A stretch of DNA of 56,256 bases from a bacterium (GTDB lineage: Bacteria > Bacteroidota > Ignavibacteria > Kapaibacteriales > UBA2268). Position 1 is the first letter of the stretch. The number at the start of each line of letters is the position of its first letter. Shown piece after piece: positions 1-56,256 of this stretch. The notes under the pieces are model-generated. The model made no database searches, was not told the origin of the DNA, and worked only from the letters and a program-made list of their open reading frames with translations. The translations under genes were made by a program, and so were the position numbers. The stretch lies in the NCBI GenBank assembly GCA_030431515.1, contig JAUIIX010000013.1, forward strand, positions 1 to 56,256. Reading direction: 5' to 3'.

Positions 1-2
1 TA

Positions 3-401
3 AATTTCTTAGATATTGGTTATGAAGATGGTGATACAGTAATGTTGAAAATATCATTTAAAGCAGTTCCAATTGCGAGAGCTCCTGGATTATTTATTGA
101 TAATATGAGAATGGATGCCATTAGTGATGTAGTTAATACTATCAGTACTGAATTAAGTGTTTATCCAAACCCAACAGTTGATGAAATAAATGTTAATTAT
201 GAAGTTTTATCTTCTTCAAATATTAAGATTGAAGTTATAGATTTACTTTCTAATAATATTATTTCGATTGATAAAGGATTTATGAAATATGGTGCTTATT
301 CTGAAAATATAAAATTATCAGAATTATCAACAGGAACTTATTTTGTTAGAGTTTCTAATGGAATTCAACAAAAAATGATACCTTTCTCAGTTTCTAAGTA
401 A
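3..401 (+). CDS. C-terminal part of a T9SS-secreted protein (5' partial)
   Basis: The reading frame is open from the first bases of the window, so the gene begins upstream; the ATG at 42 is internal. The last ~80 residues form a type A type IX secretion sorting domain: VYPNPTVDEINV, a beta-rich middle, then LSELSTGTYFVRV and a basic C-terminal strand ending in FSVSK. In this family the domain directs the protein across the outer membrane and is then removed or swapped for a surface anchor. Nothing of the functional N-terminal part is in the window. A strong terminator follows directly. Confidence 0.85.
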   Translation, partial: NFLDIGYEDGDTVMLKISFKAVPIARAPGLFIDNMRMDAISDVVNTISTELSVYPNPTVDEINVNYEVLSSSNIKIEVIDLLSNNIISIDKGFMKYGAYSENIKLSELSTGTYFVRVSNGIQQKMIPFSVSK

Positions 402-410
402 AATTATATT

Positions 411-449
411 AACAAAAGAGCATTAATTTGCTCTTTTGTTTTTTATTTT
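411..449 (+). terminator. Rho-independent terminator
   Basis: A perfect 11-bp stem (411-421 with 430-440) encloses an 8-base loop and is followed by a T-rich run. It lies 10 bases after the stop of the T9SS cargo gene. The stem is A/T-rich on its left side, so it may also work in reverse. Confidence 0.85.
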
Positions 450-553
450 TGTAATTTTGTATTTAACTCCTACCTGCAGCAAATAAAGAAGAACTTTCTC
501 TTGTCTATGGCATAATATTTGCCAACTTTATTTGTATATAAATAATTAAAGAA

Positions 554-1603
554 ATGATAAACAGAAGAAAATTTTTATTCTTAAGTGGTAGTGGTCTATT
601 AGCTTCTAATTTGTTAGCAGCTAAAAACTTATCTCCTCAAACAGTTGGTGTTTATGATTCAGTTCCGAATCAGAAAGCTATTTTAGTGCCAAAAAGATTG
701 AGAGAAGGTTCAAAGATAGCCATTACAGCTCCTGCATCACCTACTTCGATGGGAGAAATTTCTAAGGGAGTGAAAACTTTCAAATCATTAGCTTGTGATG
801 TAGTTGTAGGTGATACAATCGCAAAACAAGGGAATAATTATAGATATTTCTCAGCACCTGAAGATGAAAGAGTAACAGAACTAATGGGATTTATTGAAGA
901 TGAATCAGTAGATGCAATAGTTTGTGGTAGAGGTGGTTATGGAGTAATGAGAATACTTGATAAATTAGACTATGATATTATCAGAAAGAATCCTAAGATT
1001 ATAATTGGATTTAGTGATATTACAGCTTTGCTTAATGCAGTTTATGCAAAGTCTGGTTTAGTTAGTTATCACGGTCCTGTCGCATCTTCATCATTTAATA
1101 GTTTTACTACAAGTCATCTTAAAGATATGTTCTTTACTACTGAAAATCTTAAGTTTGAAAGTAATTCTGCATTAATTATGCAAGAAGGAGTTACAGAAGG
1201 AATGTTAGTAGGTGGAAATTTAAAAATGATAGTTTCTACTTTAGGTACTCCTTATGAAATAGATACTACAGATGCTATATTATTTTTAGAAGATGTAGGT
1301 GAGCATCCTTATATGATTGATAGAATGCTGACTCAATTAAGATTAGCAGGGAAATTAGATACTTGTAAGGGGTTTGTCTTTGGAATATTTAAAAATATGA
1401 ATGAAAGAAAACCATTTTTCCCTAATTACTCTTATACTATTAAAGAAGTAGTAGAACAATTAATTGTACCTTATGGGAAACCAGTCCTAATGAATATGCC
1501 AATTGGACATATTGAAAACAAAATTACCTTGCCTATTGGAATTAATGCAATTTTAAATGCAAACAAGAAGTTTATTGAATTAGTTGAGAATCCAGTAGTT
1601 TAA
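554..1603 (+). CDS. LD-carboxypeptidase / MccF-like serine peptidase (S66 family)
   Basis: This 349-residue protein belongs to peptidase family S66, which removes the terminal D-alanine from tetrapeptides during peptidoglycan recycling; some members (MccF) cleave microcin derivatives instead. The family marks are visible: ITAPASP near residue 57, CGRGGYGVMRIL near 124, the nucleophile region IIGFSDITALL (Ser about 154), the LFLEDVGEHPYMIDRML stretch carrying the catalytic Glu, and PIGHI near the end carrying the His. The N-terminus, NRRKFLFLSG followed by a hydrophobic segment, looks like a twin-arginine export signal. Most characterised LD-carboxypeptidases are cytoplasmic, so an exported form would act on the wall from outside. 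Which substrate it uses cannot be read from the sequence. Confidence 0.88.
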   Translation: MINRRKFLFLSGSGLLASNLLAAKNLSPQTVGVYDSVPNQKAILVPKRLREGSKIAITAPASPTSMGEISKGVKTFKSLACDVVVGDTIAKQGNNYRYFSAPEDERVTELMGFIEDESVDAIVCGRGGYGVMRILDKLDYDIIRKNPKIIIGFSDITALLNAVYAKSGLVSYHGPVASSSFNSFTTSHLKDMFFTTENLKFESNSALIMQEGVTEGMLVGGNLKMIVSTLGTPYEIDTTDAILFLEDVGEHPYMIDRMLTQLRLAGKLDTCKGFVFGIFKNMNERKPFFPNYSYTIKEVVEQLIVPYGKPVLMNMPIGHIENKITLPIGINAILNANKKFIELVENPVV

Positions 1604-1630
1604 AAGCATATAATAGATAAAATTTAATTA

Positions 1631-1665
1631 AAACACAATATAAAGAATATATTGTGTTTTTTTTC
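1631..1665 (+). terminator. Rho-independent terminator
   Basis: A 12-bp stem (1631-1642 with 1648-1659) with a 5-base loop is followed by a T run. It ends the LD-carboxypeptidase unit before bcp. Confidence 0.8.
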
Positions 1666-1702
1666 GTCTATAGTTAAATTATTGAAATAAAAAGGGAATA
1701 AA

Positions 1703-2167
1703 ATGGATTTAAAAAAAGGTGATATTGCTCCAGATTTTTCTGCTGAAATTAATGGTGGTAAAACTATTAAATTAAGTGATTATAAAGGAAAAAATTTAGT
1801 TTTATATTTTTATCCAAAAGACAATACTTCAGGATGCACAAAAGAAGCGTGTGAGTTCAGAGATAATATGGATGAGTTAGCTAATAATAATGTTGAAGTA
1901 TTAGGTGTTTCTCCAGACTCTATTACTTCACATGAAAAATTTATTGAAAAATTTAATTTGAATTTTAACTTAGTATCTGATCCTGATAATTCAATTTCTA
2001 CTGCTTATGGTGCTTATGGAGAAAAATCTATGTATGGAAGAAAATATATGGGTATTATAAGAAGTACATTCTTGATTAATAAAGAAGGTGTAATTGAAGA
2101 TGTATGGTATAAAGTTAGAGTAAATGGTCATGTAGATGCAGTTAAGAAATCTATTTCCGGATTATAA
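1703..2167 (+). CDS. bcp: Thiol peroxidase Bcp/PrxQ
   Basis: A 154-residue atypical 2-Cys peroxiredoxin of the Bcp/PrxQ class, which reduces hydrogen peroxide and organic hydroperoxides in the cytoplasm and is recycled by thioredoxin. The active-site segment YPKDNTSGCTKEACEFRD places the peroxidatic Cys at 45 and the resolving Cys at 50, the same positions as in E. coli Bcp. Length is normal and no signal peptide is seen. A purine-rich AAAAAGGG stretch lies just before the ATG. The next gene starts one base after the stop, so the two are probably co-transcribed and form a small redox unit. Confidence 0.95.
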   Translation: MDLKKGDIAPDFSAEINGGKTIKLSDYKGKNLVLYFYPKDNTSGCTKEACEFRDNMDELANNNVEVLGVSPDSITSHEKFIEKFNLNFNLVSDPDNSISTAYGAYGEKSMYGRKYMGIIRSTFLINKEGVIEDVWYKVRVNGHVDAVKKSISGL

Positions 2168-2168
2168 A

Positions 2169-2855
2169 ATGAAGACGATATTTTTATTATTAATTATAAG
2201 TACTTATATAATGCAAGCAAAAAAAGAGATTATTTATGTTTTTGACCCTTTCTGTACTTGGTGTTACGCAATGAGTGATGTGGTTGAAAGGATTGAAAAT
2301 GAATATAGTGAAGATTTTACATTTGTTGCTAAAACAGGTGGAATGATCTTAGGTGATAGTGTTGGTTCTATAAATGATAATTTTTCATTTTTGAAGACAG
2401 CTTATCAAAAAGTAGAAGATCATACAGGAACACAATTTGGTCCGAGTTTTAAGAAAGATGTTTTAGAAGTAGGTGATTATGTAATTAGCTCATTAGAGCC
2501 ATCAATTGCGATGACAGTATTCAAATCATTAGATGAGAAGAATGCTATTAAGTTTTTGCATAAACTTCAAGAGGCCTTTTACTTTGATGGAAAGGATATT
2601 AAAGATAAAGTTGTTTTATCAGAATTGGCAAGTCAATTTGGAGTTGATAAATCTGAATTTGTAAAGAGATTTGAAGACCCTAAATATCTTGATATGACAA
2701 ATGAAGAATTTGCAGAAGTTGGTAAATGGGGGGTAAGTGGATATCCAGCTATATTCCTGCGTGATGGTGAAAATCTATATAGAGTATCTTCTGGGTATCA
2801 GTATTTTATGGATTTAAAAAATATAATGATACAGATTAAAGGACAAACGAAATAA
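2169..2855 (+). CDS. Exported DsbA-family (FrnE-like) thioredoxin-fold protein
   Basis: I place the start at the ATG at 2169, one base after the bcp stop, because it gives a clean Sec signal peptide (KTIFLLLIISTYIMQA). An in-frame start at 2136 would lie inside bcp. The 228-residue product has the DsbA active site FDPFCTWCYAMSD right after the signal and the cis-proline motif SGYPAIFL near residue 195, with a helical insertion between. The FDP-C-x-W-CY form is typical of the FrnE-like branch of DsbA proteins. It probably handles thiol-disulfide exchange in the periplasm; oxidase versus isomerase/reductase activity cannot be decided. Confidence 0.85.
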   Translation: MKTIFLLLIISTYIMQAKKEIIYVFDPFCTWCYAMSDVVERIENEYSEDFTFVAKTGGMILGDSVGSINDNFSFLKTAYQKVEDHTGTQFGPSFKKDVLEVGDYVISSLEPSIAMTVFKSLDEKNAIKFLHKLQEAFYFDGKDIKDKVVLSELASQFGVDKSEFVKRFEDPKYLDMTNEEFAEVGKWGVSGYPAIFLRDGENLYRVSSGYQYFMDLKNIMIQIKGQTK

Positions 2856-2856
2856 T

Positions 2857-2889
2857 AAAAAAAACCTTCTAATTTTAGAAGGTTTTTTT
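2857..2889. terminator. Bidirectional terminator between convergent genes
   Basis: A 7-bp G/C-containing stem (2865-2871 with 2876-2882) is flanked by A8 on the left and T7 on the right. It can therefore stop transcripts from both the DsbA-like gene and the convergent lolA-like gene. Confidence 0.85.
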
Positions 2890-3475
2890 ATCTTAAATCT
2901 ATTACTTCAATATCATCGGAAATATTCGGTTCAAAATTTTTATTTACTTTAATATTAATATTTAATTTTTCAATTAGCCATTCTTCATCCATATCTTCAA
3001 AGTAAATTGATTTTATGTTTTTATTTTCATCTAAAAATAACTTATAAGAAAAATCTGTTTTTTCATTAACCAAACTTAATTCATATTTAGCGTCTGACTC
3101 AGTAGAATTTATAGTATTCAAACTTAGTACTTTAGATTGATTAATTTCAGAAAAAAATAAATTTTCGATACTAACTGATTTTAATTCTTTAAATTCAGAA
3201 ATCAAAATAGATTTTTGTGGAATTGAATAATTCCAAACTGTTTTGCCATCACAAGAAATAATTCTACTACCCATTGATATCCTATATTTATTGCCCTTCA
3301 AAGCAATTAATTCACCTTTTATATCAGAATTCTGAGCATTTGAGTATGATATTTCAATTGATTCAATATTCTTATATTTTGATTTTAATTCCTTAAAGAT
3401 TGAATTTTTATCAATTGAATAAGCTTGATTTACAAATAATAATATTAGTAACATCTTAGTTAATTTTAGCATCAA
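2888..3475 (-). CDS. LolA-like outer-membrane lipoprotein carrier protein
   Basis: A 195-residue exported protein with a signal peptide (LTKMLLILLFVNQAYS). After it comes the LolA-type beta layout, including the family hallmark ISCDGKTVWNYSIPQKSIL (about residues 72-90). LolA proteins shuttle lipoproteins through the periplasm from the LolCDE exporter to the outer membrane; the absence of a lipobox fits a soluble carrier. The start overlaps the end of the upstream DUF3108 gene by 20 bases, a sign of translational coupling. This is the last gene of a four-gene minus-strand run whose first genes encode surface and outer-membrane proteins. Sequence drift in this family is high, so a related LolA-fold role is possible. 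Confidence 0.8.
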   Translation of the reverse strand: MMLKLTKMLLILLFVNQAYSIDKNSIFKELKSKYKNIESIEISYSNAQNSDIKGELIALKGNKYRISMGSRIISCDGKTVWNYSIPQKSILISEFKELKSVSIENLFFSEINQSKVLSLNTINSTESDAKYELSLVNEKTDFSYKLFLDENKNIKSIYFEDMDEEWLIEKLNINIKVNKNFEPNISDDIEVIDLR

Positions 3476-4223
3476 TTTTACCTCTCACCCCTTTGTACTT
3501 TGTTAGTTCAGCACCAACAAAACCTATTAATATTTGAGTTCCAACTTTAACTGGAATTTTTCTGTCATCATCTGAAAGCCATATAATTATTCTACCTTCA
3601 TTTTTGAATAGTCCACCTTCTTTTACAAGTGGTTCCACAATTACAGTTCGAAATTTACCAGCTTCTACTTCTATTGTTTCTCTACCTAATATTTTAACAT
3701 CTAAGTTGTAAGTGGAATCTTTATAAAAGTTTTTTAAAGGAATAATATCTCCTTTTTTCATATTTTTTAAGTCAAGTGTTCTTAAGTAATAAAAAGCACT
3801 AACTATATCATGAACATATTCTGGAGTATCATAAGTACCTTTTTTTGTAATAGCTTTGTTGTTTATCTGGTCAAATTTTGTATAAATATCTCTACTATAA
3901 TTTCCTTCTCTAATTCTTTGAGAATACTCCCATGGAAATATACCATCAATGTCTAATTTTGTGTTATAAGCATCTCTTACTTTGTAAATCCACTCTAATG
4001 ATGCTAAAGATTTAACAACAAAATTAACATTATAACTTTTTCTGTCATTGACAAGAACAGGATCTTTGGAAACTTCAAAGTAACCAGTACCTGCTTTGAG
4101 AAATTTATATCCTATGTCATATTCTAATTTTTCACCTAATCCAAATGCTTCATTCTTTATTTGTCTTAAGTCTTGAGAAAATAAATTAAGTGAAAATAAT
4201 ATAATAATTATTAGTGTTTTCAT
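3456..4223 (-). CDS. DUF3108 family exported protein
   Basis: A 255-residue protein with a signal peptide (MKTLIIIILFSLNLFS), then the DUF3108 opening FGLGEKLEYDIGYKFLKAGTG. Later DUF3108 features are YNTKLDIDGIFPW, the SAFYYLRTLDL segment near 140, and a C-terminal stretch WLSDDDRKIPVKV. DUF3108 proteins are predicted periplasmic beta-sheet proteins related in fold to LolA/LolB-type lipid binders; no reaction is established. It overlaps the lolA-like gene downstream, which supports an envelope-trafficking role. A second, diverged DUF3108 gene lies at 11429-12208. Confidence 0.85.
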   Translation of the reverse strand: MKTLIIIILFSLNLFSQDLRQIKNEAFGLGEKLEYDIGYKFLKAGTGYFEVSKDPVLVNDRKSYNVNFVVKSLASLEWIYKVRDAYNTKLDIDGIFPWEYSQRIREGNYSRDIYTKFDQINNKAITKKGTYDTPEYVHDIVSAFYYLRTLDLKNMKKGDIIPLKNFYKDSTYNLDVKILGRETIEVEAGKFRTVIVEPLVKEGGLFKNEGRIIIWLSDDDRKIPVKVGTQILIGFVGAELTKYKGVRGKIDAKIN

Positions 4224-4265
4224 TTTTTCCTTTTTATATAATACTTATTATTTAGAGTATTTGTT

Positions 4266-5009
4266 TCAATTGATTTTGATTCCGTAGTAATATTTTAATC
4301 CAAAATTAATAAGATATGTGTTAATATCCGAATTATTAATTGTATTATTCAAATTATTTGAAAATGAAATAAATGGTGATATATAAGTTGGATAGTTTAA
4401 CTGTATATCATAAGAAATGTTAAATGAAATTATTATTAAATTATTTGAATTAAAATTTTCTTCATCAAAAACAACACTTGATTTTTCACCATTTCTGAAT
4501 GTGTACCAATTTGGAGAAATAACATTTTGTTGAAATTTATGATTTGAGTTTATTTCAAGATTATATGCTAAGGATAAAGCAAGATTAAGTTTATCATAAA
4601 TCCTATATTTAGAAGCAAGGTGTAAGGATAAATATTTATTGTTTATTTCATAATTATTTTTAAGATTTAGTATGCTTCCATTAAATATAGGATATGATTC
4701 ATTTGTACTAAAAAAATCCGACATTGTAGAATAACTCGCTATGATATTAAAGGTTAAGTCTTCTCTATACCAGTGTTCAGCTTCTAAATAAATATTAAAA
4801 TTATTACCTTCGCCTGATTTGAATTGTGCATTATTAATAAGTTGATGATTAATATTAATATTACCATTATGATTAGAAAGTCCGTAAGAAAGACCACCAG
4901 CTATATAAGTTTTTGGGATATTGAATGGTAATCTATTATCTACTTCCCAATCAAAAGATTGTGAAGTTAAGTGAATACTTGATAAAATTAAAAAGATTAA
5001 GTATTTCAT
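4266..5009 (-). CDS. Putative outer-membrane beta-barrel protein
   Basis: A 247-residue protein with a short signal peptide (MKYLIFLILSSIHLTSQS) followed by alternating polar/hydrophobic strands rich in Tyr, Asn and Ile. It ends in a strand containing FGLKYYYGIKIN. This pattern is typical of 8-10 stranded outer-membrane barrels of Bacteroidota, but I recognise no named family. The start codon overlaps the stop of the upstream T9SS cargo gene in an ATGA junction, so the two are translated as a pair. This suggests the barrel serves as anchor, receptor or channel partner for that surface protein. Confidence 0.6.
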   Translation of the reverse strand: MKYLIFLILSSIHLTSQSFDWEVDNRLPFNIPKTYIAGGLSYGLSNHNGNININHQLINNAQFKSGEGNNFNIYLEAEHWYREDLTFNIIASYSTMSDFFSTNESYPIFNGSILNLKNNYEINNKYLSLHLASKYRIYDKLNLALSLAYNLEINSNHKFQQNVISPNWYTFRNGEKSSVVFDEENFNSNNLIIISFNISYDIQLNYPTYISPFISFSNNLNNTINNSDINTYLINFGLKYYYGIKIN

Positions 5010-7258
5010 TTAGATATTATTATTGGAATATTATTAATAGAGTCATCGCTAATTATTTTTACAAAGTAAATACCACTTGGGTAATTCGTTGTATTAAAAT
5101 ATATTTTTTCAATTTCATTATTCAGAGTGTAGTAATCAGTATATATGAGACGACCAAAAGAATTTGAAATAGAAATATTAACAGTTTGAGATTTACTTTC
5201 TGATTTATTAATATTCAAATAGAAATTATTGATAACAGGGTTTGGAGTAACAGTTGTTATTATTTTATTCTCAAAATTATAGTATATTTGGTCAATATTA
5301 GGAATTGAATCTGCTGTAACTTTACCAGATTTAATACTTATTGGTAATAAATCATCACAATTGGCATCTGCAAATTTCGGAGATTCTAATATTAAAGTAG
5401 ATTCTTTATCATATCCTATAAATGTGTTAAAATATAGATTAATCAAAGTATCAGAATTAACAAAGCTATTGGGTTGAGGCATTAAAATAGATATATTTTT
5501 GCTTCCTTCATCTCCTGAAATTGTAGTCAGATTATCAGAATTTAATGAACTGGTATTTAATGTAGAAAATGTTGAAAACTGAATCAAAGTAGGATTATAT
5601 GTTAACTTGGCTATAAACCTATCACTGTTTGAGATATTACTTTGAGAAAGTAAAATAGGTACTTTTATTAATGAACCTGGCTTAAATTTAATATTCGGAA
5701 TACTTAACATTACTTCATTTGCTTGAATTAAATTTGCTTTGACTATTATTCTAACAGTATCTTTAGGTTTAGATTGATTTGTAATTAAATAAATTGTAGA
5801 TAAATAAACTCCGTATTTTTTAATATCAAGTGGTTGAAAAGTTAAATTAAGGGTAGCAAAGTCACCTTCTTCTATTAAGTATCTATCTATTTCTATCCTA
5901 AAATTATTATCATCAATGAAATAATCAATTATTTCCAAATTTACATTTCCAGAATTAACTAATTTTATTTCTGTGGCTCTTTCTGTTTCGCAAGGACCAA
6001 AAGAAGATATTGTCCCTAAATCTAAAGTGTCAGAAGGAATATTTAACCTAGGTTCTATTCCTCTACCAGTTAATTTAATTCTAATATATTTGTGTTTATT
6101 TTCTTGAAAACCACTTATCTTATGCTTTATTAAATCAGTCTCGATTAATAATTCTGAATCAAATATTCCTTTTTCTTTAATTAATAAATCAAAATTAATA
6201 TCAAATTTATCATCTATTTTTAAATATTTATTAAGTTTAGAAAATGTAGATGAAATATTTTGAGTATTAATTGTAGCACTATTAATATTAAAATTAATAT
6301 TAGATAAGTTTTGAATTATTGCAGAAACATTAATTTTTTCATTTGTTCTTATATCACCTAAGTTAATTGTAGTCGGTATATTGGTAAATTGATAATTAGA
6401 TTCAATAATGTTGTATTTAAAATCTACTCCGAAACCAGTGATTTGACTTGTCCTCTCAATTAAAGAATCATTATCAAAAAAAGGTAAATCAGCTGTAAAA
6501 GAATATAGAGCAGTATCTGCTCCTCTATCATTTGGTTTATATCGAATATTAGTTAACTCTGGTTCATTTCCAGGGTTAGTTCTTGAAGCTAGTTTGAAAG
6601 GGATATTAATTAATTCAGGAAAAAATTCCTGTCCATTTGTAATTGATGTTTTTACAGTAAAAGATTGACTTATTATATCAACAAAATCAAAGGTAGAGTT
6701 ATTTCTAAAATAAATTTGTTTAGTGATTAATTGGTCTGTATCAATAAAAACCGAATCAAATGATATTGTATCTTTATAAATGTCAAAGAATAAATCCGTA
6801 GATCGACCATATAAGAAAAAAGTATCTTGAAATACTAAAGTATTAGGGTCTTGTAGGTCTTTAGATAGACCTATATATAAGAATGCAGCCATTTCACCGA
6901 TTTCTTCTACTTGTGGAATGCTCAAATTATCAGAAAAAGCTAGTGCAAGTTCATATTTTTCATTAGGTAAAAATCTTTTAGAAGAAGAAGGAACATTTTT
7001 TTCAAAAGCAAAGTGTGTATCGCCATAACCTTTAGCTATTACAGTTGCGAAAGTAGGAGCAACATTACCAAGGTATAAAGTATCAGGTGTATTATTTTCA
7101 ATTACTATATATCTAATTACTTTATCGTTTTTATAAAATCTAATACCAAAGTCAATTGAATCAGAGACTTCTGATTTTGGATAAATTTTTACATTTGCAT
7201 TCAATTTTAATGAAACAAATACGTTAATAATGAGTATATATAATATGAGTTTTATCAA
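5006..7258 (-). CDS. T9SS-sorted surface protein with ASH-like repeats and a cohesin-like domain
   Basis: A 750-residue exported protein. A signal peptide (about residues 1-21) is followed by beta-sandwich repeats of the ASH/HYDIN type; one is recognisable near 430-490 (DTLDLGTISSFGPC, LVNSGNVNLEIIDY). A cohesin-like segment lies near 530-650 (VPILLSQSNISNSDRFIAKL). A type A T9SS sorting domain ends the protein (VTPNPVINNFYLNI, TNYPSGIYFVKI). Such proteins are exported through the T9SS and held on the cell surface. The role of the repeats here (adhesion, scaffold, matrix) is unknown. It starts a four-gene operon with a barrel, a DUF3108 protein and a LolA-like carrier. Confidence 0.8.
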   Translation of the reverse strand: MIKLILYILIINVFVSLKLNANVKIYPKSEVSDSIDFGIRFYKNDKVIRYIVIENNTPDTLYLGNVAPTFATVIAKGYGDTHFAFEKNVPSSSKRFLPNEKYELALAFSDNLSIPQVEEIGEMAAFLYIGLSKDLQDPNTLVFQDTFFLYGRSTDLFFDIYKDTISFDSVFIDTDQLITKQIYFRNNSTFDFVDIISQSFTVKTSITNGQEFFPELINIPFKLASRTNPGNEPELTNIRYKPNDRGADTALYSFTADLPFFDNDSLIERTSQITGFGVDFKYNIIESNYQFTNIPTTINLGDIRTNEKINVSAIIQNLSNINFNINSATINTQNISSTFSKLNKYLKIDDKFDINFDLLIKEKGIFDSELLIETDLIKHKISGFQENKHKYIRIKLTGRGIEPRLNIPSDTLDLGTISSFGPCETERATEIKLVNSGNVNLEIIDYFIDDNNFRIEIDRYLIEEGDFATLNLTFQPLDIKKYGVYLSTIYLITNQSKPKDTVRIIVKANLIQANEVMLSIPNIKFKPGSLIKVPILLSQSNISNSDRFIAKLTYNPTLIQFSTFSTLNTSSLNSDNLTTISGDEGSKNISILMPQPNSFVNSDTLINLYFNTFIGYDKESTLILESPKFADANCDDLLPISIKSGKVTADSIPNIDQIYYNFENKIITTVTPNPVINNFYLNINKSESKSQTVNISISNSFGRLIYTDYYTLNNEIEKIYFNTTNYPSGIYFVKIISDDSINNIPIIISK

Positions 7259-7353
7259 TTTTATTAAAGTTTATATTAATTTTGTTAATTTGGTAAAATT
7301 ATAATAACAATTTTACGAAAAATGCTACTAAATAAAAAATTTGGAGATTTATT

Positions 7354-8085
7354 ATGAATAAAATTACACTTTTTGCTGGAATTCTTTTTCTATTTACAGT
7401 TTCAGCTTTTGCACAACCTAAAATCGAGATAATAGGTGGAGATACTTATAATTGGGGAGATGTAAAACTTTCTGAAGGTCCTTTGAAAGCGACTGTGAAA
7501 ATCAAAAATTCTGGTACAGAAGAGTTGTTGATTCAAAATGTAAAACCATCATGTGGTTGTACTACAGCACCATTAGATAAAGATAGACTTAAACCTGGTG
7601 AAACTGCAAAATTAGATATTACTTTGAAAATTAGTCATGGCGGTACTATATCTAAATCAATAAGAATTGCATCAAATGACCCTAAAGTTCCTAATAAGAA
7701 TTTAACTATTTCTGCAAATGTTATAGAAATGTTGAAAATAGAACCAACATCATATATTAGATTCAAAGAACTACAAGTTGGTAAAGAATCTATGGCTTCT
7801 TTGTCTTTGTTTAATAATGACAAAATGCCTATGAAAGTAAAGAAAAGTAATATTGAACCATCTTATATGATTGTAAATTTTGTTACAGCTAAAGGTGAAG
7901 TAATGAATAATGAAGCAGTTATTGCTCCTGGTCAAAAAATAGATTTGAGAGTAAAAGTTACTCCTCAAGCTTCAGGATATTTTAAATCAAAAATTACTTT
8001 AACATCTGATCATCCAGATCATAAATTAATAGAAGTAAGTGGATATGGAAATGTTAATGAATCACCTTTATTTAACGCAAAATAA
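7354..8085 (+). CDS. DUF1573 domain protein, exported
   Basis: A 243-residue protein with a signal peptide (ITLFAGILFLFTVSAFA). The DUF1573 domain (about 30-125) shows its usual core: YNWGDVKLSEGP, VKIKNSGTEELLI, then KPSCGCTTAP with the paired cysteines, then LKPGETAKLDITL. A second immunoglobulin-like domain follows. DUF1573 domains are periplasmic or surface Ig-like modules that are common in Bacteroidota; their function is not established. A GGAG-type ribosome binding site lies about 11 bases before the ATG. The gene is divergent from the cargo operon, across an AT-rich 95-bp gap, and ends in its own terminator. Confidence 0.88.
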   Translation: MNKITLFAGILFLFTVSAFAQPKIEIIGGDTYNWGDVKLSEGPLKATVKIKNSGTEELLIQNVKPSCGCTTAPLDKDRLKPGETAKLDITLKISHGGTISKSIRIASNDPKVPNKNLTISANVIEMLKIEPTSYIRFKELQVGKESMASLSLFNNDKMPMKVKKSNIEPSYMIVNFVTAKGEVMNNEAVIAPGQKIDLRVKVTPQASGYFKSKITLTSDHPDHKLIEVSGYGNVNESPLFNAK

Positions 8086-8108
8086 ATTGAAATAAGAATA
8101 ATATTATA

Positions 8109-8146
8109 AATCAATCCATTACTCGTTTAGTGGATTGATTTTTTAT
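8109..8146 (+). terminator. Rho-independent terminator
   Basis: A 10-bp stem (8109-8118 with 8131-8140) has a 12-base loop and a T-rich tail. It separates the DUF1573 gene from the ZIP transporter gene. Confidence 0.75.
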
Positions 8147-8160
8147 TATTTATAGGAATT

Positions 8161-8967
8161 ATGGATAATAATATACTATTTGCATTTGCTTTAACTATGT
8201 TTGCAGGTTTATCTACCGGTATTGGTAGTGCAATAGCTATTTTTACGAATAAGACTAATAGAACATTTTTATCTTTTTCTTTAGGTTTTTCAGCAGGAGT
8301 AATGGTTTATGTTTCTTTTGTTGAAATATTTTTTAAAGCGAAAACATCATTAATAAGTGCATTTGGTGAAACTTCTGGTGAAATTTATACTGTACTATCT
8401 TTTTTTGGAGGAATTTTTGTAATACTAATAATAGATGCATTAATTCCAAGTGCAGAAAATCCTCACGAAATCCATTTTGTTGAAGAAATTTCCCATGAAG
8501 AATTTAAGAATAAAAAATTAATGAGAATGGGCTCGTTTACTGCTTTAGCAATAGCAATACATAATTTCCCTGAAGGACTTGCAACTTTTACTGCTGCTAT
8601 TACAGACCCTACTTTAGGTATTCCAATAGCAATTGCTATAGCGATTCACAATATTCCTGAGGGAATCGCTGTTTCTGTACCAATTTATTATGCTACTGGT
8701 GATAAAAAGAAAGCTTTTTGGTATTCTTTTGCCTCTGGATTAGCAGAACCAATTGGTGCCTTAATTGGATTTTTGATTTTGATGCCTTACTTTAATGATG
8801 CTACATTTGGAGTAGTATTTGCCGCAGTTGGTGGTATTATGGTCTTTATTTCTATTGATGAATTAATTCCTACTGCCAGGGAGTATGACTCTGGACATAA
8901 GTCTATTTATGGTTTCATATCTGGAATGGGAGTAATGGCTTTAAGTTTATTATTATTCAAATTATAA
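8161..8967 (+). CDS. zupT: ZIP-family metal transporter, ZupT-like
   Basis: A 268-residue inner-membrane protein with about eight hydrophobic segments. The two metal-site motifs of the GufA/ZupT branch are present: HNFPEGLATF (His about 134) and HNIPEGIAVSVP (His about 163), plus an acidic EIHFVEEISHEE loop before them. ZupT imports zinc and, more broadly, ferrous iron and other divalent cations. AGGA lies before the ATG. The following barrel gene begins directly after the stop codon, so a shared transcript is likely. Confidence 0.92.
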   Translation: MDNNILFAFALTMFAGLSTGIGSAIAIFTNKTNRTFLSFSLGFSAGVMVYVSFVEIFFKAKTSLISAFGETSGEIYTVLSFFGGIFVILIIDALIPSAENPHEIHFVEEISHEEFKNKKLMRMGSFTALAIAIHNFPEGLATFTAAITDPTLGIPIAIAIAIHNIPEGIAVSVPIYYATGDKKKAFWYSFASGLAEPIGALIGFLILMPYFNDATFGVVFAAVGGIMVFISIDELIPTAREYDSGHKSIYGFISGMGVMALSLLLFKL

Positions 8968-9570
8968 ATGAAATTACTAATTATCATATCATTATTTATT
9001 TATTCTGTAAATGCTCAGGTATTACCTGGTGGCAAGACTGATCGCTATGAAGATAAAAGAGAAGTTAGCAAAAATGATGATAGAGCTTTCTTTGGATTAG
9101 GAGTAGGAATCTTAGAGATTAATACTTTCACTGGAGTAGAAGGGACTTTGTTTTTTGGAGTGATTAAAAAGTCAAATTTAATCATAGGTGGTGGTATTCA
9201 CGCAACTTTATTTGATAGTTTTAAAGTTGGTAAAGATAATAATTCATTTTTAAAATATACTAATGGATTTGTAAATCTTGGTTACTTTTTAAAGTTAAGT
9301 AATGTTGTTAAAGTATCACCGAATTTAGCTTTAGGTATTGGTAGATTTAATACATCAAATAATCAAATTGGAATTGTTTCTGAAAATAATGGTGATTGGT
9401 ATTATTTTTTAGAACCTAATATAGCTTTTGATTTTAAAGTGTTTAAAAAGAGTCATATTAATTTAGAATTATCATATCGAAATTATTTTGATGTAGAAGA
9501 TTATGGCTTAGATAATTCAAAAGTAAATAGTTTATGTTATAAAATAAACTATAAAATGATTATAGAATAA
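8968..9570 (+). CDS. Putative outer-membrane beta-barrel protein
   Basis: A 200-residue protein with a signal peptide (MKLLIIISLFIYSVNAQ). Next comes a charged linker (GGKTDRYEDKREVSKNDDRA) and then about eight amphipathic strands such as FFGLGVGILEINTF and VSPNLALGIGRF. It ends in an aromatic-rich strand. It resembles small 8-stranded barrels, but no family name is safe. Its ATG follows the zupT stop with no gap, which hints at coupling to metal uptake, though that link is inference. Confidence 0.55.
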   Translation: MKLLIIISLFIYSVNAQVLPGGKTDRYEDKREVSKNDDRAFFGLGVGILEINTFTGVEGTLFFGVIKKSNLIIGGGIHATLFDSFKVGKDNNSFLKYTNGFVNLGYFLKLSNVVKVSPNLALGIGRFNTSNNQIGIVSENNGDWYYFLEPNIAFDFKVFKKSHINLELSYRNYFDVEDYGLDNSKVNSLCYKINYKMIIE

Positions 9571-9734
9571 GGGAAATTGTTGAAAAATAAATGAATATAT
9601 TTTAACAATTAAGATGATTATTATTGAACAATAAAAAATAATATGCCTTGTAAATAGTCAATATCTTAATAATATCGCAAAACTAAATATAGATTGATGC
9701 GTATAATAATATTAGAAATAAAATGAAAGTTACT

Positions 9735-9738
9735 GGAG
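9735..9738 (+). promoter_or_regulatory. Ribosome binding site choosing the ctpA start
   Basis: GGAG sits five bases before the ATG at 9744 and inside the reading frame that would begin at 9723. It therefore favours the downstream start, which also gives the better signal anchor. Confidence 0.6.
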
Positions 9739-9743
9739 ATTTA

Positions 9744-11372
9744 ATGAAGAAAATTATGCTTATTACCTTTTTGTTATCTTTAGGGATAATAATTGGTGTT
9801 TTTGTACAACCCACTATTTCTGGGGATAATGTTTATAGTAATTTACAGAAATACCAAAAGGTTTTTAATACAGCTTATTCGAATTATGTGAAAGATTTAG
9901 ATTCAGATAAACTAACAGAAGAAGCAATAAAAGGAATGTTAAGTGCTTTAGATGTTCACTCTGTTTATATTGATAAAGAAGAGAAAAAAGGCGTTGATGA
10001 AGATTTTCAAGGACATTTCTTTGGGATTGGTATTCAATTTGACATTCTGAAAGATACTATTACTGTTATTTCACCTTTAGCAGGTGGTCCAAGTGAGAAG
10101 TTAGGACTTGCTGCTCAAGATAAAATAGTAAAAATCGATGGCGAAAATGCAGTTAAAATTAATAGAAATGATGTTCCAAGAAGATTAAAAGGTCCTAAAG
10201 GAACTAAAGTTAGTGTTGATATTAAAAGAGCTGGAGTTGATTCTTTAATACACTTTGACATAATAAGAGATAAAATTCCTGATTGGTCTTTAGACTCAAG
10301 GTATATGATTGATGGTACTGATATTGGTTATATGAAGTTTAGTAGATTTTCTGCTACAACATTTGAAGAAATGGAAACTGCAACAAAAGAACTTCAAGCA
10401 CAAGGAATGAAGAAATTAATATTAGATTTAAGATATAATCCAGGTGGATTTTTAAATCAGGCATTTATGATGGCGAGTGCATTTTTAGACAAAGGTGATA
10501 CAATTGTTTATACAAAAGGTAGAAGACCTGAGTTTAGTGAAGTGTATCAATCTCCTTATGCTGGGTTTTTAAAGAAAATGCCTCTGATTATATTAATTAA
10601 TCAAAACTCTGCTTCTGCAAGTGAAATCGTATCAGGTGCAGTTCAAGATTTGGATAGAGGTCTTGTTGTTGGAGAAACTTCATTCGGAAAAGGATTAGTT
10701 CAAAGACAATATGATTTAGATGATGGTTCTGCTTTTAGAATTACTATTTCTTACTACTATACTCCTACTGGAAGATCAATTCAAAGACCTTTTGAAGATG
10801 GTGATGCTTATAGAAGTTTGGAAGGTAGATTAGAGTTAGAAGATGGTATGACATTAGTTGATGCGATTGATAAATTAAAAGAAATGAAAAAAGACACTGA
10901 TGAAAATATTGATTCTTTAATATTTAAAACAAGAAAAGGTAGATTAGTATTTGCTGGTGGTGGTATTACACCTGATTATATTATCAAAGGTGATACTAGT
11001 AAACTTCAAGGAATGACTGTAAAATTAAGAATGGCAAGAATAGCTACTATATTTGCAGATAATTACTTGAACGGCTCTGGACATTATATTAAAGAAAAAT
11101 ACGCTGACTTCGAAAAGTTTTATCACGAATACAAAATTGATAAAAAAGCATGGAAGGAATTTAGAAAACTTGCAGAAGATAATGATATTGAGTGGGTTGA
11201 AGAAGATTTCGAAAAAGATAAAGAGTATATAGAAACATTAATTTTAGCTGATATTGCAAATATTAAATGGACACGACATGAACAAAGAAAAGTATATACA
11301 AAGTATGATAGACAGCTTCTGAAGGCAATAGAATTATTCCCAGAAGCAGCGAAATTAGTTAGTTCAAAGTAA
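9744..11372 (+). CDS. Carboxy-terminal processing peptidase (S41A, CtpA/Prc type)
   Basis: A 542-residue exported serine protease; an in-frame ATG at 9723 has no good ribosome binding site. An N-terminal membrane anchor (KKIMLITFLLSLGIIIGVFV) is followed by a PDZ domain (about 80-165; FFGIGIQFDILKD, AGGPSEKLGLAAQDKIVKID). The S41 catalytic domain contains NQNSASASEIV with Ser about 291 and SFGKGLVQ with Lys about 316, at the family's usual spacing. A long charged C-terminal tail follows. CTPs trim or degrade envelope proteins from their C-terminus and often control wall hydrolases. In a T9SS organism a CTP could affect exported proteins, but no substrate is evident. Confidence 0.93.
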   Translation: MKKIMLITFLLSLGIIIGVFVQPTISGDNVYSNLQKYQKVFNTAYSNYVKDLDSDKLTEEAIKGMLSALDVHSVYIDKEEKKGVDEDFQGHFFGIGIQFDILKDTITVISPLAGGPSEKLGLAAQDKIVKIDGENAVKINRNDVPRRLKGPKGTKVSVDIKRAGVDSLIHFDIIRDKIPDWSLDSRYMIDGTDIGYMKFSRFSATTFEEMETATKELQAQGMKKLILDLRYNPGGFLNQAFMMASAFLDKGDTIVYTKGRRPEFSEVYQSPYAGFLKKMPLIILINQNSASASEIVSGAVQDLDRGLVVGETSFGKGLVQRQYDLDDGSAFRITISYYYTPTGRSIQRPFEDGDAYRSLEGRLELEDGMTLVDAIDKLKEMKKDTDENIDSLIFKTRKGRLVFAGGGITPDYIIKGDTSKLQGMTVKLRMARIATIFADNYLNGSGHYIKEKYADFEKFYHEYKIDKKAWKEFRKLAEDNDIEWVEEDFEKDKEYIETLILADIANIKWTRHEQRKVYTKYDRQLLKAIELFPEAAKLVSSK

Positions 11373-11390
11373 TTTAAACAAAAGAAAATT

Positions 11391-11432
11391 AAGGAGTAGG
11401 CTTTGGAATATTTCAAAGCCATTTTTTTATGA
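11391..11432 (+). promoter_or_regulatory. Leader ORF / hairpin upstream of the DUF3108 gene
   Basis: AAGGAG at 11391-11396 is a strong ribosome binding site but lies 32 bases before the DUF3108 ATG at 11429. Six bases after it, a TTG at 11403 opens a 9-codon frame (M/L-EYFKAIFL) whose TGA at 11430 overlaps the ATG as ATGA. The same stretch forms a stem (11399-11405 with 11414-11420) followed by T7. It may therefore be (a) a leader peptide coupled to the gene, (b) a hairpin that brings the ribosome site close to the ATG, or (c) the ctpA terminator. The options are not exclusive. Confidence 0.5.
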
Positions 11433-12208
11433 AAATAATTTTAATAGCATTTTTAACATTGTTCTTTACAATTAGTTCGGAAGGCAAAAGAACAGAAGTA
11501 TTTCAAGTTGGTGAAGTTTTAGAATATGATGTAAGTTTTTGGGGGGTTTCTTTAGGTACTATCACAGTCGAATCGACTGCAATAGAGGATTATCAAGGTA
11601 AGAAAATCTACCGTGCTAATTCTACTATGAAAACTAATAGTGGTATTCCTTTTATTGAATTAAATGACAAATTTAGTACTTGGATGGATCCATCATTAAG
11701 TTATACTTATAAGTTTACTGCTAATTCCAAATTAGATGATGACAAATGGGGATTCCAACAAATAGATTTTAATTATTCTGATCAAGAAATAAAATTGCAA
11801 GAGTGGAAAGATAAAGTTCTTACAACTGATACTATAATTAGTTCTAAAAGAAAGTTTAATGATGGTACTTCATTGTTTTTTATTGCAAGAGCTTTTTTAG
11901 ATTATGGTAAGACTATTAAAATCCCAACTATGATTAATGTACATAATTCTACTACAATAATTAACTTTAGAAATAAAGTTGAAAATATTAGTAACAGTCA
12001 TATAGGATATGATGTTGAGACTATTTATTTTGATGGTCAAGCATTGTGGGAAGGTATTTATGGTTTGAAAGGTAACTTTGAAGGTTGGTTCTCAAATGAT
12101 GAAGCTGCTGTTCCTATTTTAGCTAAAATGAATGTATATATCGGAACTGTAAACTTAGAATTAAAAAGTTGGAAACGTAAAGGTTGGACACCTCCAAAAG
12201 CTAAATAA
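11429..12208 (+). CDS. DUF3108 family exported protein
   Basis: A 259-residue protein with a signal peptide (MKIILIAFLTLFFTISSEG), then the DUF3108-type opening VFQVGEVLEYDVSFWGVSLG. The mid segment DGTSLFFIARAFLDYG matches the position of the SAFYYLRTLDL segment in the paralog at 3456-4223, and the end carries VPILAKMNVYIGTVNLELKS. Overall identity to the paralog looks low. Members are predicted periplasmic beta-sheet proteins of unknown function. The start lies right behind a hairpin with a T run and in an ATGA overlap with a possible leader frame, so expression may be controlled there. The pgsA gene follows after 59 bases. Confidence 0.75.
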   Translation: MKIILIAFLTLFFTISSEGKRTEVFQVGEVLEYDVSFWGVSLGTITVESTAIEDYQGKKIYRANSTMKTNSGIPFIELNDKFSTWMDPSLSYTYKFTANSKLDDDKWGFQQIDFNYSDQEIKLQEWKDKVLTTDTIISSKRKFNDGTSLFFIARAFLDYGKTIKIPTMINVHNSTTIINFRNKVENISNSHIGYDVETIYFDGQALWEGIYGLKGNFEGWFSNDEAAVPILAKMNVYIGTVNLELKSWKRKGWTPPKAK

Positions 12209-12267
12209 GAAAAATTTGTTCTTAATTCATTGAAATTGATTAATTTTGCATAAAAATTTGGTGCAAA

Positions 12268-12783
12268 TTGATTTTTACAATTTCAAATATTATAAGTATC
12301 TCAAGGATAATAATAACTATACCATTGCTTTTTGCAATTTGGGAAAGGGACTTATTCTGGACACTAATTTTAATTACTATCGGCTTATTTACTGATTGGT
12401 TAGATGGTTTTGTTGCTCGTAAACTTAACCAAGTATCTGAATGGGGAAAAATATTAGACCCTGTTGCTGATAAAATAATCATTGGTGCTTCTGGAGTGGT
12501 ATTGCTTATACAAGGTAGAGTAGCTTTTTGGTTTGTAATTTCGGTTGTGATTAGAGATATACTAATTATGTTAGGTGGTATATATTCTAAAAATAAATTA
12601 AAATATGTAATACCTTCAAATTGGCTTGGGAAAATTACTGTGAATGTTATTAGTATAGTGTTCTTATTTGGGATATTTGAATATTATGTTTTTATTAATT
12701 ATGCCTATTTTATAGGGATAATTTTTATAGTAGCATCATTTTTGCTTTACTTAGTGCAAATGATTAAGAAAATTAGAAATTAA
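12268..12783 (+). CDS. pgsA: CDP-diacylglycerol-glycerol-3-phosphate 3-phosphatidyltransferase
   Basis: A 171-residue inner-membrane enzyme of the CDP-alcohol phosphotransferase family. It probably makes phosphatidylglycerol phosphate from CDP-diacylglycerol and glycerol-3-phosphate. The full active-site pattern is present: D43-x2-D46-G-x2-A-R51, Gly60, Asp64 and Asp68 (DWLDGFVARK, GKILDPVADK). There are about five hydrophobic helices. The start is a TTG with no clear ribosome binding site; the next residues (FTISNIISISRIIIT) align with the usual PgsA N-terminus, so the start is about right. PgsA and related synthases share this motif; PgsA is the most common at this length. Confidence 0.85.
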   Translation: MIFTISNIISISRIIITIPLLFAIWERDLFWTLILITIGLFTDWLDGFVARKLNQVSEWGKILDPVADKIIIGASGVVLLIQGRVAFWFVISVVIRDILIMLGGIYSKNKLKYVIPSNWLGKITVNVISIVFLFGIFEYYVFINYAYFIGIIFIVASFLLYLVQMIKKIRN

Positions 12784-12800
12784 TTAAAGAGTGAGGGGAT

Positions 12801-13895
12801 ATGGGTTTCTTTGATAAGTTCAAGAAGAAAATTTCAGAATCTGTAAGTAAAACAGTTGAAGCTACTACAGAATCCGTCAAAAAGACGGTCGAAATGACCA
12901 GCGAATCTGTAAAAAAATCTACCGAATTCCTACGTTTTGATAGACTAAAAGATGGCTTAAAGAAAACTAAGAAAACTTTTTCTAATTCGATATTATCCTT
13001 AATTGGCGGAAGAAAAATTGATGATAAACTTTTAGAAGAGATTGAAGAAATTCTTTTAACATCTGACATTGGATATAATACTGCTGAGTTTCTTATAAAT
13101 AGACTTAAAGAAAGAGTAAAAGAAGAAAAGATTGAAAATGCTGAATTAATTTACGGTATATTAAAAGAAGAGATTTATAAAATATTAGTTACTTCAGCTA
13201 AACATGATCTTGACAAGAATTACGAAATTGATAATGAAAGCAAACCCCATGTTTCTCTAATTATTGGAGTTAATGGTGTAGGTAAAACAACTACAATTGG
13301 TAAACTTGCTTTTAATTATAAAGAAAAAGGTAAGTCTGTAATAATTGGTGCTGCAGATACTTTTAGAGCAGCAGCAAATGACCAATTAAATATCTGGGCA
13401 GAAAGAGTTGGTGTTGATATTATTCAATCTGAATTAGGAAATGACCCTGGTTCTGTTGTTTTTGAAACACTAAAGAAAGCGAAATCTAATAATAATGATG
13501 TTGTGTTAATAGATACAGCTGGTAGATTGCATAATAAATCTAATTTAATGTCTGAATTAGAAAAATTATCTCGTATTGTAAAAAAATATAAAGAGTCAGG
13601 ACCTGATGAAGTTTACTTAGTTTTAGATGCAACTACAGGTCAGAATGCAATTCAACAAGCGATAGAATTCCAAAAAGTTGCTAATATTACAGGTATAATA
13701 TTAACTAAATTAGATGGAACCGCAAAAGGTGGTGTTGTAATCGCTATTTCAAATGAATTAAATATTCCTGTAAGATATATAGGAGTTGGTGAGCAAATGT
13801 ATGATTTACAAGTGTTTGAACCAATTAAATTTGTTGAAGCATTGTTTGGTTCTGAAAAAGGTGAAGAAACTGAATTATTAGAAGGAACTAATTAA
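12801..13895 (+). CDS. ftsY: Signal recognition particle receptor FtsY
   Basis: A 364-residue SRP-type GTPase that docks SRP-ribosome complexes at the inner membrane. An N-terminal amphipathic region carries a repeated 'SVKKTVEMT' type unit (residues about 12-45), then the helical N domain. The G domain follows with GVNGVGKTTTIGKLA (P-loop), AADTFRAAANDQL, DTAGRLHNKSNL and TKLDGTAKGG. The short N-terminal region replaces the long acidic A domain of E. coli FtsY. GAGGGG lies just before the ATG. tatD begins seven bases after the stop. Confidence 0.95.
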   Translation: MGFFDKFKKKISESVSKTVEATTESVKKTVEMTSESVKKSTEFLRFDRLKDGLKKTKKTFSNSILSLIGGRKIDDKLLEEIEEILLTSDIGYNTAEFLINRLKERVKEEKIENAELIYGILKEEIYKILVTSAKHDLDKNYEIDNESKPHVSLIIGVNGVGKTTTIGKLAFNYKEKGKSVIIGAADTFRAAANDQLNIWAERVGVDIIQSELGNDPGSVVFETLKKAKSNNNDVVLIDTAGRLHNKSNLMSELEKLSRIVKKYKESGPDEVYLVLDATTGQNAIQQAIEFQKVANITGIILTKLDGTAKGGVVIAISNELNIPVRYIGVGEQMYDLQVFEPIKFVEALFGSEKGEETELLEGTN

Positions 13896-13902
13896 ATAAG
13901 AT

Positions 13903-15354
13903 ATGATTGATACGCATTGCCATATTAATACTGATAAATTTGATGAAGACAGAGATGAAGTAATTAAAAGAGCTTTCGATTCTGGAGTTGAGAAAATAAT
14001 AATTCCAGCTATTGAGCCAAATGATTTTGATGGAATTATTGAATTAGTTAATAAATATGAGCAAGTATATTGTGGTATTGGAATTCACCCGCATAATGTA
14101 GCAAATGTTCAAGATTCTGATTTAGAAACTGTAAAAGAGTATTGCAAAAAAGACAAAGTAATAGCTATAGGTGAAATTGGAATTGATTATTTTTATGATT
14201 TTGCTCCTAAAGAAAAACAATTAGAGGTTTTTGATAAACAAATAAAGATTGCTTTAGAAAACAATTTACCGATTATTGTTCATAATAGAGAAGCAGATGA
14301 TGATATTTTGCAAGTGATAGAAAATAATCAAAATGGTAATTTAAAAGGTGTTTTACATTGTTTTTCATCTGATATTAATGTGCTTAAAAAAACATTAGAT
14401 TTGGGATTTAATGTATCTTTTACTGGTAATATTACGTTTAAGAAAGTGGATATGGATGATATTTTAACATATATCCCTTTAGATAGATTTATGATAGAAA
14501 CAGACTCTCCCTATATGGCTCCTGTTCCTAAAAGAGGAAAAAGAAATGAGCCATCTTATGTTAGATTTGTTGCAGAAAAAATTGCTGAGGTTAAAAAAAT
14601 GAGTTTTATGGAAATAGTTAATCAAACAAATATGAATGCTAAAAAATTATTTAATTTAAGTTTAGTTTTATTATCCCTTTTCTTTATAAATAATGTACAA
14701 GCACAAGATGATGTATATTATGAAGATGAAGAAGAATATTATACTGAAGACAATTATTTAGATGGCTATGACAAACTGTTTGGTGTAGGATTTATGATTG
14801 GAACTACTACAATAGTAGAATCAAGATATATTAAAGAAGGTACTCAAACAATTAGTTATGAAGGATTTTTAGGCTATGGTGGTGAATTTATTTATACACC
14901 ATTTCAGAGTTTACAACTTAGGTTAGGGTATGTTTACTCTAAAAATACTAAAATACAAGATGATGCTTTGGCAGAAGGAATTCCCGCTTCTGACCCAAAT
15001 TTTCCGTTGCCGAATATTCACCAAATGTATGAAATTACAGCAAATTATATTCCAAATCCAAAAAACAAAATCAACTTTTTTGTTACAGGTGGGGCAAATC
15101 TATTTTTGAATGATATAAATGGTCAAAAAAATCAAAAATTTGGGATTAGTTTTGGTATTGGAGTAACTGGTAATATATGGGAATCTACTTGGGGATTATT
15201 ATCTGCTACTGGTGAGTTCAGAGTTAACACTGAATTAGGTAGAGAATTATATAAAGATGTATTTATTGGAAAAGATGATATTAGAGATGCAGAAATATCA
15301 AACTTAATATCAATGCCTCGTTTTACTATTCAGTTTTATCCGAAATTAAGATAA
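13903..15354 (+). CDS. tatD: TatD-type hydrolase read in frame into a signal peptide and beta-barrel
   Basis: Residues 1-252 form a complete TatD metal-dependent deoxyribonuclease: MIDTHCHIN (HxH), GEIGIDYFYDFAP, PIIVHNREADDD, VLHCFSSD and MIETDSPYMAPVP, ending in the usual NAKKLFNL. TatD ends there in most bacteria, at about 255-265 residues. Here no stop occurs. The frame continues as SLVLLSLFFINNVQAQ, a clear Sec signal peptide, and then a 210-residue acidic and beta-rich outer-membrane-like domain. An internal ATG at 14632 would start the second protein. Either a 483-residue fusion is made or two products come from one frame. Confidence 0.85.
   Translation: MIDTHCHINTDKFDEDRDEVIKRAFDSGVEKIIIPAIEPNDFDGIIELVNKYEQVYCGIGIHPHNVANVQDSDLETVKEYCKKDKVIAIGEIGIDYFYDFAPKEKQLEVFDKQIKIALENNLPIIVHNREADDDILQVIENNQNGNLKGVLHCFSSDINVLKKTLDLGFNVSFTGNITFKKVDMDDILTYIPLDRFMIETDSPYMAPVPKRGKRNEPSYVRFVAEKIAEVKKMSFMEIVNQTNMNAKKLFNLSLVLLSLFFINNVQAQDDVYYEDEEEYYTEDNYLDGYDKLFGVGFMIGTTTIVESRYIKEGTQTISYEGFLGYGGEFIYTPFQSLQLRLGYVYSKNTKIQDDALAEGIPASDPNFPLPNIHQMYEITANYIPNPKNKINFFVTGGANLFLNDINGQKNQKFGISFGIGVTGNIWESTWGLLSATGEFRVNTELGRELYKDVFIGKDDIRDAEISNLISMPRFTIQFYPKLR
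14632..15354 (+). other. Possible nested gene: secreted outer-membrane barrel starting inside tatD
   Basis: From the ATG at 14632 (residue 244 of the long frame) the product would be 240 residues. It starts MNAKKLFNLSLVLLSLFF, with a signal-peptidase-like VQA-Q site, then a Glu/Tyr-rich stretch (EDEEEYYTEDNY) and strands such as LQLRLGYVYS and FGISFGIGVTG, ending FTIQFYPKLR. That layout matches a small outer-membrane barrel. The first nine residues are also the TatD tail. I see no clear ribosome binding site just before this ATG, so independent translation is unproven. Confidence 0.5.
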
Positions 15355-15355
15355 A

Positions 15356-16612
15356 TTGTTTAAGCACTTAAAAAATATATCTAAGTCTTTAGGACCAGGA
15401 ATATTATTTGCTGCTGCAGCAATAGGTGCTTCACACATAATTCAATCTACAAGAGCAGGAGCTTCTTATGGCTTTGCTCTTTTAATTTTTGTAATCCTTT
15501 CGAATTTCTTTAAATATCCATTCTTTGAATATGGTCACAGATATACTGCTGCTACTGGTGAATCAATTATCTCAGGTTACGCAAAGTTAGGAAAATGGGC
15601 TGTATATATTTTTGTACTTCTTAATATTTTTACATCTGTAATTAGTTCTGCTGGAGTTACAATTGTAACTGCTGCAATATCTGCAATGTTATTAAACATA
15701 TTCTTTAATATTACTTTATCAATAACGAGCTTATCAATAATTATTTTACTTTCTATTTTTATCTTACTATGGTTTGGTAAATATTCAGTAATGGATAAAG
15801 TTATTAAGGTACTTATTGCCGTTTTAGCAATTGCTACTACAGTAGCTTTTATTATAGCATTTTCAAATGGAATGCACATTAAAGAAGATTTTATTCAACC
15901 AGAATTATTTAACATAGCTACATTTGGGTTTTTAATTGCATTGATGGGCTGGATGCCTGCACCTATAGAAGCTGCTACTTGGTCATCTGTTTGGGCAATT
16001 GAAAATCAAAAAGCTAAGGGTGAGAAATTAGAACTTAAAGATGCTTTAATTGACTTTAAAGTTGGATATATCGGAACTGCAATATTAGCCTGTTTCTTTT
16101 TGGGATTAGGTGCATTTGTTATGTATGGAACTGGTGAACAATTTTCAGATAGTGCAATAAAGTTCACAGGTCAAATTATTGAACTATATACTTCAAATTT
16201 GGGGGAGTGGTCGAAACCAATAATTAGTATTGTTGCTTTAATCACTATGGCTTCTACAACAATAACTGTTATTGATGCTTACCCAAGAACAATAAATGAA
16301 GCTATAAGAGTTTTAAAGAATGAAATTGATACTTATAATAAACTATATTGGTTACTATTTATAATTATTTCAATAATATCAATCACAATTATATCAGAGT
16401 TTTCTAATAGAATAAAAGATATGGTTGATTTAGCTACAATAGTATCATTTATAGCAGCACCGATATTTGCATACCTTAACTTCAAGTTAGTAATTAGTAA
16501 GTATATGCCAGAGGAATTTAAACCTGGTATGTATTTAAGAGTATTATCCGTTTCTGGATTAATTTTACTTTCAGTTTTTGCTTTGTCCTTCTTGTATATT
16601 TTAGTAAGTTAA
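15356..16612 (+). CDS. Nramp-related inner-membrane transporter lacking canonical metal-site motifs
   Basis: A 418-residue protein with about eleven hydrophobic helices and the Nramp-type opening SLGPGILFAAAAIGASHIIQ, then TRAGASYGF. Canonical Nramp proteins carry DPGN in helix 1 and MPH in helix 6 as the metal site. Here the matching places read GASH and GWMPAPIEAATW. This belongs to a subgroup that is usually annotated as Nramp family but probably has a different substrate or coordination. The start is a TTG one base after the tatD-fusion stop, so it probably shares a transcript. No ribosome binding site is evident. Confidence 0.75.
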   Translation: MFKHLKNISKSLGPGILFAAAAIGASHIIQSTRAGASYGFALLIFVILSNFFKYPFFEYGHRYTAATGESIISGYAKLGKWAVYIFVLLNIFTSVISSAGVTIVTAAISAMLLNIFFNITLSITSLSIIILLSIFILLWFGKYSVMDKVIKVLIAVLAIATTVAFIIAFSNGMHIKEDFIQPELFNIATFGFLIALMGWMPAPIEAATWSSVWAIENQKAKGEKLELKDALIDFKVGYIGTAILACFFLGLGAFVMYGTGEQFSDSAIKFTGQIIELYTSNLGEWSKPIISIVALITMASTTITVIDAYPRTINEAIRVLKNEIDTYNKLYWLLFIIISIISITIISEFSNRIKDMVDLATIVSFIAAPIFAYLNFKLVISKYMPEEFKPGMYLRVLSVSGLILLSVFALSFLYILVS

Positions 16613-16659
16613 ATAACGTTTTTATATAATTTTAAATTTTAACTATTAAGGAATAGAAT

Positions 16660-16941
16660 ATGAATTTAGAAGAAAGGATAGTTAAGTTAGAGAAGTCTAA
16701 TAAAAACTATAAGATTGTAATAGCTTTAAGCTTATGTATGTTTATGGTATCTGCTAAAGATATTTTTATTAAAGATGAGATTAGAGCTAATAAAATATAT
16801 GCTAAAAGAATTATTTTAGAAGACTCTGATTTTCCATCTGATACTAAAGTTGTTATTGAAGATTTTGGTATTAGTCTTATGGTAAAAGATACCAATTATT
16901 CAAATAGATGGAATCAAAAATGGATTAAATTTGATAAATAA
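16660..16941 (+). CDS. Small membrane-anchored protein of unknown function
   Basis: A 93-residue protein I do not recognise. The first 17 residues (MNLEERIVKLEKSNKNY) suggest a short coiled coil. One hydrophobic segment follows (IVIALSLCMFMVSA), and then a ~60-residue soluble part that probably forms beta strands (NKIYAKRIILED, TKVVIEDFGISLMV). The latter resembles short repeats seen in proteins that carry pairs of 'right-handed' strands, but the match is weak. AAGGA lies seven bases before the ATG, which supports real translation. It ends at a hairpin. Confidence 0.6.
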   Translation: MNLEERIVKLEKSNKNYKIVIALSLCMFMVSAKDIFIKDEIRANKIYAKRIILEDSDFPSDTKVVIEDFGISLMVKDTNYSNRWNQKWIKFDK

Positions 16942-16966
16942 AAGAGGTGCATTGCACCCCTTTTAA
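16940..16966 (+). terminator. Probable terminator
   Basis: A GGTGC/GCACC stem (16946-16950 with 16954-16958) with a 3-base loop is extended by A/T pairs around one mismatch. The T tail is only four bases long, so efficiency is uncertain. Confidence 0.55.
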
Positions 16967-17083
16967 ATTGAAAATTCATCTATATATTAATTTTAAAATT
17001 TGTAGTGGCTATTTATGAATAGACATTACTATAACTCTTTTCTTAATTTCCAAGGTTAAACTTAAAATTAATTTTAAACATCA

Positions 17084-17091
17084 TAAATTTG
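17084..17091 (+). promoter_or_regulatory. Candidate promoter -7 element for clpP-clpX
   Basis: TAAATTTG matches the Bacteroidota -7 consensus TAnnTTTG exactly and lies 74 bases before the clpP ATG. No convincing -33 TTTG lies at the right distance, and AT-rich DNA yields chance matches, so this is tentative. AAGGA at 17154-17158 is the clpP ribosome binding site. Confidence 0.3.
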
Positions 17092-17164
17092 TATTACAGA
17101 AATAAGCAATTTATTATAATTCTTATCGTCAATACATTTATTTTTAAATATTGAAGGAAAATTA

Positions 17165-17767
17165 ATGCATAATGCTTTAGTTCCAATGGTAATAGAACAA
17201 ACTTCCAGAGGTGAAAGAAGTTTTGATATTTATTCTAGATTATTAAAAGACAACATTATTTTTATTAATACTCCAATTGATGACCAAATTGCGAGTTTAG
17301 TTATTGCTCAATTATTATTTTTGGCAAGTGAGAACCCTAAAAAAGATATTAATATATATATTAACTCTCCAGGTGGCTCTGTTAGTGCTGGGTTAGCAAT
17401 TTATGATACTATGCAGTTCGTAAAGAACGATATAGCTACAATTTGTATCGGTATGGGGGCTTCAATGGCTCAGGTATTATTATGTGCAGGAACAAAAGGT
17501 AAAAGATTTTCTTTACCTCATTCTCGTATTTTAATGCACCAACCAATGGGTGGTACTCAAGGTCAAGCATCAGATATTGAAATCTATACTCAAGAAATGG
17601 TGAGAATCAGAGAAGATTTATATGAAATAATAGCAAAACATACTGGAAAAACTAAAGAGCAAATAAAAGTTGATGCAGATAGAGATAAGTATATGTCTGC
17701 TAATGATGCTTTAGAGTATGGAATCGTAGATCAAATTTTAACAAATTCAGACAAGAAAAATGGCTAA
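17165..17767 (+). CDS. clpP: ATP-dependent Clp protease proteolytic subunit
   Basis: A 200-residue ClpP, the serine protease that forms the double-ring chamber and works with ClpX. The catalytic residues are visible: Ser100 in [11 protein letters not shown], His125 in ILMHQPMGG and the Asp near 174 (EYGIVD region). The first ~16 residues probably are a propeptide, ending near the conserved [12 protein letters not shown]. Length is normal. clpX starts 8 bases before the clpP stop, in another frame, which couples their translation. Confidence 0.97.
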
Positions 17768-19034
17768 AGTGAAAGGCGAGTTGTATTGTTCTTTTTGTGG
17801 AAGAACATCAAGAGAGGCAAGTTCTTTAATAGAAGGACCTAATCAAGTTTTTATATGTAATCATTGTGTTGATAGTGCTAATGAGATTATTAAATCTAAT
17901 TTATCACATCAAGAATCAATGAATTTTGATAAAAAATCAAGTTTGCCTACTCCTTCTCAAATGAAAAAACAACTTGATGATTATGTGATTGGACAAGATT
18001 ATGCTAAAAAAATACTTTCAGTAGCAGTGTACAACCATTATAAAAGAATAAATACTCATGATGTTACAGGTGATTTGAAAGATGTAGAGCTTGAGAAATC
18101 AAACATTCTATTACTTGGTCCAACTGGAACTGGTAAAACATTATTGGCTAGAACATTAGCTCGAATTTTGAACGTACCTTTTGCAATTGCTGATGCAACT
18201 ACTATTACTGAATCTGGTTATGTAGGTGATGATGTTGAATCTGTTTTATTGAATTTAGTTCAAAATGCAGATTATAATGAAAAATTAGCAGAAAAAGGTA
18301 TTGTCTATATTGATGAAATAGATAAGATTAGTAGAAAAAGTGAATCTACTTCAATAACAAGAGATGTTTCAGGTGAGGGTGTTCAACAAGCATTATTAAA
18401 GATGCTTGAAGGTACTCGAGTTGGTATTCCTCCAAAAGGTGGAAGGAAACATCCCGAGCAATCTTTATTATATGTTGATACTGCTAATATACTATTTATA
18501 TGTGGTGGTGCTTTTGTTGGCTTAGAGAAAATTATAGCCCAAAGAATGAAAAGTACGACGATTGGTTTTAGTTCTTCTTTAACTGAGGAACTTGAAGTTA
18601 ACACAGAATTATTAAAAAATGTAGAACCAGATGATTTGAATAAATTTGGTTTCATTCCTGAATTAGTAGGTCGTTTACCTGTACTTACATATTTAGATGA
18701 ATTATCTGATGAAGCAATGTTATCTATTCTAACTGAACCTAAAAATGCTCTTGTAAAGCAATATCAAAAACTATTTATGATGGATAAAGTCGAATTAGAA
18801 TTTGAAGAAGATGCTTTATTAGCTATTGTAGCAAAAGCAAAAGAAAGAAAAACTGGTGCAAGAGGACTTCGCTCAATTACTGAAGATATTATGAACGAAA
18901 TAATGTACGATATTCCCGATAAAAAGAATATTAGTAAGTGCATTATTACTAAGGAAGCAGTAACTGAAAAACAAGCCCCTAAGTTTGAATATAAAACTGA
19001 AAAGATTGAAAAGCCATTAAAAAATCAAGCATAA
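17760..19034 (+). CDS. clpX: ATP-dependent Clp protease ATP-binding subunit ClpX
   Basis: A 424-residue AAA+ unfoldase that recognises tagged substrates and feeds them to ClpP. The N-terminal zinc-binding domain has Cys10, Cys13, Cys33 and Cys36 (CSFCG, FICNHC). The ATPase domain shows [16 protein letters not shown] (Walker A), [11 protein letters not shown] (Walker B) and the [11 protein letters not shown] sensor region. The C-terminal domain contains [10 protein letters not shown]. The tail after residue 405 is Lys-rich and variable. The 8-base overlap with clpP and the terminator after it define a two-gene operon. Confidence 0.97.
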
Positions 19035-19043
19035 ATTAAATTT

Positions 19044-19073
19044 AAGACATCTATTTTTAGATGTCTTTTTTTT
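19044..19073 (+). terminator. Rho-independent terminator after clpX
   Basis: A perfect 10-bp stem (19044-19053 with 19058-19067) with a TTTT loop runs into a T-rich stretch. Confidence 0.88.
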
Positions 19074-19145
19074 ATTAAAAAATAAATAAACTATTTTTAA
19101 ATTAAAATTAACTTATTACGTCTTACTATCTTAATTTTTTATACT

Positions 19146-19149
19146 GAGG
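19146..19149 (+). promoter_or_regulatory. Ribosome binding site supporting the uvrB TTG start
   Basis: GAGG lies five bases before the TTG at 19155. No ATG in the frame lies nearby upstream, and [19 protein letters not shown] from this TTG is the normal UvrB N-terminus. Confidence 0.65.
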
Positions 19150-19154
19150 TAGAA

Positions 19155-21179
19155 TTGGATAAGTTTAAGTTAGAATCAAAATATAAACCAGCAGGCGACC
19201 AACCTAAAGCAATTAAAGAACTTACTGAAGGTGTATTAAGAGGTGATAAACATCAGGTACTACTTGGGATAACTGGGTCTGGAAAAACATTTACAATTTC
19301 TAATGTTGTTCAAAATGTTCAAAGACCAATAATTGTTTTATCTCCAAACAAAACTTTGGCTGCTCAATTATATAGTGAATTTAAAAGTTTTTTTCCTACA
19401 AATAGAGTTGAATACTTTGTTTCTTACTATGATTACTACCAACCAGAAGCATACATTCCCAAATCTGATACTTATATAGAAAAAGATATGTCTATTAACG
19501 ATGAAATAGATAGACTTAGACTAAGAGCTACTTCTGCATTAGTTGATGAAAATAGAGATACGATTATAGTTGCTTCTGTTTCGTGTATTTATTCTATTGG
19601 AGCAAAGCAAGATTTCAAAAATATGCTTTTTTCTATTTCAGTAGGAAAAAAAATAACAAGAAAAGAATTACTTTATAAATTATCTGATTTATACTTTGAA
19701 AGAAATGATCAAGAGTTAAGTAGGGGTTCATTTAGAGTTAGGGGAGATGTTGTTGATTTAGTTCCTGCGTCTGAGATTAAACGAGGAATTAGAATAGAAT
19801 TATTTGGTGATGAAATTGACGCAATCAAATTTATTGACCCTGTTACTGGTGAAGTTTTAGCAAACGAAACTGCCACAACAATTTATCCTGCAAAGTTATT
19901 TGTTACTTCAGAAAATCAACTCGCTAAAGCAATGCACACAATAAAAGATGAAATGATAGAAAGATGCGAGTATTTTAGGTCAGTTGGAAAATACGTAGAA
20001 GCACAAAGATTAGAGCAACGTACTATGTTTGATTTGGAAATGATGAAAGAAGTTGGTTATTGTTCTGGAATTGAAAATTACTCTATGCACTTATCTGGTA
20101 GAGAACCCGGCGAAACTCCTAATACAATTTTTGATTATTTTCCAGATGATGCTTTGATTATAATAGATGAAAGTCATATTACTATTCCTCAACTTAGAGC
20201 GATGTATGAAGGAGATAGACAAAGGAAAACTAACCTTGTGGAGCATGGATTTAGATTACCATCAGCACTTGATAATCGTCCATTGAAGTTTGCGGAATTT
20301 GAAGAAAAAATCAAACATGCAATTTATGTAAGTGCCACTCCTTCAGATTGGGAACTTGAACAAGCTGGCGGTGTTGTAGTAGAACAAATTATTAGACCAA
20401 CTGGATTACTTGACCCAGAAATAAGTGTTCGACCTGTTGGAAATCAGATTGATGATTTAGTCGGTGAAATTAGAAAAAGAGTTGAGATTAAAGAAAGAGT
20501 TTTAGTTACAACTTTAACAAAAAGAATGTCAGAAGATTTAACAGATTATCTAAAAGAATTAAAAATAAAAGTAGCTTATATTCACTCTGAAGTAGATACT
20601 TTAGATAGAGTAGATATTATTAGAAATTTACGACTTGGTAATTATGACGTTTTAGTTGGTGTTAACTTATTAAGGGAAGGTCTAGATTTACCTGAAGTTT
20701 CCTTAGTTGCAATTCTTGATGCAGATAAAGAAGGATTTTTAAGAAGTGAAAAATCATTACTTCAAACAGCCGGTAGAACTGCAAGGAATGACAAAGGACT
20801 TGTGATTTTATATGGAGATAAAATAACCCGTTCAATGAAGGTACTGATAGATGAAACTGAACGAAGAAGAAAAATCCAAACTGAATATAATTTAAAACAT
20901 AATATAAATCCAGTAACCGTTTACAAAACTTATGATGAAATAATGAGTTCAACTTCAGTAGCAGATGTACAAGCTAATAGACTAACTATGCAAGATATTA
21001 GTCTTAAAAAAGATAGAAAAGTTGCAGAAAATATTGCAAAATATATGACTAATGAAGAAAGACAGAACTTAATAAATCAAATGTATGATGATATGCAAAA
21101 AGCTTCAAAAGATTTAGAATTTGAAAGAGCTGCTGAAATCAGAGATGAAATTGAAAGAATAAAAGTGGATATGAGTTAA
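19155..21179 (+). CDS. uvrB: Excinuclease ABC subunit B
   Basis: A 674-residue UvrB, the helicase-like damage-verification subunit of nucleotide excision repair. Visible parts: [10 protein letters not shown] near the start, [11 protein letters not shown] (Walker A, about 35-45), the DNA-clamping beta-hairpin [12 protein letters not shown] (about 95), the DESH box ([12 protein letters not shown], about 335), the C-terminal helicase lobe ([25 protein letters not shown]), and a C-terminal UVR domain ([16 protein letters not shown]) that contacts UvrC. It starts with TTG. uvrA is in this window on the other strand; uvrC is not seen. Confidence 0.97.
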
Positions 21180-21256
21180 TATTTTTATTTAATTATTTAT
21201 AATTATTTGAATTTTTCTTAACTTGCATCTTTAATTAATTTAATTTGGATTATTTT

Positions 21257-22774
21257 ATGCGTAATATTTACAAATTAGTTTTATTTATCCCAATATTAAT
21301 GTTTTCTTGTTTGGATATTCCAGACGACATTAAAGCACCAACTTGGGATGTTGAATTAAACGTTCCTGTTATTGATACAACTTATTATTTAGAAGAAATT
21401 ATAAAATTAGATGATAATATAAAAATAGATTCTACAAGTGGGAAGAAAGTATATACTATCGAATCAGATGATTACAATAATACTTTTGGAATTTCTGAAT
21501 TTATTAGAAATCAACTAAATGGTCAATTTTTAGAAAATGTACCAGTATTAACAGGTGATAGTTTAATTGGAATAGCAATTAACTCTGGTGCTAAAATTGA
21601 CTCTGCACATCTTAAAACTGGAACTTTATCGGTTAATATCTCAAATACATCTTCTGAAGAAGTTGTATTTTTAATAAATATGCCAAAATTTAAGAACAAA
21701 GACGGAGTTGTGTTTGGCTTTCAAGGTACTATTCCTTCAAAAGGTTCATATAAAAATGTGTTTAATTTATCTGATTACAGATATAATGCAAGAGATCAAG
21801 AAGATAAAAACTTATTGTTTTTCTTTGTTGATTCAAAACCTGAAAATAGCTCAAGCGATTTATTAAATATCGACATTTCATTAAGTCAAACAGATTTCTA
21901 TTATGTAGAAGGTGTTTTACCATCTAAAAAAGTTAGAGATATTAGCGAAAACGTTAAATTACCTCTAACCGATGACGTCAAAGAATTAAGAAATAAAATT
22001 GAATTTACAAATGCTCAAATGATTTTAAAAGCAGATTATATTTCTGAATTTGATGAAGTTTTCACTGCTGAATTTCAGAATTTTAGAATAGAAGGTATCT
22101 CAGAATCTGGTGAAACTATATTCTTGACTGACAAAGATGGTAACCAAAATCTTGGGAATGTCTTGATTGATAATGGTAAATTCGAAAGGTTGTATGATAA
22201 TACTAATAGCAATATCTCAGAATTTCTAAGTTTTATGCCTGAAGATGTGAATGTCCTTGCTGAAGTTGTTCTTAATCCTACTAATGGTAAAGGAATTGCT
22301 ACTGATAAAGATTCAATTAATGTAACTATGAAGATAATTTCTTCATCTGAAATAAGAATTAAAGAGTTAACTATGACAGATACTCTTGAATTTGAGATTG
22401 ATGATGATATGAGAAAAGAAATCAGAAATGGTAGATTAGCTGAAATAGTTTATGACATTGAAAATGCAATACCTGTTGAACATAAAATGAAATTAACATT
22501 TGTTGATGAAAATGATAATCCATTATTCGAAAAAAACATAGATATGCCTGGTGCTAATGTACTTGATAATAATAAAAATTATAGTGCAGAAGTGATAAAA
22601 GATAAGTTAGTTTTAGATGAATCTGAAGTGTTGATGCTTTCTGATTCATATAATATTATCTTGGACTGGACTGTATTTACAGACCAAAAACCTAATACGG
22701 CATTCTTTTCTAAAAAACAATACTTTAAGATTAAAACTTATTGTATGTTGATTTATAATGTTAAAATTGATTAA
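21257..22774 (+). CDS. Putative surface lipoprotein of unknown function
   Basis: A 505-residue protein. I use the ATG at 21257 because it starts the lipoprotein signal RNIYKLVLFIPILMFSCLD, with the lipid-bearing Cys at about 18; a TTG four codons upstream is less likely. The mature part is acidic and beta-rich, with repeated strand-turn units (for example IDSAHLKTGTLSVNISN and NAQMILKADYISEF). No catalytic motif is seen. The barrel gene at 22788 follows after 13 bases, so the pair is probably co-expressed as an outer-membrane lipoprotein with its barrel partner. I do not recognise the family. Confidence 0.65.
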   Translation: MRNIYKLVLFIPILMFSCLDIPDDIKAPTWDVELNVPVIDTTYYLEEIIKLDDNIKIDSTSGKKVYTIESDDYNNTFGISEFIRNQLNGQFLENVPVLTGDSLIGIAINSGAKIDSAHLKTGTLSVNISNTSSEEVVFLINMPKFKNKDGVVFGFQGTIPSKGSYKNVFNLSDYRYNARDQEDKNLLFFFVDSKPENSSSDLLNIDISLSQTDFYYVEGVLPSKKVRDISENVKLPLTDDVKELRNKIEFTNAQMILKADYISEFDEVFTAEFQNFRIEGISESGETIFLTDKDGNQNLGNVLIDNGKFERLYDNTNSNISEFLSFMPEDVNVLAEVVLNPTNGKGIATDKDSINVTMKIISSSEIRIKELTMTDTLEFEIDDDMRKEIRNGRLAEIVYDIENAIPVEHKMKLTFVDENDNPLFEKNIDMPGANVLDNNKNYSAEVIKDKLVLDESEVLMLSDSYNIILDWTVFTDQKPNTAFFSKKQYFKIKTYCMLIYNVKID

Positions 22775-22787
22775 TTGGAGAAAATAA

Positions 22788-24176
22788 ATGATTAAAGTTT
22801 TAATAATAGTTTTTGCTTTTGCTACTTTGCCTTTATCAGCAAACTTTGGAAGTTTTGGTTTAAATTCTGCAAGAACTGCAGGGGTAGGGAATGCTGGAGT
22901 TGCGATGATGGATAGATTATATACTTATCAACTGAATCCTGCAAGTCTTAGAAATTTCAATGACTCAACATTCTTTGAGTTCACTAATATTGCTATTCTT
23001 CCTAATTTTTCTATCAATGGTTCTAATAATATTTTACCAATGGAAGATTTGAATTTGTACTTTGCTGGAGTAAATGGCGAAGCTTATGAATTAAAAGATA
23101 AAGATAAAGCAAAGTTAGTTTCTAATTTCGATGGTGTTGGTAAAGCATTATTTACAACTAAAATTAATATTCTATCAACGGCATTTCAATTTAGCGATAA
23201 AGTAGGTGCTTTTGGTATTTCTGTTGATGAACATATTTCAGCGAGAATGTTTTTACCAAGTGATTTAGCAAGTCTGATATTATACGGAAATCCAAGAGGT
23301 GAAGAATATAATTTCGAAGATTTTTCTTATCAAGCATCATGGACAAGATCTATTTCAGTTTCTTATGCTAATAATTTTTATTCTGATACTTTAGGTCTTT
23401 TAAGAAATTTGAATGTTGGAACAAGTATCAAATATTATCAAGGTATGGGATATGCAGACTTAGAAACTCAAAGAGCTAGAGTTTACACAAATCAAGATGC
23501 TCATATTGAATTTGATTTCTTAGCAACTGGAAGAGCATCTGTTGGTCCTGACCTAAACTCATTTGTCAGTGAAGATGGTGATTTAGAAACTTTACCTGGT
23601 TCAGCAGGGTCTGGAATGGGCTTTGACATTGGCGTCTTAGGTGAATTAAAAAATGGAATTAGATTTGGTTTTTCAATTACAGACATTGGTGCAATTAGTT
23701 TTACTGAAGGAGTTCAAAGCAAAGAATATAGTCTGATGACTACAATCAAAAGTGTCGATGAAAAAGAAATTGATTCTTTGGTTGATGGTATAAATGAAAA
23801 ATTTATAGGTGGAAAAGACTTTAGTGTTGCTCCTCCTTCTACAATTCGTTTAGGTGTTGCTGTGCCAATTCATAAGTTAATAGCATTCCCTGGATTGTTC
23901 AATGCTTACTTTGATTATACTCAAGGGGTTAATACTAATTTCGCAAACTCATTAACTCCAAGATTTTCTTTGGGAGTTGATTGGCAATTGTACGAATCAT
24001 TACCTATTGTAATGACTGGGCTTAGTAATGGTATTACCGGCGATATAAGATGGTCTATGGGCTTAGGTTATGAAGTCTGGAAATTAGGTTTTTATCTAAG
24101 TACTTATGATATGTTATCTGTTATCGATCCAAACAACAATATTTCAGTTGCATTTAATTTTAGATGGAGATTTTAA
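22788..24176 (+). CDS. Outer-membrane beta-barrel protein (DUF5723/FadL-like)
   Basis: A 462-residue protein with a signal peptide (IKVLIIVFAFATLPLSA). Next is the start typical of Bacteroidota FadL/PorV-like barrels: FGLNSARTAGVGNAGVAM and YQLNPASLRNF, where an NPA/NPAS motif marks the first strand. Glycine-rich strands run to the end (SMGLGYEVWKLGFYLSTYDML, NISVAFNFRWRF), with a final aromatic residue as in most barrels. DUF5723 is my best guess for the family. GGAG lies before the ATG. It follows a lipoprotein gene and is directly joined to pdxJ. Confidence 0.7.
   Translation: MIKVLIIVFAFATLPLSANFGSFGLNSARTAGVGNAGVAMMDRLYTYQLNPASLRNFNDSTFFEFTNIAILPNFSINGSNNILPMEDLNLYFAGVNGEAYELKDKDKAKLVSNFDGVGKALFTTKINILSTAFQFSDKVGAFGISVDEHISARMFLPSDLASLILYGNPRGEEYNFEDFSYQASWTRSISVSYANNFYSDTLGLLRNLNVGTSIKYYQGMGYADLETQRARVYTNQDAHIEFDFLATGRASVGPDLNSFVSEDGDLETLPGSAGSGMGFDIGVLGELKNGIRFGFSITDIGAISFTEGVQSKEYSLMTTIKSVDEKEIDSLVDGINEKFIGGKDFSVAPPSTIRLGVAVPIHKLIAFPGLFNAYFDYTQGVNTNFANSLTPRFSLGVDWQLYESLPIVMTGLSNGITGDIRWSMGLGYEVWKLGFYLSTYDMLSVIDPNNNISVAFNFRWRF
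24166..24169 (+). promoter_or_regulatory. Ribosome binding site supporting the pdxJ TTG start
   Basis: GGAG within the last codons of the barrel gene lies seven bases before the TTG at 24177, which follows that gene's stop codon with no gap. Confidence 0.55.
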
Positions 24177-24896
24177 TTGATAGATTTGAATATTAATATA
24201 GACCATATAGCTACTTTAAGAAATGCTCGTGGTGGTTTTGAACCTGATCCAATCTTGGGTGCAATTGAGTCTATTAATGCTGGTGCTGATGGTATTGTTT
24301 GCCACCTAAGAGAAGATAGAAGACATATCAGAGATGAAGATGTTATTAAGTTAAGAGAACTTGATACTCGGCTTGATTTAGAAATGGCTGTATCTAAAGA
24401 TATTATAGAACTTGCTTTTAAAGTAAAGCCAGAATTAGTAACTATTGTTCCTGAAAAAAGAGAAGAATTAACTACTGAAGGTGGACTTTTAATTGCTCCA
24501 CGTAAAGAGTTTTTGAAAGATTTAAAAAATAAATTTCATGATAAAGATATTTTAGTTAGTTTATTTGTTGAACCAGATATTGATATTATTGATCAATGTT
24601 TAGATATTGGAATTGAAATGCTTGAATTTCATACTGGTCATTATGCTAATGAATATCCTAAAAACTTAGAAGTTAATTTGGCTCAAATAAAAAAAGCAAT
24701 AGATTATGCTAAAAGTAATGGATTGAGAGTTTGTGCTGGACATGGACTTAATTATACGAATACTACTGAAATAGCTGCTATAAAAGGAATTGACGAATTA
24801 AGTATAGGACATTCAATTATCTCAAAATCAATTTTTGTTGGTATTTCTTCAGCAGTGAAGGAAATGAAAGGTATTATAGAAAATGCACAAAAGTAA
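24177..24896 (+). CDS. pdxJ: Pyridoxine 5'-phosphate synthase
   Basis: A 239-residue PdxJ, which condenses 1-deoxy-D-xylulose-5-phosphate with 3-amino-2-oxopropyl phosphate to form pyridoxine 5'-phosphate, the last ring-building step of DXP-dependent vitamin B6 synthesis. Family marks: NIDHIATLRNARGG, ADGIVCHLREDRRHI, FHTGHYAN, and LRVCAGHGLNY, then ELSIGHSII. The length is standard. The start is TTG. Its end overlaps menG by 14 bases. Confidence 0.97.
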   Translation: MIDLNINIDHIATLRNARGGFEPDPILGAIESINAGADGIVCHLREDRRHIRDEDVIKLRELDTRLDLEMAVSKDIIELAFKVKPELVTIVPEKREELTTEGGLLIAPRKEFLKDLKNKFHDKDILVSLFVEPDIDIIDQCLDIGIEMLEFHTGHYANEYPKNLEVNLAQIKKAIDYAKSNGLRVCAGHGLNYTNTTEIAAIKGIDELSIGHSIISKSIFVGISSAVKEMKGIIENAQK

Positions 24897-25587
24897 AGAT
24901 GAAGAAATCTATGAAGTCTTTGATAACATTGCTGATAAATATGATTTAGCAAATGATATTTTTACATTTAGACAACATAGAGTTTGGAAAGATCAAGTAT
25001 TAGAGTATTCCGAACTACACGAAAATTGCTACTACCTTGATATTGCTACGGGTACTGGTGATTTAGCAATTTATGCTAAAAATAAATATAAATTTGATTT
25101 TAATATTTATGCAACTGATATTAATGAGAATATGTTAAAAGTATTCCATAATAAAAATAATACTCAAAAGTTAAATATTGATATTAAAACTGCCGATGCA
25201 AGAGAATTACCTTATGAAGATAATTTCTTTGATTCTGTTACAATTGCTTATGGAATTAGGAATATCCCTAATCCAGAGATTTGCTTAAAAGATATACACA
25301 GAGTTCTTAAAAATAATGGTGTCTTAGTTATTCTGGAAACTGGAGTACCTTCAGGAATTGTCAAATTTCCATATAATTTTTATGTTAGAAACATTGTTCC
25401 ATTATTAGGGCAAATAATTACTAAAAAGAAATGGGCTTACGAATATTTGAATCGTTCTGCTCATATATTTCCTTATGGATTTCAATTTAAAGAATTAACG
25501 GAAAAATCTGCTAAGTATAAAACAGAAATAGTTGAAAAGAAATTGTTTGGTGCGTCATATATTTATAAATTTAGGGCTGTGAAGTGA
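24883..25587 (+). CDS. menG: Demethylmenaquinone methyltransferase
   Basis: A 234-residue SAM-dependent methyltransferase of the UbiE/MenG family, which methylates demethylmenaquinone to menaquinone. The opening VFDNIADKYDLANDIFTFRQH, the SAM-binding YLDIATGTGDLAIY (about 47-60), ADARELPYEDNFFDSVTIAYG and IRNIPN are all family marks. Because Bacteroidota relatives use menaquinone, MenG is the likelier role than ubiquinone synthesis. It overlaps pdxJ upstream and the membrane-protein gene downstream (GTGA), so the three are translationally linked. Confidence 0.93.
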   Translation: MHKSKDEEIYEVFDNIADKYDLANDIFTFRQHRVWKDQVLEYSELHENCYYLDIATGTGDLAIYAKNKYKFDFNIYATDINENMLKVFHNKNNTQKLNIDIKTADARELPYEDNFFDSVTIAYGIRNIPNPEICLKDIHRVLKNNGVLVILETGVPSGIVKFPYNFYVRNIVPLLGQIITKKKWAYEYLNRSAHIFPYGFQFKELTEKSAKYKTEIVEKKLFGASYIYKFRAVK

Positions 25588-26465
25588 ATTATCTAAGGGC
25601 TTGTTTCCATAGATACTTATTGATTATAATTCCTTCGATTTTTGTAGGAATACCTTATTTTTATAATTCAGAAGAATTTTCATTTAAAAATATATTATTG
25701 CTTCTGATTTTTTTATTGAGTATTTCAATATCTACAATTTTATATCGTAGAATTTACAAAATCAAACAATTTGCTCCTTTAAAACAATTCTTAATAAATA
25801 CAAACATTGAAACGTCAAGTGATAAATTAAGCCCTCTAAAACTAGCTTTGATTTTAGCTATTAATTTATTTATTTCTATAGCTTTATGGCTCTATTTAAG
25901 TGTGTTTGGAGGTTTAGAGTTTTTCGTAACTGTTTTAATTGCTTACTTTATAATCTTTTTAGCATTTAATCCAAAAATAAAACTTTATGATAAGTTGTTT
26001 AATTTTATAATTATAATTCTATTAACTACTTTTATTCCAAGTTTACTATTTTATAATGTTTTAAAAGTTAATATTGAATATTATAATTATTTTGATTTGT
26101 TTTCAATTTCATTTATTATTTTTTCAATTTTTATTTTAAATGATATTAAGAATACTTTTAAAGATCATCAACTTGAGAAAAAGAACTTAACAAGTATTAT
26201 TGAAATTCCAAAGTTAAAAAATATTCTTTATGGATTAGCTGCGATTCCTTATTTGCTTATAATTTTAAAAGTTATCGTTACACAAAGTCCATTTTATTTA
26301 ATCCCATTATTCTCATTACCTATGATTGTTAATATCTTATTGAAAACACATAAAACTGTCGGTAATCAAATAAATCTACCTCTAAATATATATTTCACTT
26401 ACATTATTTACCATTCTTTATTAGTTTCTATATCTAATATATTTACAATTAAATTTAATTTTTAA
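25584..26465 (+). CDS. Integral membrane protein, possibly degenerate UbiA/MenA-like prenyltransferase
   Basis: A 293-residue protein with about eight hydrophobic helices; it starts with GTG in a GTGA overlap with menG. The part FILNDIKNTFKDHQLEKKNL (about 182-201), followed by a helix, sits where UbiA-type prenyltransferases have their second Asp motif (DxxxD, then GKRTL). The first Asp-rich motif (NDxxDxxxD) is not visible: the matching region reads INTNIETSSDKLSPL. It may be a remote or non-catalytic UbiA-fold relative, or an unrelated membrane protein. Position next to menG favours a link to quinone synthesis. I am not sure. Confidence 0.45.
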   Translation: MNYLRACFHRYLLIIIPSIFVGIPYFYNSEEFSFKNILLLLIFLLSISISTILYRRIYKIKQFAPLKQFLINTNIETSSDKLSPLKLALILAINLFISIALWLYLSVFGGLEFFVTVLIAYFIIFLAFNPKIKLYDKLFNFIIIILLTTFIPSLLFYNVLKVNIEYYNYFDLFSISFIIFSIFILNDIKNTFKDHQLEKKNLTSIIEIPKLKNILYGLAAIPYLLIILKVIVTQSPFYLIPLFSLPMIVNILLKTHKTVGNQINLPLNIYFTYIIYHSLLVSISNIFTIKFNF

Positions 26466-26481
26466 AAAAAATAAAAAAAAA

Positions 26482-26513
26482 TTTGTTTATATTAATTTTT
26501 TCTGTTAAATTTA
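26482..26513 (+). promoter_or_regulatory. Candidate promoter for the IgGFc-domain cargo gene
   Basis: TTTG at 26482-26485, then 20 bases, then TAAATTTA at 26506-26513. The second box differs by one base from the Bacteroidota -7 consensus TAnnTTTG, and the spacing is close to the expected one. The DNA is very AT-rich, so a chance match is possible. Confidence 0.35.
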
Positions 26514-26558
26514 GATAAATAATTATGAGATTTTTATAAAAGTTTTTACAGATTTAAA

Positions 26559-29500
26559 ATGTTTGCCTTAATTTTAATATTTTGTAGTTTTCTGCAATCA
26601 CAAGAAGACCTTCCAAAACAGCTTCGCTCTGCTTATGAAGGGAATCATTTTATTGTTGGATTTATGCAAAATGAAATTTGGGGGCAAGTTGATCAAAAAC
26701 TTCTAATTTCATCTCGTTATAATACTTCTGTGACTATTACTACTTATCCAAATTCTGTTAAAGTATATGATGTAAAACCAAATCAATCTAAAAGAATTGT
26801 TATTCCAATGGGTTTTATGATTGAAGATGAAGCACTTATCGAAAAGAAAAACATAGAAATTAAATCTGATAGATTTATAAATGTTGTTGCTTATTCATCG
26901 CAATATATGTCTAGTGAAATGTTTACAGTTATACCTGTTAGTAAATGGGGAAATGAATACCAAGCAATTACTCTTGGAAATGACCATTATGACGTTACTA
27001 ATAATCCATATAAAGACGATTATCAAACTTTACCTCGTAGTGGTGAATTTTTAATATTAGCTAATGAAGATAATACTACAATTACTTTTACTCCAAGGGC
27101 TAGGACAAGGACTTTTGAAGGAAATAAAGAGGAAATTATAACTCTTAATAAATGGGAATCCTATTTAGTCAAAGGTTATGAGTCACGGACTAAACATTCT
27201 TATGATTTATCTGGTTCAATTATTAGGTCTGATAAGCCAATTGGTGTAATATCAGGACACATGAGAACTGCCGTTCCTGCTCAATTAGATTATAGGTTTG
27301 GTGATAGTAAAGATCATATTGTTGAAATGCTTAATCCTTCCAATTTATTTGGAAAAGAATATGTTACGGCTCCATTTGGACAAAGTATTAAATCATATTA
27401 TTGTTTAACCACAATTAAATCAAATACTGTAGTTGATGTAGTTCATAATGGTGGAACTGAAAAAATTCAATTAGACTTCCCAGGTGCAAAAAAATATATT
27501 AGAATAGATGGAGCGGCTAAGTGGACAGCTAACAATGAATTTCAACTTGGTCAGTTCATGGCTCGTTATGGTGAAGATGATGAGCAGTGTAATGACTTTT
27601 ATGATCCTGCATTTGTGATTATTCAACCGATAGAATATTTTAATAATAATTTGAATTTTTTAACAGTAGATTATAATGAATCAAATTATTCACATTCTGG
27701 CAGATTATCAACTTGCGATGAAGAAGTAGAAAATGTACAATATGTTTCTCACCACTTATTATTAATTTCTAAAGATGAAGCAAGATTTAATACTTTAATT
27801 GATGGAATGCCATACCAAGTAACTGAATATGAAGGGACAATCCCTGGTACTGACTTTTACTATGGTTATGCTGAGTTATTACCTGGTGATCACATTGTAG
27901 TAAGTGATGGTGGGGGATTTCAAGCAATAATGTATGGTAGAGGATTTCAAGATTCTTACGCATATTCTCTTGGAGGTGCGAGTGTACCTTCTACAACATC
28001 TGATATTTCAGCTCCAGATCTAACAATATTAAAGGATTGCAGTTCTGCAGATTTTCAATTGTATGATATAAATGAAGATGATACAGGTATTCAATCTGTT
28101 GAAATTGATGAATATTATACAAATAATATTAATATTGAAGAGTTTACAGTTAATAAAGATAATGCAACTATAAAAGTTAGACAAAAAAATAAAAGAAAAG
28201 ATGCTAAAGTAACTATAGACTATTATGATAATGCCGGAAATGGAAAAAGATTTAGTCAAACTTTCTCAGGAGTAAACCCTGTAGTTAATGATGTTGATTT
28301 AGGAACATTAGAAATAGACCCTAATTATGTATTTTCAACTACAATTACTAATGAAGGTAATTCAGAAATAGAGATTAGAAATATTGTTTTTGATGATGAT
28401 AACTTTTACTTACAATTTCCTTTTTCATCTTTCAAATTACAGTCAAATGAAGAAAGACTAATCAATTTTTTAATAAAAGATGATAACATTTCATCAATTC
28501 CTAAATTAGTTAAAATGTTTGTTGTTTCAGACTGTGGCGTTATTGATACTGCTGAAATAAAATTAAATTCTGTTTCTTATGGAATATCATCTCTTGGATA
28601 TGATTTTGAAGAAGTTTTACTTGGAGATAGAGAATGTGGAATTGTTTACTGGGAAAATGCTGATAGCTTAGATTTAACTATTACTGAGTTAGTTTATGAT
28701 GATTCTCCTATAGAACTTGATACTGCTGGTAAATTTCCAATTAATTTAAAGATTGGAGATCGTTTAAATATTCCTGCATGTGTTCAACCATTTGATAGAC
28801 AACACATTCCTTTAAAAGTTACTGCAAAGGTTCGTGCAGAATATGGAACTGTTGAGCATTCGAAAACAATTTCTTTTGATGAAAGCATTAATATAAATTA
28901 TATTCCTGTAGGTGGAATATTTGAAGATAGAATTTGCTCATTTGGTGATGTCTATATTGGCGAAAGTGTCGATAAATTAGTAAATATAATTAATATTGGA
29001 AATTATTTTGCTACTCCAATATTAAAAGAATTAAAAATAGTTTCTACTGATACATTAAGTTCTAAGAATGAAAATATTATTAATTTAATTGAAAGTAATT
29101 TTGAAATTTCTGAAAATAGAGATTTAACTTTTTACTTCGATGCTGAAGAAATAGGTTATTACGAAAATATATATACTTTTGAGTATTTAGAAGGTGTTAT
29201 TCCTAAAGAATTTACAATTACTTTAACTGGAAATGTACTTGGCTCTGAAATAACACCTTTAGATTATTGTTTTGATACTCTATGGGTAGGAGAATCTGAA
29301 AGTAGAATAGTTGATTACTTAGAATACGCAGGAGATATAGATAGATCTGTCTATTTTGTAAATAAATTCAATGCCTATTTTACAGACCCAATTACTAATG
29401 TTAGAAGTAAAATACCTTATTCTATAAGTGGATTAAAAACACCTGTAATCAATCATCCATCTACCTTAACTGATGGTGATATACTCTCAACAGAAGTTAT

Positions 29501-30653
29501 ATTTGAACCATTACAACAGGGCTTATATGAACTGGAAATTCTAACAATTACTAATTCACTTGATCAAGATAAGATGTTTGATTCTACTATTACTCTAATA
29601 TGTGGGTATGGGCTAATGCCAATTCTACCAGAGCTCGAAATAGTTTTTACAAATGAAGAAGTATGGGCTTGTGATACTGCTTTAGGAAATATAAGAGTAA
29701 CTAACTTAGGCGAAACAGATGTCTCAGTAAAAGAATTAAAATTAAATTCTAAATTCTTTACTGAATTTTCTTCAAGTTTTTCTTTACCATTTTATTTAAA
29801 AATAAATGAATCAGTTGATTTCCCAATAAAATTATTTAGATTAAAAGAAGATATTGAAGAAATAGAAGTTAATGTAGTTGCAACTGATGATTTAGACAGG
29901 CATTCTTCTACATTTTCAGAGAAAAAATTGATTGAACCAAGATTTACTCAATTAATTTTACCAAATATTGAATTTATTTACAATATTGGTGATAGTTCAG
30001 TAGTCAATATATATGGAGATATACCATACAATATAGATATACCTGCAAAGCTTAAGATTAAAATTACTGCAGATTATAAGTTAATGTGGTTATTAAGCAA
30101 AAATGCAGAATTAGTCATATCTGATGATACTGGTATTGATCAAAGAATACCTATTAAAGTCAATAAAAACTTTAATGATATTGAGTTTGATTTAGCATTT
30201 TTTGAATTTGAAGTCAATCCAAATCAAAGATGGAGTTTAGATTTATTATATAGATTTATGATGACTTCTTATGTTGAATCTGAGATGACAGTCGAAGTTT
30301 CTTATGATGATTGCTTTCAATCTGTATCAAAAATATACCCTGTTTCTTTGAAAGAGGTGTGTATTCAGTATGGAAGAGTTATAGAATATTTTGATAAAGG
30401 TGATATAAAATTGCATTATGACTACGAAAAAAGTGAAATTAATGTAAATTTAGATATTCCTGTAAGTTCTTATTACGATATATATTTAATAGATATGTTA
30501 GGAAAAAAACATCTTTTGGAAGAAAAAAAGTTTGTAAATATCGGAAAATATTTCTTAAATTATGATTTAAAAAATTTCCCAAATGGAAATTATTTCTTGA
30601 ATGTAGAGACAAAATTTTTAAAAGAACAAAAACAAATAATAATAATTAAATAA
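26559..30653 (+). CDS. Giant T9SS-sorted protein with IgGFc-binding-type domain and ASH repeats
   Basis: A 1364-residue exported protein. A short signal peptide (FALILIFCSFLQSQ) leads into a region (about 30-470) of the IgGFc-binding N-terminal type. Its marks are VIPVSKWGNEYQAITLG, SGEFLILANEDNTTITF and SIIRSDKPIGVISGHM. Several ASH/HYDIN-like Ig repeats follow, with the hallmark 'TITNEGNSEIEI' and 'NIINIGNYFATP' patterns. The end looks like a T9SS sorting domain (LKNFPNGNYFLNVETKF, then a basic tail), although its opening lacks the YPNP motif. It is probably a surface adhesin; the human-IgG name of the domain does not imply a host. The barrel gene follows after 9 bases. Confidence 0.8.
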   Translation: MFALILIFCSFLQSQEDLPKQLRSAYEGNHFIVGFMQNEIWGQVDQKLLISSRYNTSVTITTYPNSVKVYDVKPNQSKRIVIPMGFMIEDEALIEKKNIEIKSDRFINVVAYSSQYMSSEMFTVIPVSKWGNEYQAITLGNDHYDVTNNPYKDDYQTLPRSGEFLILANEDNTTITFTPRARTRTFEGNKEEIITLNKWESYLVKGYESRTKHSYDLSGSIIRSDKPIGVISGHMRTAVPAQLDYRFGDSKDHIVEMLNPSNLFGKEYVTAPFGQSIKSYYCLTTIKSNTVVDVVHNGGTEKIQLDFPGAKKYIRIDGAAKWTANNEFQLGQFMARYGEDDEQCNDFYDPAFVIIQPIEYFNNNLNFLTVDYNESNYSHSGRLSTCDEEVENVQYVSHHLLLISKDEARFNTLIDGMPYQVTEYEGTIPGTDFYYGYAELLPGDHIVVSDGGGFQAIMYGRGFQDSYAYSLGGASVPSTTSDISAPDLTILKDCSSADFQLYDINEDDTGIQSVEIDEYYTNNINIEEFTVNKDNATIKVRQKNKRKDAKVTIDYYDNAGNGKRFSQTFSGVNPVVNDVDLGTLEIDPNYVFSTTITNEGNSEIEIRNIVFDDDNFYLQFPFSSFKLQSNEERLINFLIKDDNISSIPKLVKMFVVSDCGVIDTAEIKLNSVSYGISSLGYDFEEVLLGDRECGIVYWENADSLDLTITELVYDDSPIELDTAGKFPINLKIGDRLNIPACVQPFDRQHIPLKVTAKVRAEYGTVEHSKTISFDESININYIPVGGIFEDRICSFGDVYIGESVDKLVNIINIGNYFATPILKELKIVSTDTLSSKNENIINLIESNFEISENRDLTFYFDAEEIGYYENIYTFEYLEGVIPKEFTITLTGNVLGSEITPLDYCFDTLWVGESESRIVDYLEYAGDIDRSVYFVNKFNAYFTDPITNVRSKIPYSISGLKTPVINHPSTLTDGDILSTEVIFEPLQQGLYELEILTITNSLDQDKMFDSTITLICGYGLMPILPELEIVFTNEEVWACDTALGNIRVTNLGETDVSVKELKLNSKFFTEFSSSFSLPFYLKINESVDFPIKLFRLKEDIEEIEVNVVATDDLDRHSSTFSEKKLIEPRFTQLILPNIEFIYNIGDSSVVNIYGDIPYNIDIPAKLKIKITADYKLMWLLSKNAELVISDDTGIDQRIPIKVNKNFNDIEFDLAFFEFEVNPNQRWSLDLLYRFMMTSYVESEMTVEVSYDDCFQSVSKIYPVSLKEVCIQYGRVIEYFDKGDIKLHYDYEKSEINVNLDIPVSSYYDIYLIDMLGKKHLLEEKKFVNIGKYFLNYDLKNFPNGNYFLNVETKFLKEQKQIIIIK

Positions 30654-30662
30654 GGGGTCATT

Positions 30663-31526
30663 ATGATTAAAGGTTTACCAAAGATTTTATTTATGGTAAT
30701 AATTGCGTTAGTATGTTTTACAGAGGTTTCGTTTGGTCAAGCCAGTCCATTAGCACCTGAAAGTGAAGGTGAACCATTTTATATAGGACCAGTTTTTGGA
30801 TATAATAGAGTAATGCATAATACTAATAAACCTGCAATTCCTCTGGCATTAGACGAAGTTCCTTGTCCTAGTTTTGAAAATGGTTCTGCAAATGGATATT
30901 TTGCAGGTGTTTCTGTTGAATTTATGATAGGAAAAGCTGCAAATAGTAAGTCTTCAATTATTGGAAGATTACTTTATAACACATTTCCTTCATACTTTGA
31001 ACAACAAGGTGATGATTTACCTACAACAGTAAATATTGCTCAAAGTGATGGAACTGTTGTTCCAACTGAAACAATCACATCTATCAATTACTTGAATGAT
31101 ATAACATATTCAACGGTTTCATTTGATGCCTTATTCAAATTTAATTTTGTTAATTCAGGTAATTTTGGAATTGGTATAGTTGCAGGTCCAACATTTGATT
31201 TAACAATGCAAGCAACTGAAATAAATAGATTAAAATTAGTTAGCCCTGATAATGCTCTATTAATCCAAAATCCTGCTTTAGTGCAAGAAAGAGGTTGGAG
31301 TTATCCTGACGGTAAAACTCTTCAGTTTAATGATGGAGATATTACTAATGCTGCTGGGTTAAGAGTAGGATTAAAAATTGGTGGTCAAATTGAGTATTCA
31401 TTTAAGAAATTCATGGTTGTACCAAATATAATGTATAATTTAGCAATTACTGAATTATCTCCTGATTATGATTGGAGAGTAAATGCATTACAAATTGGTG
31501 TAGATGTTAGATTTGCAATTAAATAA
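30663..31526 (+). CDS. Putative outer-membrane beta-barrel protein (OMP_b-brl type)
   Basis: A 287-residue protein with a signal peptide (about 1-31, ending SFGQA). A strand-rich body follows: FYIGPVFGYNRVMHN, YFAGVSVEFMIGKAA, FGIGIVAGPTFDLTM, RVGLKIGGQIEYSF and a last strand LQIGVDVRFAIK. This is the layout of 8-stranded PorT/OmpX-like barrels. AAGGGG before the ATG is a strong ribosome binding site. It lies 9 bases after the giant cargo gene and ends at a terminator, so the two form an operon. Confidence 0.7.
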   Translation: MIKGLPKILFMVIIALVCFTEVSFGQASPLAPESEGEPFYIGPVFGYNRVMHNTNKPAIPLALDEVPCPSFENGSANGYFAGVSVEFMIGKAANSKSSIIGRLLYNTFPSYFEQQGDDLPTTVNIAQSDGTVVPTETITSINYLNDITYSTVSFDALFKFNFVNSGNFGIGIVAGPTFDLTMQATEINRLKLVSPDNALLIQNPALVQERGWSYPDGKTLQFNDGDITNAAGLRVGLKIGGQIEYSFKKFMVVPNIMYNLAITELSPDYDWRVNALQIGVDVRFAIK

Positions 31527-31549
31527 TCAAATCAACTTATCTTTAAAAT

Positions 31550-31584
31550 AATCCTAATCATTAAATTGATTAGGATTTTTTTTG
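31550..31584 (+). terminator. Rho-independent terminator
   Basis: A perfect 11-bp stem (31550-31560 with 31567-31577), a 6-base loop and a T-rich tail follow the barrel gene. Confidence 0.88.
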
Positions 31585-31850
31585 TTCAAATTTTTTATAT
31601 TATTAATATCATAATTATAATTCAATTATATAAGCTATGGAACTTATAAGCAAATAGATGAGTTGATTATGCTTTGTCAATATTGTCTTAACCTTAATAT
31701 CTAATACTATTATTTAAAACAAATAAATGATATTATTTAGTAATAGCAATTCATGAATATAAATTGACATAATCATAATATTAAAAAAGTTGTAATACAT
31801 AGGATTGAATTTAACTTTATGATATTGAATATATTATAAAAAGAATCAAC
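31585..31850. other. Convergent AT-rich spacer without a recognised gene
   Basis: This 266-bp stretch lies between the convergent barrel and OmpA-family genes. I find no ORF of note, no RNA fold and no mobile-element end. GAGTTGATT near 31661 and AATCAACTC near 31845 are inverted copies, but they are too far apart and too short to interpret. Confidence 0.5.
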
Positions 31851-33755
31851 TCACTCAAAGATTTCAACAATAACAGATCTATTTAATGTTCTACCATAAG
31901 GATGGTCATTATCAAAGAAAGAATTAGTATCATATCTAACTGATAAGTTACTATTACTTGAATTAATCAATTTCAGGGCTTCCTCTGCTCTTTTCTTAGC
32001 TAATATCTTGTTGTACTCAATATCGCCAATATTATCAGTCATCGGGATAATAACAACCTTCTTATTAGATTGTAAAGCCGACTTGATAACTGCAATAATC
32101 TTATTGTCAAGTGCATTGAATTTAGTATCATCAAAATTAAAATAACCTAAAATGTACCTTGATTTATTCTCATCTTCAATCTTATTAGAAATGACTTTTT
32201 CTTCTTTTAATATATAGTTTATATTAACTAATAATCTATCATTTAAAGTATTTGTTCTAATAGAAGTAACAGAAGAAGTAGCTAGTAATTCATCATTAAG
32301 AGTATTTATATCTAAGCCCTTATTAAGAGTATATTCAAACTCTCTTTCTTGAAATAATTTATTCTTATAATGATAACTAACACTTGAAATAACATCGTCA
32401 TTTAAACTATAATTAACCTTAAAGTTAAAAGTATAATTATCTGCTAAATATAAACTATTATTCTCAAAATAAGTAAATTCTAATAAGTTATCATTGGAAT
32501 TATCAAAAGTAAAAATTAGTTTATCTTCTTCAGCTTTTAATTCATCATATCTAAATTCAAGTTTTTCCACTTCATTATAATTAATCCTAACTCTACTCAA
32601 ATCAATATTTTCTTTAGAAATAAAAGATTTGATTTTATTTATTCTCTTTTCAACTATGTTTTTATCCTTAGCGATAAATTTACCAGTATTAATTAATACT
32701 TTAGAATTAGGATTACTTTTTAAATTATTTATAATATTTTCAATTAATGAATTATGGGCTAATTCAAACAGTTCATTTCCAGCGCTATGAAGCAACTCAT
32801 CAGAATTTTGTTCAAAGTAGATAATAGGTAGTATGGAATATTTTTCTTGAGTTCTAACAGAATTAAACTTAAAATCTACTGTATCATTGTCTTTGATCTC
32901 TTTACCTTTATGTTCAGCAGAAAGGTAGAAAAACAACTCTATTTCTTTCGGTGCTTCTGGTTCTTTTAATTTTGGAAGAATTGGGTCTTTAGGTGGAATA
33001 GGAGCAACTATCGGAGCATCAATTAAATTATAATTTAATCTTACCCCTAAACTAATACTAGAAAAAGACCAATCTAAATCAGAGACAAGTGGCAGTAAAG
33101 CAATATTATAAGACAAGATAGGGGAGATTGTATATTTTTCAGTAAGTTCAATATCATATTTCACATTCGCACCAACATTTACATTAAACTTATTATAATT
33201 TGGAATCTCACCTGAATATTGTTCTCTTTCTCTCAAACCATTTTCGAAAGTAAATTCATTTTTACCAAGTGCATTTTCAACTTGAGTAAAGTCATTTCCA
33301 ATTGAGTACGCTAAATTTAAATTAAATCCCAAATCAACAGGTAACTTAGTATCTAACCATATAAAATTATTAACAGATAAGAAAGACAAAGAAGCATCTA
33401 AAGGAACTTCAGAATATATAGGATAATATTCGTTTTCTTTTATAAAATTACCAAGTAATTCTTTTCTATTTAAAACAACTGAATTATTAGAATAAGATAA
33501 TTCTAAAGAGTATTCAGAGAAAATTCCAAATAGATTATTTTCAAACTTATTATTAAATCCAAAACTAAAAGCAGGGTTTAAATTAGAAGCACCATCATAT
33601 TTAGAATAATTATAATTGGAAATCCCTTCAAGATTAGTAAAGTCAGTATAATGACTATTAAAATTTAATGATGGACTAAAATAAATACTAAATTTATCTT
33701 TAGAATTCAGATTGATAAAAGAGAGTATAAAAATGCTTAAAATTAATAATTTCAT
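31851..33755 (-). CDS. OmpA-family protein with large N-terminal barrel-like region
   Basis: I place the start at 33755 (634 residues). It begins the signal peptide KLLILSIFILSFINLNS and leaves a 7-base gap to the upstream stop, whereas an in-frame ATG 13 codons earlier would overlap that gene. Residues ~20-250 are beta-rich and barrel-like. A linker full of proline (PPKDPILPKLKEPEAPKEI) follows, then a first OmpA-like region. The C-terminal domain has the peptidoglycan-binding layout (VVIIPMTDNIGDIEYNKILA, KRAEEALKLI, GRTLNRSVIVEIFE). It probably ties the outer membrane to the wall. It is the last gene of the DUF4159-DUF4175 operon. Confidence 0.75.
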   Translation of the reverse strand: MKLLILSIFILSFINLNSKDKFSIYFSPSLNFNSHYTDFTNLEGISNYNYSKYDGASNLNPAFSFGFNNKFENNLFGIFSEYSLELSYSNNSVVLNRKELLGNFIKENEYYPIYSEVPLDASLSFLSVNNFIWLDTKLPVDLGFNLNLAYSIGNDFTQVENALGKNEFTFENGLREREQYSGEIPNYNKFNVNVGANVKYDIELTEKYTISPILSYNIALLPLVSDLDWSFSSISLGVRLNYNLIDAPIVAPIPPKDPILPKLKEPEAPKEIELFFYLSAEHKGKEIKDNDTVDFKFNSVRTQEKYSILPIIYFEQNSDELLHSAGNELFELAHNSLIENIINNLKSNPNSKVLINTGKFIAKDKNIVEKRINKIKSFISKENIDLSRVRINYNEVEKLEFRYDELKAEEDKLIFTFDNSNDNLLEFTYFENNSLYLADNYTFNFKVNYSLNDDVISSVSYHYKNKLFQEREFEYTLNKGLDINTLNDELLATSSVTSIRTNTLNDRLLVNINYILKEEKVISNKIEDENKSRYILGYFNFDDTKFNALDNKIIAVIKSALQSNKKVVIIPMTDNIGDIEYNKILAKKRAEEALKLINSSNSNLSVRYDTNSFFDNDHPYGRTLNRSVIVEIFE

Positions 33756-33762
33756 TTTCAAT

Positions 33763-36700
33763 TTATTTAATGATAGTAATAGGAATAGACTCAATTACTT
33801 TAGAATCAACAATTAATTCAATAAAGTATTGACCATTAGAAATATTAGAAAGATTTAATTCAATTTGTTTTTCACCAATTTCTATGTTTGATTTAAGATT
33901 TAATAATTCTAAACCACGAACATCTCTTAATACTAATTGAGATTCTACATTTATTTTAGAATCTATTTTAATCTTTGCATTCTCATTAGTAGGGTTAGGA
34001 CTTACTGAAATAATACTAATATCTTTATTATAAGTATGAATAACTCTTCTATCTTCATGCAAACCATCGATAATAAGTTTTCCATTAGTAAAAATTGATT
34101 TAGTTGACTTTCCAAAATATGTATCACTTTCAACAAAAGTTAAGTTAGATTCATTAGTCTCTGCAATTCCAGCAACACCTTTAATAAGAATCGCAGTATC
34201 TGCAATTCCAAAATCACCAAAAGCATTTACTTTGATAATTCTTAAATCATTTTCAACTTTATTTTCAACTAAAGTAGCTTTGCCAAATTTAGAATATATT
34301 TCAGTAGGAAAGAAAAGACGAGGATTTATTGAAATTGAAGCATTAAAATTCCTTTCACCTTGATAATTCTTATTAGGCGAATCATTAATTAAAATTGGAA
34401 TTTCAACATCGGCAGCTGGAGATTCTGCTACTACTTCTGGTATGTTCAAGAAATTAGTAGATTTATATGGTAATAAAATAAATTTATTAGCCAATGGACA
34501 AGGATTAGCATTTATGTATAATCTAACCTCTCCTTGATAAACTTTATCCCATTCAATTTCTACTTGAATTGTTTCACCTGCTAATATAAAATTAGGCAGA
34601 GAAGAAACTATTTTATACCCATTATTCGGAGCAAAAGTATAACCAATTAATTCAATATCTTTTTGAAATTGATTAGTAATTGTTAATATTCTATTACCTT
34701 CCTCTTCAATAAATGGAAGATATTCATGACTTGCTATTAATTCAGAGCCAATTCCATCTATAGATAAAGTTATTTCAAAGTAATACTTCGTTTGATTATT
34801 AAAATATAACCTTAGCTTAGCAGTATTCTTAACAGCAAAAAAAGGAGAATATGAAATTGATAAGGCAAGAGTATCATCTTTTGTTAATATTCTTGGGATA
34901 AAATCATTTACTTTAAAAAATCCATCTGCTTCTACAATTTCAAAAGAAGTAATATCTAAGTCAATTTCATCTAAACTTTGAATAATATTAATAGTTTGAG
35001 TAACTGTATCATTAATGCAAAGTGTACCAAAATCATATTCATCAGTAAAATATTTAACATTACGAGGTAAACCAATTCCACTTAGTGGTACTTGAAAAGA
35101 TTGGGTGCAATTATCAGAGAATACCAATGTATCATCTAATTTACCAACATCTTGAGGATTAAAATAAATATTAAATGAAATACACTCACCAGGTTTTAAC
35201 GTATCTTTATATTTATCAAACTTTATATTATAATTAATTTTAGAATTAAACCAATAATTTGATAATTTGAAATCAACTTCACCTGTATTACAAAAATAGT
35301 TGCTATAGTAAATAGTATCAGAAGTAAAAATAAATTCTTCAGAAGTATAAATTGAGTCGTAACTAACTTTTGGTTCTATAATACTAATAGTAGAATCACT
35401 TATATCAGAAATAGGGAACATAATTCTAAATTTAGTTAATTCAGAAGGATTTCTCGAAGATAAAGTAATGGTATTCTCTGTAGAGGCGAATGAACCAGCA
35501 ATTACTTCACCTGATGCACCTCCAAAACCTTGAATAGCTCTATTCTGAACTAAATCCCAAACAAGCATTTGCGGAGCCCATTTAGAAATAATGACTAACA
35601 TAGAAGAGTTAGGACTAAACGATAAGTCTATAGGATCAGATGAACCAACTTCAAAAATATTAAATACAGTTCCAGATTCAACATCTAATAAATAAACAAA
35701 AGCTTTTTCTAAAGTTACATCATTAATTTTACCTGCAATAGCTATGAATTTTCCATCATTTGAAAAAGTCGAATTTATAATATAAGGAGTCGCATCTACA
35801 TTTATCGTTTTGATAATACTGTTATCAATAGTGCTAACTATAAAAATATTACCTGAGTAAGAAACTACAGACATTAAATCTGTTTTCTTGGAAATTGAAA
35901 CTGATGAAATATGTGTGTCAAAATCGATAGAATCAATTAGACCATTCATATCATATTTAAAAAGTTTTTTTCCATATTCTTGTAAAAGCCAAAAAGAATT
36001 ATCTTTCTGATCTGTGAAAATTTGCTGAACTGGAGTAACATTACTTACAAATCTGTAAACTGGTAAATTAGTATTTATATTATAAATAAGGAAAGAATCT
36101 TTATTTGCCACTTTCTTATTATCTCTGATACCAACTACAAAATGATCATCATCAATAAAACCAGTACCTGTATATTCAAAAGTAGTAATTGAATTACCAA
36201 ATCCGTATAAACCACCTTGCTCTAATTCAATTATTTTATTATCATATAATTTAATTAAATTATCACTATAATTATACTCCAAATCTAAAATATCATTATT
36301 TAAAGAATTTTTGGCACTCGATAAATTTTTAAAATCCTGATTTATTTTTATTAATCCTTTACGAGTAGTATCTTGCGGAATATTCCATACAAATGAATTT
36401 GATGTTGATGAACCAATTCTTTCCCAAGTATCTCCACTATCTAAAGAGAAACTAATATCAGTTTTAAAACCATTAGTGCTACCTTCCCAAGTTATTTCTT
36501 CATCAAAGCAAGGAGAGAATTTTTCTCCTCCATTTGGAGTCAATACATTAAAGAAACTGCTTAATTCTTCGCTTGTAATTTTTAAATTATTTCCAGTGAA
36601 GATTAGATTTGCTTTTGCTCCATCATCAAAATGAACTGTAAAAACATCAAAGTATGGAATCTCTGCTTCTGGCTTAAAAGAAAATGTTAGTAAATAGTTA

Positions 36701-37302
36701 GAAGAAGGAGTAATAGCTGTTGGAGGTTTTGAAAAATCTGAACTACCTAATTTACCATCCCAAGATGCTTTAAAAAATTTAGTTCGAGTAGTAATACTAT
36801 CTACTTTAATAGAAACAATATTTCCATCAATCATTCTATTACCATTTGTTCTCATAAAGACTTGTCTAATATGAGTACTACCAGGGCTGGCAACTCCAAA
36901 ATCTACGGTTTCAATACGTAATCCATCATCTACCTTAGTAAATATTAATCTGGGAGTATTTATATCTGGAAATGATAAATCAACGGAAGAAACATACCCT
37001 TTATAATTACAAATAAGAGTACCAGTATAATTCTTCGCATCACGAATAGAAGCATAATAAGGTTTCCATTTAACCTTAAATTTATTCCCTGAGATAATTT
37101 CAAATTCAAGAATAAGCTGAGAGAAATTTTTTTCAATTACTAAAAAATCAGATTTAGATGGTATAACATCTTCACCGAATAAAGATAAACTTGCTTCTGC
37201 ATTAATATAATATTCTTCATCGACATAGGAATTAGAAATATCAAGAACTAATTGTGAGTAAGAACAATAAGTTAGTATTAAAAATAATAGTATAATTTTC
37301 AT
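33763..37302 (-). CDS. T9SS-sorted surface protein with beta-propeller-like and ASH domains
   Basis: A 1179-residue exported protein. A signal peptide (KIILLFLILTYCSYS) is followed by an Ig-like region. A segment of the NGGEKFSPCFDEEITWEGS type (about 255) resembles Ig modules of surface proteins. A WD40/YVTN-like propeller follows (about 380-620; LSISKKTDLMSVVS and NSTFSNDGKFIAIAG patterns), then ASH repeats and a cohesin-like part (VEIPILINDSPN). A type A sorting domain ends the protein (VSPNPTNENAKIKI, LSNISNGQYFIELIV). The OmpA-family gene follows after 7 bases, suggesting a cargo-anchor pair. Its ligand is unknown. Confidence 0.75.
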   Translation of the reverse strand: MKIILLFLILTYCSYSQLVLDISNSYVDEEYYINAEASLSLFGEDVIPSKSDFLVIEKNFSQLILEFEIISGNKFKVKWKPYYASIRDAKNYTGTLICNYKGYVSSVDLSFPDINTPRLIFTKVDDGLRIETVDFGVASPGSTHIRQVFMRTNGNRMIDGNIVSIKVDSITTRTKFFKASWDGKLGSSDFSKPPTAITPSSNYLLTFSFKPEAEIPYFDVFTVHFDDGAKANLIFTGNNLKITSEELSSFFNVLTPNGGEKFSPCFDEEITWEGSTNGFKTDISFSLDSGDTWERIGSSTSNSFVWNIPQDTTRKGLIKINQDFKNLSSAKNSLNNDILDLEYNYSDNLIKLYDNKIIELEQGGLYGFGNSITTFEYTGTGFIDDDHFVVGIRDNKKVANKDSFLIYNINTNLPVYRFVSNVTPVQQIFTDQKDNSFWLLQEYGKKLFKYDMNGLIDSIDFDTHISSVSISKKTDLMSVVSYSGNIFIVSTIDNSIIKTINVDATPYIINSTFSNDGKFIAIAGKINDVTLEKAFVYLLDVESGTVFNIFEVGSSDPIDLSFSPNSSMLVIISKWAPQMLVWDLVQNRAIQGFGGASGEVIAGSFASTENTITLSSRNPSELTKFRIMFPISDISDSTISIIEPKVSYDSIYTSEEFIFTSDTIYYSNYFCNTGEVDFKLSNYWFNSKINYNIKFDKYKDTLKPGECISFNIYFNPQDVGKLDDTLVFSDNCTQSFQVPLSGIGLPRNVKYFTDEYDFGTLCINDTVTQTINIIQSLDEIDLDITSFEIVEADGFFKVNDFIPRILTKDDTLALSISYSPFFAVKNTAKLRLYFNNQTKYYFEITLSIDGIGSELIASHEYLPFIEEEGNRILTITNQFQKDIELIGYTFAPNNGYKIVSSLPNFILAGETIQVEIEWDKVYQGEVRLYINANPCPLANKFILLPYKSTNFLNIPEVVAESPAADVEIPILINDSPNKNYQGERNFNASISINPRLFFPTEIYSKFGKATLVENKVENDLRIIKVNAFGDFGIADTAILIKGVAGIAETNESNLTFVESDTYFGKSTKSIFTNGKLIIDGLHEDRRVIHTYNKDISIISVSPNPTNENAKIKIDSKINVESQLVLRDVRGLELLNLKSNIEIGEKQIELNLSNISNGQYFIELIVDSKVIESIPITIIK

Positions 37303-37364
37303 TTTTGTATAAGATTAAAGTCAAAAGACGCTTTGAAAGAGAATTTTGTTACAGAATTTGTTAT

Positions 37365-40300
37365 TTATTTTTCAGAATCATTCGAGTTAATTTCTTGGAA
37401 ATACTCTTTGATTAGTAATTCATAATCTTTAGAATACCCAAGTTTCATTTTCTTCATCATTTCTTCCATTGCTCTTTTTCTTTCAAATTCATTTAGTTGT
37501 AGAGCATCTGGAGAAACTTGATTTTTTTTATTACCTTGTTCAGCTTTTCTTTTTTTAGAAAAATCTCTTTCATTTACAGATTTATAAGCATCTAATAATC
37601 TAGAAAGAATTTTTTGCTGTCTTTCAAGAGTTTTATCTGATATTCTTCCAGCTTCAACATCAGCCAATACTTCTTTCATATCTTCAGAAACTTGTTTTAA
37701 TTCAGCAGCCATTTTCTCTGAGTTTTCATTCTGAGATTTTTTCTGTTCTTCTTGTAACTCTTGAATTGACTTTTGAGCTTCTCCAATCTGATTTTTCAAC
37801 CTACCTTTCATTCCCGATTTATTTTTACCTTCTCCTTTATCTCCACTTTGACCATCGCCACTACCTTGACCGCCTTCCCCTTGTTCTCCGTCTTTACCCT
37901 TTTCTTCTCCATCTTTACCACCTTTGGCTCCACCTTGTTTGCCCATAGACTGCTCCAAAGCATCTTTAAGCATTTGTTGTTGAGCCGCAGCTTGTTGTAT
38001 TTGTTGTGAAAAACTTGGTTGTTGCCCTTGCCCTTTTCCTTGACCTTCACCCTCGCCTTGACCTCCATCACCTGGGTTCTGACAAGCACCTGCTTGTTTT
38101 GCCTGCATATCAGACATTGCACCTTGCATTTTACTTACAGATTTATTTAATGATTCCATTGCTCCTTGTTGAGCATTTGCAGCACTGCCTGTTCTTCTTT
38201 CACTTAATTCAGATTCAGATTTACTCATTTGATTCATAGCATTAGCCATTTCTTGAGCTAACTCAGGACTTAAAGCCATAGATTCTTGAGCTAACTTATC
38301 CATTTCTTCAGAAACATTACTCAAAGATTGTTTTATTTTTCCTTGCTCTTTTTGAATATCTGGTAGTTGAGTAGAATTATGATCTAACTTCTGCATTTTC
38401 TTTCTTAATTCTTCTTGCTGCTGAGATAATTTAACAGCATCTGAAATACTTTTCTGCATTTGATCAATTGCCTTTTGCATTTGATTTTGTTGCATTTTTT
38501 GTTTCATTTTCTGCATTTGCTGAGCAAATTTATTCAAATTCTTTTTTGCATTATCTTGATTTCTTTTAGCTTGCTCTTTATTATCCTTCTGCATATTCTC
38601 TTTAGCTTGCTGCATTTGTTCTTTCGTATTTTCTGGATTCAAGTCTTCCAAAGATTTCTGAAACTCTTCCATCAACTCTTTGTCTTTCATCTCTTTAATG
38701 TTTTCACCCAACTTCGCAAGGTCTTTTTCCAAATCCTTTACTTCTTCTTTTAAATTCTCTTGCTTTTTATCTAACTCTTCTTTATTGTCTTTTGCATCCT
38801 TCTTATTCAAATCTTCAGATAATTTATCTTGCTTTTTCTCCATTTCCTTTGCTTTTTTGCTCAACTGATCCATTTTCTGTTCTGTTTGCAACTTTTTAAG
38901 CAATTCCATTGATCTTTCGATTTGCTTTTTGAATGCTTCTTCATCAAGTTTCATTTGCTCCATCGCTTTTTTCATCTCTTCTGGAGTCATTTTATTCAAT
39001 TCATTATTAATCTTTCTAGCTTTTTCCTTCATTTCTTCAGTAGCAACTTCTTTCATAAGCTTCTGTAATTCTTGAAACTTCTCTAAAGTTTCAGGTGAAA
39101 GCACATTATTATCTTGAAGTTTCTCTGTGGATTCTTCTAATTTCTGTTGCATTTCATTAAACTTATCTTGAAGCTTTTCTTGTTTGTTAGCAATATCTTT
39201 TGCTTTATTTAACTTATCCCAATCTACTTTATTCTTGTTTGGATCTTTACGCATCTCATTTTCAAGATCATCAATATCTTTTTTTAGTTTTTCAGTTTCC
39301 TTAACTAAATCGCCCATTTCTTTCAAAACTTCATCTTGAGTTTGCTCTGATTGTGCAAAGACCTCATCTAAAGAAGGTAATCTTAAAGTAATTATTTTAC
39401 TTCTACTTGATTTAGGTCCTGAAACTATATCATTGTCGAATACTTCTAAATAAAACTCGTATTCATTCTCTGGAACAATATTTAATTTATTCAAATCCCA
39501 AACATAAGGAATCTCTTGAACCAATTCATTTGCTATAATTGAAATTTCTTGAATAGTAAAATTCTCTTCAGCTTTTGTATAAGCAGAAGCACTCAACCGA
39601 TAATTCAAAGTCAGTTTCTTAAAACCATAATCATCAGATATTTGAGTAAGTATTGGTAATATTGCACTCTCATTGACTGTAACATTATCGTCTGGGTTAA
39701 TTAGTTTAATCTCTGGATTCTCATCATTTAGAGCTACAATCTTATAAACTATCGGTTGAACGCTTTTGTTATCTAATTCATCTATTATTTCAAAAAAGTA
39801 CTCACCATTTTCTTTAATAGAAATACTGCCTTTAGCAGAATTACCGTCTATTTTGAGTTCATTTCTAACTATTAAACTATCTCCGAATATTGCTGGTTTG
39901 AATACAAAACTTGCACTCTTTAAATTCTTATTAGAACTAATCTCATAGCTATATGTAGAACCTTTCAAAGCTGTAATATCAGCATTTGTTTCGTCAATTC
40001 TAAAACTTGCTTGTCTTGCATAATATGGAAGACTCACATTCCCAGCAATAGATTTAATTATAGGCAAATCATTGACATAAACTTTACCAACTTTAGTTTC
40101 TGTTGTCTGTTGGTAGTAAGTTCCAACAGCATAAAACTCAAAATCATTCTTAATTGAATTAATAATAAAAGTATATTTACCATCAACTAACTTACTTGTA
40201 AACTCATCAAAATCACTTTGTCCTTTTTCTTTAAGCATAATATTCACTTCTTTAGGCAAATCGCCTTTTCCAAGAATATTTATGGCAACATCTTCACCTC

Positions 40301-40955
40301 TTAAAAAGTGATATTCACTCTTTTCTAATACTAATTGATAAGGAATTGCAGGTAAAAAACTCTCTTTGTAATTTCTTACTCGATTTAAACTTGCAAACAT
40401 ATCACTTGGGAAAGCTGCAAACAAACTAACATTCAATAAAGCAGCAACTACAAAGTAAACAGAACTTCGTTTCAACTCTTTTTTATTAATTACCACTTCA
40501 AAATTCTTATTCTTACTTTGCTCAAAAACAATTTTAAAAGCTGATTCTGACAAATCAGAATTAGAATAACTATGCTTAGTGCCATCTAACTTAATTGGAG
40601 CTAATTGAAGGACATTTAGGAGCTTATCCTTTATCTCAGGGAAAGCATTACCAATTCTTAAAGCGTAATCATCAAGATTAAACTTATATTTTTGAGAAAA
40701 TAATTTCAATAGTAGCTTATTATAAAATATTCCACCACCAGCAATTAATACAAATGAAGAGATTCCAACCAAATAAGTTCTAAATAAACTATCACCTTCA
40801 GCATAATATTCAACTAAAGTTGTCGTAAATATCAATAGCAAAGCAAGTGACATCAATTTAAGACTTGCACTAAAGAAATCAATTATGTTTTGCTTCTTTG
40901 AAACAAGTTTTATTTTGTTTAATAATAAATTATATGAGTTTGAATTGTCGAACAT
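37365..40955 (-). CDS. DUF4175 domain protein with long coiled coil
   Basis: A 1196-residue protein. Two hydrophobic helices lie near the N-terminus (SLALLLIFTTTLVEYY, and near 80), and a third lies near 170. Next is an Ig-like beta region (about 200-530), then about 500 residues rich in Lys, Glu and Gln that form long coiled coils. A low-complexity Gly/Gln segment (GDGGQGEGEGQGKGQGQ) sits near 950. DUF4175 proteins occur in many Bacteroidota, often near MoxR/BatA and DUF4159 genes, and are thought to act in the envelope; their role is not known. DUF4159 lies 6 bases upstream here, matching that association. Confidence 0.85.
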   Translation of the reverse strand: MFDNSNSYNLLLNKIKLVSKKQNIIDFFSASLKLMSLALLLIFTTTLVEYYAEGDSLFRTYLVGISSFVLIAGGGIFYNKLLLKLFSQKYKFNLDDYALRIGNAFPEIKDKLLNVLQLAPIKLDGTKHSYSNSDLSESAFKIVFEQSKNKNFEVVINKKELKRSSVYFVVAALLNVSLFAAFPSDMFASLNRVRNYKESFLPAIPYQLVLEKSEYHFLRGEDVAINILGKGDLPKEVNIMLKEKGQSDFDEFTSKLVDGKYTFIINSIKNDFEFYAVGTYYQQTTETKVGKVYVNDLPIIKSIAGNVSLPYYARQASFRIDETNADITALKGSTYSYEISSNKNLKSASFVFKPAIFGDSLIVRNELKIDGNSAKGSISIKENGEYFFEIIDELDNKSVQPIVYKIVALNDENPEIKLINPDDNVTVNESAILPILTQISDDYGFKKLTLNYRLSASAYTKAEENFTIQEISIIANELVQEIPYVWDLNKLNIVPENEYEFYLEVFDNDIVSGPKSSRSKIITLRLPSLDEVFAQSEQTQDEVLKEMGDLVKETEKLKKDIDDLENEMRKDPNKNKVDWDKLNKAKDIANKQEKLQDKFNEMQQKLEESTEKLQDNNVLSPETLEKFQELQKLMKEVATEEMKEKARKINNELNKMTPEEMKKAMEQMKLDEEAFKKQIERSMELLKKLQTEQKMDQLSKKAKEMEKKQDKLSEDLNKKDAKDNKEELDKKQENLKEEVKDLEKDLAKLGENIKEMKDKELMEEFQKSLEDLNPENTKEQMQQAKENMQKDNKEQAKRNQDNAKKNLNKFAQQMQKMKQKMQQNQMQKAIDQMQKSISDAVKLSQQQEELRKKMQKLDHNSTQLPDIQKEQGKIKQSLSNVSEEMDKLAQESMALSPELAQEMANAMNQMSKSESELSERRTGSAANAQQGAMESLNKSVSKMQGAMSDMQAKQAGACQNPGDGGQGEGEGQGKGQGQQPSFSQQIQQAAAQQQMLKDALEQSMGKQGGAKGGKDGEEKGKDGEQGEGGQGSGDGQSGDKGEGKNKSGMKGRLKNQIGEAQKSIQELQEEQKKSQNENSEKMAAELKQVSEDMKEVLADVEAGRISDKTLERQQKILSRLLDAYKSVNERDFSKKRKAEQGNKKNQVSPDALQLNEFERKRAMEEMMKKMKLGYSKDYELLIKEYFQEINSNDSEK

Positions 40956-40961
40956 AATTCC

Positions 40962-41615
40962 TTAATTACTAAGTGAATAAACAATAATATTAACACCCAT
41001 CTTCAGAGCTTGTTCTCTGATTTCGGGAGGGTCGTTGTGAATCGATGGATCTGCCCATCCGTCTCCAAGATTACATTCATAAGTGTAATAAACAGCCAAT
41101 CTTCCATTAATGAACATACCAAAACCTTGTGGATTTTGTTTGTCATGTTCGTGAATTTTAGGTAAACCATTAGAAAAATCAAAATGGGAAATATAAATTT
41201 TATGAGTAAAAGGCAGTTCAATAAATTCTTGATCTGGAAAAACTCCCTTCATCGCTCTTCTAATATAAGGATCCAAACCATAGTCATCATCGATATAAAG
41301 GAAACCACCATTTTCCAAATAAGCCCTCAAATTATCCTTCTCCTTATTTGAAAAAGAGACATTTCCATGACCTGTGAGCCATACAATCGGGTATTTGAAA
41401 ATATCATCAGTAGATAAATCAACAAAAACATAATTAGTGTTAGCATCAATATTAGTATTATTAACAAGGTACTTAAGTAGATTTACATCAGAAGATGGGT
41501 CATTATACCAATCGCCTCCGCCACCGTATTTCACACGAGCAAAAGTCAAATTACTTTCCTTAGCTGACAAGTTAAAAGTAATTACAAATAAAAAAATAAA
41601 AAGTATGATTTTCAT
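40962..41615 (-). CDS. DUF4159 domain protein, exported
   Basis: A 217-residue protein with a signal peptide (KIILFIFLFVITFNLSA). The DUF4159 core is clear: LTFARVKYGGGGDWYNDPSS, IVWLTGHGNVSF, LRAYLENGGFLYIDDDYG and GFGMFINGRLAVYYTYECN. The fold resembles a glutamine-amidotransferase-like Rossmann domain, but the function is unknown. It is the first gene of the operon and stands 6 bases before DUF4175; these two domains co-occur in other genomes. Confidence 0.85.
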   Translation of the reverse strand: MKIILFIFLFVITFNLSAKESNLTFARVKYGGGGDWYNDPSSDVNLLKYLVNNTNIDANTNYVFVDLSTDDIFKYPIVWLTGHGNVSFSNKEKDNLRAYLENGGFLYIDDDYGLDPYIRRAMKGVFPDQEFIELPFTHKIYISHFDFSNGLPKIHEHDKQNPQGFGMFINGRLAVYYTYECNLGDGWADPSIHNDPPEIREQALKMGVNIIVYSLSN

Positions 41616-42140
41616 ATAACTATTGACGTTTGCATTTCTAAAAAATTACTTATTATTACAGATTGTTAATAACACTATTAACTTACGTTAAAAATAGAAA
41701 TTAGTTTTATCAAATGCAATCAAAGTAGTATAAACATATTAACAATCCACAAATCATATTTTTACTCCATTTCCTCATCCAGAGCTAAGAATATAATCCA
41801 TTGTATTCAGAGATTCTTTGAGAAAACTGTCGGAAAGATTGAATTTGATTTTTAAGTCATTTAACCAAGTCAAAATTAAATTTCTCAATATAGCAACATA
41901 AATCAAAAAAAATCTAAAGAATAATAGTTCTTTTAAAAATGAAATCAAGAAGAAAACTAAATTAAAACTATAAACTGTTTAATTATTATTTTAAAAAGTA
42001 ATTATTATTAATAATATATAGTATTTTTAAATGATTGTAAAATAAAATGAATATTGATTGACTTTATTATTTATTATTTTTAAACTAAAGATTTTAATAT
42101 TATGTTCGATAAGTAAGGTGTTATTAAATTAATAAACTAT

Positions 42141-42174
42141 TTTAATATATATTTAAATTTAATATATATTTAAA
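42141..42174. repeat. Perfect tandem 17-bp duplication
   Basis: Two head-to-tail copies of TTTAATATATATTTAAA at 42141-42157 and 42158-42174. Each unit is nearly self-complementary, so it may be an operator pair or only slippage in AT-rich DNA. Confidence 0.8.
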
Positions 42175-42200
42175 CTCAAAAATTTATTGAATCTTTATTT

Positions 42201-42216
42201 TTTAACTTAAGTTAAA
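42201..42216. promoter_or_regulatory. 16-bp perfect palindrome upstream of FG-GAP gene
   Basis: TTTAACTTAAGTTAAA reads the same on both strands and lies 22 bases before the ATG at 42239. Its position fits an operator for a dimeric regulator that could block expression. The AT-rich composition raises the chance of a random palindrome. Confidence 0.4.
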
Positions 42217-42238
42217 TAATATTCACTAATACATTAAA

Positions 42239-44326
42239 ATGCAAAAAATTTCAATATTAATATTTATTACATTTATTTCAATTATAGGTAATCTTTATAG
42301 CCAATCTAATTGGGAAGAAATTCAAAGGTTTCAAGAAACAGTTCTAGTAGCTGATAATCGATTTGGAAGTTCAGTATCAATATCTGGAAATTATGCAATA
42401 ATTGGGTCTCCTTTAGATGATTCAGAAGGAGCTAACGCTGGTGTAGTGTATTTCTATGAATTGATTAATGGCACTTGGGTAGAAATGCAAAGGGTAACTT
42501 CTTCAGATGCAGATGCTGGAGATAATTTTGGTGTATCAGTTTCAATATCTGGTACAAAAGCTGTTGTAGGAGCTAGTAATGAATCTGGAACTGGAGCAGC
42601 ATACTTTTTTGAATTAAGTGGAGGAACTTGGTCAGAGGTCAACAAAGTTTTTGCTTCTGATGCACAAAATGGTGATGGTTTTGGTCTTTCTGTATCTATA
42701 TCAGGAACGAATGCTGTAATCGGTGCGAATGGTGAAGATTCTGGAGGTCTTACAGCTGGAGCAGCATACTTTTTTGATTTAAGTGGTGGAACATGGTCTG
42801 AAGTTAATAAAGTTATAGCTTCTGATTCACAAAATAATGACCAATTTGGAAGATCCGTTGCAATTTCAGGAACAAATGCTGTTGTAGGTGCATATTTAGA
42901 AGACACAAGTTTTCCAAATAATGGGGCAGTTTACTTCTTTGAGTTAAGTGGTGGTACTTGGTCAGAAACCCAAAAAGTATTAGCATCAGATCAAGAAAAT
43001 AATGCTCAGTTTGGGATTTCAGTTGCAATATCAGGAACAAATGCAATCGTTGGTACATGGTATGAAGATTCAGGAGTAAATTCAGATAATGGAGCTGTTT
43101 ATTTTTATGAATTAAATGGTGGTACATGGAGTGAAGTAAATAAACTTATTGCTTCCGATCCTGATGATGCTGTAAATTTGGGAACAACTGTAGCAATTGA
43201 TGGAAATTATGCCGTATCAGGTGCAAGGGAAATATTTAATGCTACTGGGAATGATGAAGGTTCAGCTTATTTTTATAAATTTGATGGATCTACTTGGTCA
43301 GAAATTAATAAAGTAAAAGCATCAGATGCAGAAGCATCAGATGAATTTGGAATTGCAGTTGGAATTTCAGGAAACTATGCACTAATTGGAGCAAGGCGAG
43401 AAGATACTGGAGGAAATGATGTTGGAGCTTCATATTTCTTTAAGCATTATTTTGCTCCAACTTTAACATCATTTACTGCTTTAGCAAATAATAATTTAGT
43501 TGGAGATTTAAGTGTAAACGTTGACGATAATGAACTATCAACTACATTCTCATTTAAATATGGAATTAGTTCTGGAAATTATACTAATGAAAGTAATACC
43601 ATTATTCTAGCTGGTGATGATATCATTAGCAGAGAAACCGCACAACTAAATGGATTAACAGAACATCAAACATATTTTGTTATAGCTGAAGCAACAAATA
43701 GAATTGGTACTACTATTAGCCAAGAAGAAGAATTTACTGCCTTAATTTCAACAGATGATGTAGATGGAGATGGAATTATTGATAGTCTTGAAAGCTTAGC
43801 TCCAAATTCTGGTGATGGGAATAATGATGGGATACAAGATTCACAACAAGCTAATATAGCGAGTTTTGAAAGTATTTCAGGTTCATTTGTTACTATAGAA
43901 AGTATAACCTGCGACTATCTTTTTAATGTTAAGAATAATACGAAAATTAGCGATGGAAAATTTGAGTTTCCGTTTGGAGTTCTTTCCTTTTCAGCTCCTT
44001 GTTCAAGTGCAGAAGTAAAAATATATTTCCACGGTATTGTTTCATTAGATGGATTTACATATCGCAAACTCCTACCAAATGATAATTATGGACAATTTGA
44101 AAATGTAATATTCTCCACAGAAACAATCGAAGATAATCAAGTAGCTGTTGCAACCCTTTCTCTTATAGACGGTGGCTTAGGTGATTATGATGGTATTGTC
44201 AACGGCGTAATTTATGACCCCGGTGGACCTGCTCTTCCTATTACTGCCAATATTCCAGTATGGGATTGGTGGTGGGTGATTGTTTTATTTTCATGTGTAT
44301 TAATAATTTACAAAAGAACTACTTGA
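42239..44326 (+). CDS. FG-GAP repeat surface protein with choice-of-anchor U region and CTERM-like tail
   Basis: A 695-residue protein. A signal peptide (about 1-22) is followed by about seven FG-GAP-type repeats of ~55 residues (FGVSVSISGTKAVVGA, FGLSVSISGTNAVIGA), likely one beta-propeller. A fibronectin-like region (about 405-500) and a calcium-loop stretch (DVDGDGIIDSLE, GDGNNDGIQDSQQ) come next. Then there is a choice-of-anchor U-type segment (VNGVIYDPGGPA). The tail IPVWDWWWVIVLFSC plus a hydrophobic run and YKRTT resembles IPTL/PEP-CTERM sorting ends rather than the T9SS domain used by other surface proteins here. It is probably a membrane-anchored adhesion protein. Confidence 0.8.
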   Translation: MQKISILIFITFISIIGNLYSQSNWEEIQRFQETVLVADNRFGSSVSISGNYAIIGSPLDDSEGANAGVVYFYELINGTWVEMQRVTSSDADAGDNFGVSVSISGTKAVVGASNESGTGAAYFFELSGGTWSEVNKVFASDAQNGDGFGLSVSISGTNAVIGANGEDSGGLTAGAAYFFDLSGGTWSEVNKVIASDSQNNDQFGRSVAISGTNAVVGAYLEDTSFPNNGAVYFFELSGGTWSETQKVLASDQENNAQFGISVAISGTNAIVGTWYEDSGVNSDNGAVYFYELNGGTWSEVNKLIASDPDDAVNLGTTVAIDGNYAVSGAREIFNATGNDEGSAYFYKFDGSTWSEINKVKASDAEASDEFGIAVGISGNYALIGARREDTGGNDVGASYFFKHYFAPTLTSFTALANNNLVGDLSVNVDDNELSTTFSFKYGISSGNYTNESNTIILAGDDIISRETAQLNGLTEHQTYFVIAEATNRIGTTISQEEEFTALISTDDVDGDGIIDSLESLAPNSGDGNNDGIQDSQQANIASFESISGSFVTIESITCDYLFNVKNNTKISDGKFEFPFGVLSFSAPCSSAEVKIYFHGIVSLDGFTYRKLLPNDNYGQFENVIFSTETIEDNQVAVATLSLIDGGLGDYDGIVNGVIYDPGGPALPITANIPVWDWWWVIVLFSCVLIIYKRTT
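44180..44278 (+). repeat. 99-bp 3' cassette, copy 1
   Basis: This encodes GDYDGIVNGVIYDPGGPA through IPVWDWWW and matches 46509-46607 at 98 of 99 bases, whereas the genes differ widely upstream. It also looks less AT-rich than its surroundings. Confidence 0.85.
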
Positions 44327-46356
44327 TTATTTAAGATTTTTTTTATTAACAATGGACAGACTTTGAAAATATTATTATTTACTATTATATTATTTTTTAC
44401 AAATTCTTTATTTTCAACGGAAGTTGTTGAAATAGTCAAGACAGTTAACTCTGATAGATTAGCTGGTGACCAGTTTGGAGTAGGAGTTGGAATAAGTGGT
44501 AACTATGCAATTGTTGTAGCAAGACGACAAACTTTAGATGAAAATGGACTTAATCCTATAGCTAATGCAGGAGCGGCATATATTTATGAACGTGATCCAT
44601 CTACAGGCGAATGGTCTGAGTTGCAAAAATTGGTTACAAGTGATAGAGCAATTAACGATGATATGATATCTGCTGATATTAGTGGTGATTATGCAGTTGT
44701 TGGTACTAAATTGCAGGATTATGATGAAAATGGGGGGGCGTTTATAAATGATGCTGGGGCAGCTTATGTTTTTAAACGTGATCCTAATTCTGGTGTTTGG
44801 TCAGAACAACAAAAGATTGTTGCAGGAGATAGAGGAACAACAGATGACTTTGGGATATTTGTTGCGATTGATAATACATATATAGTCGTCGGAGCAAGAT
44901 ATGAAAATGAAGATGCCGCAGGAGGTAATTTTCGTAATGAAGCTGGTTCAGCATACATATATGAACTAAATAGCGGAACAGGAGTTTGGGAACAAGCTCA
45001 AAAAATTGTTGCAAGTGACAGAACTTCAGGAGATAAGTTTGGAGGTAGGTTAGCAATATCTGGGAATTATGTAATTGTAGGCGCAGTTGACGAGGATCAT
45101 GATTTAAGTGGGAATAATTTTTTAAACAATGCTGGTTCTGCTTACATCTTTGAAAGAAGCAACCTTGGTGTTTGGAGTCAAGTACAAAAGATTGTAGCAA
45201 GCGATAGAGAGGCAAATGCATGGTTTGGGATAAGTGTAGATGTTGATGAAGATTACATAGTAGTAGGAGCAGTAAACCAGGATACAGATGAAAATGGAGC
45301 TAATGTTCTTAATGATGCAGGTGCAGCATATATATTTAAAAATGTAAGTGGAGTTTGGACTGAAGTTCAAAAGATTGTAGCAAGCGATAGAGCAATAGGA
45401 AATGTTTTCGGGGGTTATTTATCAATTAATGATAGCAAAATAGTAATTGGGGCTGCTGGTGAAGATGAAGATGCAGATGGAAATAATACAATTAATAATG
45501 CGGGTGCAGCATATTTATTTGAGTTAAATGACCAATCTGGAGTTTGGTCTGAAGTAAAAAAAATCGTTGCAAGTGATAGAGATGCAGATAATATATTTGG
45601 ATCTACTCTTAGCATAGATGGAAAAAATATAATTGTAGGGACAATTAAAGAAAGTGAGGATGAAAATGGGAATAATACATTGGTTGATGCAGGAGCAGTA
45701 TATTTTTATATTTTAAAAAAACCACCAACTCTAACTTCATTTAATATTAATTCAGTCAATAATTATAGCGCTGGATTATCCATAAATATAGATGATGAAG
45801 GTGAAGCAACAACTCTAACTTTTAAATATGGTACAAGCTCTGGTAATTATACAGAACAAACGCCTATAATTAATCTAACAGGTGATGATATTGAAAGTAC
45901 AGAGTTTGCTCTAATTACAAATCTTGTAAGAAATCAAATTTATTATTTTATAGCAGAAGCTACTAACAGTACAGGTACTACACAAAGCAATGAAATTGAA
46001 TTTAGTCCTTTGAAAAATGTAAATGATAGTGATAGTGATGGAATCAATGATTCTTTAGAGAATGAAGGGCCTAACAATGGAGATGCTAATTTTGATGGAA
46101 TTCTAGATTCAGAACAATCAAATGTTACAAGTTTACTATCAAACAATTCTTATGTAACAATTGAAATAATTGGATGTGACTCAATCTATGATGTAAGTGA
46201 AAAAACTGAATTTGTTGATAACAATTTTGTTTTTCCTTTAGGACAAATGGAGTTTAAACTTCCTTGCTCTAATGCAGAAGTAAAACTATACTTCCATGGA
46301 ATTACTTCTTTAAATGACTACTCTTACCGGAAAAAATTCCCAGATAACACTTACAA

Positions 46357-46476
46357 GCAATTTGAAAATGCAATATTCTCAGCTACTTGATTTCCACCAA
46401 TTGTTTCAGTTGAGAATATTGCAATTTGAAAATGCAATATTCTCAACTGAAACAATTGGTGGAAATCAAGTAGCTG
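46357..46476. repeat. Template-switch insertion: 44-bp perfect inverted repeat plus 25-bp direct repeat
   Basis: 46380-46423 is the exact reverse complement of 46433-46476, with a 9-base loop. The 25 bases at 46357-46381 recur at 46421-46445, a shift of 64 bases. The extra 64 bp thus consist of an inverted copy of downstream sequence plus a second copy of the upstream junction. This is the mark of a strand switch during replication or of a chimeric read. It causes the frameshift. Confidence 0.9.
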
Positions 46477-46508
46477 TTGTCACTCTTTCATTAACTGACG
46501 GAGGACCT

Positions 46509-46607
46509 GGTGATTATGATGGTATAGTCAACGGCGTAATTTATGACCCCGGTGGACCTGCTCTTCCTATTACTGCCAATATTCCAGTATGGGATTGGTG
46601 GTGGGTG
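46509..46607 (+). repeat. 99-bp 3' cassette, copy 2
   Basis: Second copy of the cassette at 44180-44278, with one mismatch (an A for a T before the TCAACGG stretch). Confidence 0.85.
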
Positions 46608-46683
46608 CTAATAATAATTCCAACCACAATTTACTTTAATAGAAAGTATAGTTTAAATAAAGAAATTAATCACCTTTAAAAAG

Positions 46684-46727
46684 CAAGAAAAAAATCCATA
46701 TTTATTTCTAAATATGGATTTATAATA
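46684..46727. terminator. Terminator between convergent FG-GAP and dps genes
   Basis: A perfect 13-bp stem (46692-46704 with 46709-46721) with a TTTC loop. Seven A's precede it on the plus strand, giving a T tail for dps on the minus strand. On the plus strand the tail is only partly T-rich. Confidence 0.75.
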
Positions 46728-46743
46728 ATTAAATAAGATTAAC

Positions 46744-47220
46744 TTATTTATTCAAGAACGAAGAATACATCCAAACTAATTTCTCTTGTTCACGAATGTA
46801 ATCGCTCATAAGTGCACTCGTTCCTTCATCATTAGCATCATTAGCTAATTCTAAAATATCTCTTTGGAGTGTAATTATAATTTTAAATGAAGTAAGAATA
46901 CTTTCCATGGCCTTCATACCATCAGAAACTTGATTGCTATCTTTAATTTCTGAATTTTTATGATAAGCAGCATAACTATGTTCTGGAGTATGACCTAAAG
47001 TTAAAATTCTTTCTGCAACTTCATCTATTTTAAGGAAAAGATCATTATACAATTCTTCAAATTTAATATGAAGTTCAAAAAACTTCTGACCTTTTATATT
47101 CCAGTGATATCCTCTAACATTCTGATAAAAGATAGAATAATTTGAAAGCAAAACATTTAATTTATTAGACAATTCTTCTACTTTTGAGCTATCTAATCCG
47201 ATTGAATTTAATTTTGACAT
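46744..47220 (-). CDS. dps: Dps-family DNA-protecting ferritin-like protein
   Basis: A 158-residue Dps, which forms 12-subunit cages, oxidises ferrous iron with hydrogen peroxide and protects DNA. The inter-subunit ferroxidase residues are in place: His39 (GYHWN), His51 (FELH), Asp66 and Glu70 (KIDEVAERI), with the same spacing as in Listeria Dps. The N-terminus is short and not rich in lysine, so direct DNA binding may be weak. AAAGGA lies before the ATG. It is a single gene with its own terminator; an oxidative-stress or starvation role is typical of the family. Confidence 0.93.
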   Translation of the reverse strand: MSKLNSIGLDSSKVEELSNKLNVLLSNYSIFYQNVRGYHWNIKGQKFFELHIKFEELYNDLFLKIDEVAERILTLGHTPEHSYAAYHKNSEIKDSNQVSDGMKAMESILTSFKIIITLQRDILELANDANDEGTSALMSDYIREQEKLVWMYSSFLNK

Positions 47221-47330
47221 AAGTTCCTTTTTTAGTGTATATAAAAATAGCTTGTTCTAAGCACTATATAGTAAACGAATTAATAAAAATAATATTGTAA
47301 AGTGACAATTGAATTTAGTTGTTATTTAAT

Positions 47331-48101
47331 TTATTTACTTAAATCAACTTCTACAAAATTTCTTTTAGAATTAGAAAGTGTTTTATTCTTAGATTTAGCA
47401 TAATCATAGCAATTATTTATTGCCTTTTTTATATTAGGATAATGATAATATCTACTATGCCAAGTATGTATTGCTAATTCATCTTCATTATTGTCAAATA
47501 TTAAAGTAGGGGAGTTGTAATACGGAACTATCCTACCTATTGGAGCAATTACAAAATATTTTTCTTGATCGAAAGGAGTTGCATTATTAAAATAAGGAAT
47601 CAGCCCTTCTTCCAATAGCCAAAAAAACTGTTTGTAGAATGGTTCATACAAATCATATTTTAAAGCAGAATGTGTAAATCTAATATGCTTTTCATATTTC
47701 TTTTTTAATTCATCAAGATTATATTTATTAGTACTTCTATATTTTTTCTCAAGTTTATTAATCTTTTCAACATTAAATAAATTAAAGAAAGGATTAGATA
47801 CTAAAGGGTTATGGATTCTAACAGGAATAGAACCACCATCTTGAACACCACAATAATCAAAGTTATTATTTTCTAAAAACTCTATTAAACTATATATTTT
47901 TTTATAATCTGTCAAAAAACAATCTTCATCTAAATTTAATACCCATTTAGAATTAAAGTCATTTGAAAAAATATAATCTATATAATCATAAGCAGATGAA
48001 TTAAGAACTCTTATGAAATTCCAGTCTGGGTCACTCAACTCTAACATTTTCTGATAAAGTTTTGGATTCATTGACCTTGTAATACAAGTAATTTTATTCA
48101 T
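47331..48101 (-). CDS. Putative GT-A-type glycosyltransferase
   Basis: A 256-residue protein, probably cytoplasmic, without a signal peptide. MNKITCITRSMNPKLYQ resembles the start of family 2-like glycosyltransferases, and WVLNLDEDCFLTD contains a DxD motif (Asp58, Asp60) that binds the metal and sugar nucleotide. FDYCGVQDGGSIPVRIHNP follows. The rest (FDQEKYFVIAPIG, HTWHSRYYHYP) is less familiar. It starts directly next to the hutU stop codon and shares its strand and transcript. Substrate unknown. Confidence 0.6.
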   Translation of the reverse strand: MNKITCITRSMNPKLYQKMLELSDPDWNFIRVLNSSAYDYIDYIFSNDFNSKWVLNLDEDCFLTDYKKIYSLIEFLENNNFDYCGVQDGGSIPVRIHNPLVSNPFFNLFNVEKINKLEKKYRSTNKYNLDELKKKYEKHIRFTHSALKYDLYEPFYKQFFWLLEEGLIPYFNNATPFDQEKYFVIAPIGRIVPYYNSPTLIFDNNEDELAIHTWHSRYYHYPNIKKAINNCYDYAKSKNKTLSNSKRNFVEVDLSK

Positions 48102-49757
48102 TTACTTCTTCAATGGTATATTTATATCAAATTTATCGGCATTGTCGATTGCTCTTTCGTATCCAGCATCAGAATGTCTAATTATTCCCATATATGGATC
48201 ATAAGTCAATACATTTGAGAGTCTTTGAGCGGCTTCTTCAGTTCCATCTGCCACTACAACCATTCCTGCATGTTGAGATAATCCCATACCCACACCACCT
48301 CCGTGATGTAAACTAACCCAACTAGCACCACCAATTGCATTTAATGCAAAATTTAAAAACACCCAATCTGATACAGCATCAGAACCATCTTTCATTGACT
48401 CAGTTTCTCTGTAAGGCGAAGCAACCGAACCACAATCAAGGTGATCTCTACCTATTACAATAGGAGCTTCCAATTCACCGCTTTTTACCATTTCGTTAAA
48501 CATCAAACCTGCTTTTTCACGCTCTCCATAGCCCAACCAACAGATACGAGATGGGAGACCTTGGAATCCAATTCGAGATTGTGCATTATTAATCCAGCGA
48601 TGAAGCGACTTATGCTCAGGAAATAGTTTCATAATTGCTTCATCAGTCTTTCTAATATCTTCAGGATTGCCACTCAAAGCAACCCATCTAAAAGGACCAC
48701 GACCATCACAGAATTGAGGACGTATAAATAATGGTACAAATCCATGAAAATCAAAAGCATTTTCAACACTACCTTTATCTTTAGCAATTCCTCTTATATT
48801 ATTCCCATAGTCAAATACTATAGCACCTTTTTCTTGGAAAGCTATCATTGTTTTAACATGTTTTGCAATTGATTTATAAGTTAATTCTAAATATAATTCT
48901 GGATTAGATTTTCTTAATTCATCAGCTTTTTTCATGCTCAATCCCATTGGATAATAACCATTTAAAGGGTCGTGAGCAGAAGTTTGGTCAGTAACTACAT
49001 CTGGAATTATGCCTCGTTTCAGAATCTCAGGTAAAACTTCAGCAGTATTCCCAACAAGACCAATAGCCCATGCTTTTTTCTCTTGTTTATATTTTTCAAC
49101 TTTTTCTAATGCCTCGTCTAAACAAAGCACCTTCTCATCGCAATATCCATCTCTAATTCTTTTATCAATTCGAGATTCATCTATTTCAACTGTTATAGAT
49201 ACTGCACCAGCAAATGTTGCTGCAAGTGGTTGAGCACCACCCATACCGCCCATTCCACCAGTTAATAAAAATCGTCCAGCCAAAGTACCACCAAAATGTT
49301 GATTAGCACACTCAGCAAAAGTCTCATAAGTACCTTGAACAATTCCTTGAGTTCCTATATAAATCCAAGAACCAGCAGTCATCTGCCCATACATCATTAG
49401 ACCTTTCTTATCAAGTTCTCGGAAATGTTCCCAATTAGACCAATTTGGCACTAAATTAGAATTTGCAATAATAACCTTTGGTGCATCTTTTCTAGTCTTT
49501 ACAACACCAACTGGCTTTCCAGATTGAACTAATAATGTTTCATCTTCATTCATATTTTCAAGACATTCTAAAATCTTATCAAAAGATTCCCAATTTCTTG
49601 CTGCTTTTCCTAATCCACCATACACAATTAACTCATCAGGTTTTTCAGCATTTTCTGGGTCAAGATTATGTTGAATCATTCTATAAGCAGCTTCAATTTG
49701 CCAATTCTTACAAGTTAATTTCGTACCCGTAGGGGATTTAATTTCTCTTTTATTCAT
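48102..49757 (-). CDS. hutU: Urocanate hydratase
   Basis: A 551-residue HutU, which converts urocanate to imidazolonepropionate with bound NAD+, the second step of histidine breakdown. I place the start at 49757 ([19 protein letters not shown]) because an in-frame ATG 21 codons earlier would overlap the mvaB-like gene. Marks are [14 protein letters not shown] near the start, [17 protein letters not shown] (NAD binding), [14 protein letters not shown] and [18 protein letters not shown]. Histidase, imidazolonepropionase and formiminoglutamate enzymes are absent here, so the pathway would be completed elsewhere. It follows the lyase gene by 13 bases. Confidence 0.95.
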
Positions 49758-49770
49758 AGTTTTATTAAAA

Positions 49771-50625
49771 TTAGTGATATTTATTAAATATAAAATTAGC
49801 AAAATCCATTGCTTCTTCAAAATATTCTAAATTCAAATTATGTTCAATTACATTAGAATCCATAAAAGTTAGTAAGTTTTCTGTTGCCATATTTCCTACT
49901 AATTCATCTTTAGCCATAGGACAACCACCGTATCCTTTCAATGCACCGTCGAATCTTCTACATCCACTTTCATAAGCACTTTTTACTTTTTCTTCCCAGT
50001 TATCAGGATTAGTATGAAAATGTGCACCTATTTCAATATCAGGAAAAGTAGGTATGATTGTAGAAAATAATTGAGAGATATTCTCTTTATTTGATGTTCC
50101 AACAGTATCAGAAAGTGAAATAACATCTGCACCTTCTTCAATTAATAATTCAGTCCAATTTGCTACAATATCAGGATGCCATTGATCTCCATAAGGATTA
50201 CCAAAAGCCATAGATAAATAAACAACTAAATCTTTATTATTTTTACAAGCAAGTTCATTAATTTCTAAAACTAAGTGAAATGATTCCTTTATAGATTTTT
50301 TTGTGTTTCTCTGTTGAAATGTTTCAGAAACGGAAAAAGGAAATCCAATATATCTTATTTCTTCAAATTTTATAAGATCTTCAACACCTCTTTTATTAGC
50401 ACAAATTGCTAATAATTCTGTATTTGATAAAGACAAATCAATTCCTTCCAAAACTTCAGCAGTATCAGCTAATTGAGGAATTGCTTTTTGCGAAACAAAT
50501 GACCCAAAATCTAAAGTATCAAATCCAACTTTTAATAGCTTATTCAAATATTCAATTTTTGTTTCTGTTGGGATAAATTCTTTTATTCCCTGCATAGCAT
50601 CTCTTGGACATTCAATAATCTTCAT
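49771..50625 (-). CDS. Hydroxymethylglutaryl-CoA lyase family protein
   Basis: A 284-residue TIM-barrel lyase of the HMG-CoA lyase/HMGL-like group, which splits HMG-CoA into acetoacetate and acetyl-CoA in leucine breakdown. [16 protein letters not shown] matches the active-site start, with RDAMQ in place of the usual [42 protein letters not shown] and [16 protein letters not shown] (catalytic Cys about 235) follow. A relative acting on another acyl-CoA or on isopropylmalate-type substrates is possible. It lies 20 bases after uvrA and 13 before hutU. Confidence 0.85.
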
Positions 50626-50645
50626 AAACTCATTTCCTAATATTC

Positions 50646-53432
50646 TTAATTATTCTTCAAAAATTCATCTAAAGCTATTCCAGTAAAAGATAATTTACGT
50701 TTAGCAATATCTTCTGGAACTCCACTATCTACAATTAATCCACCTTTATCACCAGCATCTGGACCTAAATCAATGATATAATCAGCATTCGCCATTATAT
50801 GCATATTATGTTCTATAATAACTACAGAATGTCCTTTATCTACAAGACGATTAAAGCAAGTTAATAATTTTGAAATATCTTCTAAATGTAAACCAGTTGT
50901 TGGCTCATCAAATATAAATAATTTCTTTTTATCATTATTAGTATCTAAATGATTAGCAAGTTTTATCCTTTGTGCCTCACCACCAGACAGCATTGTAGAT
51001 GGCTGCCCTAATTTTAAATAACCTAATCCAACATCATTTAAAATAGCCATTTTCTTATAAATTTTATTAACATCTTTAAAGAATTCCATAGCATCTTCAA
51101 TTGTCATTTCAAGTACATCTACGATTGACTTACCATTGTAAGTTACCATTCTTGCTTCTCGTTTATATCGAGTACCATTACAATCTTCACAAAGTAATGA
51201 AACATCTGATAAAAACTGCATATCCACTGTGATATAACCTTCGCCTTCACATTTCTCACATCTTCCACCAGGGACATTAAATGAGAAATAACCAGGGGTA
51301 AGAGTCAATTGCTTACCAATTTGAGTGTTTGCAAATAATTCTCTAATTCCATCAAATGCTTTAGTATAAGTAACTGGAGTACTACGTGATGACTTACCAA
51401 TTGAAGATTGGTCAACCATTTCTACTTCTTCAATTAAATATCCATTCAATAATTTTTCATATCTAATTACTTCATTTGTTGTAAATCCAAGTTCAGCTTG
51501 TAAAGCAGGATAAAGTACATCAGTAATCAAAGAACTTTTACCAGAACCAGAAACGCCTGTTACAACAGTAATCACACCAGTTGGAATATCTACTCTATCT
51601 ACTTTAAGATTATTATGTCTAACTCCTGTTAGACTTATCATTGCATTTTTATCTACTTTTAATTTTTTTCTATTTTCTATAGATTTCTTTTTAGATAAAT
51701 ATAATCCAGTTAAAGACTTCTTGCTTTTTAATATACCAGGGTAGTCTCCAGCATATACAACTTCTCCACCTTTACTGCCTGCTTTAGGACCCATATCAAT
51801 AATATAATCAGAATGTGACATAATATCAGAATCATGTTCTACTACTATAATAGTATTACCAATATTTCTCAATCTTTCTAATATTTTAACCAACCTATCA
51901 GTATCTCTGGGGTGAAGTCCAATTGATGGCTCATCTAATACATACAAAGTTCCAACTAATGAAGAACCAAGTGCAGCAGATAAACTAATTCTTTGAGATT
52001 CTCCACCAGATAAAGTATGAGATATTCTATCTAAATTCAAATATGTGAGACCTATATCTATTAGAAGAGATAATCTCCAAACAACTTCTTCAAGTACTTG
52101 TGAAATAATCCCTAACTCATATTCTGTAAATTTTACATTTTTTAGCCAATCATATAGTTTATCTAAAGGCATTTTTACTATATCTGGAATCGTTTTTCCG
52201 TGAACAAAAACTTGTCTTGCAGAAGTCCTTAATCTTGAACCATTACATTCAGTACATTTAGTATAAGACCTAAATTTAGATAAAAATATTCTATTTTGAA
52301 TTGTATGCGAATTTTCTTCTAACTCATTAAAAAATGGAATAAGTCCAATAAAGATATAATTCCCATTCCATAAAATTTCTAATTCTTCCTCAGTCAAATC
52401 TGCGATTGGCACATTCGTTCTAATTAATCCACTGTCTTCTAAATCATTTAATTGCATTAAGTAAACAGAATAACTATTACCTTTAAAAGCACTTATTGCT
52501 CCTTGCTTTATACTCAAACTCTTATTTGGTATAATCAAATCTTCATCTATCCCAACAGATCTACCAAATCCTTGACATTTTGGACAAGCACCAAATGGAT
52601 TATTAAACGAAAATAATCTTGGTTCTGGTTCAACATATTCTCTGCCAGACTCACTATCTTCATACTTATTACTATATCCAAAAAACTTTTTATCTGATAA
52701 TCTAAAAATAACAATTCTTCCATGACCATTCATAAAAGTATGCTCTAATGATTCAGTTAATCTTGATAAAAATTCTTTATCTTTTGTTATTTTAAGTCTA
52801 TCTGCTAAAAAATAAAAATCATCATGTGTTAAATTTAAAGGTAAGTCATCATCAGAGTTTTCAGAAGTATCTAATAAACTTAAATCAGATTTTAAAAGTA
52901 TTCTATAATATCCATTATTTCGATGATTTACAATTTCTCTATTTACATTATCTACATGCTCAGATAGTTTAAATAGTACGTATAATTTCTCACCATCAGC
53001 CCATTCCATTAATTCATTAGCAACAGATTGAGGAGAATCTTTCTTAACCAAATTACCTGTAATTTTACAATGAGTTTTTCCAATCCTACCCCATATTAAT
53101 CTAAGGTAATCATATATTTCTGTTGATGTTCCAACAGTCGAACGTGCATTTTTACTTGGAGAGTTTTGTTGAATAGCAACAGCAGGAGGAATACCATCTA
53201 TACTTTCTACATTTGGCTTTTCCAATCTTTCTAAAAATTGTCTTGCGTAAGATGAAAGCGATTCTACAAATCGTCTTTGACCTTCTGCATAAATAGTATT
53301 AAAAGCTAAACTTGATTTTCCGGAACCACTTAAGCCAGTAACCACAGTCAGTCTATTTCTTGGTATATCTACATCAACATTCTTTAAATTATGGACTTGA
53401 GCTCCACGAACTGCAATAAATTTGTTTTTCAT
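50646..53432 (-). CDS. uvrA: Excinuclease ABC subunit A
   Basis: A 928-residue UvrA, the damage-sensing ATPase dimer of nucleotide excision repair. It has two ABC modules: [15 protein letters not shown] and later [14 protein letters not shown] as Walker A, with [13 protein letters not shown] and [13 protein letters not shown] as signature motifs. Zinc-binding pairs are seen as CPKC, CTEC and the later CEKC/CEDC. The usual first CxxC of the N-terminal zinc module is missing; the site reads [20 protein letters not shown]. This trait appears in related Bacteroidota proteins. The gene heads an operon with an HMG-CoA lyase, hutU and a glycosyltransferase, an unusual set for repair. Confidence 0.95.
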
Positions 53433-53586
53433 TTTCGGTGTTTTTATTTGAATATGTATAGACGAATTACTCGCAATAAATTTTTTATTGTTGAAAAACT
53501 TTAATTATTTTATTCGTATTTAATTAAAGAGGCATAACTTTTGATTAATAATATAAAAAATTTTACGATAAAATATAAATAAATTA

Positions 53587-54831
53587 ATGACTAAATTACT
53601 TCTAATATTAATAATAGTATCATTTTCAGTATATTCTAAAACAAAATTAGGAATAGATATTATTATTGAAAACAATTTTGAAAAAATTAAGAATAAAAAT
53701 GTTGCTTTACTTACTAATCATTCTGGTAGAACAGGAGATGGAAAAGCAAATATTAATTATTTCTTAAATCGTAAAAACTTTGTTTTAAAGAAAGTCTTAG
53801 TTCCAGAACACGGATATTATTCTTCAATTCCCGCTGGTGAGCATGTAGAAAATGAAAAGATAGATGGAGTTGACTTAATTTCACTTTATGGAAAAGAACG
53901 CAGACCTTCAAAAGAAATACTTAATGGAATAGATTTAGTTGTAATAGACATCCAAGATATTGGAGTTAGAAGTTATACGTATATATCAACAGTTTATAAT
54001 GTCCTTGATGCTTGTTCTGAATACAATATTGAAGTAATAATACTTGACAGACCGAACCCGCTTGGTGGCTATATTGTTGATGGTAATTCAGTAGATGAAG
54101 GTAAAGAAAATTTTGTTTCATTAATACCAATCTCATATATTCATGGTCTGACTATAGGGGAGATTTGCTTATATATTAATGGAGAGTCTTTACTTCCAAA
54201 GGGAAGAAAATGTAAACTCGAAGTTATTAAAATGGAAAATTGGCAACGTTGGATGAATTGGGATGATACAGGTTTGAACTGGTTTCCAACTTCGCCACAT
54301 ATCCCAACAGTAGAAGCAATTAAGGGTAATACTGCTCTTGGAGTAATAGGAGAGTTAGGGTTTATATCAATCGGTATAGGAACTACTTTACCTTTTCAAT
54401 ACTTGGGTTCACCAAAGTTTAATAAAGAATTATTCAAATCTAAATTAATCAAATTATTCCCAGATGTTGTTATAGACAACGATTATATTAATATTGATGG
54501 TATTGAGTTAATAGATTCAAGATTTTTTCCTTATTATGGTATGTACTCTAATAAGTATTGTGAAGGTTACTTAATTAAGTACTCTGGTAAAAATGATATG
54601 AAACCATATTCTGCTGGTATTAAATTATTAATTGCATTAAAAGAAATGATGCCTAAAGAATTTGAAAACTACCACAATAGTTCAAAATCAGTGCAAATGT
54701 TCAAAAAAGTAACTGGTACCGATGAAATATGGAACTACTTGATAAACAAGCAATATAACAAGATTTTTGATAAAATTGAAAATGAAAGATATAACTTCAT
54801 ATTAAAAAGAAATAAGTATTTGTTATATTAA
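53587..54831 (+). CDS. namZ: DUF1343 / NamZ-type exo-beta-N-acetylmuramidase
   Basis: A 414-residue exported protein with a signal peptide (TKLLLILIIVSFSVYS). The DUF1343 core follows: NVALLTNHSGRTGDGKANI, LVPEHGYYSSIPAGEHV, LISLYGKERRPS, VVIDIQDIGVRSYTYI and ILDRPNPLGGYIVDGN. NamZ of Bacteroidota removes N-acetylmuramic acid from the non-reducing ends of muropeptides during wall recycling, and the conserved stretches match that family. The last helix region ends at LKRNKYLLY. The gene is divergent from uvrA; the shared 154-bp gap is AT-rich and shows no clear promoter box. I use the symbol by family only. Confidence 0.85.
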   Translation: MTKLLLILIIVSFSVYSKTKLGIDIIIENNFEKIKNKNVALLTNHSGRTGDGKANINYFLNRKNFVLKKVLVPEHGYYSSIPAGEHVENEKIDGVDLISLYGKERRPSKEILNGIDLVVIDIQDIGVRSYTYISTVYNVLDACSEYNIEVIILDRPNPLGGYIVDGNSVDEGKENFVSLIPISYIHGLTIGEICLYINGESLLPKGRKCKLEVIKMENWQRWMNWDDTGLNWFPTSPHIPTVEAIKGNTALGVIGELGFISIGIGTTLPFQYLGSPKFNKELFKSKLIKLFPDVVIDNDYINIDGIELIDSRFFPYYGMYSNKYCEGYLIKYSGKNDMKPYSAGIKLLIALKEMMPKEFENYHNSSKSVQMFKKVTGTDEIWNYLINKQYNKIFDKIENERYNFILKRNKYLLY

Positions 54832-54943
54832 TTACTTATTCTTTAATAACTGAATTTAAAAATTTTAGTTTTGTTTTTGAAGTGTTTCTTTATTTCTATT
54901 CATCTGCACAAGGTCGCTTTGCAACTTGGAAACCAGATAAAAT

Positions 54944-55153
54944 TTATTTTTTTAAATCATTAATAGTCAGTTTCGCTTTTTTCAAAATATTATGAAGAGT
55001 TCCTTTCTTTAATTCTTTATGATTTGGAATAATAACACTATTATTTATTTCAGGATTATATAAGAAAATATGACTACCTTTCTGGTGGTCAACAATTTAG
55101 CCCAATTTTTTATGGACTTTTATAATATCCTTACCCGAAAAAGTTTTACTCAA
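54944..55153 (-). pseudogene. hicA: HicA-type toxin with in-frame nonsense codon
   Basis: Read from a TTG overlapping the hicB stop, the frame gives SKTFSGKDIIKVHKKLG, then a TAA at 55097-55099, then [16 protein letters not shown], then [16 protein letters not shown] and [12 protein letters not shown]. This is a full HicA mRNA interferase, including the GSH catalytic His. The stop falls where the family has an aromatic residue after LG, so a single TAT/TAC to TAA change explains it. Without that codon the protein would have 69 residues. The toxin is probably dead, and the antitoxin gene is intact. Confidence 0.8.
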
Positions 55154-55365
55154 AACGCTAACTCTAATTCTCGTATAATTTCATTACCTTTAGATTTATA
55201 GGCATTAACTTTTTCAAGTCCTTCTATATAACACAAAATTGCTTCTTTAGCATTATCCAAAGCTTGCTCTATAGTATCACCTTCAGTAAAGCATCCATCT
55301 ATGGCAGGAACAATTACATCAAATCCGCCTTCTTCGGCTTCTGTTAATACAACATTAAACTTCAT
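55150..55365 (-). CDS. hicB: HicB-family antitoxin (short form)
   Basis: A 71-residue protein with the HicB degraded-RNase-H fold: KFNVVLTEAEEGGFDVIVPA, then GCFTEGDTIEQALDNAKEA and ILCYIEGLEKVN. HicB neutralises the HicA mRNA interferase. No DNA-binding C-terminal domain is present, so repression may need another factor. It precedes the broken hicA and overlaps it by four bases. Confidence 0.88.
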   Translation of the reverse strand: MKFNVVLTEAEEGGFDVIVPAIDGCFTEGDTIEQALDNAKEAILCYIEGLEKVNAYKSKGNEIIRELELAF

Positions 55366-55404
55366 AAATTACCCATTTATTTTCAATAATAACGAAATTG
55401 ATGA

Positions 55405-55548
55405 GAAAATATTTTTTACTTCAGTACAATAAACCTACTTATCAAAACGTTTTGTGTAAATAGAGTTGTATCACAAAAAGAATTTGATAACAGAATAAAA
55501 GAAGCAAGAAAAAATATGAAAAGCATGTCTGAAGGAGCATGGTATTAA
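55405..55548 (+). pseudogene. Orphan C-terminal fragment of an Rhs-like protein
   Basis: A reading frame without a good start runs from 55405 to a TAA at 55546. Its product, from VNRVVSQKEFDNRIKEAR to KNMKSMSEGAWY, shares VNRxVSQKEF with the Rhs-type fragment at 56053 and then diverges. It may be the C-terminal tip of a toxin gene whose body was lost. The stop overlaps the start of the lipoprotein gene at 55548 (TAATG), as in toxin-immunity pairs. Too short to assign a toxin type. Confidence 0.55.
55455..55487 (+). repeat. 33-bp direct repeat, copy 1
   Basis: Matches 56088-56120 at 30 of 33 bases and encodes VNRVVSQKEF in the same frame sense. It marks a duplicated Rhs segment and a possible recombination point. 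Confidence 0.75.
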
Positions 55549-56033
55549 TGTTTAAAAAAGTCAATTTTTACATAATATTTATGTTTGTTTCGTTTTTTTT
55601 ATGTAATTGTTCAGAATATAATAAAACTGAATTTGAGAAGAGTATTGAATCTGAGTATTTATCATTATGCAATGACTCAAGTGTTTGTACAATTGATATA
55701 AGTAAAATAACTTTATTTAAATGGGATAAAATGTTCATATTTAAAACTTCTGCTAGCTTAGATATTATAAACAAAGCTTTAGGATTTTCTTATCCTTATT
55801 ATATAGATATTGCACATCGTGTTATATTTCTAAAAAACAACAAAATTGTTTATCACGATGATTATTATTTTTCAATTGAAAATGAATTAAATACTACAAT
55901 AATATTTGATTTACCAGAAGGTGTTAGTTATAAATCATATGATAATAATAATTCTATTTTTATAATTAAGAAAACAGAACTTGATGATATTCAATCTTAT
56001 TTTATTTTAAGTCACAATGAACAGTCATATTAA
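55548..56033 (+). CDS. Putative lipoprotein, possible immunity protein
   Basis: A 161-residue protein. I prefer the ATG at 55548, which overlaps the preceding stop as TAATG; an ATG three codons upstream (55539) is possible. FKKVNFYIIFMFVSFFLCNC is a lipoprotein signal with a Cys near 19-21. The mature part is mixed alpha/beta (FKWDKMFIFKTSASLDII, HRVIFLKNNKIVYHDD). I do not recognise a family. Its place after an Rhs C-terminal fragment is what one expects of an immunity gene, which is inference only. Confidence 0.6.
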   Translation: MFKKVNFYIIFMFVSFFLCNCSEYNKTEFEKSIESEYLSLCNDSSVCTIDISKITLFKWDKMFIFKTSASLDIINKALGFSYPYYIDIAHRVIFLKNNKIVYHDDYYFSIENELNTTIIFDLPEGVSYKSYDNNNSIFIIKKTELDDIQSYFILSHNEQSY

Positions 56034-56052
56034 AAATCTTTAAATGATTTAA

Positions 56053-56256
56053 TTCAAGACAATATATACACCTGAATCTTCGTCGACTGTAAATAGGATG
56101 GTATCACAAAAAGAATTTGAAGTGAAAGACCATCTCGGAAATGTTCGGCTTGTGTTTTACGATTTGAAAGATGTGATTATTGGAAGTATAGGAAGAACAG
56201 GGTATAAATTGGATGTTCGTGCAGTAAATAATTATTATCCATTCGGAATGTTAATG
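56053..56256 (+). pseudogene. Rhs-type core fragment, cut by window edge
   Basis: From a stop at 56050 the frame runs open to the window end. It reads TVNRMVSQKEFEVKDHLGN and then VRLVFYDLKD, with VNNYYPFGMLM at the edge. KDHLGNVR and NYYPFGM are the hallmark of the RHS-associated core that precedes the variable toxin tip in Bacteroidota. The large N-terminal part that should come first is missing, so the gene is 5'-truncated or a relic; the end lies outside the window. Confidence 0.7.
56088..56120 (+). repeat. 33-bp direct repeat, copy 2
   Basis: Second copy of the repeat at 55455-55487, lying within the Rhs core fragment (VNRMVSQKEF). Confidence 0.75.

Follow-up and report, generated by a model that had tools for sequence, protein, structure and literature searches.

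Long perfect palindromes within coding sequence have reportedly been encountered in nematomorph mitochondria, and the four-point template-switch mutation is said to go back to Loytynoja and Goldman in 2017. Nascent-strand template switching is an established form of mutation in Escherichia coli; as the accessible text of the relevant study describes it, the quasipalindrome-associated form involves a nascent strand that folds back, templates itself and returns, with small changes that perfect an imperfect palindrome as the outcome (PMC7202029). Intrastrand template switches of the four-point kind can create perfect stems in one event, the genes concerned in the available part of that work being RNA genes (microRNA, rRNA; PMC8794818). 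For bacteria, the accessible portion of a mutation-bias review (PMC10710837) likewise treats hairpins and template switching as known local causes of mutation, and contains nothing specific to this locus. Closest in layout are the small inverted triplications with the order DUP/IN/DUP found in yeast rad27/FEN1 and in human cancer genomes, for which the available sections of the report give yeast medians of 148/160/148, a spacer of 30 and a junction microhomology of 6 bp, together with ranges that start at 7 bp for the duplication and at 20 bp for the inversion (PMC13334657). Among the matches listed for the open PMC literature, triplication terms occurred only in that article.

Here we describe a locus of the same layout within a bacterial surface-protein gene. 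The window, that is, the whole stretch of DNA analysed (56,256 nucleotides), corresponds to contig C105 in the draft assembly of an environmental bacterium, which comprises 160 contigs and 3,548,371 bases and is scored 100% complete with 0.16 contamination. The urocanate hydratase of this bacterium finds its best near-full-length match, at 78% identity, in an Ignavibacteriae metagenome bin, and a match of 82% over residues 4-270 in another bacterium, so that an uncultured member of the Bacteroidota/Ignavibacteriota is the probable source. We consider it probable that the anchored form of one member of a family of FG-GAP / choice-of-anchor U surface proteins was lost through one local template-switch mutation whose product is laid out like a small inverted triplication. 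The event has the look of an isolated copying mistake and not of a built-in switch; mutations of this kind are already on record, and the locus is a natural bacterial example of it if it is real in the cell.

Structure of the inserted sequence

All features of the locus lie on the plus strand. As the initial annotation had pointed out, the segments 46380-46423 and 46433-46476 are exact reverse complements of each other in the unmodified window (44/44 bp), separated by a loop of 9 nt (46424-46432), and the 25 bases at 46357-46381 recur without a mismatch (25/25) at 46421-46445. The 39 nt that lie between the two direct copies (46382-46420) are in turn an exact reverse complement of 46436-46474, and the insert therefore totals 64 nt, 25 duplicated and 39 inverted, with no base left over. 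The right arm aligns with native paralogue sequence and the second direct copy is continuous with the native downstream frame. A repeat finder that allows one mismatch reports arms of 48 nt at 98% identity around a loop of 1 nt; the bases immediately beyond the perfect arms, T and T, are unpaired, and the two direct copies have different neighbouring bases, so that the boundaries of the insertion are sharp. The segments overlap by 2 nt (CA) at one junction and by 3 nt (GCA) at the other, which amounts to microhomology at both breakpoints, and the order is that of DUP/IN/DUP, two direct 25-nt copies flanking an inverted copy that overlaps both. As single-stranded DNA, the segment 46357-46480 folds into the 44-bp hairpin with a predicted energy of -53.4 kcal/mol, a stability reached by none of 200 shuffled sequences (mean -12.6, z = -15.5).

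The locus shares with the small inverted triplications of yeast and cancer genomes the direct, inverted and direct copies, the spacers, the junction microhomology, the capacity to form a hairpin and the position in a gene body; it differs in coming from a natural bacterial draft genome and in its dimensions of 25/39-44/25, with spacers of 9 and 31 and junctions of 2 and 3 nt. These overlaps and sizes lie below the yeast medians and within the duplication and inversion ranges given in the accessible text (PMC13334657). With the four-point intrastrand switch it would have in common an inverted copy of nearby sequence that yields a perfect stem in one event with the nascent strand as template, although, so far as the available part of that source goes, the cases there concern RNA genes and here a bacterial protein gene is broken and its parent has to be deduced from paralogues (PMC8794818). 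The fold-back, self-templating and return of the nascent strand would also be those of quasipalindrome-associated mutation in E. coli, where, as far as the accessible text covers them, the changes are small and perfect an existing imperfect palindrome, whereas here only a 3-bp stem would have pre-existed and 64 nt were added (PMC7202029).

Of the 827,162 bases sampled (23% of the genome), 46380-46476 alone holds a perfect inverted repeat with arms above 17 bp and a loop of up to 150 nt. The sample is a non-random set of 61 stretches: the window, 20 stretches from contigs mostly picked for their paralogues, and 40 from other contigs, each taken over its opening 20 kb or in full. No further perfect hairpin above 17 bp lies in the sampled parts of the paralogue contigs. 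In other genomes, the longest perfect arm within the same loop limit measures 24 bp across 443,664 bases, a control made up of all 45 loci from a scan with HutU (urocanate hydratase, TIGR01228, 919.9 bits).

The interrupted gene and its product

The truncated frame (44363-46390) encodes 675 aa with a hydrophobic N-terminus that resembles a signal peptide as judged by eye, seven FG-GAP stretches (FG-GAP_2, E 5.8e-74) and the beginning of a choice-of-anchor U domain. The last of these was assigned by alignment only, the 675-aa piece alone giving no match to NF041766 at E 0.1. The frame is lost because 64 is one over a multiple of three (3x21+1), and it closes at a TGA (46388-46390) that lies inside the insert and was created by it. 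The end of the gene is left in a mechanically called open reading frame of 121 aa (46314-46679), which carries positions 56-92 of choice-of-anchor U (46443-46565) and the C-terminal tail, and which matches the domain model with 45.1 bits, above the curated cut-off of 32. The tail opens with the motif PVWDWWW (start at 46584-46600), followed by hydrophobic and basic residues, and is out of frame with the main open reading frame. Truncation ahead of the membrane anchor, as initially proposed, is thus borne out by the sequence: the frame ends within choice-of-anchor U and before the PVWDWWW tail, and loses the last 37 of the 92 domain positions along with the hydrophobic tail. The 750-residue protein that had been predicted to result from removal of the 64 bp also follows arithmetically, (46679-44363+1-64)/3 giving 751 codons including the stop.

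The truncated product would be exportable and not anchored, and would either be released or degraded. Since the last 37 domain positions are lost, a failure to fold is more probable than release by design, and the product may well be degraded.

The paralogue family and the parent allele

Directly upstream lies an intact tandem paralogue of 695 aa (42239-44326), which has FG-GAP stretches, a choice-of-anchor U domain over the cut-off (53.7 bits against 32) and the same kind of tail, and which lacks the insertion. Eleven choice-of-anchor U matches were found in the genome, the target included. When the target was aligned as it stands, insert left in, to the ten other copies, all ten lacked the 64 nt and read straight through the site; the two closest paralogues are 72-88% identical to the target in the pieces that flank the insert. 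The parent allele is accordingly a putative one, reconstructed from paralogues instead of being read off the corresponding gene of a sister strain.

The domain was found in four of the 36 genomes searched (G000, which is the genome of the window, G001, G002 and G017), in a total of 19 copies: 17 are whole, one (on contig C56) runs into a contig end, and the target alone is broken in mid-contig. A search of 60 genomes with the 675-aa piece returned matches in eight, its own included, and two genomes of the same genus match only parts of it. No relative of the target protein is encoded in 105 pattern-matched stretches of the genome collection, a set that may leave out near records.

Family members are clustered in twos or threes in the genome of the window (C19:132058-136924, C105:42239-46679 and C10:22519-24823). 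Some of the family matches lie at contig ends (C19, C22, C10 and C56), which marks the family as hard to assemble; together, the clustering and the contig ends suggest tandem expansion and assembly breaks.

The motif P[IV]W[DE]W[WY], behind which come a hydrophobic stretch and basic residues, has 11 matches in the genome (46584-46600, 44255-44271 and nine other sites) and none for the reversed control. This build is similar to that of C-terminal sorting signals, IPTL-CTERM among them. Neither of the two tails in the window matched a sorting-signal model of NCBIfam; the final part of choice-of-anchor U was matched weakly, and one of the tails gave a match to a daptide model that fell far below its cut-off. 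Elsewhere in the window, 33763-37302 encodes a large protein with HYDIN/ASH-type Ig-like domains and weak beta-propeller matches. With a Por_Secre_tail match of 28.6 bits, just above the cut-off of 27, this protein points to type IX secretion as a possible additional route.

The tail of the rejoined protein had also been described as the same as that of its neighbour, which is very nearly so: 46509-46607 agrees with 44180-44278 of the tandem paralogue at 98 of 99 nt, with one mismatch and a longest exact run of 81. This tract begins 32 nt past the right hairpin arm. In the tract register, the adjoining 40-nt windows from 46470 and from 46610 onward are identical at 27/40 and 16/40 positions, and windows at 46430-46489 reach 32/40 in the comparison of target and tandem paralogue. 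The tract was compared among the target and seven of the ten other copies, C19:136643, C10 and C56 being left out (contig end, different tail spacing or truncated start). Only two of the 28 pairs exceed 87/99, namely the tandem pair and C22/C19:132058 (95/99, run of 47), and the target agrees with the six other compared copies at 70-87 of the 99 positions. On these identities, 46509-46607 looks as if the tandem paralogues had recently undergone gene conversion at the end that codes for the anchor.

Origin of the insert

All 64 extra bases are templated by the immediate neighbourhood. The inverted piece matches its own locus at 39/39 positions and the tandem paralogue at 32/39, which indicates that the template was local and sets aside donation from the paralogue (7 mismatches against none). 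A transposon or an IS-like element was also considered and rejected, as every inserted base is local and no separate element is present. The same holds for a recombinase-driven inversion, given that inversion of a 9-nt loop would change nothing of substance.

The initial annotation had proposed that strand switching at a fork inserted an inverted copy of downstream sequence at a short homology. Local strand switching would explain all 64 bases, with overlaps of 2 and 3 nt at the junctions; the plus-strand course, in which the copy would have to skip 31 nt forward and change to the opposite strand on an overlap of 2 nt, is less simple than a fold-back of the minus strand. In the latter, the nascent minus strand, copied as far as 46421, would fold back on itself, its 3' TGC pairing with its own GCA across the 9-nt loop in a pre-existing 3-bp stem. 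Some 41 nt would then be copied off the nascent strand to form the inverted arm, after which the new 3' end, TG, would re-anneal to the original template at 46444-46445, about 24 nt behind the point of departure, and this return would cause 25 nt to be copied a second time. Folding of the first repeat copy likewise predicts a mini-hairpin of the form GCA-N9-TGC (3 bp, 9-nt loop), a 3-bp stem being a weak feature. Both routes would leave the identical sequence, and we prefer the intrastrand one as the simpler, since it needs no second template. The perfect repeats and the otherwise open frame on both sides suggest that the event is young.

Alternative explanations

The most serious rival to a mutation in the cell is that the living population carries an unbroken gene and that the insert stems from a fold-back molecule formed during whole-genome amplification or library preparation, or from an assembly error. 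A typical amplified single-cell genome is unlike the present one, which is complete at the score given above and nearly free of contamination. The same fold-back chemistry nevertheless acts in vitro: in the accessible text on phi29 amplification, about 85% of the chimeras are inverted and more than 70% of the junctions are primed at 2-21 nt of complementarity (PMC1855051), and enzymatic fragmentation is described, in the available part of another source, as yielding artefacts at palindromes (PMC6941819). The fragmentation of the draft, with members of this very family at some of its contig ends, and the fact that the remainder of the target gene is open on both sides of the insert would fit such an artefact as well. 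On the other hand, fold-back artefacts should be random from molecule to molecule and would have to win locally in order to enter a consensus, and a single structure of this kind occurs in the bases sampled. The amplification chimeras, made in the tube, resemble the locus in an inverted join primed by a few bases; as far as the accessible text describes them, they are mostly single inverted joins with an intervening deletion, whereas here the copy returns to the original strand and no base is lost (PMC1855051). We therefore regard an artefact as unlikely, at roughly the weight of a serious minority view; should it apply, the locus would show how a gene in a draft assembly can be made to look like a pseudogene by a fold-back read.

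In the pneumococcal capsule, a reversible tandem duplication inside a gene is known to bring about phase variation, with switching shown, and surface proteins, of which the target is one, are a usual object of phase variation. As in the capsule, a duplication breaks the frame and its precise loss is possible; the capsule duplication is a simple tandem one, whereas this locus includes an inverted piece. It had been suggested at the outset that the insertion, if reversible, would be a phase-variation device; gain and loss at high frequency would then toggle the protein from anchored to released and back. The 25-nt direct repeats around the hairpin would favour precise loss by slippage, for which the accessible text on E. 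coli plasmids offers a precedent (PMC13334657). Gain, in contrast, would require two template switches guided by 2-3 nt and would not be the work of a recombinase or a repeat tract. The suggestion finds no support across the family: the recurrence in homologous loci expected of a contingency locus was not seen among the 19 domain copies, 18 of which are not broken in this way, and the paralogue-contig stretches, as noted, contain no second such hairpin. The probable misfolding of the truncated product also speaks against a designed released form, and we judge a reversible device very improbable. Still less credible is a functional RNA or translational element, be it a terminator, an attenuator or a site of ribosome bypass via repeated codons that would allow the full protein to be made. 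The hairpin is very stable, and ribosomes could use the 25-nt repeats on its two sides as matching codons for take-off and landing; to our knowledge, however, ribosome bypassing is documented in very few cases. Between 46200 and 46800 there are no terminator-like sites (0.3 in shuffles), which disposes of a terminator, and the two promoter-like matches do not exceed chance (3.2). Such an element would moreover be confined to the target, as none of the ten other family members has it, and its perfect arms are fully accounted for by a recent copying event, so that we give this reading almost no weight.

Reversion and SbcCD

In the accessible text on structures resembling small inverted triplications in E. 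coli plasmids, the inverted part and one copy are lost precisely; about half of the signal had gone this way by day 4, after which the ratio stayed fairly stable in what the authors call a "dynamic equilibrium", and sbcC, sbcD or rep mutants kept the structure to day 15 (PMC13334657). By analogy, loss of the present insert by slippage between its 25-nt repeats is plausible, and regain would not be expected at any useful rate. A two-way switch is thus unsupported, because regain would need both short-homology switches again, and an insert that can be lost and not usefully regained is a mutation and not a switch.

Neither TIGR00619 nor PF12320 found a match to SbcD in the genome. In a set of 14 control genomes, TIGR00619 matches 13, of which only eight exceed its cut-off, and PF12320 matches only six. 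Across the 36 genomes, TIGR00619 gave a match at E 1e-3 in 22 and none in 14, that of the window included; the cut-off was passed in eight of the 36, none of which belongs to the family of the window; that family is represented by 22 genomes, 11 of which have weak matches. The SbcC profile returned three weak matches limited to the first 52-69 of its 1043 positions, in frames of 1171, 385 and 315 aa, which for these reasons were not counted as SbcC; the model is itself a poor judge, as it matches all 14 controls and passes its cut-off in one. The absence of an SbcD match may be a trait of the family or reflect divergence, another nuclease could take its place, and the point is a weak one. As a suggestion only, the hairpin might persist longer in a genome of this kind. 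One could go further and propose that, where SbcCD is not recognisable, surface-protein genes keep fold-back duplications for long enough that these work as slow off-states which erase themselves: the hairpin insert would silence the anchored protein or release it, and slippage at the direct repeats would later delete the insert precisely. We consider this improbable; if true, it would be a natural one-sided contingency mechanism that operates without repeat tracts or recombinases.

If the insert is real in the cell, the locus is an unusually legible bacterial small inverted triplication, in which both junctions can be read and the layout without the insert is visible in ten paralogues, in a genome without an SbcD match. 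It would then open the question of whether lineages that lack SbcCD retain such hairpins for longer.
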